This document shows, piece by piece, positions 1-64,000 of a DNA stretch of 64,000 nucleotides. Location: contig NZ_LMRZ01000001.1 in assembly GCF_001428305.1 (NCBI RefSeq), positions 682,289 through 746,288 of the forward strand, written 5' to 3'. The stretch is from Janibacter sp. Soil728 (GTDB lineage: Bacteria > Actinomycetota > Actinomycetes > Actinomycetales > Dermatophilaceae). Each line of letters begins with the position of its first letter. The stretch's first letter is position 1. A model generated the notes under the pieces. The model did no database searches and was not told the DNA's origin. It was given only the letters and a program-made list of their open reading frames with translations. The translations under genes and the position numbers were made by a program.

Positions 1-866
1 CCGACGACATCACGTTGGAGCGGCTGTGGGAGATGCTCACGCCGACGGCGGAGCGCGGCGAGGGCGAGGGGACGACCTGGACCGTCCCCGACCAGCCCGT
101 ACCCGACGACAGGGTCTTCGGCGGGTTGCTCCTGGCCCAGGCCGTCATGATCGCCGGGCAGGGGATGCCGCGGGGTGTCGTGCCGCTCAGCCTGCAGGCG
201 GACTTCCTCGCCGGGGTGCCCGTGACCGGTCTCAACAGGTGGCATGCCGAGACGATCAGTGAGGCCCCCAGCCTGGTGAGTCGTCGGGTGCGGCTCGTCG
301 CCGACGACGGGTCCGAGCTGTTCGCAGCGACGGTCCGCCTCGGGCTGGTGCGCGAGGACCTGCCCTCCTACGCGACGATCCAGCCGCGTGAGGTGGTCGG
401 GCCGGACGAGGTCGTGGACCTGGCCACACGTCACGGCGGCGACGAGCGCATCCCTGTCTGGTGGCGGATCGAGCGGCCGGTCGACCTGCGGCACGTCGAG
501 GAGCCGGCCTTCCTCGAGCCGGCGCCGGTGCGCAGTCCTGACCAGAGCCTGTGGTGGCGGTTGCGGGGCGAGCTCGTGGGGGACCCGCTGCGAGTGGCGG
601 CCGTCATCGCCTATGTCTCCGACATGAGCCTCCTCGAGCCTGCCTTCCGCAACACGGGGACGAGTCGGCACGTGGTCGGCAGTCGCATCCTCAGCCTGAC
701 CCACACGATCGTCTTCCACGAGCTGCCGGACCTCACCGACTGGGTGCAGATGGACGTCACGGTCGCCAGGGTGTCCCACGGGCGGGCGCTCGGTGCCGGC
801 GAGCTCTTCGTGGCCGGGCGCCACGTGGCATCCCTCGGGCAGCTCGGGCTCGTCAAGCTCGCCTGA
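1..866 (+). CDS. tesB: Acyl-CoA thioesterase II (TesB-like), 5' truncated by the window edge
   Basis: Hydrolyses acyl-CoA to free acid and CoA; the TesB family is a double-hotdog cytosolic enzyme. The frame is open to the window edge and reads DDITLERLWEMLTP before the first possible start (TTG at 15), so the real start is probably upstream and the gene is partial. The sequence shows the first hotdog (DRVFGGLLLAQAV, followed by the LSLQADFLAG strand) and a C-terminal hotdog with the MSLLEP and THTIVFHE segments, as in TesB. At about 283 visible residues it is near the family length. It ends 79 bases before the acyl-CoA operon on the same strand and may release CoA when intermediates accumulate; that role is inferred. 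Confidence 0.85.
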   Translation, partial: DDITLERLWEMLTPTAERGEGEGTTWTVPDQPVPDDRVFGGLLLAQAVMIAGQGMPRGVVPLSLQADFLAGVPVTGLNRWHAETISEAPSLVSRRVRLVADDGSELFAATVRLGLVREDLPSYATIQPREVVGPDEVVDLATRHGGDERIPVWWRIERPVDLRHVEEPAFLEPAPVRSPDQSLWWRLRGELVGDPLRVAAVIAYVSDMSLLEPAFRNTGTSRHVVGSRILSLTHTIVFHELPDLTDWVQMDVTVARVSHGRALGAGELFVAGRHVASLGQLGLVKLA

Positions 867-945
867 CTGATTGTTTCTTTCACGGTATTAGTTCGATATC
901 CAGATAGCGCTTGAAGATCTCAATGCGGCTAGAGAGGATCAAGGC
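867..945 (+). promoter_or_regulatory. Likely promoter/operator region of the first acyl-CoA operon
   Basis: This 79-base gap is clearly more AT-rich than its surroundings. It contains TCGA (893-896), ATAG (904-907) and AGAT (915-918), each separated by exactly 7 bases. That is the same 11-bp period as the LysR-type sites further along, but without the GTCTTTG block and too close to the ATG at 946 to match their layout. No convincing -35/-10 pair was found. Binding of a LysR-type protein here is only a possibility. Confidence 0.35.
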
Positions 946-2151
946 ATGACACAGTCGTCCACCCTTCGCTCCGACCTCCCGCTCGAGGGAGTCCGCGTCG
1001 TCGCCCTCGAGCAGGCCGTCGCCGCACCCCTCGCGACCCGCCACCTGGCCGACCTGGGTGCCGAGGTCGTCAAGGTCGAACGGCTCGGTGAAGGGGACTT
1101 CGCACGGGCCTACGACGCCTCGGTGCGTGGCCTCGCCTCCCACTTCGTCTGGCTCAACCGGGGCAAGGAGTCGATCGCCCTCGACCTGAAGTCGCAGGAG
1201 GGGCGCGCACTCGTGCTGCGTCTCATCGACGAGGCCGATGTCTTCGTGCAGAACCTGGCGCCGGGCGCGGCCGACCGGCTCGGGCTCGACATCGAGACGC
1301 TCACGGCGCGCAACCCCCGTCTCGTCGCCGTCGGGCTCACGGGCTACGGCACGAGCGGTCCGCGTCGGGACCGCAAGGCCTACGACATGCTCGTCCAGGC
1401 AGAGTCCGGTCTGGTGTCGATCACCGGCACGCCCCTCGAGGCGACGAAGACCGGTATCCCCACCTCGGACATCGCTGCGGGCATGTACGTCTTCTCCTCC
1501 GTGCTCGCGGCGCTCTACCGACGTGAGCGGACCGGTCAGGGTGCTGTCATCGACATCTCGATGTTCGACTCCACCGTCGAGTGGCTCGGTCACCCGATGT
1601 ACGTGCAGCTCTACGAGGACCGTCAGATCCCGCGGATGGGCCTGAGTCACGCGGCCATCGCCCCCTATGACGCCTTCCCGACGACCGACGGCCAAGTTCT
1701 CATCGGCATCCAGAACGATCGCGGCTGGCAGCTGCTGTGCCACGAGGTCTTCGGCGACCCGGAGCTCGCTCTCGACCCGCGCTTCATCACCAACGTCGAC
1801 CGCGTGGGGCACCGGCACGAGCTCGACGGGGCCGTCGCCGAGCGCACTCGCCGGATGACGACGGCCGAGCTCGAGCAGGCGCTCGCCGGCGCGGGCGTCG
1901 CCGCCGCTCAGATCAACGACATGTCAGGTCTCGTCGGGCATCCCCAGCTGAGCGAACGGGACCGTTGGCGCGAGGTGGGCACCGAGGTCGGGCCCGTGCG
2001 CGCCGTGCTCCCGCCGATGAACTTCCGAGACGTCGAGCTCCCCATGGGCGACGTCCCGGCACTGGGTGAGCACACCTCGGGCGTGCTCACCCGCCTGGGC
2101 CTGTCCACCGACGAGATCACCGCACTCCGGGAGCACCAGACCGTCCAGTGA
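946..2151 (+). CDS. Family III CoA transferase (CaiB/BaiF)
   Basis: Moves CoA between carboxylic acids, activating an acid without ATP. The 401-residue length is typical. The N-terminal fold reads LPLEGVRVVALEQAVAAP with the LADLGAEVVKVE strand. The catalytic Asp of the family fits Asp147 in KAYDMLVQA, and SDIAAGMYV follows. It is the first gene of an operon; the next gene starts 55 bases downstream. With the mesaconyl-CoA-hydratase-like gene (8268) and CitE-like lyase (9158), this or the second CoA transferase (3352) could load a C5 dicarboxylate or carry out the mesaconyl C1-to-C4 CoA shift. Substrate assignment is inference; the family call is firm. Confidence 0.88.
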   Translation: MTQSSTLRSDLPLEGVRVVALEQAVAAPLATRHLADLGAEVVKVERLGEGDFARAYDASVRGLASHFVWLNRGKESIALDLKSQEGRALVLRLIDEADVFVQNLAPGAADRLGLDIETLTARNPRLVAVGLTGYGTSGPRRDRKAYDMLVQAESGLVSITGTPLEATKTGIPTSDIAAGMYVFSSVLAALYRRERTGQGAVIDISMFDSTVEWLGHPMYVQLYEDRQIPRMGLSHAAIAPYDAFPTTDGQVLIGIQNDRGWQLLCHEVFGDPELALDPRFITNVDRVGHRHELDGAVAERTRRMTTAELEQALAGAGVAAAQINDMSGLVGHPQLSERDRWREVGTEVGPVRAVLPPMNFRDVELPMGDVPALGEHTSGVLTRLGLSTDEITALREHQTVQ

Positions 2152-2206
2152 CGGCAGACCCCGCACCCACACATCACCGCTCAACGAAGAGAGAGGGACC
2201 CAGCTG

Positions 2207-3355
2207 ATGGAGTCCGCAGAATTCGCATCCATCCTCGACGCCGTGCGCGCCTTCGTCGACAAGGAGGTCGTCCCGGCAGAGGACGAGATCGAGGAGACCG
2301 ACGAGATCCCCGAGCGCATCCGCACGGCAGCCGCCCGCATGGGCCTGTTCGGGTACGCGCTGCCAGAGCAGCACGGCGGCCTCGGACTGACGATGTCCGA
2401 GGAGGTCCAGCTCGCCATGGTCATCGGACGCACGACCCCGTCGTTCCGCTCGATGTTCGGCACCAACAACGGCATCGCCGGCCAGGTGCTCGTCAACTTC
2501 GGCACGCCGGAGCAGCAGGAGAAGTACCTTCCCGGCCTCGCAGCGGGCGAGCTCATCGCCTCCTTCGCTCTCACCGAGCCCGACGCGGGCTCGGACCCGT
2601 CCGGTCTGCGGACCAAGGCGGTCAAGGACGGTGACGACTACCTGATCAGCGGGCAGAAGCGCTTCATCACCAACGCGCCCGAGGCCGACGTCTTCATGGT
2701 CTTCGCCCGCACGGGTGACGTCTCCGAGGGGACCAAGGGCATCTCGGTCTTCGCCGTGGAGTCCGCCCTCGACGGCGTGAGCGTCGGACCCGCCGACGCC
2801 AAGATGGGCCAGAGGGGCGCGCACACCGCGGAGGTCTTCTTCGACCAGGTGCGGGTGCCGGCCAGTGCACTCATCGGTGGCGTGGAGGGGGAGGGCTTCT
2901 CCGCGGCGATGCGCTCGCTCGCCAAGGGTCGCCTGCACATCGCGGCCCTGTGCGTCGGCCTCGCCGAGCGCCTCATCGAGGAGTCCGTGGCCCACGCGAC
3001 GACCCAGACCCAGGGTGGCTCCACGATCGCGAGCTTCCAGCTCGTCCAGGGCATGCTCGCCGACTGCCACACCGAGGCCTACGCCGGACGGGCGATGGTG
3101 GTCGAGGCCGCTCGTACCTACGACGACGGCAGCGACATGCGCATGGCGCCGTCGGCGGCCAAGCTCTTCTGCACCGAGATGGTCGACCGGGTGGCCGACC
3201 GGGCCGTGCAGATCCATGGTGGCCTCGGCTACATGCAGGAGGTCAAGGTCTCGCGCTTCTACCGCGATGCCCGGCTCTTCCGCCTCTACGAGGGCACGAG
3301 CGAGGTCCAGCGCACGATCATCGCCAAGCAGATGGTCCGCGGAGCGCGTCGATGA
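2207..3355 (+). CDS. Acyl-CoA dehydrogenase
   Basis: FAD-dependent alpha,beta-dehydrogenation of an acyl-CoA, passing electrons to ETF. I place the start at ATG 2207 (MESAEFASIL) because the open frame before it has no family similarity and a GAGAGGG ribosome site lies just upstream; this gives 382 residues, normal for the family. Visible signatures are FALTEPDAGSD (flavin/substrate loop), GQKRFITNA and the C-terminal IHGGLGYMQEVKVSRFYRDAR with YEGTSEVQRTIIAKQM. Its stop overlaps the next start (ATGA). In this operon it could be the methylsuccinyl-CoA or another short branched-chain dehydrogenase; the sequence alone does not decide. Confidence 0.9.
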   Translation: MESAEFASILDAVRAFVDKEVVPAEDEIEETDEIPERIRTAAARMGLFGYALPEQHGGLGLTMSEEVQLAMVIGRTTPSFRSMFGTNNGIAGQVLVNFGTPEQQEKYLPGLAAGELIASFALTEPDAGSDPSGLRTKAVKDGDDYLISGQKRFITNAPEADVFMVFARTGDVSEGTKGISVFAVESALDGVSVGPADAKMGQRGAHTAEVFFDQVRVPASALIGGVEGEGFSAAMRSLAKGRLHIAALCVGLAERLIEESVAHATTQTQGGSTIASFQLVQGMLADCHTEAYAGRAMVVEAARTYDDGSDMRMAPSAAKLFCTEMVDRVADRAVQIHGGLGYMQEVKVSRFYRDARLFRLYEGTSEVQRTIIAKQMVRGARR

Positions 3356-4581
3356 CCAGCCCCACGCAGGGCGGGCCCCGCCTGCCGCTCGAGGGGGTGC
3401 GGATCCTCGAGCTGTCGAGCTATGTGGCGACGCCCCTGTGCGGCCTCACCCTCGCGCAGCTGGGCGCGGACGTCATCCGCATCGAGGCACCGGGCGGTGC
3501 ACCGGACCGCACCCGCCTGCCGACCACCAACGGAGGGTCCAGCTACTACTGGACCGGGCTGAACAAGGGCAAGCGCGCCATCGCCGTCGACCTCTCCACG
3601 CCTGATGGGCAGGAAGTCGTCGCTGGCCTGGCGGAGGACGCCGATGTCGTCATCGCCAATGCCCCTTACAAAGGACTGGTGACGGCGCAGGCCCTGCGCG
3701 AGCGCAACCCTGCCCTGGTCCACGTGCGCCTCAGCGGGACCTGGTCCGGCGCATCGTCGGTGGACTACATCGCCCAGGCCAAGGTCGGCTTCCAGCAGGT
3801 GACCGGCCCGCGCGGGCAGTCGGTCCCGGTCAACCACGTCCTGCCGGCCTGGGACATCGCCGCCGGCCTCTACCTCGCGACGGGCGCGCTCGCGGCCCTG
3901 CGGCAGCGGGACGAGACCGGCGTCGGCGCGAGCATCACCCTCGCCCTCGAAGATGTCGCCCTCGCGACCGCCGGCAACCTGGGCCTCCTGACGCAGGCCC
4001 AGCTGGACCCCGTGACCCGTGGTGCCGACGGCAACCACGTGTACGGCACCTACGGGCGCGACTTCGCTCTCTCCGACGGCCATCGGATCATGCTCGTGGT
4101 CCTGACGGCTCGGCACTGGCACACCCTCCTGGAGATCACCGGGCTGCGAGCAGCCGTCGTCGGCCTCGAAGAGGCACTGCAGATCGACCTCGACGACGAG
4201 CAGGTGCGCTACGCCTACCGAGAGGTGATCAGCTCGCTCCTCGAGCCATGGTTCGCACGGCACGACCTGGACGGTCTGACCGAGACCTTCGCCGGGCACC
4301 GCGTGCTCTGGTCGGCCTACCAGACCTTCGAGGAGGCCGCCGAGGACCTGGGTGGCAACCCCCTCTTCGCCGAGCTCGACCAGCCCGGTATCGGGAAGCA
4401 CCTCGCCCCGGGATCCCCGCTCGTCTTCGACGCGCGCAGACCTGCTCCACAGCCCGCACCTGCCGTGGGCGAGCACACGCACGAGGTCCTTGCCGACCGA
4501 CTCGGCCAGGCCCGCTTCACCACCTTGCTGACGTCGCGCGTCGTCGACTCGGCCGACACTCATCTCAGGGAGATCGCATGA
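3352..4581 (+). CDS. Family III CoA transferase (CaiB/BaiF), second copy
   Basis: Starts at ATG 3352, overlapping the preceding stop by 4 bases; 409 residues. The fold signature is [21 protein letters not shown], and the likely catalytic residue is Asp138 in [12 protein letters not shown], followed by [15 protein letters not shown]. It diverges from the first operon copy (946), so the two probably handle different donors or acceptors. One explanation of the pair is that one activates a dicarboxylate with succinyl-CoA while the other moves CoA within mesaconyl-CoA. It overlaps the next gene by 4 bases, indicating translational coupling. Confidence 0.87.
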
Positions 4582-5312
4582 CACTGCTCAAGGACAAGAT
4601 CGCCGTCATCACCGGTGGGGCCCAGGGCCTCGGTCTGGCCATGGCGGAGCAGTTCGTCGCGGCGGGCGCAAAGGTCGTCATCGGCGACCTCGACGGGGCC
4701 CGCGCGCAGGAGGCTGCCGCCGGCCTCGACGGCGAGGCCATCGGGCTCGCCTGCGACGTGGTCGACGCCGAGCAGGTCCAGGCGCTCATCGACGCCGCAT
4801 GCACGCGGTGGGGCCGTCTCGACGTCTTCATCAACAATGCCGGCATCACCCGAGACGCCACCATGCGCAAGATGTCAGAGGACGACTTCGACGCGGTCAT
4901 CTCCGTGCACCTCAAGGGCTGCTGGAACGGCACCCGGCTGGCGGCCGCGGTGATGCGGGAGCAGAAGTCCGGCGCGATCGTCAACATCTCCTCGCTCTCG
5001 GGCAAGGTCGGCATGGTCGGCCAGACCAACTACTCCGCGGCCAAGGCCGGCATCGTGGGCATGTCCAAGGCTGCGGCCAAGGAGATGGCCCACCACGGCG
5101 TCCGGGTCAACGCGATCCAGCCGGGCCTGATCCGCTCGGCGATGACCGAGGCCATGCCGCAGAAGGCCTGGGACCAGAAGATGGTCGAGATCCCCATGCA
5201 GCGAGCCGGAGAGCCGGACGAGGTCGCCAAGGTCGCCCTCTTCCTCGCCTCCGACCTGTCCTCCTACATGACCGGAACGGTGCTCGAGGTCACCGGCGGC
5301 CGCTTCATGTGA
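4578..5312 (+). CDS. SDR-family dehydrogenase (FabG / 3-hydroxyacyl-CoA dehydrogenase type)
   Basis: NAD(P)-dependent oxidation of a 3-hydroxyacyl thioester or the reverse reaction. 244 residues from ATG 4578, which overlaps the upstream stop. It shows the TGGAQGLG dinucleotide loop, INNAG, the catalytic Ser in [10 protein letters not shown], the YSAAKAG Tyr-Lys pair, and the C-terminal [10 protein letters not shown] typical of FabG-like enzymes. It sits between a CoA transferase and a thiolase, the right place for the third step of beta-oxidation. Exact substrate unknown. Confidence 0.85.
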
Positions 5313-5378
5313 GCCCGCTCCACCTCATTCCATCCAGCCCAGCCCCCCACCACTTCACGAACGTGCAGGAGAACCCCC

Positions 5379-6602
5379 ATGCGTGACCCCCAAGACGTCG
5401 TCGTCTGCGCCCCCTACCGCACCGCCGTCGCTGCCTTCGGCGGATCGATGCGGCCACTGCTTCCGGCCGACATCGGCACCCAGCTCATGACCGGCTTGGT
5501 CGACAAGACCGGCATCGACCCGTCGGTCATCGAGGACGTCATCCTCGGCCACTGCTACGCCAACGGTGAGGCGCCGGCCATCGGCCGCGTCATCGCCCTC
5601 AACGCCGGCCTGCCGATCACGACGACCGGCATGCAGCTCGACCGACGCTGCGGCTCCGGCCTCCAGTCGATCATCCAGGGCGTCATGCAGGTCATGACGG
5701 GCGCCAACAGCTGCGTCGTCGCCGGTGGCGTCGAGTCGATGAGCAACGCGGCCTTCTACTCCCTCGACATGCGCTGGGGAGCCAAGGGTGGCGTCAAGAT
5801 GCACGACATGATGGGCCGCGGTCGGGAGACCGCAGGCGGGTTCAACTACCCGGTGGCCGGCGGCATGATCGAGACCGCCGAGAACCTGCGCAAGCAGTAC
5901 TCCATCTCGCGCGAGGAGCAGGACGCCCTGGCCGTGCAGTCCCACCAGCGCGCCTCCGCCGCCCAGCGCGACGGCATCCTCGCCGAGGAGATCATCCCGG
6001 TGCGGGTGCCCCGTCGCAAGGGTGACGACCTCGTCGTCGACCAGGACGAGCACATCCGTCACGACGCGTCGATCGAGACGATGTCCGGGCTGCGCCCCAT
6101 CCTCGGCAAGGTCGACCCGGAGGCCACCGTCACCGCGGGCAATGCCTCGGGGCAGAACGACGCTGCTGCCTTCGTCATCGTCACCGACCGCGCCACCGCC
6201 GAGGCCCAGGGCCTGCAACCCCTCATGCGCCTGAAGTCCTGGGCCGTCGCGGGCGTCGAGCCCAAGGTCATGGGCATCGGGCCCGTCCCGGCGACGGCCA
6301 AGGCGCTCGACTCCGCCGGCCTGACGCTGGCCGACCTCGATGTCATCGAGCTCAACGAGGCCTTCGCCGCTCAGGCACTGGCCGTCATGCGCGAGTGGAA
6401 GTTCACCGACGCCGACCACGAGCGCACCAACGTGCACGGGTCCGGCATCTCGCTCGGCCACCCCGTCGGCGCGACCGGCGGTCGCATGACCGGTGCGCTC
6501 GCCCGTGAGCTGCACCGCCGTGACGGCAAGTACGGTCTCGCGACGATGTGCATCGGTGGCGGCCAGGGCCTCGCGGCGATCTTCGAGCGGGTCGACGCAT
6601 GA
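5379..6602 (+). CDS. Thiolase (acetyl-CoA C-acyltransferase)
   Basis: Cleaves a 3-ketoacyl-CoA with CoA to acetyl-CoA (or propionyl-CoA) and a shortened acyl-CoA. 407 residues. The nucleophile is Cys91 in LDRRCGSGLQS; the other active-site elements are NEAFAAQAL, GHPVGATGGRM and MCIGGGQGLA. An AGGAG ribosome site precedes the ATG at 5379, after a 66-base gap that may carry an internal signal. It overlaps the MaoC gene by 4 bases. It differs from the two other thiolases in the window (24269 and 38614), which resemble each other. Confidence 0.92.
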   Translation: MRDPQDVVVCAPYRTAVAAFGGSMRPLLPADIGTQLMTGLVDKTGIDPSVIEDVILGHCYANGEAPAIGRVIALNAGLPITTTGMQLDRRCGSGLQSIIQGVMQVMTGANSCVVAGGVESMSNAAFYSLDMRWGAKGGVKMHDMMGRGRETAGGFNYPVAGGMIETAENLRKQYSISREEQDALAVQSHQRASAAQRDGILAEEIIPVRVPRRKGDDLVVDQDEHIRHDASIETMSGLRPILGKVDPEATVTAGNASGQNDAAAFVIVTDRATAEAQGLQPLMRLKSWAVAGVEPKVMGIGPVPATAKALDSAGLTLADLDVIELNEAFAAQALAVMREWKFTDADHERTNVHGSGISLGHPVGATGGRMTGALARELHRRDGKYGLATMCIGGGQGLAAIFERVDA

Positions 6603-7060
6603 GCGCCCCCAGGTCCATCGCCGACCTCGAGGAGCTGAAGTCGCTCGTCGGGCAGGAGATCGGGACGACGGAGTGGGTCGAGGTGACCCAGGAGCAGGTG
6701 AACCAGTTCGCCGACGCCACAGGGGACCACCAGTGGATCCACGTCGACGTCGACCGCGCGAAGCAGGGCCCCTTCGGCGGCACCATCGCTCACGGGTTCC
6801 TCACGCTCTCCATGGTGCCGTCCTTCGGTGCGCGGCTCTTCGCGCTCGAGTTCGGCGGGGCACGGCTCAACTACGGGCTGGACAGCGTGCGCTTCACCAA
6901 CCCCGTCCCCGTCGGCTCGCGGGTGCGCGCGACCGCAACCTTCGAGCAGGTCAACGACCTGCCCAAGGGGACCCAGGTCATCACGCGCTATGTCATCGAG
7001 ATCGAGGGCGTGGAGCGACCGGCGGTCATCGCCCAGCAGATCACCCTCGTCACCGGCTGA
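6599..7060 (+). CDS. MaoC-family (R)-specific enoyl-CoA hydratase
   Basis: Single-hotdog hydratase adding water to a trans-2-enoyl-CoA. 153 residues from ATG 6599, overlapping the thiolase stop. The catalytic pair is visible as Asp43 and His48 in FADATGDHQWIHVD, followed by GPFGGTIAHGFLTLS, the standard MaoC motif; RLNYGLDSVRFTNPVPVGSRVR forms the hotdog sheet. It supplies the hydration step between the ACADs and the SDR of this operon. Confidence 0.9.
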   Translation: MSAPRSIADLEELKSLVGQEIGTTEWVEVTQEQVNQFADATGDHQWIHVDVDRAKQGPFGGTIAHGFLTLSMVPSFGARLFALEFGGARLNYGLDSVRFTNPVPVGSRVRATATFEQVNDLPKGTQVITRYVIEIEGVERPAVIAQQITLVTG

Positions 7061-7074
7061 GAGAGAAGGAACCC

Positions 7075-8271
7075 ATGGAGGACCTCAACGCGGAGGAGCG
7101 GGAGCTCGTCAAGATCGTCCGCAACTTCGTCGACAAGAAGGTGCGACCCACCGTCCGCGAGATCGAGCACGCCAACGAGTACCCCGAGTCCTACATCGAG
7201 ATGATGAAGGAGATCGGGATCTTCGGGCTGGCCATCGACGAGCCCTGGGGCCCGGGCAAGGTGAGCACTCCCTGCTATGTCCTCGTCACCGAGGAGCTGG
7301 CTCGCGGGTGGATGAGTCTCGCGGGAGCGATGGGCGGCCACACCGTCGTCGCCAAGCTCATCCAGGACTACGGGACCCAGGAGCAGAAGGACCGCTACCT
7401 GCCCCGCATGGCCACCGGCGAGGTGCGCGCGACGATGGCGCTCACCGAGCCCGGCGGCGGCTCGGACCTGCAGGCGATGCGCACCGCGGCCCGTGGCGCC
7501 GACGGTGGCTACCTCGTCAACGGCAGCAAGACGTGGATCACCAACGCGCGCAGGTCCACGCTCATCGCGCTGCTGTGCAAGACCGACCCCAAGGCCTCGC
7601 CGGCCCACCAGGGCATCTCGATCCTGCTCGTCGACAAGGAGCAGCTCGACGGCCACGACATGGGCGGCTCGGACACCGGCGGTGGGCTCACCGTCAGCCG
7701 TGACCTGCCCAAGCTCGGCTACAAGGGCGTCGAGTCCTGCGAGCTCGTCTTCGAGGACCTGCAGATGGATGCGGCGCAGGTCCTGGGTGGTGTCGAGGGG
7801 CAGGGCTTCGCACAGATGATGCGCGGTCTCGAGGTCGGGCGCCTCCAGGTGGCCTCGCGAGCGCTGGGCGTCGGCCGGGCAGCCCTCGAGGACGCCCTGC
7901 AGTACTCGCAGGACCGCGAGTCCTTCGGCAAGCCGATCTGGAAGCACCAGCAGATCGGCGCCTACCTCGCGGGCATGGTCACCAAGCTCACTGCCGCCCG
8001 ACAGCTCACCCTGCACGCCGCCCGCGTCTACGACAGTGGCGCTCGGGCCGACATGGAGGCGGGGATGGCCAAGCTCTTCGCCTCGGAGGTCGGCATGGAG
8101 ATCGCCCTCGACGCGGTGCGCATCCACGGCGGCTACGGGTACTCGACGGAGTTCGACGCCGAGCGCTACTTCCGCGACGCCCCACTGATGATCGTCGGTG
8201 AAGGAACCAACGAGATCCAGCGCAATGTCATCGCGGCCCAGCTGGTGAAGCGCAACTCGGTCGCGCCATGA
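7075..8271 (+). CDS. Acyl-CoA dehydrogenase
   Basis: 398 residues from ATG 7075 (MEDLNAEERELVKIVRNFVDKKV), with GAGAGAAGGA just upstream. The frame runs open for 194 codons before this ATG but without family similarity. Signatures are MALTEPGGGSDLQAMRT, GSKTWITNARRS, and at the C-terminus IHGGYGYSTEFDAERYFRDAP with EGTNEIQRNVIAAQLV. It overlaps the next gene by 4 bases. Second ACAD of the operon; its position directly before the mesaconyl-CoA-hydratase-like gene makes it the likelier candidate for a dicarboxylyl-CoA dehydrogenase, which is inference from order only. Confidence 0.9.
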   Translation: MEDLNAEERELVKIVRNFVDKKVRPTVREIEHANEYPESYIEMMKEIGIFGLAIDEPWGPGKVSTPCYVLVTEELARGWMSLAGAMGGHTVVAKLIQDYGTQEQKDRYLPRMATGEVRATMALTEPGGGSDLQAMRTAARGADGGYLVNGSKTWITNARRSTLIALLCKTDPKASPAHQGISILLVDKEQLDGHDMGGSDTGGGLTVSRDLPKLGYKGVESCELVFEDLQMDAAQVLGGVEGQGFAQMMRGLEVGRLQVASRALGVGRAALEDALQYSQDRESFGKPIWKHQQIGAYLAGMVTKLTAARQLTLHAARVYDSGARADMEAGMAKLFASEVGMEIALDAVRIHGGYGYSTEFDAERYFRDAPLMIVGEGTNEIQRNVIAAQLVKRNSVAP

Positions 8272-9158
8272 CCTCGACGCAGGTACCCCCCTTCGAGGAG
8301 GTGGCGGACACCGATCGCTCGGAGGTCACGGCCACGCTCGACCCCGGGCCGGCGATCGGTCTCGCCGGGCTCCTCGATCTCGACCACGAGGTCATCGGTC
8401 TCGGCGAGCTGCCTCCGCTGTGGCACTGGGTCTACCTCCTCGAGCGGCCCGCTGCCGCGCACATCGGTCCGGACGGGCACCCCCTCACCGGGGTGCCCGC
8501 CCCTCCGGGGGAGGGGATGAAGCGGATGTTCGCCGGAGGGCGGGTCCACTCCCTTCGTCCCCTGCGGCTGGGTGCGGAGGCGACGCGGCGAACCTGGGTG
8601 ACCGGCTCGCGCATCGTCGAAGGGCGTTCGGGAACCTTGCGGTTCGCCACCGTGCGGACCGAGGTGTCGCAGGGTGGCGAGGTTGCCGTCCGCGAGGACA
8701 ACGACATCGTCTACCGCCAGGCGGGATCACCGACCAGCGTCCCCCTCGGGTCGCTCGACGCGGCGCCACCGACCGTCGACGGCCCCACGGTGCGGCTGCG
8801 GGCCGACGAGGTGGCGCTCATGCGCTTCTCCGCACTGACCTACAACGGGCACCGCATCCACTACGACCTCGGCTGGTGCGCGGTGGAGGGCTACGGCGGT
8901 CTCGTGGTCCACGGTCCGTTGCAGGCGCTGCTCATGGGCGAGCTCGTGCGGCGTGACGGTGGGGGCCTCATCGGCAAGGTTCTGGACTACCGACTCAAGG
9001 CGCCGATGGTCGGCACCCAGGTCGTGACCGCTTCGGTGGCTCCGACCGGAGATGGTCAGCTGGACGGCCCCGACCCGAGCGTCCAGGTGCTCGACGTGCA
9101 CGACCGCACGACCGCGACCGCCACCGTGCGGGACCCCGACGACGAGACGAGCCACTGA
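8268..9158 (+). CDS. HTD2-like double-hotdog hydratase (mesaconyl-C4-CoA hydratase family)
   Basis: 296 residues. The N-terminal half is the FAS1/MaoC-like N domain; the C-terminal half carries the hotdog helix with YNGHRIHYD and GLVVHGPLQALLM. These are hallmarks of HTD2 / mesaconyl-C4-CoA hydratase (Meh) relatives rather than ordinary MaoC proteins. The family hydrates mesaconyl-C4-CoA to citramalyl-CoA in the 3-hydroxypropionate bicycle. Here the next gene, overlapping by one base (TGATG), is a CitE-like lyase that could cleave citramalyl-CoA. The pairing supports the function, though other 3-hydroxyacyl-CoA products are possible. Confidence 0.72.
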   Translation: MTSTQVPPFEEVADTDRSEVTATLDPGPAIGLAGLLDLDHEVIGLGELPPLWHWVYLLERPAAAHIGPDGHPLTGVPAPPGEGMKRMFAGGRVHSLRPLRLGAEATRRTWVTGSRIVEGRSGTLRFATVRTEVSQGGEVAVREDNDIVYRQAGSPTSVPLGSLDAAPPTVDGPTVRLRADEVALMRFSALTYNGHRIHYDLGWCAVEGYGGLVVHGPLQALLMGELVRRDGGGLIGKVLDYRLKAPMVGTQVVTASVAPTGDGQLDGPDPSVQVLDVHDRTTATATVRDPDDETSH

Positions 9159-10006
9159 TGACCACCACCCCGACGACCGCCGCTGATGTGGCGGCCGCGC
9201 AGACGATGCTCTTCGTGCCCGGAGACCGGCCCGAGCGGTACGGCAAGGCCGCGGCCTCGGGTGCCGATGCCATCATCATCGACCTCGAGGACGCCGTCGC
9301 GCCCGAGGCGAAGGGGGCGGCCCGCGACGCGGCTGTGAGCTGGTTCGCCGGGGCCGGCACCGGGGTCGTGCGGGTCAACGCGCCGGACACCGAGTACTTC
9401 GACGATGACGTCGCCGCCCTGGCGCCCCACGTCGATGTCGTGGTGCTGCCCAAGGCGCAGGACCCGCAGGTCGTCACAACGCTCGTGGCCCGCCTGCGCG
9501 AGGCCCGTCCGGACGCGGCGGTCTTCGCCCTCATCGAGACTGCCCAGGGCATCCTGTCGGCACCGCAGACCGCCAAGGTGCCGGGAGTCGTCCGCCTGGC
9601 CTTCGGCAACTTCGACCTGTCGTCCGAGCTCGGGCTCCACCCCGACGACCACGACGCCCTGTGGCCCCTGCGCACCCAGCTCGTCGTCGCCTCGGCCGCG
9701 GCCGGGCTGCCGGCGCCCGTCGACGGCGTGAGCGGCTCGATCGACGACACGGAGGTCATCGAGGCCGACACCCGCCACGCGGTGCGTGTCGGGTTTCGCG
9801 CCAAGCTGTGCATCCACCCACGGCAGGTCCCGGTCGTCGCGGCGGCACTCGCCCCCTCCGCCGACGAGGTCGCCTGGGCCACCCGGGTCCTCGCGGCGTG
9901 GGACGAGGCCGACTCCGGTGCGGTCGCCGTCGACGGCACGATGATCGACAAGCCGGTGATCGACCGCGCGCGCCGCGTGCTCGCCGCCGCAGGGGTGACG
10001 GCGTGA
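9158..10006 (+). CDS. CitE/HpcH-family beta-hydroxyacyl-CoA lyase (citramalyl-CoA lyase candidate)
   Basis: Mg-dependent TIM-barrel lyase cleaving a beta-hydroxyacyl-CoA such as (S)-citramalyl-CoA into acetyl-CoA and pyruvate. 282 residues, typical of stand-alone CitE-like proteins. Motifs seen are MLFVPGDRPERYGKA, IDLEDAVAPEAK (metal/substrate loop), ALIETAQGI, RLAFGNFDLSSELG (metal-binding acid) and GFRAKLCIHPRQV. No citrate lyase alpha or gamma subunit genes are nearby, which argues against citrate lyase. It is tightly coupled to the Meh-like hydratase upstream. Confidence 0.82.
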   Translation: MTTTPTTAADVAAAQTMLFVPGDRPERYGKAAASGADAIIIDLEDAVAPEAKGAARDAAVSWFAGAGTGVVRVNAPDTEYFDDDVAALAPHVDVVVLPKAQDPQVVTTLVARLREARPDAAVFALIETAQGILSAPQTAKVPGVVRLAFGNFDLSSELGLHPDDHDALWPLRTQLVVASAAAGLPAPVDGVSGSIDDTEVIEADTRHAVRVGFRAKLCIHPRQVPVVAAALAPSADEVAWATRVLAAWDEADSGAVAVDGTMIDKPVIDRARRVLAAAGVTA

Positions 10007-10545
10007 CCGTCGAGACCACCCGTGCCCCCGACACCTCACGAGAGCGACCCCCGGTGACCTCCTCCTCCGCAGCGCCCGAGGGCGCCTACTCCTTCGACAT
10101 CCCGATCCGGATCGCCGATCTCTCGCCGGCGGCGCACATCTCCAATGTCGCCTTCCTGCGCTACGTCGACGAGGCCCGGATGGCCTTCTTCGGGGCGGCG
10201 CTGCGCGGTTCCTCCCGGTATGTCGGTGGCCTCCTCGAGACCATCGGCGAGGTGGCCATGGCGGTCGTCGCCCGCAACGAGCTGGAGTACCGGCGCGAGG
10301 TCTTCACCGACGACGGGCCCGTCACCATGCGCCTGTGGATCCCCTACATCGGCGGTAGCAGCTTCGTCCTCGCGGGCGAGGCGGTGACGGCCGGCCACGA
10401 GGCCCCCGCCATGGTCTTCGAGTCGACGACGGTCTTCGTCGAGCGGACCACCGGGAAGACCTGGAGCATCGACGACTCGGCGCGCGAGGTGCTCTCAGCG
10501 TGGGGCGGCCCGCGACCGCACCTGCGCGGTCGCGCCGGCCTCTGA
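10003..10545 (+). CDS. 4HBT-type hotdog acyl-CoA thioesterase
   Basis: 180 residues from GTG 10003, overlapping the lyase stop by 4 bases; a second GTG at 10054 is also possible, because similarity begins only at about residue 27. The core reads FDIPIRIADLSPAAHISNVAFLRYVDEARMAFFG, the 4-hydroxybenzoyl-CoA thioesterase-like hotdog helix. It probably hydrolyses an acyl-CoA of this pathway to recover CoA. Last gene of the ten-gene operon. Confidence 0.78.
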   Translation: MTVETTRAPDTSRERPPVTSSSAAPEGAYSFDIPIRIADLSPAAHISNVAFLRYVDEARMAFFGAALRGSSRYVGGLLETIGEVAMAVVARNELEYRREVFTDDGPVTMRLWIPYIGGSSFVLAGEAVTAGHEAPAMVFESTTVFVERTTGKTWSIDDSAREVLSAWGGPRPHLRGRAGL

Positions 10546-10612
10546 GGCGGTGGCCCAAGGCCGTGGGTGGGCTCGTCCGTCCGGAGGCACGACGTCCTGA
10601 CGCACCTCAGGG

Positions 10613-10631
10613 TTGAGCGGAATAGACTCAA
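10613..10631 (+). promoter_or_regulatory. HAIR-type operator (HspR binding site) before clpB
   Basis: TTGAGC, 7 bases, ACTCAA, within a perfect GTTGAG...CTCAAC inverted repeat (10612-10632). The known HspR consensus is CTTGAGT-N7-ACTCAAG, so one internal and the outer bases differ. It lies 52 bases before the clpB start. HspR represses clpB and dnaK operons in actinobacteria. HspR itself is not in the window. Confidence 0.82.
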
Positions 10632-10682
10632 CTCTGGACAGGTTGATCACAGCAGACGATCACCCCCGTGCGAAGGAGACCC

Positions 10683-13265
10683 ATGGACTTCAAGCCCACC
10701 ACCAAGGTGGCCGAGGCGCTTGCCCTGGCCCAGCGTCACGCCCAGACCCAGGGACACCCCGAGGTCACCCCGGCGCACCTCGTGAGCGCCCTCGTGCAGC
10801 TCGACACCCCGCAGTGCGACACCCTCCTGCAGGCTGCCGGGACCGGTGCGCCCCACGTGCTCGGCCAAGCCGATGCCGCGCTGCGTGCCCTGCCCACCAC
10901 GAGCGGTGCGGCAGCGCCCCCGACGCTTGGCCGTGAGCTGCTCGCCGTCCTGCAGCAGGCCGACACGTTGATGCGGGCGAAGGGGGACGACTTCCTCGCC
11001 CTCGACCTGCTGCTGCTCGCGCTCGCCGAGACGGGCCACCTGGCTGCTGTGGAGAAGCGCGGCGCCACGGACATGGAGACCAAGGTCGAGCAGCTGCGAG
11101 CAGGCCGCAAGGTCAGCTCGGAGACTCCGGCCGAAGGGGGCGAGGCCCTCGAGCAGTACGGCACCGACCTGACGGCGATGGCTCGCGACGGCAAGCTCGA
11201 CCCGGTCATCGGCCGCGATGCCGAGATCCGTCGCGTCGTGCAGGTGCTCTCGCGCCGGACCAAGAACAACCCCGTCCTCATCGGCGAGCCCGGCGTCGGC
11301 AAGACCGCGGTCGTCGAGGGCCTGGCCCAGCGGATCGTCTCCGGCGACGTGCCGGAGTCGCTGCGCGGCAAGCGGCTCGTGAGCCTGGACCTCGGTGCGA
11401 TGGTCGCGGGGGCGAAGTACCGCGGCGAGTTCGAGGAGCGGCTCAAGGCCGTGCTCGAGGAGATCAAGGGTTATGAAGAACAGGGCAGGGGAGTCATAAC
11501 TTTTGTCGACGAGCTCCACACGGTCGTCGGCGCCGGCGCATCGGGTGAGGGTGCGATGGACGCCGGCAACATGCTCAAGCCGATGCTCGCCCGCGGTGAG
11601 CTGCGGCTGGTCGGTGCGACGACGCTCGACGAGTTCCGGGAGCACATCGAGAAGGACCCGGCGCTGGAGCGCCGTTTCCAGCAGGTCTTCGTCGGTGAGC
11701 CGAGCGTCGAGGACACGATCGCGATCCTGCGCGGGCTCAAGGAGCGCTACGAGGCCCACCACAAGGTGGCCATCGAGGACTCCGCTCTCGTCGCGGCCGC
11801 CGCGCTGTCCGACCGCTACATCACCGGCCGCCAGCTGCCCGACAAGGCGATCGACCTCGTCGACGAGGCCGCCTCGCGCCTGCGCATGGAGATCGACTCC
11901 AGCCCGGTCGAGATCGACGAGCTGCAGCGTGCCGTCGACCGGCTGAAGATGGAGGAGCTGCACCTGGCCAAGGAGACCGACGAGGCCTCCAAGGAGCGGC
12001 TGGAGCGGCTGCGCAAGGACCTCGCCGACAAGTCCGAGGAGCTGGCTGGTCTCACCGCTCGCTGGGAGTCGGAGAAGACCGGCCTCAACGCGGTCGGTGA
12101 CCTCAAGGCCCGGCTGGACGACCTGCGCACGCAGGCCGACCGGTTGCAGCGCGACGGTGACTACGAGGGTGCCTCGCGCCTGCTCTACGGCGAGATCCCC
12201 ACGCTCGAGGATCAGCTCGCGCAGGCCAGCGAGGCCGAAGCCGTGCGCGACGACACGGACCTGATGGTCAAGGAGCGCGTCGGCGCCGACGACATCGCCG
12301 AGGTCATCTCGGCCTGGACCGGCATCCCCGCCGGGCGTCTGCTGCAGGGCGAGTCGGAGAAGCTGCTGAGCATGGAGTCGATCATCGGCTCGCGCCTCAT
12401 CGGTCAGACCGATGCCGTGCGTGCGGTCTCCGACGCGGTGCGCCGCTCGCGGGCCGGCATCTCCGACCCGAACCGGCCGACGGGCTCCTTCCTCTTCCTC
12501 GGGCCGACGGGTGTCGGCAAGACGGAGCTGGCCAAGTCCCTGGCCGACTTCCTCTTCGACGACGAGAAGGCGATGGTGCGCATCGACATGTCGGAGTACG
12601 CCGAGCGGCATGCGGTCGCGCGCCTCATCGGCGCGCCTCCGGGCTATGTCGGCTACGAGGAGGGCGGCCAGCTCACCGAGGCCGTGCGCCGTCGCCCGTA
12701 CTCGGTCGTGCTGCTCGACGAGGTGGAGAAGGCTCACCCCGAGACCTTCGACATCCTGCTGCAGGTCCTCGACGACGGTCGCCTGACCGATGGCCAGGGC
12801 CGCACGGTCGACTTCCGCAATGTCATCCTCGTGATGACCTCCAACCTCGGCAGCCAGTTCCTCACCGACCCGCTGATCGAGGAGGAGGCCCGACGGGAGT
12901 CGGTCCTGGGGGTCGTGCGCAGGGCCTTCAAGCCGGAGTTCCTCAACCGGCTCGACGAGGTCGTCATCTTCGACGCGCTCAGCCGTGACGAGCTCAGCCA
13001 CATCGTCGAGCTGCAGGTGCGCGAGCTGGGTGGCCGCCTGGCCGACCGGCGCATCGACCTCGAGGTCACCCCGGCCGCTCGCGAGTGGCTGGCCGACACC
13101 GGCTACGACCCGGCCTACGGTGCGCGACCGTTGCGCCGTCTGGTGCAGAAGGAGATCGGTGACCGGCTGGCCACCGGCCTGCTGTCCGGTGACATACGGG
13201 ACGGGTCCACCGTGGTGGTCGATGCGGCTCCCGAGGGCGAAGGGGGAGGACTCTCCCTTCGCTGA
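10683..13265 (+). CDS. clpB: ATP-dependent disaggregase ClpB
   Basis: Hexameric AAA+ chaperone that, with DnaK, pulls polypeptides out of aggregates. 860 residues from ATG 10683 ([17 protein letters not shown]), preceded by GAAGGAGA; a start 5 codons upstream is less likely. Domain order: N-terminal Clp_N repeats (about 1-145), NBD1 with GEPGVGKT near residue 200 and [12 protein letters not shown], the coiled-coil middle domain (about 390-520) that separates ClpB from ClpC, NBD2 with [10 protein letters not shown] near residue 610 and [12 protein letters not shown], then the C-terminal small domain. Full length, no defects. Monocistronic: operator before it and a terminator hairpin after it. 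Confidence 0.97.
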
Positions 13266-13277
13266 CCCGAGGTGCCC

Positions 13278-13314
13278 GACGGGCTCGTGGACGATCGCCG
13301 TCCACGAGCCCGTC
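13278..13314 (+). terminator. Terminator hairpin after clpB
   Basis: A perfect 15-bp stem (13278-13292 with 13300-13314) closes a 7-base loop, starting 12 bases after the clpB stop. There is no long U tract, as is usual in actinobacteria. It separates clpB from the LysR-type promoter that follows. Confidence 0.75.
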
Positions 13315-13343
13315 GTCGCTTCGTCGTGCTGCCGAGCAGCCGC

Positions 13344-13410
13344 ATAGGTACCGCCTATCGGCCGGTTCGTGGGTGGGTCTTTGCCCTCACCTGCGAGGCT
13401 GACGTTTGAT
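13344..13410 (+). promoter_or_regulatory. Composite LysR-type promoter, copy A (operon 13491-24122)
   Basis: Four half-site blocks spaced by exactly 7 bases: ATAG 13344-13347, CTAT 13355-13358, TTCG 13366-13369, GTCTTTG 13377-13383. An 18-base spacer counted from the TTGCCC hexamer leads to TTTGAT (13405-13410) as -10. ATAG-N7-CTAT is the classical T-N11-A LysR box and would centre at about -66. The predicted transcript starts near 13417, leaving a leader of about 74 bases. Copies B, C and E have identical spacing. Confidence 0.78.
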
Positions 13411-13490
13411 GAGTGCACCCCCCGATGACGTGGAGGCGCGCTCCGGTCGCGAGACCGAGCGTGGCCCCTGGAAGGTTAGGCCGAGCGACG

Positions 13491-15298
<1,808 letters not shown>

Positions 15299-15328
15299 TC
15301 CACAGTCCGCCCTTCTTCGAGGAGACCC

Positions 15329-16486
15329 ATGCGCCGCACCGTCTACACCGAGGACCACGAGTCCTTCCGCTCCGCAGTCCGCACCTTCGTCGAGCGGGAG
15401 GTCACCCCGCACTACGCCCAGTGGGAAGAGGACGGCCTGCCTGACAAGGCCATCTACCGCAAGGCAGCCGAGATGGGCTTCATCGGCGTGCAGATCCCGC
15501 AGGAGTACGGCGGTGCCGGTGAGGACTCGTACAAGTACAACGCCGCCTTCATCGAGGAGACGGTCGGCAACGACGTCAACCTCGGCTCGATGCGCGTGCA
15601 CTCCGAGGTCTGCCTGCCGTACCTGCTGCACCTGGCCGACGACGAGCAGAAGTCCCGCTGGCTGCCCGCGGTTGCTGCCGGCGAGATCGTCCTCGCCATC
15701 GCCATGACGGAGCCGGGCACCGGGTCCGACCTCGCCGGCATCGCGACGACGGCCGTCCGTGACGGTGACTCCTACGTGCTCAACGGTGGCAAGACCTTCA
15801 TCACCGGTGGCCGCAACGCCGACCGGGTCCTCGTCATCTGCCGGACCTCCCCGGCGGACGAGTCGGACCGGCGTGGCGGGCTGTCGATCCTCGTCGTGGA
15901 CACGCGCTCCGAGGGCTTCGCTGTCGGTCGCACGCTGGACAAGCTCGGGCTGCACGCGCAGGACACCGTGGAGCTGTCCTTCACCGACGTGCGCGTCCCC
16001 GTCGAGGACCTGCTCGGGGAGGAGGGCAGGGCCTTCGGGTACCTGTCCCACAACCTTCCCCAGGAGCGGCTGACGATCGGGGTCTCGTCAACGGCGGCGG
16101 CCACCCGGGCCGTCGAGCTGGCCACCGAGTACGCCAACAACCGCAAGATCTTCGGCAAGCCGCTGTCGACCTTCCAGAACACGAAGTTCGTGCTCGCGGA
16201 GTGCGCCGCTGACGTCGCCGCGGCCCAGGCCATGGTCGACCAGGCGCTCGAGGCCCACGACCGTGGCGAGCTCGACGCGGTCGACGCGGCGAAGCTCAAG
16301 CTCTTCACCACGGAGGTCCAGGCACGAGTCGTGGACAAGTGCCTGCAGATCCACGGTGGCTACGGCTACATCACCGAGTACCCCATCGCCCGTCTCTACG
16401 CAGATGCCCGCATCAGCCGCATCTACGGCGGCACGAGCGAGGTCATGAAGACGATCATCGCCAAATCCCTCGGCCTCGTCCGCTGA
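15329..16486 (+). CDS. Acyl-CoA dehydrogenase
   Basis: 385 residues from ATG 15329 with GAGGAGA upstream. Signatures: IAMTEPGTGSDLAGIAT, GGKTFITGGRNADR, IHGGYGYITEYPIARLYADARISRIYGGTSEVMKTIIAKSLG. The QIPQEYGGAGEDSYKYNA segment and the overall layout resemble long-chain or broad-range ACADs. Complete and unpaired, so probably a homotetramer, unlike the paired ACADs of operons C and D. Third gene of operon A. Confidence 0.9.
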   Translation: MRRTVYTEDHESFRSAVRTFVEREVTPHYAQWEEDGLPDKAIYRKAAEMGFIGVQIPQEYGGAGEDSYKYNAAFIEETVGNDVNLGSMRVHSEVCLPYLLHLADDEQKSRWLPAVAAGEIVLAIAMTEPGTGSDLAGIATTAVRDGDSYVLNGGKTFITGGRNADRVLVICRTSPADESDRRGGLSILVVDTRSEGFAVGRTLDKLGLHAQDTVELSFTDVRVPVEDLLGEEGRAFGYLSHNLPQERLTIGVSSTAAATRAVELATEYANNRKIFGKPLSTFQNTKFVLAECAADVAAAQAMVDQALEAHDRGELDAVDAAKLKLFTTEVQARVVDKCLQIHGGYGYITEYPIARLYADARISRIYGGTSEVMKTIIAKSLGLVR

Positions 16487-16510
16487 TCCCGAGCACCAAG
16501 AAGGTTTGCC

Positions 16511-17314
16511 ATGAGCACTGACACGCAGTCCGTCGTCCCAGACGTCTCCGATGCCGCCGAGGTCCTCGTCGAGGAGCGGCCCGGCGTCCTGATCATCACG
16601 ATCAACCGCCCGCGGGCCAAGAACGCCGTGACCCTGGCGGTCTCGGAGGGGATCGCCGCGGCGCTCGACACCCTCGACGAGCGCGCCGACCTCTCGGTGG
16701 CAGTCATCACCGGCGCGGGCGGTTCCTTCTGCGCGGGGATGGACCTCAAGGCCTTCCTGCGGGGCGAGCGGCCATCGATCCCGGGCCGGGGTTTCGCCGG
16801 CATCACGGAATGTCCCCCGCGCAAGCCGGTCATCGCAGCCGTCGAGGGTTATGCCCTCGCCGGTGGGTGCGAGATCGTCCTGGCCTGCGACCTGGTCGTC
16901 GCCGCACGCAGCGCGAAGTTCGGGATCCCCGAGGTCAAGCGCGGCCTCATCGCCGCCGCGGGCGGCCTGCAGCGGCTGCCCGAGCGAGTGCCGCGCAACA
17001 TCGCCATGGAGCTCGCGCTCACCGGTGACTTCGCCTCTGCCGAGCGCTTCCACGACCTCGGTCTGGTCAACACGCTCACCGAGACCGGTGGCGCCCTCGA
17101 GGCAGCGGTCGAGCTCGCCGACCGCATCGCGGCGAACGGCCCGCTGGCCGTGGCCGCGAGCAAGCAGATCATGGTCGAGTACGTCACCTGGCCGCACGAG
17201 GACCGCTGGACGCCGCAGCGAGCGATCTCCGACGCCGTCAACTCCTCGGAGGACGCGAAGGAGGGCGCCCGCGCCTTCGCCGAGAAGCGCTCTCCCGTGT
17301 GGCAGGGACGATGA
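16511..17314 (+). CDS. Enoyl-CoA hydratase/crotonase
   Basis: 267 residues from ATG 16511. GAGGSFCAGMDLKAF and GYALAGGCEIVLACDLVVAA form the oxyanion hole and keep the first catalytic Glu (GGCE). The second acidic position is Ala (RGLIAAAGGLQRLP), so hydration with the usual two-Glu mechanism is doubtful. The C-terminus ends EKRSPVWQGR, the usual FxEKRxPxW tail. The stop overlaps the racemase start (ATGA). Confidence 0.85.
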   Translation: MSTDTQSVVPDVSDAAEVLVEERPGVLIITINRPRAKNAVTLAVSEGIAAALDTLDERADLSVAVITGAGGSFCAGMDLKAFLRGERPSIPGRGFAGITECPPRKPVIAAVEGYALAGGCEIVLACDLVVAARSAKFGIPEVKRGLIAAAGGLQRLPERVPRNIAMELALTGDFASAERFHDLGLVNTLTETGGALEAAVELADRIAANGPLAVAASKQIMVEYVTWPHEDRWTPQRAISDAVNSSEDAKEGARAFAEKRSPVWQGR

Positions 17315-18465
17315 GCGACACCGCGGCCAGCGGGCCCTCGGGCCCGCTGGCCGGGGTCCGGGTCCTCGAGCTGAGTGGCATCGGTCCGGGGCCCTTCTGC
17401 GCGATGATGCTCGCCGACCTCGGCGCCGACGTCGTGCGGGTGCACCGGGCCGGCGACCAGGCCGCGATCAACCCGGTGCTCGACCGGGGACGGCGCTCGA
17501 TCGCGGTCGACCTCAAGAGCCCCCGCGGAGTCCAGCTCGTGCGTGATCTCACCGCTGGCAGCGACATCCTCCTCGAGGGCTTCCGCCCGGGTGTCCTCGA
17601 GCGCCTCGGGCTCGACCCGGCATCGCTCCTCGAGATCAACCCGGCCCTCGTCATCGGCCGGATGACCGGCTTCGGCCAGGACGGCCCCTTCGCCCCTCGC
17701 GCGGGCCATGACATCAACTACATCTCGATGTCCGGAGCCCTCGCCGCGATCGGTCGCAAGGGCGCCGCCCCGACGCCGCCGCTCAACCTCGTCGGTGACT
17801 TCGGCGGCGGTGGGATGCTGCTGGCGCTCGGCGTCGTCTCGGCCGTGCTGTCGGCCCGCACCACCGGCCGTGGCCAAGTGGTCGACGCCTCGATGGTCGA
17901 GGGGTCGGCGGCGCTCATGGCGATGATCTACGGCTACCGCTCCACGGGCCGGTGGGACCTGGCGCGAGGCGAGCAGATCTTCGACTCCGGCGCCCCCTTC
18001 TACGACAGCTACGTGTGCTCCGACGGTGGGTACATGGCCGTGGGTGCCGTCGAGCCGCAGTTCTTCGCCACCCTCGTCGAGCAGCTCGGTCTCACCGGGC
18101 AGGTCGATCTCGAGCGGCAGCGTCAGCGCGAGACCTGGGACCACCAGCGCGAGCTCTTCTCGGAGGCCTTCGCAGGCCAGCCGCGAGCCCACTGGGAGGC
18201 GGTCTTTGCCGACGTCGACGCCTGTGTCACACCGGTGCTCGACATGGACGAGGCGCCTTGCCATCCGCACAACGTCGCCCGTTCCGCCTTCGTCGAGATC
18301 GACGGAGCTGCTCAGCCGGCGCCGGTGCCCCGCTTCTCCGGGACGGCGACCGCCGTGCCGACGAGTGCCCCCTCCGTGGGCCGGGACACCGACGCGATCC
18401 TCGCCGAGCTGGGGCTCGACGCATCCACCACCACCGCACTGCGAGAGGACGGAATCGTCACATGA
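17311..18465 (+). CDS. Alpha-methylacyl-CoA racemase
   Basis: Interconverts (2R)- and (2S)-2-methylacyl-CoA so that stereospecific ACADs can act. 384 residues from ATG 17311. Within the CoA-transferase III fold it has the racemase signature AGHDINYISMSGAL with His133, and Asp163 in NLVGDFGGGGM. The 30-residue spacing equals that of the catalytic His/Asp of characterised racemases (His126 and Asp156 in Mycobacterium MCR). FYDSYVCSDGGYMAVGAVEPQFF and CVTPVLDMDEAPCHPHN also match the racemase branch. It is strong evidence that operon A treats 2-methyl-branched acyl-CoAs such as isoprenoid or steroid side-chain units. Confidence 0.88.
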   Translation: MSDTAASGPSGPLAGVRVLELSGIGPGPFCAMMLADLGADVVRVHRAGDQAAINPVLDRGRRSIAVDLKSPRGVQLVRDLTAGSDILLEGFRPGVLERLGLDPASLLEINPALVIGRMTGFGQDGPFAPRAGHDINYISMSGALAAIGRKGAAPTPPLNLVGDFGGGGMLLALGVVSAVLSARTTGRGQVVDASMVEGSAALMAMIYGYRSTGRWDLARGEQIFDSGAPFYDSYVCSDGGYMAVGAVEPQFFATLVEQLGLTGQVDLERQRQRETWDHQRELFSEAFAGQPRAHWEAVFADVDACVTPVLDMDEAPCHPHNVARSAFVEIDGAAQPAPVPRFSGTATAVPTSAPSVGRDTDAILAELGLDASTTTALREDGIVT

Positions 18466-20153
18466 ACGCCTACTGGCCCGAGGGCATGCCGCGACACCTG
18501 GACCACACCCACGCGACGATCGCCGACCTCGTCGAGGGCATGGCAGCTCGCTACGGCGAGCGCGCGGCCGTCGTCGACGGCGAGCTGACCCTCTCCTACA
18601 CCGAGCTCTACGACGAGGCCTGCGCTGTCGCGCGTGGCCTGCAGCGGGAGGGGATCGGACCGGGCGATGTCGTGCTCCTGCACCTGCCCAACACGGCGCG
18701 CTTCCTCACCGCCTACTACGGCGTGCTGCTCTCCGGTGCGACCGTCTCGCCGGTCAACCCGCTGACCCCGGTCCCAGGACTCGTCTCGCAGATCAAGGAC
18801 ACGTCGGCCCGCATGGCCGTCAGCCACCCGGCCAATGTCGCCAACCTCCTCGCCGCAGCGGAGGAACTCGCCGCGGGCGGTCACTCGATGGGCATCGTCC
18901 TCGTCGAGTGCACCCCGGGCGCACCCCACCCCGAGGATGATCCCGTCGTCTCCTCGCAGTCGGTCCGGGCCTGGTCGACGCTCCTCGACCGGGACGGCGA
19001 AGGGCGCCCCGACGCGACCTTCGATCGTGACGACGTCGCGCACATCGTCTACACCGGAGGCACGACCGGCACCCCCAAGGGGGTGCGGGTGCTCCACCGC
19101 AATGTGGTGGCCAATGTCAGCCAGATGGTCGCCTGGCGCGCCGGTCGTGGTCTGCGGGTCGCGGACCGTCGGCTAGAGCTGGATCCCTTCCCCGTCACCG
19201 GCGAGCCCGGTGTCGTGGTGGGCGAGGGGGCGACTGTCGTCGTCTCCCCGCTCTTCCACGCCCACGCCCTCATCAACTCCTCCTTCCTCCTCGGTGCGGG
19301 CCTGACCCTCGTCATCGCGGGGCGCTTCAACCCGGCGGCCATGCTCGACCTCGTCGAGCGGCACGCGGTCAGCTACATCACCGGGTCCCCGACGATGTGG
19401 CACGCACTCGTCCGGGAACCGACGGCGGGAGAGCGCGACCTCTCCAGCGTCCGCGTGGTCTCGTCCGGGGCGGCCCCGATCGACCCGGTGACGCTCGACC
19501 AGCTCGCGGCCGTCTTCCCCAATGCCGTGGTCACCGAGGGCTACGGCCTCACCGAGGGAACGTGCCTCGTGACCGCACTCCCTCCCTTCAGCACGGCTCC
19601 TCGTGTCATCGGCAGCGTCGGTGTCCCCGTGCCCGACACCGAGATCGAGATCCGCGACGGCGAAGGGAGGGTCCTGCCCGTCGGCGAGCGCGGCGAGATC
19701 TGGGTCCGGGGACCGCAGGTCACCGACGGCTACCTCAACCTGCCGGGTGAGACCGCGGGCCAGTTCGTCGATGGCTGGCTGGCCACCGGAGACATCGCCT
19801 ATGTCGATGACGAGGGCATGGTGCGCATCGCCGACCGGGCCAAGGACATGTTGATCTACAAGGGGTACAACGTCTATCCACGAGAGCTCGAGGACCTGCT
19901 CGCAGGCCACCCCCAGGTCGATCGGGCGGCCGTTGTCGGTCGTGACCACGAGGCCTTCGGCCAGGAGCCCGTCGCCTTCGTCGTCCCGACCGCGGGCGAG
20001 CAGCCGACGGCTGACGAGATCAAGGACTGGGTCGCCGAGCGCGTGCTGCCCTACAAGAAGCTGCGCGCGGTCCAGATCGTCGGGTCCCTGCCGACCTCCA
20101 CGGCCGGCAAGCTGCTGAAGAACGAGCTGCGTCCCCTGGTGATGCCGCGATGA
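18462..20153 (+). CDS. Acyl-CoA synthetase (AMP-forming)
   Basis: 563 residues from ATG 18462 (MNAYWPEGMPRHL), overlapping the racemase stop; the long upstream frame is antisense-like filler. ANL-family motifs: YTGGTTGTPKGV (P-loop), GYGLTEGT, the WLATGDIAYVDDEG hinge region, YKGYNVYPRELEDLL, and the catalytic Lys in STAGKLLKNELR. Activates a carboxylic acid to its CoA thioester using ATP. One of two ligases in operon A. Substrate not predictable. Confidence 0.9.
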   Translation: MNAYWPEGMPRHLDHTHATIADLVEGMAARYGERAAVVDGELTLSYTELYDEACAVARGLQREGIGPGDVVLLHLPNTARFLTAYYGVLLSGATVSPVNPLTPVPGLVSQIKDTSARMAVSHPANVANLLAAAEELAAGGHSMGIVLVECTPGAPHPEDDPVVSSQSVRAWSTLLDRDGEGRPDATFDRDDVAHIVYTGGTTGTPKGVRVLHRNVVANVSQMVAWRAGRGLRVADRRLELDPFPVTGEPGVVVGEGATVVVSPLFHAHALINSSFLLGAGLTLVIAGRFNPAAMLDLVERHAVSYITGSPTMWHALVREPTAGERDLSSVRVVSSGAAPIDPVTLDQLAAVFPNAVVTEGYGLTEGTCLVTALPPFSTAPRVIGSVGVPVPDTEIEIRDGEGRVLPVGERGEIWVRGPQVTDGYLNLPGETAGQFVDGWLATGDIAYVDDEGMVRIADRAKDMLIYKGYNVYPRELEDLLAGHPQVDRAAVVGRDHEAFGQEPVAFVVPTAGEQPTADEIKDWVAERVLPYKKLRAVQIVGSLPTSTAGKLLKNELRPLVMPR

Positions 20154-20938
20154 GCGCGCCGTCGATGCTCTCCGCGGGGTCCTTCGCCGACCGTGTCGCC
20201 GTCGTCACCGGTGGTGGCTCCGGGATCGGTGAGGCCATCGCCGTCGAGCTGGCTCGGCTGGGCGCGCACGTCGTGCTCGTCGGCCGGACCCAGGAGCGCC
20301 TGGACGCAGCGGCCGCGCGGATCGCCGACGAGGGTGGGGATGTGTCGACCCGCGCTCTCGACGTGCGGGACCGCTCCGCCGTCGAGAGCATGGTGGCCGA
20401 CGTCGTCGCCGAGCTCGGCCGCATCGACCACCTCGTCAACAGCGCCGCGGGCCAGTTCCGCGTCGCTCCTGCCGAGCTCAGCCCGGGTGGCTGGCAGGCG
20501 GTCGTGGACATCGTCCTCAACGGCACCTGGCACTGCACGCAGGTCATCGGTCAGCACATGATCGAGCGGGGAGGCGGAGGGTCCGTCATCTCCATCGGCT
20601 CCAACATGGCCAACCAGGGCGGGCCGGACACGGTCCACTCGGCCAGTGCCAAGGCCGGCGTCGTCGCCATGACGAAGTCGCTCGCGGGGGCCTGGGGCCC
20701 ACACGGCATCCGCCTCAACGTTCTCGTCCCCGGCATGACCGAGGGCACTGCGGGTGTCGACATCCTCTTCCGCGACGAGGAGGCCCTGCGCAACGGCCTC
20801 GACGGGGTCCCGCTGGGGCGGCTGGTCAGCCGGCAGGAGATCGCGGACGCAGCCTGCTACCTGCTGAGCGACCACGGCTCGTACATCACGGGGACCCAGC
20901 TGGTCATCGACGGTGGTCGCGCACTGGGACGCAACTGA
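20150..20938 (+). CDS. SDR of the 2,4-dienoyl-CoA reductase (DECR) type
   Basis: 262 residues, overlapping the ligase stop by 4 bases. The nucleotide loop is VTGGGSGIG. Instead of the normal YxxxK, the active-site segment is VHSASAKAG, with no Tyr four residues before the Lys. Together with NSAAGQF and DIVLNGTWHCTQ this is the pattern of the peroxisomal/mitochondrial 2,4-dienoyl-CoA reductase subfamily rather than of FabG. It would remove a double bond from a dienoyl-CoA with NADPH, needed when the substrate is unsaturated. A simple FabG-like annotation would probably be wrong. Confidence 0.7.
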   Translation: MSAPSMLSAGSFADRVAVVTGGGSGIGEAIAVELARLGAHVVLVGRTQERLDAAAARIADEGGDVSTRALDVRDRSAVESMVADVVAELGRIDHLVNSAAGQFRVAPAELSPGGWQAVVDIVLNGTWHCTQVIGQHMIERGGGGSVISIGSNMANQGGPDTVHSASAKAGVVAMTKSLAGAWGPHGIRLNVLVPGMTEGTAGVDILFRDEEALRNGLDGVPLGRLVSRQEIADAACYLLSDHGSYITGTQLVIDGGRALGRN

Positions 20939-22512
20939 TGCGTACTCATGGGCCAGTCACCGCCCCCGGCGTGGTCGCGGTCGCTGAGCACGAACCCCAC
21001 CGGGTCGCCCTCGTCGAGCCGGGACGTCCCGACCTGACCTTCGCCGGGCTGCTCGACCGTGCGGACCGTCTCGCCCACGCGCTCGATGCCTGGGAATCGC
21101 CGCGCGGCGGCGTCGTCACGTCCATCCTGCCCAACCGCAGGGAGTACTACGAGATCCGGCTCGCCACCGGGCGGACGGGGCGGTACTTCACCCCGATCAG
21201 CCACCATCTGCGACCACCGGAGATCGCCTACCTCCTCGCCGACTCCGGGACCCGGCTCTGCTTCGTCGACGCGAGCACCCGCGACGTCGTCGACGAGGCC
21301 CTGCGGCTGCCCGAAGGGCCGGTCGGGGTGCGGGTGGTCGAGGTCGGTCCCGAGTACGAGGTCGAGCTCGCGGCGCAGCCGTCGGGCCCTCCGCAGGACC
21401 TCACCGCGGGCGACTTCATGGGTTACACCTCCGGGACCACCGGACGGCCGAAGGGGGTGCGCAAGCCTCTCAGCGGACGCCCGCCCGGTCCATCGGCGGG
21501 CTTCACCGAGTTCATGGCACGTCTCGGGATGACCCCCGGTGAGCCCGGCACCTACCTGGTCGCCGGCCCGCTCTACCACGCAGCGCCGGGCACGATCTCG
21601 CACTTCGCCCTCGAGCTGGGGCACACCGTGGTCCTCGCCGAGCGGCCGAGCGCCGAGGACGTGCTGGCACTCATCGAAGAGCACGGCGTCACGCACCTCT
21701 TCACGGTCCCGACCGTCATGGGACGGTGGCTGCGGCTGCCGGAGGCAAGCCGACGACGTGACCTGAGCTCGCTGCGCAGCGTCATCCACTCGGGAGCGCC
21801 CTGCCCTCCGGACGTCAAGCGCGGCGTCATCGACTGGCTCGGTCCTGTCATCCACGAGTTCTACGGCGCCACCGAGGGCTCGGTGACGACCGTGACCTCC
21901 GAGCAGTGGCTGGAGCGTCCCGGCACCGTGGGACGTCCGGTCCCCGGCACGGACGTCGTCGTCCGGCGGGAGGGTGGCACGGCCGCTCCTCCCGGCGAGG
22001 TCGGGCAGATCTGGTACCGACCGCTGATCCCGGTGGAGTACCTCGGGGACCCCGTCAAGACCGCGGCGGCCTTCCAGGACGGGTGGGTCACCACGGGTGA
22101 CCTCGGGCACCTCGACGATGACGGTTGGTTGTTCATGGCCGACCGCCGGACCGACCTCATCCTCACCGGGGGCGTCAACGTCTACCCGGCGGAGGTCGAG
22201 GCCGCGCTGCTCGGCCACCCCGACGTCGCCGACGCCGCGGTCATCGGCGCGCCCGACGAGGACTGGGGCCAGCGAGTCGTCGCGCTGCTCCGGCTCGAGG
22301 ACGGGGTCGACCCGACAGGGGTGACGGACCGCGTCAGCGCTCGCCTGCGTGATGTCCTCGCCGGTCCCAAGCGACCCCGCGAGCTGCACATCGTCGACGA
22401 TCTTCCCCGGTCGACAGCCGGCAAGCTGCGCCGCGCCGAGGTGCGCGCCGAGTACGACGCCCGATTCATCGCAGGAACCGCCACCAGTGCTCGACCAGAG
22501 GACAACGCATGA
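20938..22512 (+). CDS. Acyl-CoA synthetase (AMP-forming), second ligase of operon A
   Basis: 524 residues; start and upstream stop share one base (TGATG). Motifs: YTSGTTGRPKGV, HEFYGATEGS, WVTTGDLGHLDDDG, LTGGVNVYPAEVEAAL, and the catalytic Lys in STAGKLRRAEVR. It differs considerably from the first ligase (18462), for example in the short N-terminus and a proline-rich insertion after the P-loop. The two probably activate different acids, such as the starting compound and a partly degraded ring acid. Confidence 0.88.
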   Translation: MRTHGPVTAPGVVAVAEHEPHRVALVEPGRPDLTFAGLLDRADRLAHALDAWESPRGGVVTSILPNRREYYEIRLATGRTGRYFTPISHHLRPPEIAYLLADSGTRLCFVDASTRDVVDEALRLPEGPVGVRVVEVGPEYEVELAAQPSGPPQDLTAGDFMGYTSGTTGRPKGVRKPLSGRPPGPSAGFTEFMARLGMTPGEPGTYLVAGPLYHAAPGTISHFALELGHTVVLAERPSAEDVLALIEEHGVTHLFTVPTVMGRWLRLPEASRRRDLSSLRSVIHSGAPCPPDVKRGVIDWLGPVIHEFYGATEGSVTTVTSEQWLERPGTVGRPVPGTDVVVRREGGTAAPPGEVGQIWYRPLIPVEYLGDPVKTAAAFQDGWVTTGDLGHLDDDGWLFMADRRTDLILTGGVNVYPAEVEAALLGHPDVADAAVIGAPDEDWGQRVVALLRLEDGVDPTGVTDRVSARLRDVLAGPKRPRELHIVDDLPRSTAGKLRRAEVRAEYDARFIAGTATSARPEDNA

Positions 22513-24122
22513 AGTTGCACGAAGCCTTCGCCCAGACGCTGCAGGGCATGGGGGTGGACACCGTCTTCGGACTCATGGGTGACGCCAACATGCTCTACCT
22601 GGCCTCCTTCAAGGAGGCCGGCGGCCGATTCGTCGGTGTCGCCCACGAGGGCTCGGCCGTCGGTGCTGCGGACGCGTGGTCACGCGCCACCGGGCGGGTG
22701 GGGCTGGCATCGGTCACGCACGGTCCGGCACTGACCAACACCCTGACCTCTCTCGTCGAGGCCTCCCGGGCGCGCACCCCGCTCGTCCTCATGACCGGGG
22801 CGACGCCGATCGACCCCACCCACTTCCAACGCATCGACATCGCCGCCGTCGCCGCGGCTGGGGAGTGCGGCTTCGAGCGGGTGCACACCCCCGCCTCGGC
22901 CGCGCGGGACCTGCGTCGTGCCCTGCGCCGAGCGCAGGCCGAGCGCAGGCCGATCGTCCTCGACCTGCCGATCCACATGCTGCGAGCCGACATCGAGGTC
23001 ACCGGGGCCTCGGCTCCCTTCGCCCTGCCGGCTCCCGTGGCGCCGCGTCGCAGCGAGTTGGAGGCGGCCATCGAGATGGTCGCCGCGGCTCGTCGCCCGC
23101 TGGTCCTCGCGGGGCGCGGCGTCATCGAGGCCGAGGGCGAGGACGCCGTCCTGGCCCTGGCCGACGCGCTCGGCGCGCCGGTCGCGACGACTCTCCTCGG
23201 ACGCGGGCTCTTCCGTGGGCACCAGGACAACATCGGCATCTGCGGCAACCTGTCGCACGCGGTGGCCGTGAACACCATCGCGGAAGCCGACCTGGTCCTC
23301 GCCATCGGCGCCGGTCTCGGCGTGTACACGACGGCCCGGGGGACGCTCTTCGAGGGCAAGACCCTCGTCCAGGTCGACGCCGACGCGGCCGCACTCGGGT
23401 GGTACCTCGAACCTCAGCTCGGGCTCAGCGGCGACGCTCGTCTGACGGCGGAAGCGATGAGCGAGCTGCTCGCCGAGATGGAGCACCGCCCGACATCGGG
23501 CTGGCGTGACGGAGTCCGCCGCGCGCTCGCCGGGCACGACCCTCGCACGGACGTCCGTGAGCACCGCTCGAGCGGATGCGTCGACCCGCGGCTGGTCTCG
23601 GCTGCGCTCCATGACCTACTGCCGGTGCAGCGCAATGTCGTGAGCGACATCGGTCGCTTCACGCTGAGCGCGTGGCCCTGGTTGCACGTTCCCGACGGTC
23701 GAGCCTTCACCACGATGGGCGCCTTCGGCGCGATCGGTCTGGGGGTTGCCGGCGCGCTCGGCACGTCCGTCGCGCGGGGTGGGGACGGGGTCTCGGTCCT
23801 CACCATCGGTGACGGGGGACTGGCAATGTCGCTCGCGGAGCTGCCCACCCTTGCGCGAGAAGGCGGTCCGGTCGTCGTGGTGCTCTACAACGACGGCGCG
23901 TACGGGGCTGAGCACGTCAAGCTGGTGCACTTCGGGGTCGACCCTCAGCACTCGATGACGAACTGGCCGGACTTCGTCCCGCTTGCCCGGGCCGCCGGCG
24001 GCGACGGGGCTGTCATCGCCTCGCTGGACGACCTGGAGGCTGTCGCCGACCGCCTGCGCAACCCGCAGGGCCTCTTCCTCCTCGACGTTCGCGTCGACCC
24101 GGAGTTCAACGTCGGTCTCTGA
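22509..24122 (+). CDS. Thiamine-diphosphate-dependent lyase/decarboxylase of unknown specificity
   Basis: 537 residues, last gene of operon A. The three-domain architecture is visible: N-terminal PYR domain with the catalytic Glu in GVAHEGSAVGAADAW (about residue 47), a central TPP_enzyme_M domain with RRPLVLAGRGV, and a C-terminal PP domain with the ThDP/Mg motif TIGDGGLAMSL ... VVVLYNDGAYG. The family includes acetolactate synthase, 2-hydroxyacyl-CoA lyase, oxalyl-CoA decarboxylase and benzaldehyde lyase. I cannot choose among them. Next to an alpha-methylacyl-CoA racemase, a 2-hydroxyacyl-CoA lyase (alpha-oxidation of a 3-methyl-branched acid) is an attractive idea, unproven. Confidence 0.8.
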   Translation: MKLHEAFAQTLQGMGVDTVFGLMGDANMLYLASFKEAGGRFVGVAHEGSAVGAADAWSRATGRVGLASVTHGPALTNTLTSLVEASRARTPLVLMTGATPIDPTHFQRIDIAAVAAAGECGFERVHTPASAARDLRRALRRAQAERRPIVLDLPIHMLRADIEVTGASAPFALPAPVAPRRSELEAAIEMVAAARRPLVLAGRGVIEAEGEDAVLALADALGAPVATTLLGRGLFRGHQDNIGICGNLSHAVAVNTIAEADLVLAIGAGLGVYTTARGTLFEGKTLVQVDADAAALGWYLEPQLGLSGDARLTAEAMSELLAEMEHRPTSGWRDGVRRALAGHDPRTDVREHRSSGCVDPRLVSAALHDLLPVQRNVVSDIGRFTLSAWPWLHVPDGRAFTTMGAFGAIGLGVAGALGTSVARGGDGVSVLTIGDGGLAMSLAELPTLAREGGPVVVVLYNDGAYGAEHVKLVHFGVDPQHSMTNWPDFVPLARAAGGDGAVIASLDDLEAVADRLRNPQGLFLLDVRVDPEFNVGL

Positions 24123-24136
24123 CTGCGGGCGCATGC

Positions 24137-24203
24137 ATAGGGACGCGCTATGGGCCGGATCGTCGGCAGGTCTTTGTGCGGCTCTCGAGCCCCGTGGTCT
24201 GCT
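24137..24203 (+). promoter_or_regulatory. Composite LysR-type promoter, copy B (operon 24269-26210)
   Basis: ATAG 24137-24140, CTAT 24148-24151, ATCG 24159-24162, GTCTTTG 24170-24176, each 7 bases apart, then -10 TCTGCT 24198-24203. Spacing is identical to copies A, C and E. It starts only 15 bases after the end of operon A and drives the thiolase at 24269 with a leader of about 59 bases. Confidence 0.75.
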
Positions 24204-24268
24204 GAAACACAGGAGCGGATGGCCCGATCGGGCGTCCGTCGCAGTACTCACCCACAGGAGCAGCACCC

Positions 24269-25402
24269 ATGAGAGACGCCGTCATCGTCGATGCCGTCAG
24301 GACCCCCGTCGGCAAGCGCAACGGATCCCTGGCCGGGATCCACCCGGCCGACCTCACTGCCCGAGTCCTCGGTGCAGTGACCGACTGGGTCGGGCTGGAC
24401 CCGGTCGATGTCGACGACGTGATCTGGGGATGCGTCAGCCAGGTCGGAGACCAGTCCGGCAATGTCGCCCGCATCGGCGCGCTCGCTGCCGGCTGGCCCG
24501 AGTCCGTCCCCGGCACGACGATCGATCGCAAGTGTGGTTCGAGCCAGCAGGCGGTCGCCTTCGCTGCGGCCGGTGTCATCTCCGGCCAGTACGACATCGC
24601 GGTCGCCGGTGGTGTGGAGTCGATGTCCCGGGTGCCGATGGGCGCCAACCGTCTCGACGGCGACCCCTACTCGCCGTCGGTGTACGAGCGCTACAACGTC
24701 GAGCAGTTCAACCAGGGTGTCGGCGCAGAGATGGTCGCGGAACGCTGGCGCCTCAGCCGCGCCCAGCTCGACGAGTACTCGGCGCGCTCGCACGAGCGGG
24801 CAGCGGCCGCCATCGACAGCGGCGCTCTGGACGCGCAGCTGGCGGCGCTTCCCGGCATCCTCGAGGTCGACGAGGGCCTGCGACGGGGCTCGACCCCGGA
24901 GACCCTCGGAGGCCTGCGCACCGCCTTCGCCGATGACGGTGTGATCACCGCCGGCAACTCCTCGCAGATCTCCGACGGGGCAGGCGCTCTGCTCGTCACG
25001 ACGAGCGAGGTGGCCGCTGCCCGCGGATGGACGCCCCTCGCCCGGATCCACACGACTGTCGTGACCGGCGACGACCCGGTCATCATGCTGACCGGCCCGA
25101 TCCCCGCGACCCGCAAGGCGCTCGAGCGCTCCGGGCTGTCCATCGGGGACATCGGCGCCTTCGAGGTCAACGAGGCCTTCGCCCCCGTGCCCATGGCGTG
25201 GCAGGCGGAGTTCGGCGTCCCAGACGAGGCGCTCAACCCCTTGGGTGGAGCCATCGCCGTCGGTCACCCCCTGGGTGGCTCCGGCGCCGTCCTCATGACG
25301 CGTCTCGTGCACCACATGCGGGACAACGGCCACCGTTTTGGGCTCCAGACGATGTGTGAGGCCGGCGGTATGGCCAATGCCACCATCCTCGAGCTCCTCT
25401 GA
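24269..25402 (+). CDS. Thiolase (acetyl-CoA C-acyltransferase)
   Basis: 377 residues from ATG 24269, AGGAG ribosome site 8 bases upstream. The nucleophile is Cys89 in TIDRKCGSSQQAV; other active-site blocks are NEAFAPVPMAW, GHPLGGSGAVLM and MCEAGGMANATI. It is close in sequence to the operon D thiolase (38614), sharing the DVIWGCVxQ and IDRxCGSSQQA segments, and less like that of operon 1. With the HSD10-like partner downstream it would finish a beta-oxidation turn, releasing acetyl-CoA or, from 2-methyl-3-ketoacyl-CoA, propionyl-CoA. Confidence 0.91.
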   Translation: MRDAVIVDAVRTPVGKRNGSLAGIHPADLTARVLGAVTDWVGLDPVDVDDVIWGCVSQVGDQSGNVARIGALAAGWPESVPGTTIDRKCGSSQQAVAFAAAGVISGQYDIAVAGGVESMSRVPMGANRLDGDPYSPSVYERYNVEQFNQGVGAEMVAERWRLSRAQLDEYSARSHERAAAAIDSGALDAQLAALPGILEVDEGLRRGSTPETLGGLRTAFADDGVITAGNSSQISDGAGALLVTTSEVAAARGWTPLARIHTTVVTGDDPVIMLTGPIPATRKALERSGLSIGDIGAFEVNEAFAPVPMAWQAEFGVPDEALNPLGGAIAVGHPLGGSGAVLMTRLVHHMRDNGHRFGLQTMCEAGGMANATILELL

Positions 25403-25445
25403 TCTCCAGCCTCCCCCAGCACCTCACTCCTGAAAGGCATCACCC

Positions 25446-26210
25446 GTGATCATCACCGGACAGTCCATCGCCGTGACCGGAGGCGCTTCGGGCCTCGGCC
25501 TCGGCACCGTGAAGAAGCTCGTCGAGGAGGGCGCCCGGGTCACGATCATCGACCTGCCCACCTCGGCTGGCGAGACCGTCGCCGCGGAGCTCGGTGACGC
25601 GGTCACATTCGCCGCGGCGGACGTCACCGACGCCGACCAGTTCGCTGCCGCCCTCGACGTCGCGGACGCGAAGGGGGGACTGCGCGGCCTCGTGCACTGC
25701 GCTGGTGCCGGTCGGCGCATGCGCATCCTCGAGAAGGACGGCTCCGCCGGTTCGCTCGAGGACTTCGAGTTCGTCATCCGTCTCAACATCATCGGCTCCT
25801 TCAACGCGATCCGTCTCGGTGCGGAGCGGATGGCCCGTCACGAGACCGAGGACAGCGACCGCGGTGCGGTGGTGCTCACCGCGTCGGTCGCTGCCTACGA
25901 GGGGCAGATCGGCCAGATCAACTACACGGCCTCCAAGGCAGGCATCGTCGGCATGACCCTCACTGCGGCTCGCGACCTCGCGAGCAAGGGGATCCGGGTC
26001 TGCACGATCGCGCCCGGCATCATGGACACGCCCCTCCTGGCACGCCTGCGGGACGACGTGCGGGCTTCGCTCGAGTCGACCGTGCCGAACCCGGCACGCC
26101 TGGGATCCACCGCCGAGTTCGGCTCGCTCGCCACGGAGATCCTGCGCAACGGCTACCTCAACGGCGAGACGATCCGTCTGGACGGCGCCATCCGGATGGC
26201 GCCGCGCTGA
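25446..26210 (+). CDS. HSD10-like (2-methyl-)3-hydroxyacyl-CoA dehydrogenase, SDR family
   Basis: 254 residues from GTG 25446, with GAAAGG upstream. SDR motifs: TGGASGLG, VHCAGAG, and YTASKAG. The stretch VAAYEGQIGQINYTASKAGIV and the segment RDLASKGIRVCTIAPGIMDTPLL are characteristic of type-2 3-hydroxyacyl-CoA dehydrogenase (HSD17B10), which oxidises 2-methyl-3-hydroxybutyryl-CoA. This agrees with the racemase of operon A and points to 2-methyl-branched intermediates. Coupled to the thiolase 43 bases upstream. Confidence 0.85.
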   Translation: MIITGQSIAVTGGASGLGLGTVKKLVEEGARVTIIDLPTSAGETVAAELGDAVTFAAADVTDADQFAAALDVADAKGGLRGLVHCAGAGRRMRILEKDGSAGSLEDFEFVIRLNIIGSFNAIRLGAERMARHETEDSDRGAVVLTASVAAYEGQIGQINYTASKAGIVGMTLTAARDLASKGIRVCTIAPGIMDTPLLARLRDDVRASLESTVPNPARLGSTAEFGSLATEILRNGYLNGETIRLDGAIRMAPR

Positions 26211-26244
26211 TCCAACCCGTCGGCGCGGTGGTTGCGTGAGCGAC

Positions 26245-26250
26245 TACCGT
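26245..26250 (+). promoter_or_regulatory. -10 box of the first LysR gene, leaderless type
   Basis: TACCGT followed by exactly 6 bases and the ATG at 26257; no Shine-Dalgarno sequence is visible. The transcript would begin at or next to the start codon. Confidence 0.5.
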
Positions 26251-26256
26251 GCCGTC

Positions 26257-27189
26257 ATGGACCTGCCCAAGCTCGAGTACTTCCTCGCCGTGCGGGACCA
26301 CGGGAGCATCAACGCTGCGGCAGCCCAGCTCGGAGTCGCCCAGCCGACGATCTCCCAAGCGCTGCGAGCCCTCGAGCGCGAGTTCGGCATCGAGCTCTTC
26401 CACCGCATCGGACGCGGCATGGTCCTCACCTCGGCCGGGCACGCCCTGGCTGGTCCCGCACGCAGGCTGATGCGCGATGCGGCCACGACGGTCTCGTCGG
26501 TGAGCAACCACGAGGGCAACCTCGCGGGCGTCATCCAGATCGCGTCGGCGCCCTCTCTCGCGATGGGCCCGGTCGTGGAGCTGATCGCGCAGTTCCACAA
26601 ACGACTGCCCCGCACCCAGGTGCACCTGGAGTGGCTGCGCGAGGACACGGCCGGGAGCGAGCTGCTGCGCAGCGGGGATGTCGAGGTCGTCCTGACCCAC
26701 CTCCCCGTCGAGACCTTCACGCGCGGTCGGCCCGGTGACCGACCGCTCGACGTGCTCCCCCTGGGGATCCAGGAGTACTGGTACGCGGTCCCGCCCTCGC
26801 AGGCACACCTGCTGCCCCCCGGAGACGGGCCGATCGACATCGCCGACCTCCCGGACCTTCCCCTGGTGGTCGTGCCCGGAGGATCCTTGTCCGGCGAGAT
26901 CGAGGCGGCGCTCACCGAGGTCGGGCGGGCCGTGCCACCAGCAGCGGTCCTCGAGCACCGTGAGGCGCGGCTGGCCTTCGTGGCGGCCGGGGTCGGTGGG
27001 ACCTTTCTCGAGCGTGCCATGGCCGAGTCCGCGGCTGCGCGAGGCATCGTCTGCCGTCCGGTGGCGCCGGCCATGCGACGGTCCTTCGGCTTCGTCTACG
27101 ACGCGAGCGAGCTCTCACCCGTGGGTGCCGCGCTCATCGATCTCGCAACGGAGTGGGTTGGGTCAAGGGCTGATGTAGCACTCGCATGA
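26257..27189 (+). CDS. LysR-family transcriptional regulator (LysR1)
   Basis: 310 residues from ATG 26257 (MDLPKLEYFLAVRDHGS), preferred over the GTG at 26236 because family similarity begins here and a -10 box sits 6 bases before it. The N-terminal winged HTH (about 3-62) is INAAAAQLGVAQPTISQALRALEREFG, followed by LFHRIGRGMVLTSAG. The C-terminal periplasmic-binding-like co-inducer domain spans about 90-295. It is the first of two LysR genes lying in the middle of the catabolic regulon. Its 3' end overlaps the convergent LysR2 gene by 56 bases. It could control the composite promoters, but LysR2 is better placed. Confidence 0.9.
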   Translation: MDLPKLEYFLAVRDHGSINAAAAQLGVAQPTISQALRALEREFGIELFHRIGRGMVLTSAGHALAGPARRLMRDAATTVSSVSNHEGNLAGVIQIASAPSLAMGPVVELIAQFHKRLPRTQVHLEWLREDTAGSELLRSGDVEVVLTHLPVETFTRGRPGDRPLDVLPLGIQEYWYAVPPSQAHLLPPGDGPIDIADLPDLPLVVVPGGSLSGEIEAALTEVGRAVPPAAVLEHREARLAFVAAGVGGTFLERAMAESAAARGIVCRPVAPAMRRSFGFVYDASELSPVGAALIDLATEWVGSRADVALA

Positions 27190-28027
27190 AGACCTGAGCC
27201 GCGGGGGAGAGGACTGCCTTGCGATGCACTGCCCCGATGGGACGCACGAGAGGTGGATCGGTCGGGATCGTGACGACGCGGCGGATGCGGGTTCGCGCGA
27301 AGTCGATCGGCAGGATCGCCGCCCCGACCCCTTGTTGGACGAGCTCCCACGCCGCGTGCCGGAAGGCGGTTCGGACGACGACGGTCGCGCCGGACGACCG
27401 GATGACCTCGTCGACCACATTGTTTCCGGTGCCCTCCCGACTCTCGAGGACGAGCGGCACCTCGTGGAGACGGTCGAGCGGGAAGGGGGATGGCAGATCG
27501 GCAGCGAGGTCCTGGGCGATGGCCAGCCCGAGCTCCTGATCACCGAAGGGCACGCTGACGAGCGGTCCCGTCGCGACGTCGAGATAGGTCAGGCCGATCT
27601 CCGCGCGACCGAGACGGACATCGGTGACCACCTCGGACGGCGACCCCGGCTCGGTGATGAAGAACTGGATGTTGGGGTGCAGCTCCCTCATCCGGGCGAC
27701 GGCAGCCGGGAGCGGGTCGAGCGCCATGGCCGGGCTCGCCGCGATCCTGAGACGGCCCGACTGGAGGGCCCGGACCGAGGCCACCCGGGCGCGGGCGCGC
27801 TCGGCGTCACGCAACGTGACCCGTGCGCCGGTCTCGAAGACCTTGCCTGCGTCGGTGAGCGTCATCGTTCGTCCGCCCCGGTCGAAGAGCTCTGCGCCGA
27901 CCTCGCGCTCGAGGCTGCGGATCGCCTGGGAGAGGGACGGCTGAGCGATGTAGAGCGCATTCGCAGCCTTGGTCACACCACCGTTGTCGATGACCGCCAC
28001 GAAGTACTCCATCAAGCGCAGGTCCAC
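27134..28027 (-). CDS. LysR-family transcriptional regulator (LysR2), candidate activator of the catabolic regulon
   Basis: 297 residues from GTG 28027 (reads VDLRLMEYFVAVIDNGG); the alternative ATG at 28012 would remove five residues. TATGGT lies exactly 6 bases before the GTG and there is no ribosome site, suggesting a leaderless message. The HTH is VTKAANALYIAQPSLSQAIRSLEREVG (about 15-42), then LFDRGGRTMTLTDAG; the effector domain (about 88-290) contains LRIAASPAMALDPLP and LVSVPFGDQELGLAI. It is divergent from operon E, with promoter copy E in the shared gap, the classical LysR arrangement. That makes it the best candidate for binding all copies; not proven. Confidence 0.9.
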   Translation of the reverse strand: MDLRLMEYFVAVIDNGGVTKAANALYIAQPSLSQAIRSLEREVGAELFDRGGRTMTLTDAGKVFETGARVTLRDAERARARVASVRALQSGRLRIAASPAMALDPLPAAVARMRELHPNIQFFITEPGSPSEVVTDVRLGRAEIGLTYLDVATGPLVSVPFGDQELGLAIAQDLAADLPSPFPLDRLHEVPLVLESREGTGNNVVDEVIRSSGATVVVRTAFRHAAWELVQQGVGAAILPIDFARTRIRRVVTIPTDPPLVRPIGAVHRKAVLSPAAQVFMRVLHQPLTQPTPLRDR

Positions 28028-28033
28028 CTGTGA

Positions 28034-28039
28034 ACCATA
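28034..28039 (-). promoter_or_regulatory. -10 box of LysR2, leaderless type
   Basis: TATGGT on the minus strand, 6 bases before the GTG start. Its -35 region would fall near 28057-28062, a dozen bases from the ATAG block of promoter copy E, so a LysR protein bound there could also control its own gene. Confidence 0.5.
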
Positions 28040-28074
28040 TCCCGCGCACCTCGCCGGGCGAGAGGCGTCGTCGG

Positions 28075-28141
28075 ATAGGGCCGGGCTCATGACCGCATCG
28101 CTTCTCGGTCTTTGTCGGGGGCCGTGGCGGGCTGCTTGGGT
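28075..28141 (+). promoter_or_regulatory. Composite LysR-type promoter, copy E (operon 28167-30169)
   Basis: ATAG 28075-28078, CTCA 28086-28089 (CTAT in the other copies), ATCG 28097-28100, GTCTTTG 28108-28114, all 7 bases apart, then -10 TTGGGT 28136-28141. It sits between the divergent LysR2 gene and the metallo-beta-lactamase-fold gene. Here the predicted leader is short, about 19 bases, and still contains a GAGGAGG ribosome site. Confidence 0.75.
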
Positions 28142-28166
28142 GAGGTTTCGACAGCCTGAGGAGGCC

Positions 28167-29258
28167 ATGGTGGAGATCACCGGAACGGCACAGCGAGAAG
28201 CGTGGCGTGAGGGAGTTCTCCCGCCGGTCGAAGAGGTCCGTCCCGGGCTGTGGTCGATCCCGGTGCCCATACCCGACAGCCCCCTGCGGTATGTCCTCAT
28301 CCACCTGCTCGCGCACGAGCACGGTCTGCTCGTCCTCGACGCGGGCTGGGACCACGAGGACGCGTGGACGGCACTCACGCAGGGCATCATCGGGACGGGC
28401 CACGCCCTGACCGATGTCAGCGGCATCGTCGTCACCCACATGCATCCCGACCACTTCGGGCTCGCGCCACGGCTGCGTGAGGAGTCCGACGCATGGATCG
28501 GTATGCACCCAGCGGACGCCGCCCTCGTCCTGGAGCAGAACCCGGAGCAGGTGGCTGCTGCTCGCGCTGACGCCGTCGCCCAGCTGGTGGCTGCCGGGGC
28601 GCCGGATGCGCTCCTGGTCGGCGCCGGCACGATTGCGATGGAACGCCTGCCGCTCGACCACGGCGTCGATCGCGAGCTCCTCGACGGCGACACCCTTCGC
28701 ATCGTCGGGTCCGAGCTCACGGTCGTCCACACGCCCGGGCACACGCCCGGTCACATCTGCCTCTTCGATGATCGGCGGCGGTTGTTCTTCTCCGGCGATC
28801 ACGTACTGCCCCGGATCAGCCCGCACATCGCGGTCATCCCGGGCCAGCAGATCGACCCGCTCGGCGAGTACCTCGCCTCGCTGCGCAAGGTCGCCGCCTT
28901 CGACCCCGACGAGGTGCTCCCGGCCCACGAGTACCGCTTCCGGGGACTCGGCAGCCGGGCCCGCGAGCTCGTCGGTCACCACGAGGAGCGCCTCGACGAG
29001 CTGCTGGCCGCCATCCGATCGCTGCCCGCCCCGACGGCCAACGAGGTGTGCGACCAGCTGACCTGGTCCCGGCCCATCCTGACGATGGCCCCTCACCTGC
29101 GACGAATGGCGCTGCGCGAGACCATTGCCCACCTCGTCGTCCTCGAGCGGCGGGACCTCGTGCGTGCCCGGCCGGGGGTACCCGAGCGGTGGTTCCCCAC
29201 GAGTGCCGGCGAGTCCACCCCTGAGCCCATCCACCTCGAAGCAGGAGCCCCACGATGA
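28167..29258 (+). CDS. Metallo-beta-lactamase-fold hydrolase
   Basis: 363 residues from ATG 28167 with GAGGAGG 3 bases upstream; the longer frame from 27969 crosses the promoter and is rejected. The zinc motif THMHPDHFG (about residue 91), the later metal ligands in HTPGHTPGH and SGDHVLP, and PAHEYRFRG are present, so both metal sites look intact. The C-terminal part (about 260-340) looks like the winged-helix-like extension of LACTB2-type proteins. The substrate is unknown: a thioester, lactone or cyclic intermediate of the regulon's pathway. It overlaps the crotonase gene by 4 bases. Confidence 0.85.
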   Translation: MVEITGTAQREAWREGVLPPVEEVRPGLWSIPVPIPDSPLRYVLIHLLAHEHGLLVLDAGWDHEDAWTALTQGIIGTGHALTDVSGIVVTHMHPDHFGLAPRLREESDAWIGMHPADAALVLEQNPEQVAAARADAVAQLVAAGAPDALLVGAGTIAMERLPLDHGVDRELLDGDTLRIVGSELTVVHTPGHTPGHICLFDDRRRLFFSGDHVLPRISPHIAVIPGQQIDPLGEYLASLRKVAAFDPDEVLPAHEYRFRGLGSRARELVGHHEERLDELLAAIRSLPAPTANEVCDQLTWSRPILTMAPHLRRMALRETIAHLVVLERRDLVRARPGVPERWFPTSAGESTPEPIHLEAGAPR

Positions 29259-30169
29259 CCACTGCAGAGACCCCTGAGCACGCCGTCGACCTCACCATCG
29301 AGGACGGCATCGCCACGGTGACGCTCGATCGACCCGATCGCCTCAACGCCTACAACCCGACGATGCGCACCCAGCTCATCGAGGCCTTCGACCGTACCGA
29401 TGCCGACGACAGCGTGCGGGTCGTCGTGGTCACCGGCCGCGGGCGGGCCTTCTGCGCCGGCGCGGACCTCTCCCAGGGAGCCTCCACGTTCAACAGCGAC
29501 ACGGCCGACGAGCGGGGACCGCGGTGGCAGCACGGAGTCATCGAGGGCGTCCCCCGTGATGGCGGCGGCACGGTCAGCCTGCGCATCGCCCGCAGCCTCA
29601 AGCCGGTCATCGCAGCGGTCAACGGCCCTGCCGTCGGCATCGGTGCCACGCTCCAGCTGCCGATGGACATCCGCATCGCCGCCGCATCGGCTCGCTTCGG
29701 CTTCGTCTTCGCTCGTCGTGGGTTGGTCCCGGAGGCCGCTTCGAGCTGGTTCCTCCCGCGGGTCGTCGGCATATCGACCGCCATGGAGTGGGTCGCGACC
29801 GGGCGGTTGATCGACGCGCAGGAGGCCCTGGCGGGCGGGCTCGTCTCCCGGGTCGTCCCGGACGAGGACCTGCTGCCGACGGCGTACGCGATCGCCCGCG
29901 AGATCGCCGACAACACCTCGCCCGTCGCGGTCGCTGCGTCGCGCCAGATGCTCTGGCAGATGCTGGGCGAGAGCAGCCCCTGGGAGGCGCACCGCGTCGA
30001 CTCGCAGGCCATCCACCACCTCGGCGCCGGTGCCGACGTGGCAGAGGGCGTGCGCGCCTTCCTCGACAAGCGCAGCCCGAGCTTCCCCATGACGGTGTCC
30101 CGCGACTACCCCGACTTCGTCCCGGCCTGGCCGGCGACCCCGAAGGACGTCGTCGAGCAGGCGCCCTGA
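29255..30169 (+). CDS. Crotonase-family enoyl-CoA hydratase/isomerase
   Basis: 304 residues from ATG 29255, a little longer than usual. GRGRAFCAGADLSQG and GPAVGIGATLQLPMDIRIAA form the oxyanion hole. The first catalytic Glu position is replaced (GATL instead of GCE); the second Glu is retained in RRGLVPEAASSWFLPRVVG. Only one acid is therefore available, as in several isomerases and C-C hydrolases. It is followed by a strong terminator. The link to the metallo-hydrolase suggests they act on consecutive intermediates. Confidence 0.85.
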   Translation: MTTAETPEHAVDLTIEDGIATVTLDRPDRLNAYNPTMRTQLIEAFDRTDADDSVRVVVVTGRGRAFCAGADLSQGASTFNSDTADERGPRWQHGVIEGVPRDGGGTVSLRIARSLKPVIAAVNGPAVGIGATLQLPMDIRIAAASARFGFVFARRGLVPEAASSWFLPRVVGISTAMEWVATGRLIDAQEALAGGLVSRVVPDEDLLPTAYAIAREIADNTSPVAVAASRQMLWQMLGESSPWEAHRVDSQAIHHLGAGADVAEGVRAFLDKRSPSFPMTVSRDYPDFVPAWPATPKDVVEQAP

Positions 30170-30186
30170 GCCAGCGCCACGGGTGA

Positions 30187-30224
30187 GCGAAGGGGGGAGC
30201 AGTTCACGAGGCTCCCCCCTTCGC
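30187..30224 (+). terminator. Terminator hairpin after operon E
   Basis: A perfect 14-bp stem (GCGAAGGGGGGAGC at 30187-30200, complement at 30211-30224) with a 10-base loop, 17 bases after the crotonase stop and just upstream of promoter copy C, insulating the two operons. Confidence 0.8.
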
Positions 30225-30252
30225 CATGTGGGCACGTCCACGACCTCACTGC

Positions 30253-30319
30253 ATAGGCCATGGCTATACATCACTTCGCACTCATGTCTTTGCCCCCGTC
30301 ACCCTGCCGGTGATCCGAT
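30253..30319 (+). promoter_or_regulatory. Composite LysR-type promoter, copy C (operon 30399-38529)
   Basis: ATAG 30253-30256, CTAT 30264-30267, TTCG 30275-30278, GTCTTTG 30286-30292, each separated by 7 bases, then -10 TCCGAT 30314-30319. The gap holds nothing else conserved with the other copies. The predicted leader to the lipoprotein ATG at 30399 is about 73 bases. It links the transporter operon to the same control as operons A, B and E. Confidence 0.78.
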
Positions 30320-30398
30320 GGGACCACACCAAAGCGATGTCACACCGTGGGATCCACCGCGGTCGAACCGCTCCCAGTCGAGATCAACGAGGATCAAG

Positions 30399-31394
30399 AT
30401 GAACGCCTTTCGCCCACGTACTTCCCTTGCCGCGGTGCTTGCCGTCAGCGCCCTGACGCTCTCCGGGTGCGGCGGTAGCGACGCCCCCAGCAAGAACGCG
30501 GACGGTACCCAGCCCCTGCGCGTGACGATGGTCCCCGGCGTCTCGAGCCTGCCGATCAAGGTCGCGATGGAGAAGGGCTACTTCAAGGACGAGGGCCTGG
30601 AGATCGATCTCACCGAGGGCCTCGAGGTCTCGGCCTGGCAGTCCGCCGCCGGCAAGCAGTTCGACATCGTCTTCACCAACAGCGCGGTCTACGCGCCCTC
30701 GCTCGCCAAGGGCCTGGACAACACCCTGATCAACAACACGACGAACGCGTCCGATGACTACGTGAGCATCACGCTGGCCACCAAGGACAAGATCAAGAGC
30801 CTCAAGGACCTCAAGGGCAAGAGGATCGGAGCGCCGACGCTCACCGGTCTCACCGCGGAGTCGCTCAAGTACCTCATGGCCGAGGCCGGTGTGAAGCCGA
30901 CCGAGTACGAGATCGTCCAGATGCCCTACAGCAGCCACCCGGACAACCTGAAGTCCGGCAACATCGACGCCGCGCTCACGGCCAACCCGTACTACGGATC
31001 CCTCGAGCGAGCCGGGATGAACCTGTGGGGCAAGGACCTCGCGGTGGAGGCCCACAAGGAGGTCAGCGCCGGCAAGGTCACGACGGCCTCTTCGTCGATG
31101 TACGCCGCGAACACGAAGTGGGTCCAGGACAACCCCGACCTCGTCAATGCCTGGCTCGACGGCCTGCAGAAGGGCGTCGACGACGTGAACAAGGACGAGG
31201 CCGGCGCGCGCGCTGTCCTGCAGAAGTGGCTGAAGATGCCCGACCAGCTGGCCAAGGACGCGATCATCCCCGAGTACACGCTCGAGAACACGCCCGCGCA
31301 GCACGAGGCCACCTGGAATGTCCTCAAGGCCAACGGGACGATCAAGGGCGACTACCCGGAGGACAAGATCAAGGTCTACGAGCCGAAGGACTGA
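30399..31394 (+). CDS. ABC transporter substrate-binding lipoprotein (NMT1/SsuA-like)
   Basis: 331 residues from ATG 30399 with ACGAGG upstream. Signal peptide with lipobox LTLSGC, lipidated Cys24, so a membrane-anchored extracytoplasmic receptor. The mature part begins PLRVTMVPGVSSLPIKVAMEKGYFKDEGLEIDL, the NMT1/THI5 and sulfonate/nitrate-type fold, with LKDLKGKRIGAPTLTG. This family binds sulfonates, taurine, thiamine precursors, aromatic and other carboxylates. Co-control with acyl-CoA genes suggests the ligand is the acid that the regulon degrades. Confidence 0.9.
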   Translation: MNAFRPRTSLAAVLAVSALTLSGCGGSDAPSKNADGTQPLRVTMVPGVSSLPIKVAMEKGYFKDEGLEIDLTEGLEVSAWQSAAGKQFDIVFTNSAVYAPSLAKGLDNTLINNTTNASDDYVSITLATKDKIKSLKDLKGKRIGAPTLTGLTAESLKYLMAEAGVKPTEYEIVQMPYSSHPDNLKSGNIDAALTANPYYGSLERAGMNLWGKDLAVEAHKEVSAGKVTTASSSMYAANTKWVQDNPDLVNAWLDGLQKGVDDVNKDEAGARAVLQKWLKMPDQLAKDAIIPEYTLENTPAQHEATWNVLKANGTIKGDYPEDKIKVYEPKD

Positions 31395-31395
31395 C

Positions 31396-31438
31396 GCCGG
31401 TAGCGGGGGCGACGCCTCCCGGCGGCGCCCCTGCCGGC
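31396..31438 (+). promoter_or_regulatory. Intercistronic hairpin after the binding-protein gene
   Basis: GCCGG and GGGGCG segments (31396-31411) pair with CGCCCC and GCCGGC (31426-31438), interrupted by a small bulge. It lies in the 90-base gap between the receptor and ATPase genes. Such hairpins often protect receptor mRNA or partly terminate, so that receptor is made in excess; this role is inferred. Confidence 0.45.
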
Positions 31439-31484
31439 CGCCATCTCGCACCATCTGCCGAACCCTGCAGCGAAAGGCACCACC

Positions 31485-32276
31485 ATGACCGAACCGATGT
31501 ATGAACTCGACTCAGTGTCCGTCGACCTGTCGAACACCGCAGGTACGCGACGCATCCTCGAAGACGTCACGATGCGGGTGAACCCCGCAGAGGTGGTGGG
31601 CATCGTCGGCCGCTCCGGGACGGGCAAGACCACGCTGATGCGGGCACTCGGCGGGCTGACCCCCATCACCGAGGGGACGTTGACGCTGCAGGGCAACCAG
31701 GTGAACGGGCCGCCCGACGGCGTCGTGACGATCTTCCAGGACTACGGCAACGCGCTCCTCCCGTGGCGCACCGTCGCGAAGAATGTCGCGCTGCCGCTCG
31801 AGGGCCGGATGGCCAAGAGCGAGATCGCCGGACGAGTCGAGAGCGCCATCGACGCCGTTCAGCTGCGGGGCCGGGAGGGCGACTACCTGTCCAGCCTCTC
31901 CGGTGGCATGCAGCAGCGCGTCCAGATCGCTCGTGCCCTGGCTCTGGACCCGCGCGTGCTCCTCATGGACGAGCCCTTCGGTGCGCTCGACGCGTTGACC
32001 AAGGCCTCGCTGCAGGATGTCCTCCTGCAGCTCCACGAGACCAATGCGGCGACGATCATCTTCATCACGCACGACCTGGAAGAGGCGATCTATCTCTCCG
32101 ACCGGACGTACGTCATCGCCGGCAATGTCTCCAAGGGTGAGCCCGGCCACCTGTCGATGGATGTCGACGTCGATCTCGAGCGGCCGCGCAACCAGATCAC
32201 GACTCGTGAGCACCCGCGTTTCCTCGAGCTGCGTCACCGGTTGAGCGGCGCCATCGAACTGGTCAAGGGGGCCTGA
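31485..32276 (+). CDS. ABC transporter ATPase (SsuB/TauB-like)
   Basis: 263 residues from ATG 31485 with GAAAGG upstream. Walker [11 protein letters not shown] (about residue 43), Q-loop [13 protein letters not shown], signature [15 protein letters not shown], Walker [12 protein letters not shown], switch His in [13 protein letters not shown]. The PWRT sequence after the Q-loop is typical of nitrate/sulfonate/taurine-type importers. It energises uptake through the two permeases immediately downstream. Confidence 0.93.
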
Positions 32277-32279
32277 GTC

Positions 32280-33041
32280 ATGGCGCTGCTTCGCCGTACC
32301 AACCCGCTGGGGATCGGGGTGATCCTCCTCGTCGTCGCCCTGTGGCAGCTGCTCGCGGTCGTCGGTCCCTTCGCGGACTTCTCGTCATTGCCGTCGCCGA
32401 CCGAGGTGGTCACCGGGTTCCGCGAGCTCGTCGAGACCGACTCCCTCGTCCAGCCGGTGCTCCACACCATCGGTGTCGCCCTCACCGCCACGGCGATCGG
32501 GGTCGTCTCGGGTGGCGTCTTCGGGCTGCTCCTCGGGCTGTGGACCGGCTTCCGGTTCTTCACCGGGTCCAGCTTTGACGTCCTGCGCACGATCCCGGTC
32601 GTCTCGATCATGCCGGTGCTGCTCCTGGTCCTCGGGGCCGAGATGCGCACCGAGGTCATCGTCGGCGCGATCGCGTCGACCTGGCCGATGCTGGTCAACA
32701 CCACCGACGGCGTCCGGGCCGTCCACCCCCGACTGGGTGAGGTGGGACGGATGTTCCGCTTCAGCCGGATGAAGTCGGTGCTGCGTCTGACCCTGCCGGC
32801 CATCGTCCCGAGTCTGCTCGTCGGAGTACGTCTGGCCGCGGTCACTGCGCTCATCGCGACGATCATCGCCGAGATGATCATCGTCCCGAGCGGGATCGGG
32901 TGGTCGCTCATCACGGCGCAGAACTCACTGCAGATTGGTCAGGAATGGGCTCTCGTGGTCGTGTGCGGTTGGTTGGGTTGGATCTTCAACATCGGTCTGA
33001 CCACTGTGGTCAACCGCCTGCAGCCGGGACAGGCCCGATGA
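32280..33041 (+). CDS. ABC transporter permease
   Basis: 253 residues, about six membrane segments, BPD_transp_1 family. The coupling EAA-like loop reads VGRMFRFSRMKSVLRLTLPAIVPSLLVGVRLA. It starts 3 bases after the ATPase stop and overlaps the second permease by 4 bases. Having two distinct permease genes points to a heterodimeric channel, less common in the SsuC/TauC group, which usually has one. Confidence 0.9.
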   Translation: MALLRRTNPLGIGVILLVVALWQLLAVVGPFADFSSLPSPTEVVTGFRELVETDSLVQPVLHTIGVALTATAIGVVSGGVFGLLLGLWTGFRFFTGSSFDVLRTIPVVSIMPVLLLVLGAEMRTEVIVGAIASTWPMLVNTTDGVRAVHPRLGEVGRMFRFSRMKSVLRLTLPAIVPSLLVGVRLAAVTALIATIIAEMIIVPSGIGWSLITAQNSLQIGQEWALVVVCGWLGWIFNIGLTTVVNRLQPGQAR

Positions 33042-33865
33042 GCGCCGCGATCGCCGAGGCGGCCGTGGGCAAGCGGACCGGCCGGCAGGCAGGGCCCAAG
33101 CGCACTCGTCGGATCGGGTCCTCGCGTCCGCTCGGGTTCGTCCTCGGGCTGAGCCCTCTCGTCCTCGGACTCATCCTCTGGGAGGTCTTCGGGGACCCGA
33201 CCTCCTTCACCTTCCCTCCTCCCAGCCAGTGGTGGACGGCCGCCCAGGGCATGCACCAGGAGGGCCTGCTCGTCGTCGCCGTCTGGCGCACGATGCTCAC
33301 CTTCCTCCTGGGGCTGGCGATCAGTGTCTTCGTGGGCGTCGTCCTCGGCTGGGCCATCGGTGCGTCTCGCCGGGTCGAGCTCGCTCTCAGCCCGCTCCTC
33401 GACTTCTTCCGGTCGATGCCCTCGCCGGCCCTCGTCCCGATCGCCACGGTGATCTTCGGCGTCAGCATCGGGATGAGCGCGATCGTCATGCTCATCGCGA
33501 TCGTCTGGCCCGTGCTGCTGGCGACCGTGACCGCACGCCAGACGATCCCGCCCGTGAGACTCGAGATGGGTCGGGTGCTCGGTCTGTCCACGATCGACCA
33601 GCTGCGCAAGGTCGTCTTCCCATCGCTCCTCCCGGCGATCATGACCGGGACCCGCGTGGCGGTGTCCCAGGGCTTCGTCATCGCCCTCCTCATCGACATC
33701 ATCGGCTCGGGTGCCGGTGTCGGACGACTGCTCGTCGTGCGACAGCAGACCTTCGACGCGGCGTCCGTCTGGGCACTTCTGGTGGTCATCGGGCTCTTCG
33801 GCCTCGTGGCCAACGGCGTCGTCGCCATCCTCGACCACCGCGTGCAGAAAGGCTGGCGCTCATGA
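33038..33865 (+). CDS. ABC transporter permease, second subunit
   Basis: 275 residues from ATG 33038, overlapping the first permease. An N-terminal basic stretch (KRTGRQAGPKRTRRIGSSR) precedes about six membrane segments. The coupling loop is MGRVLGLSTIDQLRKVVFPSLLPAIMTGTRVA. Partner of the 32280 permease. It overlaps the crotonase gene by 4 bases, coupling transport and catabolism in one transcript. Confidence 0.9.
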   Translation: MSAAIAEAAVGKRTGRQAGPKRTRRIGSSRPLGFVLGLSPLVLGLILWEVFGDPTSFTFPPPSQWWTAAQGMHQEGLLVVAVWRTMLTFLLGLAISVFVGVVLGWAIGASRRVELALSPLLDFFRSMPSPALVPIATVIFGVSIGMSAIVMLIAIVWPVLLATVTARQTIPPVRLEMGRVLGLSTIDQLRKVVFPSLLPAIMTGTRVAVSQGFVIALLIDIIGSGAGVGRLLVVRQQTFDAASVWALLVVIGLFGLVANGVVAILDHRVQKGWRS

Positions 33866-34665
33866 CCTCCGAAGCAGTGCTCATCGACCGGGACGGGTTC
33901 ACCGAGACCTGGACCGTCAACCGTCCGGAGCAGCGCAACCCGGTCTCCGACAGCGACGTCGTCGACGCCCTCGTGGCGCACGTCGACCGGGTCAACCGGG
34001 ACCACGACGTGCGCGCGATCGTGCTGACAGGTGCCGGTTCCGCGTTCTCCGCCGGTGGCAATGTCAAGGACATGGCGAAGGGGGTGCCCCCCTTCGGCGG
34101 GCCACCCCACCTCTCCCGCGAGGGCTATCGCCATGGGATCCAGCGCATCCCGCGGGCCTTCGCTGCGCTGGACGTGCCTGTCGTCGCCGCGGTCAACGGC
34201 CCGGCGATCGGCGCCGGGTGCGACCTCGCGCTGATGTGCGACCTGCGGATCGCATCGAGTGATGCCTTCTTCGCGGAGAGCTTCGTCAAGCTCGGGATCA
34301 TCCCGGGCGATGGTGGTGCCTGGCTCCTGCCGCGGGCCGTGGGCGCGGCCCGGGCCGCGGAGATGGCCCTCACCGGTGACCGGGTCGATGCGGCGACGGC
34401 GCTCGAGTGGGGTCTGGTGAGCCGGGTCGTCGCACCCGAGGAGCTGTTGCCCACGGCCCGTGCCCTGGCCGCACGGATCGCCGTGAATCCTCCGCACGCG
34501 GTGCGAGGCGCCAAGCGGTTGCTCCGGGAGGCGCAGCACCAGGGCCTCGACAGCAACCTCGAGCTCGCGGCTGCGATGCAGCCGCTGATGCACGCCACCC
34601 GGGACCATGCCGAGGCAGTGTCAGCGATGCTTGAGCGGCGCGCCCCCGAGTTCACCGGGACATGA
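33862..34665 (+). CDS. Crotonase-family enoyl-CoA hydratase/isomerase (PaaG-like)
   Basis: 267 residues from ATG 33862. GAGSAFSAGGNVKDM and GPAIGAGCDLALMCDLRIAS form the oxyanion hole. Both catalytic Glu positions hold Asp (GCDLAL and [17 protein letters not shown]). The [11 protein letters not shown] block is typical of PaaG-type isomerases and related crotonases. It probably shifts a double bond or acts on a cyclic CoA ester. It follows the transporter genes without a gap. Confidence 0.83.
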   Translation: MTSEAVLIDRDGFTETWTVNRPEQRNPVSDSDVVDALVAHVDRVNRDHDVRAIVLTGAGSAFSAGGNVKDMAKGVPPFGGPPHLSREGYRHGIQRIPRAFAALDVPVVAAVNGPAIGAGCDLALMCDLRIASSDAFFAESFVKLGIIPGDGGAWLLPRAVGAARAAEMALTGDRVDAATALEWGLVSRVVAPEELLPTARALAARIAVNPPHAVRGAKRLLREAQHQGLDSNLELAAAMQPLMHATRDHAEAVSAMLERRAPEFTGT

Positions 34666-34702
34666 TGGCGACGGCAGCACGACCGTCCAAGAGAGGCATG
34701 AC

Positions 34703-35845
34703 ATGACAGCTTCGCTCACTCCTGCGGTGAACTCCGAGGACGAGACCCTCCGCTCCCTTCGGCGTGAGGTGCGCGAGTTCCTCGCGGACGAGGTGGCCCG
34801 CGGCGACATCACGCCCGGGGTCGACACCTGGTTGACCCAGTGGGACACCGCCTTCACCCGTCGGCTGGCTGAGCGCGGTTGGCTCGGCATGACGATCCCC
34901 ACGGAGTACGGCGGCCGTGGGCGCAGCTTCATGGAGCGCTTCGTCGTCACCGAGGAGCTGCTCGCCGCTGGCGCGCCCGTCGCCGCCCAGTGGGTGGCCG
35001 ACCGACAGATCGCGCCGACCTTGTTGCGCTTCGGGACCCCGGTGCAAAGAGAGCGATACCTGCCCGGCATCGCCGCCGGTGAGCTGTGCTTCGCCATCGG
35101 GATGTCCGAGCCCGACTCCGGTTCAGACCTCGCCTCCGTGCGGACGAAGGGGGAGCGGGTCGACGGCGGCTGGAAGGTCACCGGGACGAAGGTGTGGACG
35201 AGTGGCGCGCACGAGGCCGATGCCTTCTTCGCGTTGGTGCGCACCTCCCCGGTCGACCCGCAGGACCGGCATGCAGGACTGAGCCAGCTCATCGTCGAGC
35301 TGCGACAGCCCGGGGTCGAGATCCGCCCGATCATCTCCATGGGGGGCCAGCACCACTTCAACGAGGTGCACCTCGACGGGGTCTTCGTGCCCGACGAGCT
35401 CGTCCTGGGCGAGATCGGCGCCGGATGGCGGCAGGTGACGAGTGAGCTCGGTTTCGAGCGGTCGGGTCCGGAGCGCTTCATGTCGACCATCCGACTGCAG
35501 GCCGAGGTCGTGCGTGCGGCGGCTCATGACTCGGTGGCCGACCCCGAGATCGGGGCGACCCTCGCTCGGATCTGGGGACTGCACCAGATGTCCATGGCGG
35601 TGTCCGGGGCGCTGCAGCGCAGCGAGGACGCCGATGTTGCTGCTGCACTGGTCAAGATCATCGGGACCGACCTCGAGGGCAGCATTGCCGAGACGGCCAA
35701 CCTGACGCTGGGTGCCGGGGGCTCTGACGATCGGCTGGCCCGTCTGATGACGACGTCGCTCCTGCAACGTCCGGGGTTCACACTGCGCGGCGGGACGACG
35801 GAGATCCTCCGTGGTGTCGTCGCCCGAGGATTGGGGATGCGATGA
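34703..35845 (+). CDS. Acyl-CoA dehydrogenase, large (catalytic) subunit of a paired ACAD
   Basis: 380 residues from ATG 34703. Signatures: IGMSEPDSGSDLASVRT, TGTKVWTSGAHEAD and the C-terminal FTLRGGTTEILRGVVARGLGMR, whose Glu is a candidate for the catalytic position. It resembles the FadE28/FadE29- and PimC-like branch that works together with a second, smaller ACAD-like chain. Its stop overlaps the smaller partner at 35842 by 4 bases. Such alpha2beta2 enzymes act on bulky or cyclic acyl-CoAs in steroid and alicyclic degradation. Confidence 0.85.
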   Translation: MTASLTPAVNSEDETLRSLRREVREFLADEVARGDITPGVDTWLTQWDTAFTRRLAERGWLGMTIPTEYGGRGRSFMERFVVTEELLAAGAPVAAQWVADRQIAPTLLRFGTPVQRERYLPGIAAGELCFAIGMSEPDSGSDLASVRTKGERVDGGWKVTGTKVWTSGAHEADAFFALVRTSPVDPQDRHAGLSQLIVELRQPGVEIRPIISMGGQHHFNEVHLDGVFVPDELVLGEIGAGWRQVTSELGFERSGPERFMSTIRLQAEVVRAAAHDSVADPEIGATLARIWGLHQMSMAVSGALQRSEDADVAAALVKIIGTDLEGSIAETANLTLGAGGSDDRLARLMTTSLLQRPGFTLRGGTTEILRGVVARGLGMR

Positions 35846-36909
35846 GCACGACGACGAGGACCACCGATCCGAGCGCCCCTGATCCTGAGATCGCCGCCGT
35901 GATCCACCAGATCATCTCCGAGCACGCCGCGTCCGGTCACCCGCAGGAGGGTCGCCTCGATCGCGAGCTCTGGGGCACGTTGGCGGCAGCCGGCCTCACC
36001 CGCATCACCGGTTCAGAGGACCGAGGCGGGAGCGGGGCGGGGTGGCCCGAGGCGGCCGCCCTGATCCAGGAGTGCGCTCGACATGGTGCCCTCGTGCCCG
36101 TCGTCGAGAACGACCTGCTGGCGGGATGGCTCCTCGACCAGATCTCGGCGCCGGATGACGACGCGACCCGAACTGTCGCGATCGTGGATGCTGCGGGCGC
36201 AGCCGATGACGTCGCCTGGGCGGGGGGTACCGACCGCGTGGTGCTCCTCTGGCAGCACGATGGGACCTGGCAGCTCGCGGATGTCGCGACGCACGACCTC
36301 ACGGTCACGGCGGCGGCAGAGCTGAGCGACGCACCCTGCGGACACGTGCGCGTCGACCTCGCCACGCTCGCCGGGCAGCCGGTCCCGGGTCACCTCCTCG
36401 AGGAGCTGTGCCTGCGCTGGACCTGGGCCCGCAGCCTGCAGGTCAGCGCGGCTCTCGAGGCCGCGCTCGACTCCGCCGTGCGACACACGACCGAGCGGGT
36501 CCAGTTCGGCCGTCCCCTTGCCCGGTTCCAGGCAGTGCAGCACCTCGTCGCCGACATGGCCGTCGAGGCAGGACTGGCCCGCGTGGCTGCCACGGCGGCC
36601 CTCGTGGAGGTGGTGCGCTCGGGCTTCACCGCCGACGCGAGTCGCTTCGCCATCGCTGCGGCTGCCTCGTGCGTCGGTCACGCCTCGAGCACGGTCGTGC
36701 GTCAGGCACACCAGGTCCACGGTGCGATGGGCACCACCCGCGAGCACGACCTGCACCTCGTGACCAGGCCGGTCCTCCGGTGGCGCAACGACCCCTTCCC
36801 CGTCCGGCACTGGGACCGGGTTCTCGCGGAGCTGGCGGTGGCCCAAGGGCCCGACGGGCTGTGGCCCCTGGTGACTGACGGGCTGGCACCCCGGCTGCCC
36901 ATCACCTGA
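35842..36909 (+). CDS. Acyl-CoA dehydrogenase-like small subunit of a paired ACAD
   Basis: 355 residues. The C-terminal ACAD helical domain is clear (ERVQFGRPLARFQAVQHLVADMAVEAGLAR and QVHGAMGTTREHDLHLVTRPVLRW), but the N-terminal flavin loop (xxTEPxxGSD) is absent and no Glu occurs at the GGTSE-like C-terminal position. This is the pattern of the non-catalytic partner of heteromeric ACADs. It probably completes the FAD site of the 34703 protein. Confidence 0.82.
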   Translation: MSTTTRTTDPSAPDPEIAAVIHQIISEHAASGHPQEGRLDRELWGTLAAAGLTRITGSEDRGGSGAGWPEAAALIQECARHGALVPVVENDLLAGWLLDQISAPDDDATRTVAIVDAAGAADDVAWAGGTDRVVLLWQHDGTWQLADVATHDLTVTAAAELSDAPCGHVRVDLATLAGQPVPGHLLEELCLRWTWARSLQVSAALEAALDSAVRHTTERVQFGRPLARFQAVQHLVADMAVEAGLARVAATAALVEVVRSGFTADASRFAIAAAASCVGHASSTVVRQAHQVHGAMGTTREHDLHLVTRPVLRWRNDPFPVRHWDRVLAELAVAQGPDGLWPLVTDGLAPRLPIT

Positions 36910-36951
36910 GCTCGGCCCCTCATGCCCAGTACCAGTCGAAGGAGACTGTCG

Positions 36952-38529
36952 ATGTCGACCATCTTTGAGCGGAGCGTGGCTCCCGACGTGGGAGCTGCCG
37001 AGCTGGAGCTCTCACGGACCAACACCCCGATCTCCTGGCTGCTGCGCCACGCGCACGAGCTGCCCGACCACGTGGCCCTGCGGTTCGAGGGGGAGACGAC
37101 GACCTATGCCGAGCTGCTCGAGCGGGTTCGGGCGACGGCGGGAGTCCTGGCGGAGCTGGGCGTGAAGCGGGGAGATCGGGTGATCCTGCTGTCCCCCAAC
37201 CGGTCCGAGTTCGTCGACACCACGCTCGCGGTCCTCTACCTCGGCGCGATCGTCGTCCCGGTGAACTTCAGGTTGGCCGCCGGCGAGGTGTCCTACCTGA
37301 TCGACAACGCAGAGCCCACGGTGATCGTCGTCGACGGCGAGCTGCTGAGGCTCGGTCTGGACGCGCTCCGCTCGCACGGGAGCGACATCCCGGTCGTCAG
37401 CCTCGACGCGAGGACTGACGGCGGGCTCTCCCTGCGGGAGCTCGCCTCGGCCAGCACGCCCGCGCCCGTCGCCATGGGGCATACGGACGACGCCGCGATC
37501 ATGTACACGTCGGGGACGACCGGCCGCCCCAAGGGAGCGGTCCTCACCCACGGCAACTTCAGCTCCAGCGCCCTCCGGACGGCGAAGGCCTGGGGGATCG
37601 ACGACAGCGACACCCTCATGGTCGCTTCCCCGCTCTTCCACATCGCTGCCTTCTGCTCGTACCTGGGGCACCTGGTGGTGGGCGCGGGCGCGCTCATCAT
37701 GCCGAGCCGTGCCTTCGACGCCACCGAGATCCTCGACGCGATGGAGTGCGAAGGTGTCACGACGACCTTCCTCGTCCCGGCGCAGTGGCAGCTGCTGTGC
37801 GACGAGCCACGCGTCGGTGAGCGAGACCTGAGGCTGCGCTACATGAGCTGGGGGGCTGCGCCGGCCACCGAGGCCCTGCTTCGCCGGATGATGCAGACCT
37901 TCGAGGGGGCAGGTGTCACGGCAGCGTTTGGCCAGACGGAGACCACCGCGTCCGGGGTGTCGCTGCCTGCAGCGGATGCCCTGCAGCGGGTGGGTTCGGT
38001 CGGCCGACCGATCTACGGCTTCTCGATCCGGGTCGTCGACGCGCAGATGGATGACGTCGCGGTGGGTGAGGTGGGCGAGATCGTCTATCGAGGCACCGGT
38101 GTCATGTCGCGGTACTGGCGCAACGAGGAGGCGACGGCGGAGGCCTTCTACGGAGGCTGGTTCCACTCGGGTGACCTCGTGCGCCAGGACGAGGAGGGAT
38201 TCCTCTACGTCGTCGACCGGATCAAGGACATGATCATCTCCGGCGGGGAGAACATCTACTGCGCCGAGCTGGAAAATGTCATTGCCGATCACCCGAAGGT
38301 GGCTCAGGTCGCCGTCGTCGGCCGCGCCGACGAGCGGTGGGGCGAGATCCCGGTGGCTGTCGTCATCCCGGCAGAGCCCAGCGACCCGCCGACCCTGGAC
38401 GAGGTCCGTGAGTTCTGCGACGGGCGCCTGGCCCGGTACAAGCTGCCCAAGGAGCTCATCGTCCGTCAGGACTACCCGCGCTCGGGCACCGGCAAGATCC
38501 TCAAGTCAGCTCTGCGCGAGGAGATCTGA
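36952..38529 (+). CDS. Acyl-CoA synthetase (AMP-forming)
   Basis: 525 residues from ATG 36952 (MSTIFERSV) with GAAGGAG upstream; the longer start at 36922 lacks a ribosome site. Motifs: YTSGTTGRPKGAVLTHGN, AFGQTETTASG, WFHSGDLVRQDEEGF, ISGGENIYCAELENV, catalytic Lys in GTGKILKSALR. It resembles medium/long-chain fatty-acid and FadD3-like ligases. As the last gene of the transporter operon it probably activates the imported acid. A bidirectional terminator follows. Confidence 0.9.
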   Translation: MSTIFERSVAPDVGAAELELSRTNTPISWLLRHAHELPDHVALRFEGETTTYAELLERVRATAGVLAELGVKRGDRVILLSPNRSEFVDTTLAVLYLGAIVVPVNFRLAAGEVSYLIDNAEPTVIVVDGELLRLGLDALRSHGSDIPVVSLDARTDGGLSLRELASASTPAPVAMGHTDDAAIMYTSGTTGRPKGAVLTHGNFSSSALRTAKAWGIDDSDTLMVASPLFHIAAFCSYLGHLVVGAGALIMPSRAFDATEILDAMECEGVTTTFLVPAQWQLLCDEPRVGERDLRLRYMSWGAAPATEALLRRMMQTFEGAGVTAAFGQTETTASGVSLPAADALQRVGSVGRPIYGFSIRVVDAQMDDVAVGEVGEIVYRGTGVMSRYWRNEEATAEAFYGGWFHSGDLVRQDEEGFLYVVDRIKDMIISGGENIYCAELENVIADHPKVAQVAVVGRADERWGEIPVAVVIPAEPSDPPTLDEVREFCDGRLARYKLPKELIVRQDYPRSGTGKILKSALREEI

Positions 38530-38558
38530 GCGCCGATCGACCCATCCCTCCCCGCGAT

Positions 38559-38598
38559 GACCTGTGCCCGGCCCCCACGTGGGAGCCGGGCACAGGTC
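38559..38598. terminator. Bidirectional terminator between operons C and D
   Basis: A perfect 14-bp stem (38559-38572 with 38585-38598) and a 12-base loop, placed between the convergent ends at 38529 (+) and 38614 (-). Confidence 0.8.
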
Positions 38599-38613
38599 GT
38601 TGGAGGGTCGAGG

Positions 38614-39759
38614 TCAGAGGGCCTCGATGATGGTCGCGTTGGCCTGACCGCCGCCCTCGCACATCGTCTGGAGTCCGTAGCGCAGACCCTCCCGGCGCAT
38701 CCGGTGGATCATGGTGGTCATCAGCCGGGCGCCGGAGCCACCGAGCGGGTGGCCCAGGGCGATGGCACCGCCGTCGGGGTTGACCTTGTCGGGGTCGGCT
38801 CCGAACTCCTTCGTCCAGGCCAGGGCTACCGGGGCGAAGGCCTCGTTGACCTCGAAGGTGTCGATGTCGCCGAGAGACAGGCCGGAACGATCGAGGGCCT
38901 TCCGGGTCGCCGGGATCGGGCCGGTGAGCATGAGGACCGGCTCGGAGCCGACCACGGCAACCGTGTGCACGCGGGCGATCGGGGTGAGTCCGTGCTCGTC
39001 CGCGAGCTCCCTGGACATCACGAGGATCGCGGCAGCACCGTCGGACATCTGCGAGGAGTTGGCTGCAGTGATGAGACCGTCGTCCGCGAAGGCGGGCTTG
39101 AGCCCGGCGAGCCGGTCCATCGTGCCGCCGCGTCGCACCCCTTCGTCCTGCGTGACGACTGTGCCGTCCGGGGTGGTGATGGCGACGATCTGCTCGTCGA
39201 AGGCGCCTGAGTCCTGAGCCCGGGCGGCCCGGGAGTGGCTCTCCAGAGCCAGGGCGTCGCAGTCCTCCCGGCTGATGTCCCACTGCTCGGCGATCATCTC
39301 GGCACCGATGCCCTGGTTGGGGCGGGTCCCGCCGACGCGCTCGAGGAAGCTCGGCCCGTAGTTGTCGGCCTCACCTCTCGACGAGCCCATGGGTACTCGG
39401 GTCATCGACTCGACACCACCTGCGACGACGGCGTCGTAGTGCCCGGCGACAACTCCTGCGACCGCGAAGTGGAGGGCCTGCTGGGAGGACCCGCACTGCC
39501 GGTCGATGGTGACCCCGGGGACCTCGAGCGGCCACCCCGCAGCGAGCACCGTGGTGCGGGCGATGTCACCACTCTGCTCGCCGCCCTGACCGACGCACCC
39601 CCAGATGACGTCGTCGACGAGGTCGGCGGAGATCCCTGCCCGGCCGACGAGCCCCTGGAGCACCTGGGCGCCGAGCTCGACGGGGTGCAGGTCAGCGAAG
39701 ACCCCGCCCCGCTTGCCGACAGGGCTGCGGACGGCGCTGACGATGACTGCTTCCCTCAT
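38614..39759 (-). CDS. Thiolase (acetyl-CoA C-acyltransferase)
   Basis: 381 residues from ATG 39759 (MREAVIVSAVRSPVGKRGG), preferred to the ATG six codons upstream because AGGAG lies directly before it. The nucleophile is Cys89 in TIDRQCGSSQQAL; NEAFAPVALAW, GHPLGGSGARLM and MCEGGGQANATI complete the site. It closely resembles the operon B thiolase (24269), suggesting duplication inside the regulon. Last gene of operon D, after the PimCD-like ACAD and SDR, so it would release acetyl-CoA from a ring-opened dicarboxylyl-CoA or similar. Confidence 0.91.
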   Translation of the reverse strand: MREAVIVSAVRSPVGKRGGVFADLHPVELGAQVLQGLVGRAGISADLVDDVIWGCVGQGGEQSGDIARTTVLAAGWPLEVPGVTIDRQCGSSQQALHFAVAGVVAGHYDAVVAGGVESMTRVPMGSSRGEADNYGPSFLERVGGTRPNQGIGAEMIAEQWDISREDCDALALESHSRAARAQDSGAFDEQIVAITTPDGTVVTQDEGVRRGGTMDRLAGLKPAFADDGLITAANSSQMSDGAAAILVMSRELADEHGLTPIARVHTVAVVGSEPVLMLTGPIPATRKALDRSGLSLGDIDTFEVNEAFAPVALAWTKEFGADPDKVNPDGGAIALGHPLGGSGARLMTTMIHRMRREGLRYGLQTMCEGGGQANATIIEAL

Positions 39760-39831
39760 GGGGTGCTCCTGCTTCATGTGTGGGCAGCCGTCATCGACGA
39801 CGGCCGCGTGGGTTGATGGTGGTGGTCTGGA

Positions 39832-40605
39832 TCAGAAGATCGTGTAGCCGCCGTCGACGACGACGGTCGTGCCCGTCTGGTACCCGGAGGCATCCGAGGC
39901 GAGGAGCACGGCGACGCCGGCGAAGTCCTGCGGCTGTCCCCAGCGGCGGATCGGCACACGGGAGATCACGGTGTCCGTGAACTTGTCGGACGACTGGCTG
40001 GCCCGGGTCATGTCCGTGGCGATCCAGCCGGGCAGCACGGAGTTGACCCGGATGCCGTGGCGGCCCATCTCGACGGCGGTCGCCCGGGTCATCGAGGTGA
40101 CGGCGGCCTTCGTCGCGCCGTAGGCCTGGTTGCGGGCTGCGCCGTCGATGGCCGCGACGCTGGCGATCGTGATGATCGAGCCGCCGCGCTCGGCGGCGAC
40201 CATCGCGCGGCAGACCTCACGCATCGTGAGGTAGGCGCCGTCGAGGTTGGTGGCGAGGACCTGCCTGTAGTCGTCGGTCGTCGACTCGAGGAAGGGGGTT
40301 CGCCCGCCTCCCACGCCCGCGCTGACGATCGCGACGTCGACCCCGCCGGCGGCGACGAGTGCGTCGACACCCGCGATGACTGCCGCTTCGTCAGAGACGT
40401 CGACGACGCTCGTGGTCACCTCGGTGCCGAAGGCGGCCAGTCGCTCACGCGCCTCGTCGAGGCGGCTGGCGGTGCGGCCCCACAGGTGCACGGAGGCACC
40501 GTGACGGACGAGCCCCTCTGCCATGCCGAGGCCGATGCCGGACCCGCCACCGGTGACGAGTGCCCGCTTGCCCGTCAGGTCGAAGAGCCCGCCCGGGGTG
40601 GTCAC
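39832..40605 (-). CDS. SDR-family dehydrogenase
   Basis: 257 residues from GTG 40605, overlapping the ACAD stop (GTGA). Motifs: VTGGGSGIGLGMA, SAGVGG, the catalytic Ser in TIASVAAIDGAA, and the YGATKAA Tyr-Lys pair; the C-terminal TGTTVVVDGGYTIF is FabG-like. It probably oxidises the hydroxyacyl-CoA made after the paired ACAD, before thiolysis. In alicyclic pathways the equivalent is BadH, but the sequence is not specific enough to say so. Confidence 0.85.
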   Translation of the reverse strand: MTTPGGLFDLTGKRALVTGGGSGIGLGMAEGLVRHGASVHLWGRTASRLDEARERLAAFGTEVTTSVVDVSDEAAVIAGVDALVAAGGVDVAIVSAGVGGGRTPFLESTTDDYRQVLATNLDGAYLTMREVCRAMVAAERGGSIITIASVAAIDGAARNQAYGATKAAVTSMTRATAVEMGRHGIRVNSVLPGWIATDMTRASQSSDKFTDTVISRVPIRRWGQPQDFAGVAVLLASDASGYQTGTTVVVDGGYTIF

Positions 40606-41690
40606 CCGAGAACCTCGACACTGCGGTGGTCGGCAAGTCGGGTGGCGAGCTCGGCCTGCTGGGAGCGGCGGTCGCCCCATGTGCGAGTGATGGCGGTGAG
40701 CCGCGCGGTCAGGTGGCTCACGGGGTGCTCTGCCGTGACGCCGATGCCCCCGTGCATCTGGATGGCCTCCTGGCCGACGAGTCGGGCCGCGCGGTCCACG
40801 ACGAGCCGGGCGCGGAGGACGTGGTCGGCGTCGACGGGACGCTCGTCCGCGACCATCGCGGCGTAGAGGGTTGCGCTGCGAGCGATCTCGAGCTGCGCGT
40901 ACATGTCGGCCGCGCGATGCGTGAGCGTCTGGAAGCTGGCCAGCTTGCGACCGAACTGGGTCCGCGTGTCGAGGTAGTCGGTGGTGAGGCGCAGGGCCTC
41001 GTCCATCGCGCCGACCGCCTCGGCGCACAGGACGACGCCACCGAGTGCGAGAGCCTCGCTGATGGCGCTGTCCGCAGCCTCACCCTGCGCGAGCAGGGTC
41101 GCTGACGTGCCGTCGAGGACGACCTCGGCGTTCGCCGCCTCCGGGGCCGTCACGAGGAAGACGCCGGTGCCGCCGTCCGTCGCAGCGGTCACGACCAGGT
41201 GGGTCGCGTCCGGGCCGTAGGGCACAGGGGCCTTGGTCCCGGTGAGGGTCCAGGCATCGCCCGACCCGCTGGCGACGACGTCCGTCGGCTGCGGTGACCA
41301 GGCGCGTAGCGGCTCGGCGAGTGCCGGGATGGGCAGCGCGGTGCCCTCGGACAGGCCGCCGAGGAGCTCACGACGTACGGCGTCGGACGCGAGGGAGGCG
41401 ATGAGCGAGCCGGCGACGATCGTCTCGGCGAGAGGCACCTGCAGGCGGGCCCGGCCGAGCTCGGTCGCGGCAGCCGAGACATCGGTGAAGCCGGCGCCGA
41501 TGCCGCCGTCCTCCTCGGCCCACACGAGGGCCGGGACACCGGCCTGGACAAGGCTCTGCCAGAGCGCGTCATCATGGCCGGAGGGGGCGCCGGACTCGCC
41601 GCGCTCGGCGGCGGGGGAACCGTGCCGGCGGAGCGTGCCGCGGACAGCCTCGGCGAGAGCCTGCTGCTCGTCGGTGGGGGAGAAGTCCAT
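40602..41690 (-). CDS. Acyl-CoA dehydrogenase small subunit (PimD-like)
   Basis: 362 residues from ATG 41690. N-terminal MDFSPTDEQQALAEAVRGTLRRH and AGVPALVWAEEDGGIGAGF; C-terminal DTRTQFGRKLASFQTLTHRAADMYAQLE and AIQMHGGIGVTAEHPVSHLTARL. The usual flavin loop is weak and the C-terminal catalytic Glu block is missing, as in PimD, the small subunit of pimeloyl-CoA dehydrogenase. It directly follows its large partner (gap of 2 bases). Dicarboxylyl-CoA or ring-derived acyl-CoA substrates are likely for this family. Confidence 0.82.
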   Translation of the reverse strand: MDFSPTDEQQALAEAVRGTLRRHGSPAAERGESGAPSGHDDALWQSLVQAGVPALVWAEEDGGIGAGFTDVSAAATELGRARLQVPLAETIVAGSLIASLASDAVRRELLGGLSEGTALPIPALAEPLRAWSPQPTDVVASGSGDAWTLTGTKAPVPYGPDATHLVVTAATDGGTGVFLVTAPEAANAEVVLDGTSATLLAQGEAADSAISEALALGGVVLCAEAVGAMDEALRLTTDYLDTRTQFGRKLASFQTLTHRAADMYAQLEIARSATLYAAMVADERPVDADHVLRARLVVDRAARLVGQEAIQMHGGIGVTAEHPVSHLTARLTAITRTWGDRRSQQAELATRLADHRSVEVLG

Positions 41691-41692
41691 GG

Positions 41693-42868
41693 TCAGCCCT
41701 TCAGTCCAAGAATGGTGGCCGCGACGATGCCGCGCTGGACCTCACTGGATCCGCCGTAGATGGTCGCCTTGCGGTAGTTCAGGTAGGTCGGGACACTGCG
41801 CGCGGCCCAGCCGGGCACGGACTCGAGCTCGTCCCAGATCAGGGCCATCGGACCGCTGATGTCGACAGCCAGCTCCAGGACCTCTTGCTGCAGCTGCGAG
41901 CCGCAGAGCTTGAGGATCGACGAGGCCGGGTTGGGACGACCGTTCTCGGAGCCGCCGGAGACCCGGACGACGGTCAGCTCCAGGCCCATGAGCTGCGACT
42001 CGAGGTCGACGAAGCGGGCAGCGATGGCCGGGTCGTCCAGGAGACTCCCGTCACCGAGGCGCACCTGCTGCGCGTGCTCCTTGAGCTCGGCGAGCCAGCG
42101 CTTGATCAGGCCGGTGTTGGCCACGCCGACCCGCTCGTTGCCGAGGAGGAACTTGGCGTAGTCCCACCCACGGTTCTCCTCGCCGACGAGCTGGTCGGCA
42201 GGGACGCGGACATTGTCGAAGAAGACCTCGTTGACCTCCGTATCGCCGTCGATCGTGCGGATCGGGCGGACGGTGATCCCTTCGCTCTTCATGTCGAGCA
42301 GGATGAAGGAGATGCCGGCCTGCTTCTTGGGGGCATCGGGGTCGGTGCGGACGAGGGCAAACATCCAGTCCGCGTGCTGGCCGAGGGTGGTCCAGGTCTT
42401 CTGACCGTTGACGACGTACTCGTCGCCCTCACGGACGGCGGTCGTGCGCAGCGCCGCGAGGTCGGAGCCGGCACCCGGCTCGGAGAAGCCTTGGCACCAC
42501 CAGATCTCGGCGGTCGCTGTCCTGGGGAGGAAGCGCTGCTTGAGCTCCTCGGACCCGAAGGTGGCGATCACCGGGCCGACCATCGAGGCATTGAAGGGCA
42601 GCGGCGGCGGCACGCCGGCCGACTGCAGCTCGCTGTTCCAGATGTGCTTCTGCAGCGGCGTCCAGTCCTGGCCTCCCCACTCGGTCGGCCATCCGGGCGT
42701 CGCCAGACCCGCTGCGGCGAGCGTCGACTGGCTGAGTCGGATGTCCTCTGGCGTGAGCTTCCGTCCAGAGGTGACCTTCTCACGGAGATGGGCAGGGAAC
42801 TCCTGGGTGAAGTAGTCCCGCATACGCTGCTGGAAGGCGGACTCGTCCGCAGAGAGGCGTCGTTGCAT
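41693..42868 (-). CDS. Acyl-CoA dehydrogenase large subunit (PimC-like)
   Basis: 391 residues from ATG 42868. WPTEWGGQDWTPLQKHIWNSELQ, PPPLPFNASMVGPVIATFGSEE, WWCQGFSEPGAGSDLAALRT and the C-terminal YGGSSEVQRGIVAATILGLKG are the hallmarks of pimeloyl-CoA dehydrogenase large subunit (PimC) and related FadE proteins. TAGTTT lies 6 bases before the ATG, so the message may be leaderless. First gene of operon D. It shares a 132-base divergent gap with the FAD monooxygenase at 43001. Confidence 0.87.
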   Translation of the reverse strand: MQRRLSADESAFQQRMRDYFTQEFPAHLREKVTSGRKLTPEDIRLSQSTLAAAGLATPGWPTEWGGQDWTPLQKHIWNSELQSAGVPPPLPFNASMVGPVIATFGSEELKQRFLPRTATAEIWWCQGFSEPGAGSDLAALRTTAVREGDEYVVNGQKTWTTLGQHADWMFALVRTDPDAPKKQAGISFILLDMKSEGITVRPIRTIDGDTEVNEVFFDNVRVPADQLVGEENRGWDYAKFLLGNERVGVANTGLIKRWLAELKEHAQQVRLGDGSLLDDPAIAARFVDLESQLMGLELTVVRVSGGSENGRPNPASSILKLCGSQLQQEVLELAVDISGPMALIWDELESVPGWAARSVPTYLNYRKATIYGGSSEVQRGIVAATILGLKG

Positions 42869-42883
42869 GACGCCAAACTAGCG

Positions 42884-42950
42884 ACCGGGTGACGAGGTGA
42901 ACATGGGTTCGCGAGATTCTTTGCCTATGCACGTATCTACTCCGGCCTAT
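42884..42950 (-). promoter_or_regulatory. Degenerate LysR-type composite site, copy D (operon 42868-38614)
   Basis: On the minus strand: ATAG (42950-42947), TAGA (42939-42936), ATAG (42928-42925), then ATCTCGC (42917-42911), again with 7-base gaps, followed by CCCGGT where the other copies have their -10 box. The period and first block are conserved but three blocks differ, and a competing -10 (TAGTTT at 42880-42875) is closer to the gene. Treat as a possible weaker member of the regulon. Confidence 0.4.
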
Positions 42951-43000
42951 GGGAGGGGCTCGCCCGGGCAGCTGGACGCCCGGGCTGGCACGCTGGGACC

Positions 43001-44032
43001 GTGCGGACTCGCGAACACGTCCTGATCGTCGGTGGTGGCGTCGCCGGGCTGGCGCTCGCCGCGGCCCTCGACCCCCGTCGCATCCACGTCACCCTCGTGG
43101 AGGAGCGGCCCGAGCGGGCCGGGGCAGGAACGGTGCTCGCCATGTGGCGCGGCGGTCGCGATGCGCTCGACGACCTCGGCGTGGGGGAGCGGGTGCGCGC
43201 CACGTCCCGTCCCGTCGAACGCGTCGTCCTGCGCGACGCCTCAGGGCGAGCGCTGCACGACATCGCTCCCTCCCTCTGGTTCACCCCACGAGCCGACCTG
43301 GTCGCGGCGCTCGAGGCGGCGCTCCCTTCGTCCGTCACGCGACTGACCCGGCTGGTCACGGACTCGCGGGCGCTCGCCACGCAGCTCGGTGCCGACATCG
43401 TCGTCGGTGCCGACGGGGTGCGCTCGGCAGTGCGTCAGCACGCGTGGGCCGGTTCGGCGCCGGTGACCACTGACTGGATCGCCTTGCGCGGCCACCTGCC
43501 CGGACCACCTGAGCGCGTGGCCACGGAGTGGTGGGGGCCGGGCGGCCTCTTCGGCACGACTCCCGGGCCGCAGGGCGCGGCGTGGTTCTGCGCGCTGCGC
43601 GGCGGCCGTGGCGCCACCGTCGACCCGGCCGAAGCGCTCGCGCTCGCACGCGGCCACTTCGCCGACTGGGACCCGCGGGCCCGTGCGGTCCTCGCAACCG
43701 TCGGCGAGCAGGCCGACGCGCAGCGGATCCTGCTCGCGCCCCGACTGCGCACCAGCGCCAGCGACAGGCTCGTCCTCATCGGCGACGCGGCCCACGCGAT
43801 GAGCCCCAACCTCGGTCGCGGCGCCAACGAGGCCATGGAGGACGCCGTCGCCCTCGCCGAGATGATCCACCGCCACGGGACGAAGGGAGCGCCCCGCGCC
43901 TTCAGCAGACGCCGCCACCTGCGCGGCCAGGTCCTGCGGACCGCCGCCTCGATCGGGCTCCGCGCCGCGACGACGCGCCATGCCGCTCCGGCGCGCGATG
44001 CGCTGCTGCGCACCGTGGCGACCCTCTCCTGA
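43001..44032 (+). CDS. FAD-dependent monooxygenase / oxidoreductase
   Basis: 343 residues from GTG 43001; CACGCT six bases upstream is a possible -10 box. Flavin-binding GxGxxG loop VGGGVAGLALAAAL, then VEERPERAGAG, the central ADIVVGADGVRSAVR (DG motif) and the second FAD motif GDAAHAMSPNLGRGANEAMEDA. These are group A flavoprotein hydroxylase features. At 343 residues it is short for the family (usually 380-400). Possible roles are aromatic or polyketide hydroxylation. It is divergent from operon D, but I see no evidence of shared function. Confidence 0.82.
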   Translation: MRTREHVLIVGGGVAGLALAAALDPRRIHVTLVEERPERAGAGTVLAMWRGGRDALDDLGVGERVRATSRPVERVVLRDASGRALHDIAPSLWFTPRADLVAALEAALPSSVTRLTRLVTDSRALATQLGADIVVGADGVRSAVRQHAWAGSAPVTTDWIALRGHLPGPPERVATEWWGPGGLFGTTPGPQGAAWFCALRGGRGATVDPAEALALARGHFADWDPRARAVLATVGEQADAQRILLAPRLRTSASDRLVLIGDAAHAMSPNLGRGANEAMEDAVALAEMIHRHGTKGAPRAFSRRRHLRGQVLRTAASIGLRAATTRHAAPARDALLRTVATLS

Positions 44033-44073
44033 GGGAGAGGACACAGGTGGAGCACGAGGAGCCCGCCAGCGGT

Positions 44074-44079
44074 TAGGTT
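44074..44079 (+). promoter_or_regulatory. -10 box of the lprG-like gene
   Basis: TAGGTT, 7 bases before the ATG at 44087, with no ribosome site between: leaderless-type start. Confidence 0.5.
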
Positions 44080-44086
44080 TGCCGAC

Positions 44087-44785
44087 ATGCGACGACGTTC
44101 ACTCCTTGCCGCCGTGCCCCTCGCCCTGACCCTCGGCCTGGCCGCCGGGTGCTCGGGGTCCGGCGACGCGACCCCACCGAAGCAGGCCCTCGAGACGGCC
44201 CGCACGACCTTCGTCGAGGCGGGGACCGTGGGCTTCGACCTCAAGCAGTCGGCTCTGCCCAAGGGCCGCAACGGCGTCAGCGCAGCCAGCGGCTCCGGCG
44301 TCATCGACAAGACGACCCCCAAGTTCCAGGGCCAGGTCACCGGTGTCATCGACGGCAACTCGGCCGGGGTCGAGATCATCGCCATCGACGCCAAGACGTG
44401 GATGTCCTTCTTCACCAAGGACTTCAACCCGGTCGACATGAAGGACCTCGGCGCACCCAACCCGGCCGAGTTCTTCCGCACCGGCAGCGGCGTCGACCAG
44501 ATCATCGCGCACACGACCGACCCGGTGGCGGGCGAGCGCACCCGCAGCGGTGACACCGTCCTGCAGGAGTACACCGGCAAGGTCCCCAAGGCGGACGTCA
44601 AGCGCCTCTTCGGCCTCGGTGAGGGCGGGGACACCTTCGACGTCACCTATGCCATCGAGCCCGACAGCGGCGAGCTGCGCACCGTGAAGATCTCCGGTGA
44701 CTTCTACAAGGAGGCACCGACCACCTTCACGCTCAAGCTCAAGGACTACGGCAAGAGCGTCACGATCGACAAGCCCGCCACCTGA
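44087..44785 (+). CDS. lprG: LppX/LprAFG-family lipoprotein (LprG-like)
   Basis: 232 residues. Signal peptide with lipobox GLAAGC, lipidated Cys22. The mature part alternates beta-strands and helices as in LppX_LprAFG proteins: GVSAASGSGVIDKTTPKFQGQVTG, VEIIAIDAKTWMSFF, and GELRTVKISGDFY. In mycobacteria LprG carries triacylated lipids and is co-transcribed with the MFS exporter P55. Here an MFS gene follows after 13 bases, so the pair is conserved. It probably delivers lipid to the outer cell envelope. Confidence 0.85.
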   Translation: MRRRSLLAAVPLALTLGLAAGCSGSGDATPPKQALETARTTFVEAGTVGFDLKQSALPKGRNGVSAASGSGVIDKTTPKFQGQVTGVIDGNSAGVEIIAIDAKTWMSFFTKDFNPVDMKDLGAPNPAEFFRTGSGVDQIIAHTTDPVAGERTRSGDTVLQEYTGKVPKADVKRLFGLGEGGDTFDVTYAIEPDSGELRTVKISGDFYKEAPTTFTLKLKDYGKSVTIDKPAT

Positions 44786-44798
44786 GGTGGGCGGCCCC

Positions 44799-46538
44799 AT
44801 GACCGGGACCAATCCCCGGACCCTGCTCGCGCTCGCCTCCACGGCCGTGGCGCTGGCCGCGGCTGACACCTATGTCGTCGTGCTGGCGCTCACCGACATG
44901 ATGAGCGGCGTCGGTCTCGGCCTGGACAACCTGCAGCGCGCTGCCCCGATCATCTCCGGGTTCCTCCTGGGCTACATCGCGGTCCTGCCCCTCATCGGGC
45001 GCCTCGCGGACGTCATCTCCCGCTCGCGCATCCTGCTGGGCTGCCTCGTCGTCTTCGTCGTCGGCTCCGGGATCACCGCGCTGGCCGTCGACCTCGACAT
45101 CCTCGTCGCCGGCCGCGTCGTCCAGGGCATCGGTGGTGGGGGACTGGTCCCGGCGACCCTGGCGCTCGTCGCCGACCTGTGGCCCCCGGGGCGACGTGGC
45201 CTGCCGCTCGGCATGGTCGGCGCCGTCCAGGAGCTCGGCTCCGTCCTCGGCCCTCTCCTCGGTGCGGCCGTCCTCGCCGTCGCCGACTGGCGAGCGATCT
45301 TCTGGCTCAATGTCGTCCTCGGCCTCCTGCTCTTCCTCGCGATCGCCCTCGTGACCCGCGGCGCGGCCTTCGAGACGGCCGCGGGTGGCCTCCGGGTCCT
45401 GAGGAGGCCGTCCGCGGCCGTCTCGAAGGGCAGGGACCGGGGGCGCGTGGTCACCACAGCGCTCGGGGTGCTCACCGTCGGCCTGCTCTGGCTGACGCTG
45501 GCGGCACCCCCTTCGCTCGCGTCGGACGTCTATCTCGGGCTGCCCTTCGTCCCCTTCGCCGGGGACAGCCGGCTGGTCACACCGATCGGTGTGGTGACGC
45601 TCGCCCTCGCCGTGCTGCTCGTCGTGCTGACGATCCGCCACTGGTGGCCGCCGCTGCGGGAGAGCGACCTGCCCGGCGCGCTGCTGCTCGGCACGGTCCT
45701 CGGGTGCATCGTGCTCACCTTCGCCTCGGCCGACCCGGAGTCAGAGGTCGTCGGCCCGCTCGGGTATGCCCTGCTGCCCGTCGCGGGCATCGCCGCGCTC
45801 GGTTATGTCTGGCGGCACCGCACCGCGGCCTCGCCGCTCGTCCCGCGCGGCACCGTCCGTGGCCGCACCGGCTGGGCGTTGGTCGTCTCGCTGCTCGTCG
45901 GCGTCGCACTCGTCTCGGTCGTCGTCGACGTCCCGCTGTTCTCCCGGCTGACCACGTCCGGGTCGCAGACCGATGCGGCGATGGAGCTGGTCAAGTTCCT
46001 CGTCGCCGTGCCTGTGGGCGCGCTCTTCGGCGGCTGGATCCTGCGCTGGGTCGGCGACGGTCTCTCCGCGGGTGTCGGGTTGCTGCTCGCCACCGGCGGC
46101 CTCGTCGTCATGTCCGGATGGGACCGCGGCTCGCTCACCGAGATCACCTCGACGATCACCCTCGCGGTCGTCGGTTTCGGCCTGGGCATGGCCCTCGCGC
46201 CGGTCAACGACGCGGCGCTCGCGGACTCCCCGCAGCACGCCCACGGGACGGCGTCGAGTCTCGTCGTCGTCGCGCGGATGGTCGGCATGGTCGTCGGCCT
46301 CGCCCTGCTCACCGGCGTCGGGCTGCACCGCTACTACCAGGCCGTCGAGGCGCTGCCGCGTGAGCAGCAGACGAGCGGTCAGGCTCTGCTCGATGCTGCG
46401 CTGCTGCAGGTGCAGACCGTCTTCGTCGGTGCTGCCGGGGCTGCGTTCGTGGGCGCGCTCGTCGCCTTCGTCTTCCTCGGTGTGCGTCGCCGGGAGGGCT
46501 CAGGCTCGCTGGCTCGTGGGTTCGGCGTCGAGGAGTAG
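44799..46538 (+). CDS. MFS transporter, P55-like (partner of LprG)
   Basis: 579 residues from ATG 44799, about 14 membrane helices (DHA2-type). Motif A-like sequence GRLADVISRSRIL lies between helices 2 and 3; VVQGIGGGGLVPATLALVADLWPPGRRGLPLG is the following motif. The periplasmic insert ASDVYLGLPFVPFAGDSRLVTP is present. In mycobacteria P55 with LprG exports triacylglycerol and influences drug resistance. The last 39 bases overlap the convergent alpha/beta hydrolase gene. Confidence 0.88.
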   Translation: MTGTNPRTLLALASTAVALAAADTYVVVLALTDMMSGVGLGLDNLQRAAPIISGFLLGYIAVLPLIGRLADVISRSRILLGCLVVFVVGSGITALAVDLDILVAGRVVQGIGGGGLVPATLALVADLWPPGRRGLPLGMVGAVQELGSVLGPLLGAAVLAVADWRAIFWLNVVLGLLLFLAIALVTRGAAFETAAGGLRVLRRPSAAVSKGRDRGRVVTTALGVLTVGLLWLTLAAPPSLASDVYLGLPFVPFAGDSRLVTPIGVVTLALAVLLVVLTIRHWWPPLRESDLPGALLLGTVLGCIVLTFASADPESEVVGPLGYALLPVAGIAALGYVWRHRTAASPLVPRGTVRGRTGWALVVSLLVGVALVSVVVDVPLFSRLTTSGSQTDAAMELVKFLVAVPVGALFGGWILRWVGDGLSAGVGLLLATGGLVVMSGWDRGSLTEITSTITLAVVGFGLGMALAPVNDAALADSPQHAHGTASSLVVVARMVGMVVGLALLTGVGLHRYYQAVEALPREQQTSGQALLDAALLQVQTVFVGAAGAAFVGALVAFVFLGVRRREGSGSLARGFGVEE

Positions 46539-47396
46539 CTCGATCTTGTCGGCGACCGTCGCGCTCGCCTCGTAGGTGATCATGTGGCCGACCCCGGGCA
46601 CCATCCAGAAGTCCGACCCAGGGATGAGCGCGGCAAGGCGGCGCCCCGCGGAGACGGGGGTGAGCCGGTCCTTGCGGCCGGTGAGGACCACAGTGCGCAC
46701 GTGGGCGAAGGGGGCGACCCCGGTCCGCAGATCGAGATCACCGATCGCGCGGTACCAGTCGGCGACCACATTGGCTCGGGTCTGGCTGGTCTGCTGGACC
46801 GTGGCGCGCACCGCCTCGGGGTCCGGGTTGTCCCCGAAGAGGTTGGCAGCCGTGAGCCGGGCCGTCGTCGGTAGGCCCGGGAAGCGTGCGGGGGCCTTGG
46901 CGAGCAGGCCCATGACGAGCACCTCGCCGGGCACGCCCCGACGGCCGGGCAGGTGTGCGGCGGTGCCGACGAGCGCGACGCCCCGCACCCGGGCGAGCAC
47001 GAGGTCGGGGTCGACCTCGCCGAGAGCCATGACCGTCATCCCGCCCATCGAGTGGCCGCCGAGGACGACATCGCCCTCCGGGGCCGTCTCTGCAAGGACC
47101 TCGCGCAGGGCCGCGCCGAGGTCGAGCAGGGACACGTCGCGGTCGAGACCGGAGCTGGAGCGTCCGTGGCCGGGCTGGTCGTAGGTGACGACCCGCAGAT
47201 GGGGCCGGCGCTGCTGCAGGTCGACGACCACCGGGTCCCACACCTCGTGGGTGCCGCACCAGCCGTGGGCGAGGACGAGTGTCGGTCCCTGCGCGAAGCC
47301 GCTGGGAGCCGGGTGCTCGAAGACTGCGAGGCGGGCACCGTCGGGAGCGGTGACCGTCCGTCGGGTGCCCGGGGCGGGGTGGGCCAAGGGGCTCAC
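46500..47396 (-). CDS. Alpha/beta-fold hydrolase
   Basis: 298 residues from ATG 47396. LVLAHGWCGTHEVWDP (oxyanion strand), nucleophile elbow GGHSMGGMT (Ser at about 115), acid region VVLTGRKDRLTP and the catalytic His in VPGVGHMITYE. No signal peptide. Lipase/esterase or epoxide-hydrolase-like; substrate unknown. Its start overlaps the xthA stop by 4 bases on the same strand, so the two are co-transcribed, and its 3' end overlaps the MFS gene. Confidence 0.85.
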   Translation of the reverse strand: MSPLAHPAPGTRRTVTAPDGARLAVFEHPAPSGFAQGPTLVLAHGWCGTHEVWDPVVVDLQQRRPHLRVVTYDQPGHGRSSSGLDRDVSLLDLGAALREVLAETAPEGDVVLGGHSMGGMTVMALGEVDPDLVLARVRGVALVGTAAHLPGRRGVPGEVLVMGLLAKAPARFPGLPTTARLTAANLFGDNPDPEAVRATVQQTSQTRANVVADWYRAIGDLDLRTGVAPFAHVRTVVLTGRKDRLTPVSAGRRLAALIPGSDFWMVPGVGHMITYEASATVADKIELLLDAEPTSQRA

Positions 47397-48205
47397 AGGT
47401 TGGTCCGCGAGTCACCGATGTCGCCGTCGAGGCCGACGATGACGGGGGCGTGGTCGCTGGCGCCCTTGCCCTTGCGCTCCTCGCGGTCGATCGACGCGCC
47501 GCTCACGCGAGCGGCGAAGGAGGGCGAGCCGAGGACGAAGTCGATGCGCATGCCGCGCTTCTTGGGGAAGGCGAGCTGCTGGTAGTCCCAGTAGGTGTAG
47601 GTGCCCGGCCCGGGGGTGTGCGGGCGGGTGACGTCGACGAAGCCGGCGTCGAGGAAGGAGTTGAAGGCTGCGCGCTCTGGCGCGGAGACGTGCGTCTTGT
47701 CGGCGAAGTACTCCATCGACCAGACGTCCTCGTCCTGGGGCGCGACATTCCAGTCGCCGCACAACGCGGTCGGGGTGCCGTCTGCGGTCCACTCGAGCGC
47801 ACGCTGCTTGAGCTGCTCGAGCCAGGCGAGCTTGTAGGTCATGTGCGGGTCCTCGAGCGTGCGGCCGTTGGGCACGTAGAGCGACCAGACACGCACGCCA
47901 CCGCAGGTCGCGCCGATCGAGCGCGCCTCAGGGGCGACGGGGTCGCCGAAGCCGGGGTCGCCGTCGAAGCCGATCGACACGTCCTCCAGACCGACGCGGG
48001 AGAGGATCGCCACGCCGTTCCACTGGTTGAGGCCGTGGTGGGCGACCTCGTAGCCCAGCTCGGTGAAGCGGTCATACGGAAACTGCTCCTCCTTGGCCTT
48101 GGTCTCCTGGATGGCCAGGACGTCGACGTCGCTGCGCTGCAGCCAGGCCTCGACGCGGTCGACGCGGGAGCGGATGGAGTTGACGTTCCAGGTAGCGATG
48201 CGCAC
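47393..48205 (-). CDS. xthA: Exodeoxyribonuclease III
   Basis: AP endonuclease and 3'-5' exonuclease of base-excision repair. 270 residues from GTG 48205. Motifs: ATWNVNSIRSRVDR, AIQETKAKEEQFP (metal-binding Glu), VWSLYVPNGR, LCGDWNVAPQDEDVW, MRIDFVLGSP and the C-terminal SDHAPVIVGL. TAGGGT lies 6 bases before the GTG (48212-48217), a leaderless-type promoter. Confidence 0.94.
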   Translation of the reverse strand: MRIATWNVNSIRSRVDRVEAWLQRSDVDVLAIQETKAKEEQFPYDRFTELGYEVAHHGLNQWNGVAILSRVGLEDVSIGFDGDPGFGDPVAPEARSIGATCGGVRVWSLYVPNGRTLEDPHMTYKLAWLEQLKQRALEWTADGTPTALCGDWNVAPQDEDVWSMEYFADKTHVSAPERAAFNSFLDAGFVDVTRPHTPGPGTYTYWDYQQLAFPKKRGMRIDFVLGSPSFAARVSGASIDREERKGKGASDHAPVIVGLDGDIGDSRTNL

Positions 48206-48244
48206 GGCGCCACCCTAGCCATCGGGACTGACACCCTTGAGCCC

Positions 48245-49237
48245 ATGGCCGACTTCGAGCTGTCCCGCACGACGCATGTCGTCGCCGACCCCGGGACCGT
48301 GCACGCCCTGATCGACGACTTCCGGCAGTGGACGCGCTGGTCGCCGTGGGAGGGCGCCGACCCCGACCTGCGGCGCACCTACGCAGGACCCGACCACGGC
48401 GTCGGCTCGACGTACCAGTGGTCCGGCAATGCCAAGGCCGGTGAGGGGCGGATGGAGATCGTCTCCTCGACGCCGAGCGAGGTCGTCGTCGACCTGCGCT
48501 TCGTCAAGCCCTTCAAGGCGACCAACGTCACGACCTTCTCCCTTCGTCCGATCGGAGGGGGCACGGACGTCACCTGGACGATGACCGGGCAGCGCAGCGC
48601 GGTGATGGGCCTGATGGGCACGCTGTTCTTCGACAAGGCGATCGGCAAGGACTTCGACAGGGGGCTCGCCGCGATGAAGCGGACGGCTGAAGCAAGCAGA
48701 CCTCCCCGAAGCCATGCCCCCGGGAGCTACCGCTACGGCCTTGGCTGGAACGCCAGGCTGAAGAAGCCCAAGGAGGAGATCGACGAGCCAACGGCCAGGC
48801 AGCGCTTTGCGCAGGGCCCCATGTTTGCCGTCAGCAGGGTGGCCGAGGGGCAGGCCGTGGCTGACTTCACCCTGTACGTTGCGGCCGAGGGCTCCCACGT
48901 GAGGGTCCAGCGCTATGACGCGAACGGCTCCGTCGTGGAGGTCTACGACTTCGCCGTCGTCGAGGGTGACGACCGGCTGTTCATGGACAACTACACGGTC
49001 TACGTCTACGCCGACGATGCGAGGACGACGCGGACATTCAGCCAGTCCGTCGCCCACAAGTCGTGGGTCTTCCGCCAGGACGGCACCGCGACCTGCCGCG
49101 ATGTGGTCACGTCCATGCCGGACGCCAGGATCTCGGAGTACCGCGACCTCGACGTCTCGGGGCACTGGCGGGCGCGACCGAGCTTCGGCGACTGGGACGG
49201 CTACGGCGAGCATCCCGAGCCGAGCGACGCGGGCTGA
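48245..49237 (+). CDS. SRPBCC-domain protein fused to an unrecognised C-terminal domain
   Basis: 330 residues from ATG 48245; the frame is open far upstream but that part is antisense to xthA. Residues 1-150 are a START/SRPBCC domain (FELSRTTHVVADPGTVHALIDDFRQWTRWSPWEG, GTDVTWTMTGQ, GKDFDRGLAAMKRTAEA), which in relatives ends the protein. Residues 155-330 form a separate beta-rich domain I do not recognise (YGLGWNARLKKPKEEIDEP, VRVQRYDANGSVVEVYDF, HWRARPSFGDWDGYGE). The DNA of this part uses AGG and AGC codons more often than its neighbours. The fusion and codon shift suggest recent acquisition. Lipid or ligand binding is likely for the first domain only. Confidence 0.75.
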   Translation: MADFELSRTTHVVADPGTVHALIDDFRQWTRWSPWEGADPDLRRTYAGPDHGVGSTYQWSGNAKAGEGRMEIVSSTPSEVVVDLRFVKPFKATNVTTFSLRPIGGGTDVTWTMTGQRSAVMGLMGTLFFDKAIGKDFDRGLAAMKRTAEASRPPRSHAPGSYRYGLGWNARLKKPKEEIDEPTARQRFAQGPMFAVSRVAEGQAVADFTLYVAAEGSHVRVQRYDANGSVVEVYDFAVVEGDDRLFMDNYTVYVYADDARTTRTFSQSVAHKSWVFRQDGTATCRDVVTSMPDARISEYRDLDVSGHWRARPSFGDWDGYGEHPEPSDAG

Positions 49238-49271
49238 GCCCGCGGGTCTGGCCATGGCCGCGGCGGGTCGT

Positions 49272-49277
49272 TAGCGT
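49272..49277 (+). promoter_or_regulatory. -10 box of the dienelactone hydrolase gene
   Basis: TAGCGT, 8 bases before the ATG at 49286, no ribosome site: leaderless-type promoter. Confidence 0.45.
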
Positions 49278-49285
49278 CGGGCAGC

Positions 49286-50032
49286 ATGCGACCCCTCATC
49301 GAGATCCCTGCCGCCGACGGAACCGCCGAGGCGCTCGTCGCCCGGCCCGACGACGGCAACCACCCCGGAGTCCTGCTGTGCATCGACGCCCTCGGCCTGC
49401 GCCCACGCATCCAGGAGATGGCTGATCGCATCGCCTCCTGGGGCTACATCGTCCTCGCGCCCAACACGATGTACCGGTCCGGGACCGCGGCGCAGACCAC
49501 TCCGACGACTGACCTGCGCATCCCCGAGGAGCGGGCTGCCTACGGCAAGAAGGTCGGCCCCTACCTCGCCCTGCTCACGGGTGCGGCGATCGATGCCGAC
49601 CTGCCCCACTACCTGTCCGCGTTGCGCGGTCTCGACGGGGTGGGCGAGGGCCCCGTGGGCGTCACCGGCTACTGCATGGGTGCCAAGCTCGCGACCCGGT
49701 GCTCCGGGTTGGACCCGAGCGTCGCGGCCTGCGGTGGCTTCCACGGGGCCATGCTCGCGACGGACGACGACGACAGCCCGCACCTCACCCTCGGTGGCGC
49801 GCAGGCGGAGTTCGTCTACGGCCATGCCGACAACGACCAGGCGATGACCCCGCAGATGGTCGAGCGGCTCGACGCCGCGCTCGCCGAGCACGGGCTGGTC
49901 GCCCAGAGCGCCGTCTACCCGCAGGCGCCCCACGGCTACACGATGAGCGACACCTCGAGCCACCAGCAGGCCGGCGAGGACCGCCACTGGAGCGAGCTGC
50001 AGGCCCTCTTCGCCCGGACCCTCGGCGCGTGA
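49286..50032 (+). CDS. Dienelactone hydrolase family protein
   Basis: 248 residues. The nucleophile is Cys in VTGYCMGAKLATR (GxCxG elbow, about residue 131), the acid lies in FVYGHADNDQAMTP, and the His in YPQAPHGYTMSD. The PLIEIPAADGTAEALVARP N-terminus is typical of DLH-like cytosolic hydrolases. Full length. It may hydrolyse a lactone or small ester; participation in aromatic degradation is not indicated by its neighbours. It overlaps the SDR gene by 4 bases. Confidence 0.88.
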   Translation: MRPLIEIPAADGTAEALVARPDDGNHPGVLLCIDALGLRPRIQEMADRIASWGYIVLAPNTMYRSGTAAQTTPTTDLRIPEERAAYGKKVGPYLALLTGAAIDADLPHYLSALRGLDGVGEGPVGVTGYCMGAKLATRCSGLDPSVAACGGFHGAMLATDDDDSPHLTLGGAQAEFVYGHADNDQAMTPQMVERLDAALAEHGLVAQSAVYPQAPHGYTMSDTSSHQQAGEDRHWSELQALFARTLGA

Positions 50033-50802
50033 GCACCGCCCTCGTCACCGGAGCGACCGCCGGCATCGGCCGCGAGTTCGCCGTCCAGCTCGCGGCGAAG
50101 GGGGACGACCTCGTCCTCGTCGCCCGCGACAGTGCGCGCCTGGACGCGCTCGCCGCCGAGCTGGGTGGTGCTCACGGCGTCGCCGTCGAGGTGATCTGCG
50201 CGGACCTGTCCGACCGGGCCGCGCTGGAGCGGGTGGCCGAGCGGCTGCGCGACCCGGCCCGGGCCGTGGACCTGCTGGTCAACAACGCGGGCTACGGGCT
50301 GGGCTCTCCCTTCGTCGACACGACGGTCGAGGACGAGGAGCGGCTGCTCGACGTGCTGGTGCGGGCGGTCCTCGTGCTCAGCCATGCCGCGGCCGGGGCG
50401 ATGGTCGTGCGGGGGAGCGGACGGATCATCAACGTCTCGTCCGTCGCCGGGCTGCTCACGAGCGGGACCTATGCGGCATCCAAGGCCTGGGTCATCACCT
50501 TCAGCGAGTCGATCGCGGCACAGCTGGCGCCGCGCGGGGTCGGGGTCACCGCGCTGCTGCCCGGGTACGTGCGCACCGAGTTCCACGAGCGCGCGGGGAT
50601 CGACAAGAAGCGCAACGGTCCCTTCTGGCTCGACGCGCCGGACCTCGTGCGCCAGGCCCTCGCCGACTCCGAGCGTGGTCGCGTCGTGTCCGTCCCGAGC
50701 CCGCAGTACAAGGCGGTCGTCGGCGTCGTGCGCCACCTGCCCCGGGTGCTGCTGCGCAACCCGCGGGTGACCGCGCTGCACCGCAAGAACCCGAGTCCCT
50801 GA
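50029..50802 (+). CDS. SDR-family oxidoreductase
   Basis: 257 residues from GTG 50029. VTGATAGIGREFA nucleotide loop, NNAGYGLGSPF, catalytic Ser in NVSSVAGLL, and YAASKAWVITFSES. The GYGLG sequence and the C-terminal NPRVTALHRKNPSP resemble the DltE/YdfG-like classical SDRs of unknown role. Transcribed with the dienelactone hydrolase. Its end faces the hemerythrin gene across two palindromic repeats. Confidence 0.85.
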   Translation: MSTALVTGATAGIGREFAVQLAAKGDDLVLVARDSARLDALAAELGGAHGVAVEVICADLSDRAALERVAERLRDPARAVDLLVNNAGYGLGSPFVDTTVEDEERLLDVLVRAVLVLSHAAAGAMVVRGSGRIINVSSVAGLLTSGTYAASKAWVITFSESIAAQLAPRGVGVTALLPGYVRTEFHERAGIDKKRNGPFWLDAPDLVRQALADSERGRVVSVPSPQYKAVVGVVRHLPRVLLRNPRVTALHRKNPSP

Positions 50803-50820
50803 CAGGCCCTCCCGCAATCG

Positions 50821-50860
50821 CCGTTCGTCTGCATTGCCCTATGGCAATGCAGACGAACGG
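50821..50860. repeat. Palindromic repeat, copy 1 (perfect 18-bp stem)
   Basis: Core GCATTGCC-CTAT-GGCAATGC at 50831-50850, extended by ten matching flanking bases on each side, giving an 18-bp perfect stem with a CTAT loop. It lies 18 bases after the SDR stop. Probable bidirectional terminator or REP-like element. Confidence 0.8.
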
Positions 50861-50867
50861 TCACCCG

Positions 50868-50895
50868 GGTTGCATTGCCATAGGGGAATGCAACC
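50868..50895. repeat. Palindromic repeat, copy 2
   Basis: Same core with the loop inverted (ATAG), a 12-bp stem with one G-G mismatch. It directly abuts the hemerythrin stop codon (50896-50898). The arms outside the core differ from those of copy 1 but still pair with each other. Confidence 0.72.
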
Positions 50896-51387
50896 TCAGA
50901 GGGGGCCGAGGGCGTCGGCTGGGTCCGCGTCGAGGTCCAGCGTCTCGAGGATCCGCAGCAGCGCCCGCTCCTCGAAGCGGAAGTGCGACTCCATGATCGC
51001 GCCGAGCCCGTCGAGGTGGGAGTGCACCCGCTCGGGTGGGTCGTCTCGGTCGAGAGCTGCCTCGAGCCCGCCGACCAGGTGACTCATCATCGAGTGGTCC
51101 TGGCTCAGCCGGCGCAGGGTGTCGGCCAGCTCGGGGTGCTCGGAGGCGATCGCGGGGAAGAGGTGACGGTCCTCCCCTTCGTGATGGCGGGTGAGGGCCG
51201 TGCAGAAACCGCGGCAGTACACCAGCAGGTCCCGGGCCACCTCGGGGTCTTCGCCGGCCGCCCGCACGAGGTCGAGCGCCTCGCGCAGGCGGGCGTGCAC
51301 CGCCCGCAGCTCGTGTGCCCAGGCCACCAGCCTGGTCTGCTCGCCCTCAGTCACGAGAGGGCGAAGGGTGGGAAACGTGCATGACAC
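50896..51387 (-). CDS. Hemerythrin (HHE) domain protein
   Basis: Non-haem di-iron helical bundle. His/Glu ligands appear as HELRAVHARLRE, LTRHHEGEDRHLFPAI, QDHSMMSHLVGGLE and ESHFRFEERALLRIL. Start uncertain: GTG 51387 (just after GGAGG, though only 2 bases away), GTG 51438 (14 bases after a TACGCT -10 box), or GTG 51354, where the conserved part begins. The length is about 163 residues as given. Role in oxygen, NO or iron handling not determined. Divergent from pyrE. Confidence 0.8.
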   Translation of the reverse strand: MSCTFPTLRPLVTEGEQTRLVAWAHELRAVHARLREALDLVRAAGEDPEVARDLLVYCRGFCTALTRHHEGEDRHLFPAIASEHPELADTLRRLSQDHSMMSHLVGGLEAALDRDDPPERVHSHLDGLGAIMESHFRFEERALLRILETLDLDADPADALGPL

Positions 51388-51476
51388 GTCCTCCTTCGAT
51401 CCGGCGCCTCCATGCCTGACACGGTCTGCCACCGGCACGCGACGCTGCGCCCAGCGTAACTCTGTCTTGGCGAAGC

Positions 51477-51584
51477 TACTTGCGGGTATGACGTGCAGTT
51501 GGCGAAGTGCTTCGGACGAGAGAGCTGATTTTCCGGGATTCTCCTACGCGTCGGGCGTGCACGTGCACGTCGTACCCGCAAGTA
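51477..51584. promoter_or_regulatory. Divergent control region with a 21-bp inverted repeat
   Basis: The left arm 51477-51497 (starting TACTTGCGGGTA) and the right arm 51564-51584 are reverse complements at 20 of 21 positions, separated by 66 bases. Each arm points to one of the divergent genes. The left arm covers the likely -35 region of the hemerythrin promoter (-10 TACGCT on the minus strand, 51458-51453). The right arm lies upstream of the pyrE -10 box. This looks like a pair of operators of one regulator, possibly joined by DNA looping; the regulator is unknown. Confidence 0.6.
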
Positions 51585-51617
51585 ACCTCTGGCCACGGGC
51601 CGGCACCGCGCGCCCCA

Positions 51618-51623
51618 TAGAAT
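51618..51623 (+). promoter_or_regulatory. -10 box of pyrE
   Basis: TAGAAT followed by 7 bases and the GTG at 51631, without ribosome site: leaderless-type start. Confidence 0.55.
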
Positions 51624-51630
51624 ACGACTC

Positions 51631-52185
51631 GTGACTGACATCGCTGCCGACCGCGCCCGCCTGCTCGAGATCGTCAAGGACAAGGCCATCGTCCACGGAC
51701 GGGTGACCCTCTCCTCCGGCGCCGAGGCCGACTACTACGTCGACCTGCGCCGCATCACGCTCGACGGCGAAGCCTCCCCGCTCGTCGGCCGGGTCATGCT
51801 GGACCTCGTCGCGGACCTCGACTTCGACGCCGTGGGCGGGCTGACGCTGGGTGCCGACCCCGTCGCCACCTCCATGCTCCACGCCACCGCGGCGAAGGGG
51901 GAGCGGCTGGACGCCTTCGTGGTGCGCAAGTCCGGCAAGGCCCACGGCCTGCAGCAGCGCATCGAGGGTCCGTCGATCAAGGGCCGTCGTGTCCTGATCG
52001 TCGAGGACACCTCCACGACGGGCAACTCGCCGCTCGAGGCGGCCACCGCCGCCCGCGAGGCGGGTGCCGAGGTCGTCGCCGTCGCGACGATCGCCGACCG
52101 GGCGACCGGTGCCGCCGACAAGTTCGCCGAGGCCGGTCTGGAGTACCGCCACGTCTTCGGGCTCGAGGAGCTCGGGCTCGCCTGA
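51631..52185 (+). CDS. pyrE: Orotate phosphoribosyltransferase
   Basis: Transfers ribose-5-phosphate from PRPP to orotate in pyrimidine synthesis. 184 residues from GTG 51631. RVTLSSGAEADYYVDLRRITLDG (orotate strand), AFVVRKSGKAHGLQQRIEG and the PRPP loop RVLIVEDTSTTGNSPLEAA are intact. The length matches actinobacterial PyrE. It stands alone, not in a pyr operon. Confidence 0.95.
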   Translation: MTDIAADRARLLEIVKDKAIVHGRVTLSSGAEADYYVDLRRITLDGEASPLVGRVMLDLVADLDFDAVGGLTLGADPVATSMLHATAAKGERLDAFVVRKSGKAHGLQQRIEGPSIKGRRVLIVEDTSTTGNSPLEAATAAREAGAEVVAVATIADRATGAADKFAEAGLEYRHVFGLEELGLA

Positions 52186-52210
52186 GGGCCTCCACGGCAA
52201 CCGGTTTAAG

Positions 52211-52224
52211 TTAGGCTCTCCTAA
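52211..52224 (+). promoter_or_regulatory. Iron box (DtxR/IdeR-type operator)
   Basis: TTAGG-CTCT-CCTAA, a perfect core palindrome of the DtxR/IdeR iron box, 29 bases before the siderophore-interacting protein gene. The full 19-bp consensus is only partly matched outside the core. Predicts repression when iron is sufficient. Confidence 0.75.
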
Positions 52225-52253
52225 GTTCAGCCGTCCCCGGTGTTAGGAGAGCC

Positions 52254-53117
52254 ATGAAGATCGCCGAGCTCAAGGACCGCGTGGTCCTGGGTGCCGCCCG
52301 TGTCTACGCCCGTCGGACGATGGCCGACTACGCCGAGCGGACGGAGGAGTCGCAGTTCGAGGTCACGGTCGCCCGGGTCGTCGAGCTCAACCCGGTGATG
52401 CGACGAATCACCTTGGCAGCCCCCGAGATCCGCGACTACTCGCTGCTCGGCCCTGACGAGTTCTTCGGCCTGCTCATGCCGGGCGCCGACGGCCACCTGC
52501 ACCTGCCTGACCCGGGGCGCAGCAATGTCCGTGCGGCCATCAGCGAGATGTCCGAGGACGAGCAGCCCGGCCTGCGGTGGTACACGATCCGCAGCATCCG
52601 CCGGCGCGAAGGGGAGGTCGACGTCGACATCGTGACCCACGGCGACTCCGGTCCGGGGTCGGCATGGGCGACGTCCGCGCAGGTGGGCGATGTCGCCGGG
52701 TTCCGCTCCGGGGGAGCGCTGTACTCCAGCTTCGACCAGCCGCGTCAGCTCCTCGTCGCCGACGAGACGGCCCTGCCCGCGCTGCTGGCGATCCTGGAGG
52801 AGCGGGACCGCCGTGGCCTGCCCGGCCTCGGCGCGGGCATCGAGGCACACGTCGAGGTCCCCTCGTCGAGCGTGCTCGACGGCATGGAGATGCCGTCCGA
52901 CGTCGCCGTCCACCTGCGAGGCTCCGCCGCGCCGGGCACGGCAGTCCTCGCGGCCCTCGTCGACTCGCCCGGCTCGAGCGCCGACCTGGACTACGCCTGG
53001 CTCTGCGGCGAGTCCGGGCTGGCGACCTCCCTTCGTCGCCACCTCGTGCAGCAGGGCACGGACAAGCGGCAGATCACCTTCTCCGGCTACTGGAAGCTGG
53101 GCGCCGCACGCGGCTGA
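52254..53117 (+). CDS. Siderophore-interacting protein (FAD ferric reductase family)
   Basis: 287 residues from ATG 52254, ribosome site TAGGAGA. The N-terminal FAD domain (FEVTVARVVELNPVMRRITLAAPE ... RWYTIRSIRR with the RxYT-type flavin motif and VTHGDSGPGSAWA) is followed by the SIP C-terminal NAD(P)H domain (LLVADETALPALLAILE, DYAWLCGESGLATSLRRHLV, ITFSGYWKLGAAR). It releases iron from ferri-siderophores by reduction in the cytosol. The iron box upstream agrees. Confidence 0.92.
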   Translation: MKIAELKDRVVLGAARVYARRTMADYAERTEESQFEVTVARVVELNPVMRRITLAAPEIRDYSLLGPDEFFGLLMPGADGHLHLPDPGRSNVRAAISEMSEDEQPGLRWYTIRSIRRREGEVDVDIVTHGDSGPGSAWATSAQVGDVAGFRSGGALYSSFDQPRQLLVADETALPALLAILEERDRRGLPGLGAGIEAHVEVPSSSVLDGMEMPSDVAVHLRGSAAPGTAVLAALVDSPGSSADLDYAWLCGESGLATSLRRHLVQQGTDKRQITFSGYWKLGAARG

Positions 53118-53129
53118 CCGCCGGCCGGA

Positions 53130-53135
53130 TAGCGT
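53130..53135 (+). promoter_or_regulatory. -10 box of the HAD hydrolase gene
   Basis: TAGCGT, 7 bases before the ATG at 53143, no ribosome site. Confidence 0.45.
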
Positions 53136-53142
53136 GATCCAC

Positions 53143-53934
53143 ATGGAGCCGCACCTCGTTGCCCTGGATGTCGACGGCACGATCCTGACCCACGACGGCG
53201 AGCTGCGAGAGGCCACCCGCGACGCGATCCGCGCGGTCGCCGACGCCGGCCACCAGATCGTCATCTCGACCGGGCGCTCGGTCGTCGCCACGACACCCGT
53301 CCTGGAGATGCTCGACCTCTCCCACGGGTGGGCCGTCTGCTCCAACGGTGCTGTGACGCTCGAGCTGGATCCCGCTGAGCCGCAGGGCTATCGGATCGCC
53401 GAGACGGTCACCTTCGACCCCCGCGAGGCGCTCACCCTCGTGATGGAGCACGCCCCCCACATCCTCGTCGCGGTCGAGGAGGTCGGGGTCGGCTTCAAGG
53501 TCGCTCGGCCCTACCCCGAGGGCGTGCTGATGGGCGAGCAGGTCGTCGTCCCCTTCGAGCAGCTCGTCGACACACCGACCACCCGCGTGTCCTTCCACGA
53601 CCCCGAGGGCGCGAGCGAGGACTTCCTCGACCTCGTCGAGCGGATCGGTCTGCACGGGGTGAGCTACGCGGTCGGGTACACCGCCTGGCTGGACCTGGCC
53701 CCCGAGGGCGTGTCCAAGGGTTCGGCGCTGGAGCTGGTGCGCCGCCGACTCGGCATCGAGCCGCACCTGACCTTCGCGGCCGGTGACCAGCGCAACGACC
53801 TGGAGATGCTGCGCTGGGCTGCTCGAGGGGTCGCGATGGGCGATGCTCCGCCCGAGGTCGTCGCCGCGGCGGACGAGCAGACCGGCACGGTCTACGAGGA
53901 CGGCCTCGCGGCTGCCCTCCGCCGCTTGTTCTAG
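53143..53934 (+). CDS. HAD-superfamily (Cof-type) phosphatase
   Basis: 263 residues from ATG 53143. HAD motif I ALDVDGTIL, motif II ISTGRS, the Lys of motif III in VSKGSALELV and motif IV AAGDQRNDLEML; the large C2 cap lies between about residues 80 and 185. Cof-type enzymes dephosphorylate sugar phosphates, FMN or PLP. The next gene begins immediately after the stop. Confidence 0.9.
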   Translation: MEPHLVALDVDGTILTHDGELREATRDAIRAVADAGHQIVISTGRSVVATTPVLEMLDLSHGWAVCSNGAVTLELDPAEPQGYRIAETVTFDPREALTLVMEHAPHILVAVEEVGVGFKVARPYPEGVLMGEQVVVPFEQLVDTPTTRVSFHDPEGASEDFLDLVERIGLHGVSYAVGYTAWLDLAPEGVSKGSALELVRRRLGIEPHLTFAAGDQRNDLEMLRWAARGVAMGDAPPEVVAAADEQTGTVYEDGLAAALRRLF

Positions 53935-54756
53935 GTGCAGGATGGGGTCGTGACCCGCGCCCCTGATCTTGATGACGCCCGCGACGCCGCCCGCAAGGTC
54001 GGCGACCACCCTGCCCTCGAGGCCTTGGCGCGGATCGGGTTCGTCGTCTCCGGACTCCTGCACGTCGTGCTCGGCTGGACCGCCGGGCGACTGGGCTGGG
54101 GCGGCGGTGGTCAGGCCGACCAGTCCGGCGCTCTCTCCGCGCTCGCGAGCAACCCCGCCGGCACGATCCTCATGTGGGTCATCGTCATCGGGCTCGCGGC
54201 GCTCGTCCTGTGGCAGGTGACGGTGGCGGTCGCGCCGGGCTTCGGCGATGGTGCCTTTGATCGGATCAAGGCGCTGGGCAAGGCCGCCGTCTACGCCGCG
54301 CTGGCGTACACGGCCTCGACCTTTGCCATGGGCTCCGGCTCCTCGTCCTCGTCCGAGCAGTCCTCGCAGGACCTGACGGCGACACTCATGCAGGCGCCGG
54401 CCGGGCAGGTCCTCGTCGGCGCGGTCGGCGTCGCGATCATCGCCGTCGGCGGGTACCACGTGTACAAGGGTGTGACCCGCAAGTTCCTCGACGACCTCGA
54501 GCAGGACCCGGGCACCTGGGCGACCCGCTCGGGCACGATCGGCTACCCGGCCAAGGGAGCGGTCCTCGCCCTCGTCGGCGTCTTCTTCGTCATCGCTGCC
54601 GTGCAGCACCAGTCGTCCGAGGCATCCGGTCTCGACGGCGCACTCAAGAGCCTGCGCGACCAGCCCTTCGGCCCGTACCTGCTCACCGCCGTCGCGGTGG
54701 GCCTGGTGGCCTTCGGCCTGTACTGCTTCGCCAGGGCACGCCACCAGCGGATCTGA
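53935..54756 (+). CDS. DUF1206 integral membrane protein
   Basis: 273 residues if GTG 53935 is used; GTG 53950, preceded by GGATGGGG, is an equally good start. Three repeated units of two membrane helices each: ALARIGFVVSGLLHVVLGW, then ALGKAAVYAALAYTASTF, then TIGYPAKGAVLALVGVFFV. The repeated layout is the DUF1206 pattern. Function unknown. Directly adjoins the HAD gene, so co-transcription is likely. Confidence 0.85.
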   Translation: MQDGVVTRAPDLDDARDAARKVGDHPALEALARIGFVVSGLLHVVLGWTAGRLGWGGGGQADQSGALSALASNPAGTILMWVIVIGLAALVLWQVTVAVAPGFGDGAFDRIKALGKAAVYAALAYTASTFAMGSGSSSSSEQSSQDLTATLMQAPAGQVLVGAVGVAIIAVGGYHVYKGVTRKFLDDLEQDPGTWATRSGTIGYPAKGAVLALVGVFFVIAAVQHQSSEASGLDGALKSLRDQPFGPYLLTAVAVGLVAFGLYCFARARHQRI

Positions 54757-54758
54757 GC

Positions 54759-54802
54759 GCTCCCCTTCGTCAGCAAACCGGTTGCCGGGGCGAAGGGAGA
54801 GC
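54759..54802 (+). terminator. Probable terminator after the DUF1206 gene
   Basis: CCCTTCG (54763-54769) pairs with CGAAGGG (54791-54797), extended outward with one bulge, just after the stop codon. The remaining 54803-54978 before the ABC-F gene holds no recognisable gene; it may be an untranslated leader. Confidence 0.5.
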
Positions 54803-54978
54803 CCCTAGCCTTGTCGGGTCCGACCGGTCGGTGACAGCGCCCGGTCCCCTCGACCTCGAAGGTGATGACCCGCTCGATGCGGCACCAGATCTCCCGCGAC
54901 TGAAGAGCGCGTCCGACCGCGGCCCACGCACCGCGAGTCCCGTCGGCGTGCGCACGCAGCGACGGTACGGAGATCTCC

Positions 54979-56643
54979 ATGTCAGCACCCACACCGGGGG
55001 CGGACGCCCTCGTCACCCTCACCCACGTCACCCTCGACTGGCCCGACGGCACCCGTGCCCTCGATGACGTCAGCGGGTCCTTCGGTCACGGCCGAACTGG
55101 CCTCGTCGGCCGCAACGGCTCGGGCAAGACCACCCTGCTGCGGCTGATCACGGGCGAGCTGACCCCGATCGACGGGACGCTCCACGTCAGCGGCGCCGTC
55201 GCCACGCTCCCGCAGCAGCTGGGACTCGACACGCAGCGCACGGTCGCGCAGGCGTTGGGCGTCGCGCCGGCCCTCGCAGCCATCGCGGCGATCGAGGCCG
55301 GCTCGATCGACCAGGCGGACTTCGATGCGGCAGAAGGCCGCTGGGGCATCGAGGCCGAGGCGCTCTCGACCCTGACCACCCTGGGGCTCGGTGACGACGC
55401 AGACCTTCTCGACCGGCCGCTCGGCACCCTGTCGGGCGGCGAGGTCGTCACCGTGGGGCTCGCCGCGCTCCAGCTGCAGCGAGCCGACATCGCGCTGCTC
55501 GACGAGCCGACCAACAACCTCGACAGAGCAGCCCGCACGCGTCTGCTCGAGGCGATCGACGCGTGGCCGACCGGCCGCTCGCTCGTCGTGGTCAGTCACG
55601 ACACCGACCTGCTCGAGCACGTCGACCGCATCGTCGAGGTGCACGGTCACGAGCTGCGCGGCTTCGACGGGCCGTGGTCGGTGTACCGCGCGGCGATCGA
55701 GGCAGAGCAGCAGGCGGCCGCCGATGCCGTCCGGGCCGCAGAGCAGGAGGTGCGTCGGCAGAAGCGTGACCGCGTCGAGGCGGAGCTCAAGCTGGCCGGG
55801 CGCAAGCGGATCGCCGATCGCGATCAGGCGAGCAAGCGGGCGCCCAAGATCGTCATGAACACCTGGGCCATGAAGGCAGAGAAGTCAGCCGCCAAGCACC
55901 GCCACCTCCACGACGATCGGCTCGATCGGGCCCGCACCTCCCTCACCGAGGCCGAAGGGATGGTCCGCGAGGACCGCTCGGTGCGCATCGAGCTGCCCGG
56001 CACGCAGGTGCCGGCCGGCCGGACGGTGCTGGAGCTACGGGAGGGGGAGGACCTCCCCCTTCGAGGCTCGGCCGTGGACGGCCTCACACCTCAGGACGGC
56101 GCCTTCGTCGTGCAGGGGCCGGAGCGGATCGCGCTGTCCGGCGCCAACGGTGCCGGCAAGACGACGCTGCTGCGCGAGGTCCTCGGGCTGCCCACGGCGG
56201 TGGCACCGGCCGCGCGGCTCGTCCGAAGGATCGACGAGGTCGGCCATCTGCCGCAGCGGATCGAGCTGGACGCCGAGCGGAGTGTCCTCGAGGCCGTCCG
56301 AGCGGCCGCGCCCACGGTGCCGCCGCAGCAGGTCCGGGCGTCTTTGGCGCGCTTCCTCTTCCGGGGCGCGCTCGCCGAGCGGTCCGTCGCGGGGCTGTCG
56401 GGTGGGGAGCGCTTCCGCGTCGCCCTGGCCAGCGTGCTGCTCGCGGACCCGGCGCCGCACCTGATCGTCCTGGACGAACCGACCAACAGCCTCGACGTCG
56501 ACAGCGTCGACCAGCTCGTCGACGCGCTGGCCGCCTACCGCGGGGCGCTGCTCGTGGTCAGTCACGACGAGGGCTTCCTCGAGCGGATCGGCATCACCCG
56601 CCGCTGGGAGATCCGCGGCGGCCACCTTCGTGCATTGCCCTAG
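54979..56643 (+). CDS. ABC-F family ATPase
   Basis: 554 residues from ATG 54979. Two ABC domains without membrane segments: Walker A1 GRNGSGKTTL, LSGGEVVTVGLA, LLDEPTNNLD; a linker rich in charged residues (about 235-330); Walker A2 GANGAGKTTLL, LSGGERFRVALA, VLDEPTNSLD. ABC-F proteins act on the ribosome as translation factors or antibiotic-protection proteins. An untranslated gap of about 200 bases precedes it, where attenuation could act, but no leader peptide is evident. The last codons and the stop (ALP-stop) lie inside a palindromic repeat. Confidence 0.9.
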   Translation: MSAPTPGADALVTLTHVTLDWPDGTRALDDVSGSFGHGRTGLVGRNGSGKTTLLRLITGELTPIDGTLHVSGAVATLPQQLGLDTQRTVAQALGVAPALAAIAAIEAGSIDQADFDAAEGRWGIEAEALSTLTTLGLGDDADLLDRPLGTLSGGEVVTVGLAALQLQRADIALLDEPTNNLDRAARTRLLEAIDAWPTGRSLVVVSHDTDLLEHVDRIVEVHGHELRGFDGPWSVYRAAIEAEQQAAADAVRAAEQEVRRQKRDRVEAELKLAGRKRIADRDQASKRAPKIVMNTWAMKAEKSAAKHRHLHDDRLDRARTSLTEAEGMVREDRSVRIELPGTQVPAGRTVLELREGEDLPLRGSAVDGLTPQDGAFVVQGPERIALSGANGAGKTTLLREVLGLPTAVAPAARLVRRIDEVGHLPQRIELDAERSVLEAVRAAAPTVPPQQVRASLARFLFRGALAERSVAGLSGGERFRVALASVLLADPAPHLIVLDEPTNSLDVDSVDQLVDALAAYRGALLVVSHDEGFLERIGITRRWEIRGGHLRALP

Positions 56644-56713
56644 GGCAATGCCCGTCAACCCTGCATTGCCCTATGGCAATGTCCGTCGAAGTTGCATTGC
56701 CCTATGGCAATGC
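56632..56713. repeat. Three palindromic repeats at a convergent gene junction
   Basis: Copies at 56632-56651 (loop CTAG), 56663-56682 (last base T) and 56694-56713 (perfect core), starting 31 bases apart each time. The first copy contains the ABC-F stop codon (TAG 56641-56643). The third contains that of the opposite PAP2 gene (56702-56704, minus strand). Both proteins therefore end in Ala-Leu-Pro. Confidence 0.82.
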
Positions 56714-57406
56714 GTGGTCGTGGTCCTGGTCCTGGGGGCTCGCGGGCCGGGACGAAGGGAGCGACGAAGGGAGGACCACCAGGCCGAGGAGGGCGATGGC
56801 GGCGCCGAGCACCAGCCCCATCACGACGTCGCTGATGTTGTGCACACCGAGCAGGATCCGGTCGGCGGCGGTCACGCCGGCGCCGAGCAGGGCGAGGACC
56901 GTTGCGCCCCAGCGCATCCACGCAGATCGAATGACCTGCACCAGCGCGATGACCAGCACCGTGCCGACCGCGATGTTGGTCGCGTGACCGCTCGGGTAGG
57001 ACCAGCCGCCGACCTCGACGACCGCGTCGAGGGGGCGGGGACGCTCGACGAGCAGCTTGCACCCGACGCCGAGCCCCCAGCCGGCGAGGCCGATGGCAAC
57101 GGTGACGACGGCGGCACGCGCGGTGATGCGGCGGCGCACGGCAAGCACCCCGCCGAGGAGCGCGACGACGGGGTAGACGAACCACGGCCCGCTGAGCACG
57201 GCCCAGAGCACGGCCGCGTCGTGCCAGCGCGGGTGGCCGGCGAGCGCGGCGATGCCGTGGGTGACGCCCCAGGCGTCGACCTCGCGGACCGCGGAGGAGG
57301 GGATCAGCAGCCACTCACCGAGTGCCGCGACGGCCAGCGTGGCCGCCACCATGAGCAGCGCTGCCGACACGATTCGCAGGAGAGAGACGGGTCGGTCTGC
57401 AGGCAT
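56702..57406 (-). CDS. PAP2-superfamily membrane phosphatase
   Basis: 234 residues from ATG 57406; ATG 57424, six codons upstream, is an alternative. About six membrane helices. Phosphatase motifs: KLLVERPRP (C1, KxxxxxxRP), YPSGHATN (C2, PSGH) and RILLGVHNISDVVMG (C3, SRxxxxxHxxxD-like with the catalytic His). It dephosphorylates lipid phosphates such as undecaprenyl diphosphate or phosphatidic acid at the outer membrane face. The C-terminus, HDHALP, is encoded by the repeat. Confidence 0.88.
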   Translation of the reverse strand: MPADRPVSLLRIVSAALLMVAATLAVAALGEWLLIPSSAVREVDAWGVTHGIAALAGHPRWHDAAVLWAVLSGPWFVYPVVALLGGVLAVRRRITARAAVVTVAIGLAGWGLGVGCKLLVERPRPLDAVVEVGGWSYPSGHATNIAVGTVLVIALVQVIRSAWMRWGATVLALLGAGVTAADRILLGVHNISDVVMGLVLGAAIALLGLVVLPSSLPSSRPASPQDQDHDHALP

Positions 57407-57436
57407 CCACCGATTGTGCGGCATGCTGGACCCGCC

Positions 57437-58246
57437 ATGTTCGATCTCGTCATCACCTCCCCGGCCAACCAGCGCCTCAAGGACCTCGTCGCACTGCGTC
57501 GTCGTCGCATCCGCGAGAGCGCGGGTGTCACCCTCCTCGAGGGTCTCGAGGAGACCTCCCTCGCGCTGGACTCTGGCGTGCGCCCCGTCGCCCTCTTCCA
57601 CTGCCCCGAGCTGATGCTCGACGAGCAGGCCGGAGCCGACCTCGTCGAGCGCGCTCGCGGTGTCGGTGCCGAGATCGTGGAGCTGGGCCGGATCGCCTTC
57701 GAGAAGGTGGCCTACCGCGAGGGCCCCGACGGCATCCTCGCCAAGGTCCCCGCGCCCGGTCTGGCGCTCGACGAGGTCGAGCTGCCCGACAACGCCCTCG
57801 TCCTCCTGTGCGAGGGCGTGGAGAAGCCCGGCAACCTCGGAGCCATGCTGCGCACCGCCGACGCCGCTGGGGTCGCGCTCGTCATCGCCGCCGACCCGGT
57901 CACCGACTGGGGCAACCCCAATGTCATCCGCTCGAGCAAGGGCACCGTCTTCTCGGTCCCGGTGGCTGCGGCGAGCACCGACGAGGTGTGGACCTGGTTG
58001 GCCGAGCGCGGCGTCGAGATCGTCGCCACGACTCCTGACACGGACATCGAGCACACCGATGCCGATCTGACCGGCCCGGTCGCGGTCGCCGTCGGTTCGG
58101 AGAAGTACGGACTGACCGATGCCGCGCTCGCCCGGGCGCACCACAAGGTGCGGATCCCCATGGTGGGACGGGCCAACTCGCTCAATGTCGCGACCTCGGC
58201 AGCGATCGTCGTGTACGAGGCCGTGCGCCAGCGACGGAGCATCTGA
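57437..58246 (+). CDS. TrmH/SpoU-family RNA 2'-O-methyltransferase
   Basis: 269 residues from ATG 57437 (MFDLVITSPANQRLKDLVALRRRR). The N-terminal substrate-binding domain is followed by the SPOUT knot: LVLLCEGVEKPGNLGAMLRTADAAG, VIRSSKGTVFSVP, VAVGSEKYGLTDAAL and RIPMVGRANSLNVATSAAIVVYE. These are the three SpoU motifs. Probably methylates a ribose in rRNA or tRNA with SAM; the target is not predictable. The gene may also be compared with thiostrepton-resistance-type methylases. Confidence 0.9.
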   Translation: MFDLVITSPANQRLKDLVALRRRRIRESAGVTLLEGLEETSLALDSGVRPVALFHCPELMLDEQAGADLVERARGVGAEIVELGRIAFEKVAYREGPDGILAKVPAPGLALDEVELPDNALVLLCEGVEKPGNLGAMLRTADAAGVALVIAADPVTDWGNPNVIRSSKGTVFSVPVAAASTDEVWTWLAERGVEIVATTPDTDIEHTDADLTGPVAVAVGSEKYGLTDAALARAHHKVRIPMVGRANSLNVATSAAIVVYEAVRQRRSI

Positions 58247-58293
58247 ACCGACCCGATTACTGGGCGGAGTACGGCCTGTGTCACGATGCTCAT

Positions 58294-58935
58294 ATGCGCG
58301 TCGACCACGTCTCCTATGCCGCAGACCAGTCCGGTGTCAAGGCCACAGCCCAGCGTCTGGGCGAAGCACTTGGCGTGACCCCCGTCGATGGGGGGATCCA
58401 CCCACGCTTCGGCACGCGCAACATGATCCTGCCGCTCGCCCACGAGCGCTACGTCGAGGTCGTCGAGGTCCTCGACCACCCGAGCTCCGACAAGGCCCCC
58501 TTCGGCCAGGTCGTGCGCGCCCGCTCCGAGGCCGGTGGCGGCTGGATGGGCTGGGTCATCCGCGTCGACGCCGAGATCGAAGAGGTCGAGGAGCGACTGG
58601 ACCGCAAGGCGGTCGCGGGCAACCGTCGGCTGTCCGACGGCCGTGAGTTCCTGTGGAAGCAGATCGGCATCAAGGGCACGCTCGCCGACCCGCAGCTGCC
58701 CTTCTTCGTCAAGTGGGGCGAGGGCTCGCCGCACCCGAGCGAGGAGGCGTCCACCGACGTCACCATCTCCTCGCTGATGATCGCCGGCGACCAGGCGCGC
58801 GTCACCGACTGGCTCGGCGGCCTGCCCCCCGAGGAGACCTCCTCGGTCATCGACTTCGAGTTCGTCGCGCCGCACGGCACGCCCGGCCTGCTCTCGGTCA
58901 CCTTCAACACCCCGGGCGGCCCGGTCACCCTCTGA
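58294..58935 (+). CDS. VOC/glyoxalase-like domain protein
   Basis: 213 residues from ATG 58294; CACGAT six bases upstream may be its -10 box. VDHVSYAADQSGVKATAQRLGEALG, RNMILPLAHERYVEVVEVLDHP and GWMGWVIRVD match the glyoxalase-like (Glyoxalase_3) domain of actinobacterial proteins. Metal-ligand residues cannot be assigned with confidence. Function unknown. Confidence 0.8.
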   Translation: MRVDHVSYAADQSGVKATAQRLGEALGVTPVDGGIHPRFGTRNMILPLAHERYVEVVEVLDHPSSDKAPFGQVVRARSEAGGGWMGWVIRVDAEIEEVEERLDRKAVAGNRRLSDGREFLWKQIGIKGTLADPQLPFFVKWGEGSPHPSEEASTDVTISSLMIAGDQARVTDWLGGLPPEETSSVIDFEFVAPHGTPGLLSVTFNTPGGPVTL

Positions 58936-58945
58936 CCGGCTCCCC

Positions 58946-60253
58946 ATGGCCTGGTCCGACCGCGTCGGTCGATTCTTCGCTCTCGACGACGACTGGGAGC
59001 GCCCCGGCGGCACGATCACCCGCGGCGACGCGCTCCTCACCTTGACGGTCGTCGCACTCTCCCTCTTCGTCCTGGAGCTCATGCGCGGGCTCGGCAGCCT
59101 GATCGAGGTCGATCAGCCGGTGTGGCAGCAGTGGTTGTTCACCGCGATCCCTGCCCTCTTCCTCCTCACCCGCCGTCGCTACCCCCTGCTCACCGTCGCC
59201 GCCGCGAGCCTGGCGTACTGGGCGATCGCCTCCTACGAGCCACTTCTGGTCAGCCTGCTGTCGACGCAGGTGTCCTACTTCCTCGTCGTCCTCGGCGGCG
59301 TGGCCTGGGCGCGCAACCGCCGCACCATGGCCGGGGTCTACGGCGTCATCCTCTTCGCGATGTTCCTCTGGCTCGTGTGGGGCTTCGCCGTGGGGCAGGC
59401 GACCAAGGGCATGGTGGGCTCGCCCGACCCGCAGGCGTGGATCGCGCCGACGGTCGCGGCGCCCGTGATGCTCAGCATCATCAACATCCTCTACTTCGGT
59501 GGTGCGGTGATCGGTGGCCAGGCGGCCTGGCGCTCGGCCCGCCAGCGTGCGGGGCTGCAGAGCCAGACCCAGACCATCCGCGAGCAGACCGGCCAGCTGC
59601 GTGAGGCGGCGGTCGTCGAGGAGCGGCTGCGGATCGCCCGCGAGCTGCACGATGTCGTCGCGCACCACGTCTCCGGCATCGGGGTGCAGGCAGCCGCGGC
59701 CCGTCGCGTCCTCGACAAGGACCCAGAGGCGGCGAAGGGAGCACTGCTGCGGATCGAGGGTGGCAGCCGGGACGCCGTCACGCAGATGCGTGGGCTGCTC
59801 GGCACGCTGCGGATGGGGGAGGCCCCCGTCGCGGACACCGACCACGCGCCCGAGCCCACCCTGGCGGATGTCGCCGACCTCGCGGCCGAGCGCGACGGCA
59901 CGGCCCTGACCGTCACCCACGAGGTGGTCGAGGACTCGCCGGGCGCCCTCGAGGCAGTCCCCACGGCGATCGGCCACTCCCTCTACCGCACCGCGCAGGA
60001 GGCGCTGACCAATGTCGTGCGGCACTCGACGGCGCAGCGCGCCCGCGTGATCGTCCGCGTCGGTCACCAGCACGCGGAGATCGAGGTCACCGACGACGGC
60101 CGTCCGCGGCCGGGGACCTCCGGGACCGGTATGGGCCAGCTGGGGATCCGCGAGCGGGTCTCCTCGCACCACGGGAGCGTCGAGATCGGGCCCCGCCCAC
60201 TGGGCGGCTATCGGGTCCGGGCGCGCATCCCCCTTCGGTCGGAGGAGACATGA
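58946..60253 (+). CDS. Sensor histidine kinase (NarL-system type)
   Basis: 435 residues. Five or so membrane helices (about 30-195), no large external sensor domain, then the HisKA_3 dimerisation domain with the phospho-His in ERLRIARELHDVVAHHVSGIG (about residue 230). The ATPase domain has AQEALTNVVRHS (N box), VTDDGRP and GMGQLGIRERVSSHHGS (G boxes). Overlaps its response regulator by 4 bases. Membrane-stress sensors of this form often control adjacent ABC exporters, which is the case here. Confidence 0.92.
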   Translation: MAWSDRVGRFFALDDDWERPGGTITRGDALLTLTVVALSLFVLELMRGLGSLIEVDQPVWQQWLFTAIPALFLLTRRRYPLLTVAAASLAYWAIASYEPLLVSLLSTQVSYFLVVLGGVAWARNRRTMAGVYGVILFAMFLWLVWGFAVGQATKGMVGSPDPQAWIAPTVAAPVMLSIINILYFGGAVIGGQAAWRSARQRAGLQSQTQTIREQTGQLREAAVVEERLRIARELHDVVAHHVSGIGVQAAAARRVLDKDPEAAKGALLRIEGGSRDAVTQMRGLLGTLRMGEAPVADTDHAPEPTLADVADLAAERDGTALTVTHEVVEDSPGALEAVPTAIGHSLYRTAQEALTNVVRHSTAQRARVIVRVGHQHAEIEVTDDGRPRPGTSGTGMGQLGIRERVSSHHGSVEIGPRPLGGYRVRARIPLRSEET

Positions 60254-60921
60254 CGGACACGCTGCGGGTGCTGCTCGTCGACGACCAGCCGATCATCCGG
60301 TCCGGCTTCGCGATGATGCTCTCCGTCGAGGAGGACCTCGTCGTCGTCGGCGAGGCGGCCAACGGACGCGACGCGATCGACCTGGCCGAGCGAGAGCGTC
60401 CCGATGTCATCGTCATGGACGTGCAGATGCCCGTCATGGACGGCATCGCCGCGACCCGCGAGATCGTCGAGCGGGACCTGGGGCGGGTCATCATCCTCAC
60501 GACCTTCGACGCGGACAACTACCTCTTCGATGCGCTCCAGGCGGGGGCGAGCGGCTTCCTGCTCAAGAACGCGGAGGCCGACCAGCTCGTCGACGCGCTG
60601 CGGGCGGTGGGGCACGGGCACGCGCTGCTCGCGCCCGAGGTCACCCAGCGGGTCATCGCCCAGATGAGCGTCCCGTCCGCCCCCGCGGGAGGAGGCGAAG
60701 GGAGGAGGCACGCCGCCCTGCTCGCCCACCTCACCGACCGTGAGCTGGACGTGCTGCGGCTCATGGGCGCCGGGCGGTCCAACTCCGAGATCGCCGCCGA
60801 GCTGGTCATCGGTGCCGCGACCGTCAAGACGCACGTGTCGAGCATCTTCGCCAAGCTGCAGGTGCGTGACCGGGTGGGTGCGGTGATCATCGCGCACGAG
60901 GCCGGGGTCGTCGGCGACTGA
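60250..60921 (+). CDS. NarL/LuxR-type response regulator
   Basis: 223 residues. Receiver domain with VDDQ, phospho-acceptor Asp57 in VIVMDVQMPVMDG and the conserved Lys in FLLKNAEAD; the C-terminal LuxR HTH (about 155-215) is LTDRELDVLRLMGAGRSNSEIAAELVIGAATVKTHVSSI. Coupled to the kinase. Its likely target is the ABC exporter operon that starts 88 bases downstream. Confidence 0.94.
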   Translation: MTDTLRVLLVDDQPIIRSGFAMMLSVEEDLVVVGEAANGRDAIDLAERERPDVIVMDVQMPVMDGIAATREIVERDLGRVIILTTFDADNYLFDALQAGASGFLLKNAEADQLVDALRAVGHGHALLAPEVTQRVIAQMSVPSAPAGGGEGRRHAALLAHLTDRELDVLRLMGAGRSNSEIAAELVIGAATVKTHVSSIFAKLQVRDRVGAVIIAHEAGVVGD

Positions 60922-60996
60922 TCTCCGCCCACGGGGGGAGACCCCCTTCGCCCCAAGACCACCCTCGGGGCGGATCCGCTGCCACCCTCCAGTCCA

Positions 60997-61002
60997 TAGC
61001 GT
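60997..61002 (+). promoter_or_regulatory. -10 box of the ABC exporter operon
   Basis: TAGCGT, 7 bases before the ATG at 61010, no ribosome site: leaderless-type promoter. Confidence 0.5.
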
Positions 61003-61009
61003 TACGGGT

Positions 61010-61927
61010 ATGGACAGAGCACCGCAAACCATCACCGTGGAGGGCCTGACCCGCCGCTTCGGGGACTTCACCGCCGTCGACCACGTCGACTTCTGCGTGC
61101 CGCAGGGCAAGATGACCGGATTCGTCGGCGGCAACGGCGCGGGCAAGACGACCACCATGCGGATGATCATGGGCGTGCTGTCGATCAGCGAGGGCCGCGT
61201 CATGTGGGGTGACCAGCCCATGACCGCCGCGCACCAGCGCTCCATCGGCTACATGCCCGAGGAGCGCGGCCTCTACCCCAAGCAGAAGGTCGCCGACCAG
61301 CTGATCTACCTCGGCCAGCTCAAGGGCCTGTCGCCCAAGGCGGCTCGCGAGTCCGTCATGACGCTGCTCGAGCGACTCGGTCTGGGCGAGCGCACCAGCG
61401 ACGCCGTCGAGGCGCTCTCGCTCGGCAACCAGCAGCGGGTGCAGATCGCTGCCGCGCTGATGATCGAGCCCGCGGCGCTGATCCTCGACGAGCCCTTCAG
61501 CGGGCTCGACCCCGACGCGGTCGACTCGATGGCCGAGCTGCTGCGCGAGCACACGGCCCGCGGCGTGCCGGTGCTCTTCTCCAGCCACCAGCTCGACCTC
61601 GTCGACCGACTGTGCGACCAGCTCGTCATCCTCGCCAAGGGCCAGGTCCGCGCGACCGGGACGCCCACCAAGCTGCGGGGTGGCTCCCCGCGACGGCACC
61701 GTCTGGTCGCCGTCCGCGACGCCGGCTGGGTGCGAGAGGTGCCCGGTGTCTCCGCCATCGACGTGGACGGCCCCGTCGCGGTACTCGACCTGGTCAGCGA
61801 CTCCGAGGCCGAGCGCCAACGGCTGCTCGGCGAGGTCCTCGCCGAGGGCTTGCGCCGTGGGGGAGTCACCGAGCTCTCCCCGATCATCCCGCCCCTGTCC
61901 GAGGTCTACCGAGAGGTGACGGCATGA
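61010..61927 (+). CDS. ABC exporter ATPase (NatA-like)
   Basis: 305 residues. Walker A GGNGAGKTTTM, Q-loop area GYMPEERGLYPKQKV, signature LSLGNQQRVQIAAAL, Walker B LILDEPFSGLDP, switch His in FSSHQLDLVDRL. The MPEERGLYP sequence and the C-terminal extension (about 215-305) are typical of NatA/YhaQ-like exporter ATPases. Overlaps the permease by 4 bases. Confidence 0.92.
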   Translation: MDRAPQTITVEGLTRRFGDFTAVDHVDFCVPQGKMTGFVGGNGAGKTTTMRMIMGVLSISEGRVMWGDQPMTAAHQRSIGYMPEERGLYPKQKVADQLIYLGQLKGLSPKAARESVMTLLERLGLGERTSDAVEALSLGNQQRVQIAAALMIEPAALILDEPFSGLDPDAVDSMAELLREHTARGVPVLFSSHQLDLVDRLCDQLVILAKGQVRATGTPTKLRGGSPRRHRLVAVRDAGWVREVPGVSAIDVDGPVAVLDLVSDSEAERQRLLGEVLAEGLRRGGVTELSPIIPPLSEVYREVTA

Positions 61928-63093
61928 AGACCACCAATGCCTGGACGCTCGTCGCGCGACGCGAGCTGTCCGTCCGCCTGCGCGACAAGACCTTCATCGG
62001 CTCCACCCTGCTCTCGCTCGTCATCCTCGTCGCCGTCTTCGGCTTCCAGGCGTGGAATGCCAACAAGGCGTCGACCTACGACCTCGCCGTCACCTCGCAG
62101 TCACAGCAGATGGGCCAGGTCGTCGTCGATGCGGCACCCGGCATCGACGACAAGGTGACGGTCACGCTCGTCGACGTCGCTGACGACCAGTCAGCCAAGG
62201 CCGCCGTCACCGATGAGTCCGCCGACGCCTGGCTGCACAGGACGAGTGACGGTTGGCAGCTCGTCGGCAAGTCGGACGTCAGCCCCGGCCTGCAGGACAT
62301 CGCCACCCAGTCCATCGGCACCGCCGTCCTCGCGGCCAACGCGGACAAGGTCGGCACCGACGTGACGGCCCTGCAGAAGGGGACGGATGTCACCACCGAC
62401 ATCCTCGACGGCGATGCGGAGCAGGCCGGCATCGCCAAGGCCGTCGGCTTCGGCATGGCGATCCTCTTCTACATGTCCGCAGCGATCTTCGGCATGTACC
62501 TCGCGATGAGCGTCACCGAGGAGAAGCAGTCGCGGATCGTCGAGATCATCGCGACGTCCATCCCCCTTCGTCATCTGCTCTTCGGCAAGCTCATCGCGGC
62601 CGTGGCTCTGGCCGTGGGACAGCTGCTCCTCTACGCGGCCGTGGCGATCGTCGGGGCGAGCTTCACGGAGTGGGGCGACATGCTTCCCGGCCTCACCTCC
62701 GGGCTGATCTGGTTCATCGTCTTCTTCATCGCCGGCTTCACGATGATCGCGGCGCTCTACGCCGTGTCAGGCGCGCTTGCCTCGCGCCAGGAGGACATCC
62801 AGTCCACGTCCTTCCCCGTGACGATGCTGCTCATGGTGATGTTCTTCGGGGCGATGTTCGCCAGCGGACCGATCGTCGACGTCCTCGCCTGGATCCCGCC
62901 CTTCTCCGCGATCCTGCAGCCGATGCGGCTGGTGTCCGGTGAGGCGCAGTGGTGGGAGGCCCTGATCAGCCTCGGCATCCTCGCCGCGGTGACCGTCGGG
63001 GTCATCCTCGTCGCGGAGCGGATCTACCGCCGGGCGCTGATGCAGACCGGCGGCAAGCTGTCCTACAAGGACGCGTGGAACGCCGAGCTGTAG
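61924..63093 (+). CDS. ABC-2 type permease (NatB-like)
   Basis: 389 residues from ATG 61924. One N-terminal membrane helix (FIGSTLLSLVILVAVFGFQ), an external domain of about 150 residues, then about five helices starting at VGFGMAILFYMSAAIFGMYLAMSVTEEKQSRIVEII. The EEKQSRIVEIIATS segment is typical of the ABC-2/NatB family. Exports sodium, a peptide or a drug; substrate undetermined. Probably controlled by the neighbouring two-component system. Confidence 0.9.
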   Translation: MKTTNAWTLVARRELSVRLRDKTFIGSTLLSLVILVAVFGFQAWNANKASTYDLAVTSQSQQMGQVVVDAAPGIDDKVTVTLVDVADDQSAKAAVTDESADAWLHRTSDGWQLVGKSDVSPGLQDIATQSIGTAVLAANADKVGTDVTALQKGTDVTTDILDGDAEQAGIAKAVGFGMAILFYMSAAIFGMYLAMSVTEEKQSRIVEIIATSIPLRHLLFGKLIAAVALAVGQLLLYAAVAIVGASFTEWGDMLPGLTSGLIWFIVFFIAGFTMIAALYAVSGALASRQEDIQSTSFPVTMLLMVMFFGAMFASGPIVDVLAWIPPFSAILQPMRLVSGEAQWWEALISLGILAAVTVGVILVAERIYRRALMQTGGKLSYKDAWNAEL

Positions 63094-63111
63094 GGCCGGC
63101 CCCAGAAACTG

Positions 63112-63152
63112 GATCGGCCCGGGCGCCCGCAGGGGTGGTGCCCGGGCCGATC
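63112..63152. terminator. Bidirectional terminator hairpin
   Basis: A perfect 13-bp stem (63112-63124 with 63140-63152), 15-base loop, between the convergent permease and P-type ATPase genes. Confidence 0.8.
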
Positions 63153-63164
63153 TGTGTCTGGCGG

Positions 63165-64000
63165 TCAGTCCTTGATGGCACCCCGCAGGCGAAGGGAGTT
63201 GAGCACCACGAGCACCGAGCTCAGAGCCATCGCGGCACCGGCGACCATCGGGTTGAGCAGGCCCGCCATCGCGAGCGGGATGGCGGCGATGTTGTAGCCG
63301 AAGGCCCAGCCCAAATTTTGCTTGATGACCTTGAGCGTCTCGCGGGAGAGGGCGATCGCGCGGGGCACGGACTCGAGGTCGGCGTGCACGAGGACGATGT
63401 CGGCGGACTCCATCGCGACATCGGTGCCGGTGCCCATCGCCATGCCCAGGTCGGCCTTGACGATCGCGGCCGCGTCGTTGACGCCGTCGCCGACCATGGC
63501 GACGACCCGGCCCTCCTCCTGGAGGCGCTCGATGACATCGTGCTTGTCCTGGGGACGCACATCGGCGATGACGTGCTCCGGGTCGATGCCCACCCGGGCG
63601 GCGATCGTCGTCGCGTTGTGCTCGTTGTCGCCGCTGAGCAGCCAGACCTGCAGGCCCTCGGCGCGCAGCGCACGGATGGCGTCACCGGAGGTGTCGCGCA
63701 CCTCGTCGGCGACGGTCAGAGCGCCTCGGGCGACGCCGCCCCAGCCGACGAAGACCGTGGTGCCGGCCCGCTCGAGCGTCGACAGCTCGGCCGGCACCTC
63801 GTCGAAGAGGTCCGCACGGCCCACGGTGACGCGCATGTCCTTGATCATCGCGACGGCACCGGAGCCGGGGAGGTTCTCGAAGTCGCGGATCGCCGGGATC
63901 TTGATGCCCTTGTCGAGTGCACGGCGCACGATGGCCCGGGCGATGGGGTGCTCGCTGCCGGACTCGACGGCCGCGGCAGCGGTGAGCACCGCCGCGGGGT
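63165..64000 (-). CDS. Copper-type P1B ATPase, C-terminal part (5' end outside the window)
   Basis: About 278 residues are visible, open to the window edge (reading PAAVLTAAAAVESGSEHPIARAIVRR). The SEHP motif of P1B ATPases, the nucleotide domain, LLSGDNEHNA, the hinge MVGDGVNDAAAIVKADLGMAMGTGTD, NLGWAFGYN and the last helix pair ending MALSSVLVVLNSLRLRGAIKD identify a heavy-metal exporter. MALSS is the usual Cu(I) signature of the last membrane pair. The metal-binding N-terminus and CPC helix are outside the window. Confidence 0.88.
   Translation of the reverse strand, partial: PAAVLTAAAAVESGSEHPIARAIVRRALDKGIKIPAIRDFENLPGSGAVAMIKDMRVTVGRADLFDEVPAELSTLERAGTTVFVGWGGVARGALTVADEVRDTSGDAIRALRAEGLQVWLLSGDNEHNATTIAARVGIDPEHVIADVRPQDKHDVIERLQEEGRVVAMVGDGVNDAAAIVKADLGMAMGTGTDVAMESADIVLVHADLESVPRAIALSRETLKVIKQNLGWAFGYNIAAIPLAMAGLLNPMVAGAAMALSSVLVVLNSLRLRGAIKD

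Follow-up and report, generated by a model that had tools for sequence, protein, structure and literature searches.

Why do two pairs of convergent genes within one stretch of Janibacter DNA end in or beside the same short near-palindrome? The window, a stretch of 64,000 nucleotides (C1:682289-746288 of the 3.64-Mb genome of a Janibacter sp., labelled G000), contains five copies of a 20-bp unit in two clusters, each between convergent genes, against 0.24 copies expected by chance. The number, grouping and coordinates of the copies given by a sequence-only reading of this DNA were confirmed. Cluster 1 lies between an SDR gene on the plus strand (50029..50802), whose stop is 28 bp ahead of copy 1, and a hemerythrin-like gene on the minus strand (50896..51354), whose stop is 4 bp beyond copy 2. 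Full-length copy 1 (50821..50860) has the core GCATTGCC-CTAT-GGCAATGC at 50831-50850, enclosed by the long arms of the family (ccgttcgtct and agacgaacgg), and copy 2 (50868..50895; core GCATTGCC-ATAG-GGGAATGC at 50872-50891), located 41 bp from copy 1, is of the frequent asymmetric type, which has a single G.G/C.C mismatch. Cluster 2 consists of copy 3 (56632..56651, GCATTGCC-CTAG-GGCAATGC), copy 4 (56663..56682, GCATTGCC-CTAT-GGCAATGT; 31 bp past copy 3) and copy 5 (56694..56713, GCATTGCC-CTAT-GGCAATGC; 31 bp past copy 4). The plus-strand ABC-F ATPase gene (54979..56643), an ORF with orthologues in the genus, stops at the TAG of copy 3 (56641-56643), and the minus-strand gene for a PAP2-type phosphatase (56702..57370, an ORF supported by gene calling and named after the earlier reading) stops at the TAG of copy 5 (56702-56704), both proteins ending in Ala-Leu-Pro as had been read.

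A genome-wide count, which the earlier reading had proposed as a check, returned 149 copies in G000 when up to two mismatches were allowed, with exact arms in 92; the loop was CTAT or ATAG in 60 exact copies and CTAG in 31. At least 16 gene ends in the sampled G000 DNA use the TAG of the core (GCA TTG CCN TAG), giving Ala-Leu-Pro. The perfect 18-bp stem of copy 1 (50821-50838 paired with 50843-50860) was verified. Its outer arms had been regarded as unlike those of the other copies; however, the same arm was found at other G000 loci, and its long form 'agacgaacggtc' borders 35 of the 123 copies sampled, at one end or at both. A few copies have unique arms that still pair, as at L123:16359 (approximately 16 bp) and L112:4006, where L-numbers denote repeat-bearing loci. 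Outer pairing over whole clusters was at chance level in G000 (3 vs 2.5 in shuffles) and in modest excess in J. indicus (7 vs 1.7, shuffle maximum 6), and the commonest 4-mers adjoining the core, GTCT (42/236) and ACCT (38/236), often run on as paired arms. Approximately 25 of these 123 copies had the asymmetric form GCATTCCC...GGCAATGC (mixed GCATTCCC/GCATTGCC), which leaves one mismatch. The double-C form, which restores the stem, was found in none of the 123, and since approximately 1.4 were expected by chance, its lack is by itself a weak argument against selection for the hairpin only. The 'agacgaacggtc' arms in G000 and a 'ctcgacgtcaaga' linker in J. indicus are common to dispersed loci, and units are duplicated in tandem (four 44-bp units in L148 and four 30-bp units in L114), indicating copying.

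Sixteen Janibacter genomes (G000-G015) were searched with the broad frame GCA-N3-SC-NTAN-GS-N3-TGC, and 14 of them carried their own version of it in 8-177 copies (G007, 177; G012, 170; G000, 144; G009, 128; G006, 115; G008, 88; G004, 72; G013, 66; G015, 48; G011, 28; G002, 16; G014, 11; G001, 9; G010, 8), the counts in G003 (2) and G005 (1) being near background. Each of 172 genomes from 52 other genera of the family had 0-4 frame copies, as in a reversed-pattern control. Patchy presence and absence within the genus was rejected: the search with exact arms had left seven genomes apparently empty, but most of these carry another spelling, so the apparent gaps came from the search pattern. The spellings differ in the loop, CTAT/CTAG in G000 and CTAC/GTAG in G006, and in the arms, with GCARRACC in G009, GCATTTCC in G004, GCACGACC-TTAA-GGAGATGC in G012 and G015, and GCAACTGC-NTAG-GCTCYTGC in G007 and G013. 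Two homogeneous families occur together in G009 and in G012, and G000 carries two copies of the G012 type at the start of CydD. The unit is asymmetric in nearly every copy of G012 and G015, and copies in G008 as a rule have one mismatched base; what is kept is therefore not a perfect palindrome. The proposal of selection for the hairpin rather than the sequence was therefore unsupported, and hairpin-only selection was rejected on these asymmetric units and on the single-C form, seen 25 times without a double-C partner. In Janibacter anophelis, mixed arrays at L076, L080, L085, L093 and L100 pass from the core GCATTGCC-NTAN-GGCAATGC to GCATTTCC-CCGG-GGAAATGC, and the 22-bp linker (..cttgacgtcaaga..) stays similar across the change of core.

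Placement relative to genes was analyzed with a purpose-written gene caller over one unbroken stretch of 210-240 kb from each of G000, G012, G009 and G006. Copies occupied 24 of 131 convergent, 20 of 571 codirectional and 4 of 133 divergent junctions (P value, 9e-9), and at codirectional junctions they lay a median of approximately 22 nt from the upstream stop versus approximately 69 nt from the downstream start. Restriction to convergent gene ends, as had been claimed, is thus true of the window and not of the genome, where copies are also found at codirectional junctions, at a few divergent ones and in frame within the CydC, CydD and HrpB genes; copies within genes had been named beforehand as an observation against the claim, and that refuting condition was borne out in part. 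The CydC linker of G000 contains an in-frame array encoding (HSPMAMQED)x4. In the cydD/cydC region (138173-141627 of the joined G000 stretch; G000:C1 ~784.9-788.3 kb), arrays encode peptide repeats in the linkers of CydC and CydD, the peptide being HSPMAMQED in G000, HDLKEMR in G012 and QNPRVLQ in G009. Another tandem repeat, 'ccctgaggaggccgctcgcgccgtcctgat' / 'ccgtgaggaggtcgcg', was observed at the G000_28 convergent end in the joined G000 stretch and in the CydD linker of G012. Two further roles were considered and dropped. As markers of chromosome domains, the forward-strand copies listed in the complete G012 genome were spread with gaps and gave no clear ori/ter pattern; as rearrangement breakpoints, repeats were in pooled excess at broken junctions (16 of 73) over conserved ones (77 of 1178), but one locus supplied most of that excess.

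The distances between neighboring copies were counted with each linker sequence used once, giving 69 distinct linkers. Spacings fell at 29-33 bp (29), 34-39 bp (2), 40-46 bp (32), 47-50 bp (0), 51-55 bp (3) and 63 bp (1), with a resultant of 0.75 near a period of 10.5-11, compared with at most 0.40 in uniform controls, and the usual distance of 30-32 or 40-46 bp is kept even where the linkers are unrelated. In-gene arrays use only 30 or 42 bp, each a multiple of three, and the intergenic arrays of G012 use 30-32 bp, mostly 31 or 32. Such a pattern would arise if the sites faced the same side of the helix, or if a fixed pair unit had picked up small indels, and the signal could come in large part from the pair unit rather than from phasing by a protein. 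A putative sequence-specific DNA-binding protein, dimeric on the 20-bp dyad and cooperative on one helix face, would account for the phasing across unrelated linkers and for in-gene arrays that hold reading frame and phase together. It would act at transcription-unit ends as a roadblock, an insulator or a chromosome organizer, and its sites would co-evolve with its specificity, so that conserved positions would be spelled alike within a species and differently between species.

Positions are indeed shared between species more often than chance allows. Orthologous junction pairs were co-occupied in 22 of 590 cases versus 5.5 expected (maximum of 15 in 5000 shuffles), and with length bins in 22 versus 7.4 expected (maximum 19). 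Both window clusters are occupied in G012, G009 and G006, each with its own spelling, and both are empty in G003 and G010. At the ABC-F/PAP2 junction, G006 has GCATTGCC-GTAG, G012 has four copies of GCACGACC-TTAA-GGAGATGC, G009 has two of GCARGACC-CTAG-GGTTTTGC and G002 has one of GCATCTCC-CTAA-GGAGATGC; four copies of GCAACTGC-TTAG-GCTCTTGC at 32-bp spacing in G007 lie downstream of a different gene. The CydC linker is occupied in 4/4 species. The junction pair G000_193/G012_207 shares a conventional terminator without a single base change, and the arrays behind it differ in family, copy number and spacing; at a well-aligned site the flanks align and the whole array (copy number, linkers and spacing) differs, indicating that the sites persist and that families replace one another there an entire array at a time. 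In a small number of cases an old copy has one spelling in both species (G000_2/G012_44 and G009_81/G006_73). Some empty orthologous junctions measure 7-27 bp and are hairpin-free; no clean pair of empty site and target duplication was found, the array flanks being too diverged for boundaries to be drawn. Most sister species carry an element of this kind, in many cases at corresponding positions but differently spelled. Conserved positions with changed spelling, a conserved asymmetry and a constant outer frame around a variable triplet would all suit the binding protein described above, but arms and linkers common to dispersed loci need copying, two homogeneous families coexist within single genomes and whole arrays change beyond the bases of the site; we regard this reading as rather unlikely.

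The repeats had also been read as bidirectional terminators. If selected intrinsic terminators happened to have their stem standardized in each species, like the paired uptake sequences of Neisseria and Haemophilus, the 3' location and the nearby stops would be expected. Both strands of the arrays gave strong folds (mean z -6.0 to -8.6 in G000, G006, G009 and G012), and a few copies cap long unique stems. Another strong hairpin was present at 4 of 23 repeat-bearing convergent junctions versus 38 of 58 comparison junctions, a confounded count that is suggestive at most because arrays fill the junction space (median 31 nt left). Against this explanation, single units of G000 and G006 fold at -11 to -13 kcal/mol but those of G012 and G015 at only -1.5 to -4.5 kcal/mol (their arrays do fold), and the mismatch of G008 is conserved. 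Inspection of all window copies and of copy flanks revealed no terminator-like site with a T-tract; copies lie inside cydC, cydD and hrpB; one array stands directly behind the conserved conventional hairpin of G000_193/G012_207; and some of the empty orthologous junctions have no hairpin. Two-sided termination is thus possible at many sites and does not hold as a general rule, and as an account of the whole set it is unlikely. A terminator-like effect at many gene ends is compatible with dispersed elements, binding sites and terminators alike. In the genus, conventional terminator-like hairpins have a second recurring motif, CGAAGGGG...CCCCTTCG, as their stem; it often lies beside repeats, with examples at the G012_194 and G012_207 junctions and in many repeat flanks.

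In Neisseria, paired uptake sequences lie in terminators, one sequence standardizing many stems. Passages of PMC5217627 describe such paired uptake sequences in terminators of Haemophilus, where one sequence likewise standardizes many stems. The Janibacter repeats resemble both in placing one sequence in many gene-end stems, but their half-sites do not stand alone and the T-tract is absent. That they are themselves DNA uptake sequences, arranged as inverted pairs in terminators, is extremely improbable: the likeness (paired, inverted, at gene ends) is superficial, and isolated GCATTGCC half-sites were not in excess (6 vs 4.4 expected in 210 kb), a count that refutes a Neisseria-like uptake system.

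What moves the repeats was sought among known enzymes. A RAYT or Y1 transposase (PF01797) was found in 0 of 16 Janibacter genomes, whereas five control genomes (E. coli and four others) were positive. RAYT-driven mobility, for which the earlier reading had suggested a search, is thereby refuted for G000 and for the genus, and no mobilizer was identified by this Y1 search. A REase_MTES_1575-like gene, so labelled from a weak Pfam match of the G009 homologue below the cut-off, lies between arrays at 152152-153099 of the joined G000 stretch (G000:C1 ~798.9-799.8 kb), in a region spanning 150954-155098 of that stretch (G000:C1 ~797.7-801.8 kb; L115). In four species it has arrays within 24-90 bp, at one end of the gene or at both. 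The order and orientation of its neighbors, a HisC-like aminotransferase and a small membrane protein, vary between species, and no other of the 1352 genes sampled is so flanked. It may be a source gene comparable to that of a REPtron, or its flanking arrays may be coincidental.

The description of the repeats as REP-like has held: they are short, high-copy near-palindromes in pairs and arrays on the 3' side of genes, with the core and parts of the arms and linkers shared across loci. We consider it about an even chance that they form a Janibacter-specific superfamily of REP/BIME-like dispersed elements moved by a non-RAYT enzyme. The unit would be the 20-bp near-palindrome, which recurs in pairs and arrays at distances of three or four helical turns, or in rare cases five or six. 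Copies may be spread, and existing ones overwritten, by a recombinase other than a RAYT or by a nuclease-dependent copying process, either of which would recognize the phased pair, and copies would build up where they are harmless, that is, at convergent ends, operon ends and inter-domain linkers. The NTAG center would supply an in-frame stop, making insertion at a gene end tolerable, and arrays at many gene ends may subsequently function as hairpins in the transcripts from either side, through termination or 3'-end protection. Because co-occupancy exceeds that of random transposition, dispersal of this kind needs targeting to resident copies or site selection. More tentatively, a set of conserved chromosomal positions across the genus, mainly at transcription-unit ends, may be held by phased arrays of the 20-bp site, whose outer frame is fixed and whose specific letters are rewritten in concert, at approximately a hundred loci per species, by a putative protein acting in trans, either a binder or a recombinase, of a type not so far known from REP-like DNA.

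A search of a literature collection returned nothing on such repeats in Janibacter. The available parts of a statistical scan (PMC5217627) describe an unexplained intergenic motif pair of A. ebreus, GCTTAT(N)5AAGCG, whose 114 copies include 44 at convergent, 4 at divergent and 59 at co-oriented genes. Both motifs are palindromic, have approximately 100 copies and show a very similar orientation bias; unlike here, those parts report no comparative positions, phasing or families. REP/BIME sequences of the GTAG and CGTC super-families (Di Nocera et al, 2013; PMC3733652) are imperfect palindromes of 20-40 bp, high in copy number and often dimeric, whose species-specific families lie mostly behind unidirectional or convergent genes, tens of bp from the stop, with some copies in genes; CGTC REPs have no dedicated transposase, and the text does not mention Actinobacteria. 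In E. coli REPtrons (RAYT/TnpA-REP; PMC8266576), a bulge in the REP stem is required for TnpA-REP activity, and the conserved stem mismatch in Janibacter is alike, although a TnpA-REP-like gene is present in 0 of 16 genomes. RAYT transposases explain the REP-like repeats of Proteobacteria, the CGTC kind lacking a known mobilizer; Janibacter, a single actinobacterial genus, adds a set that is recent, diverse and free of RAYTs, in which the frame is fixed, the spacing is phased with the helix and conserved positions are refilled by different families. As its 16 genomes allow a change of spelling to be matched to the change of one protein, the question of who moves or reads REPs that lack a RAYT becomes testable. 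The Janibacter repeats share with REP/BIME the short imperfect palindrome, high copy number, mainly intergenic and biased location, pairs and in-gene copies, and differ in the fixed frame refilled per species at the same positions, in the helix-phased pair spacing, and in lacking both a RAYT and the unpaired GTAG or CGTC end tag. By defining features they are neither GTAG nor CGTC REPs; they are organized and distributed like one.
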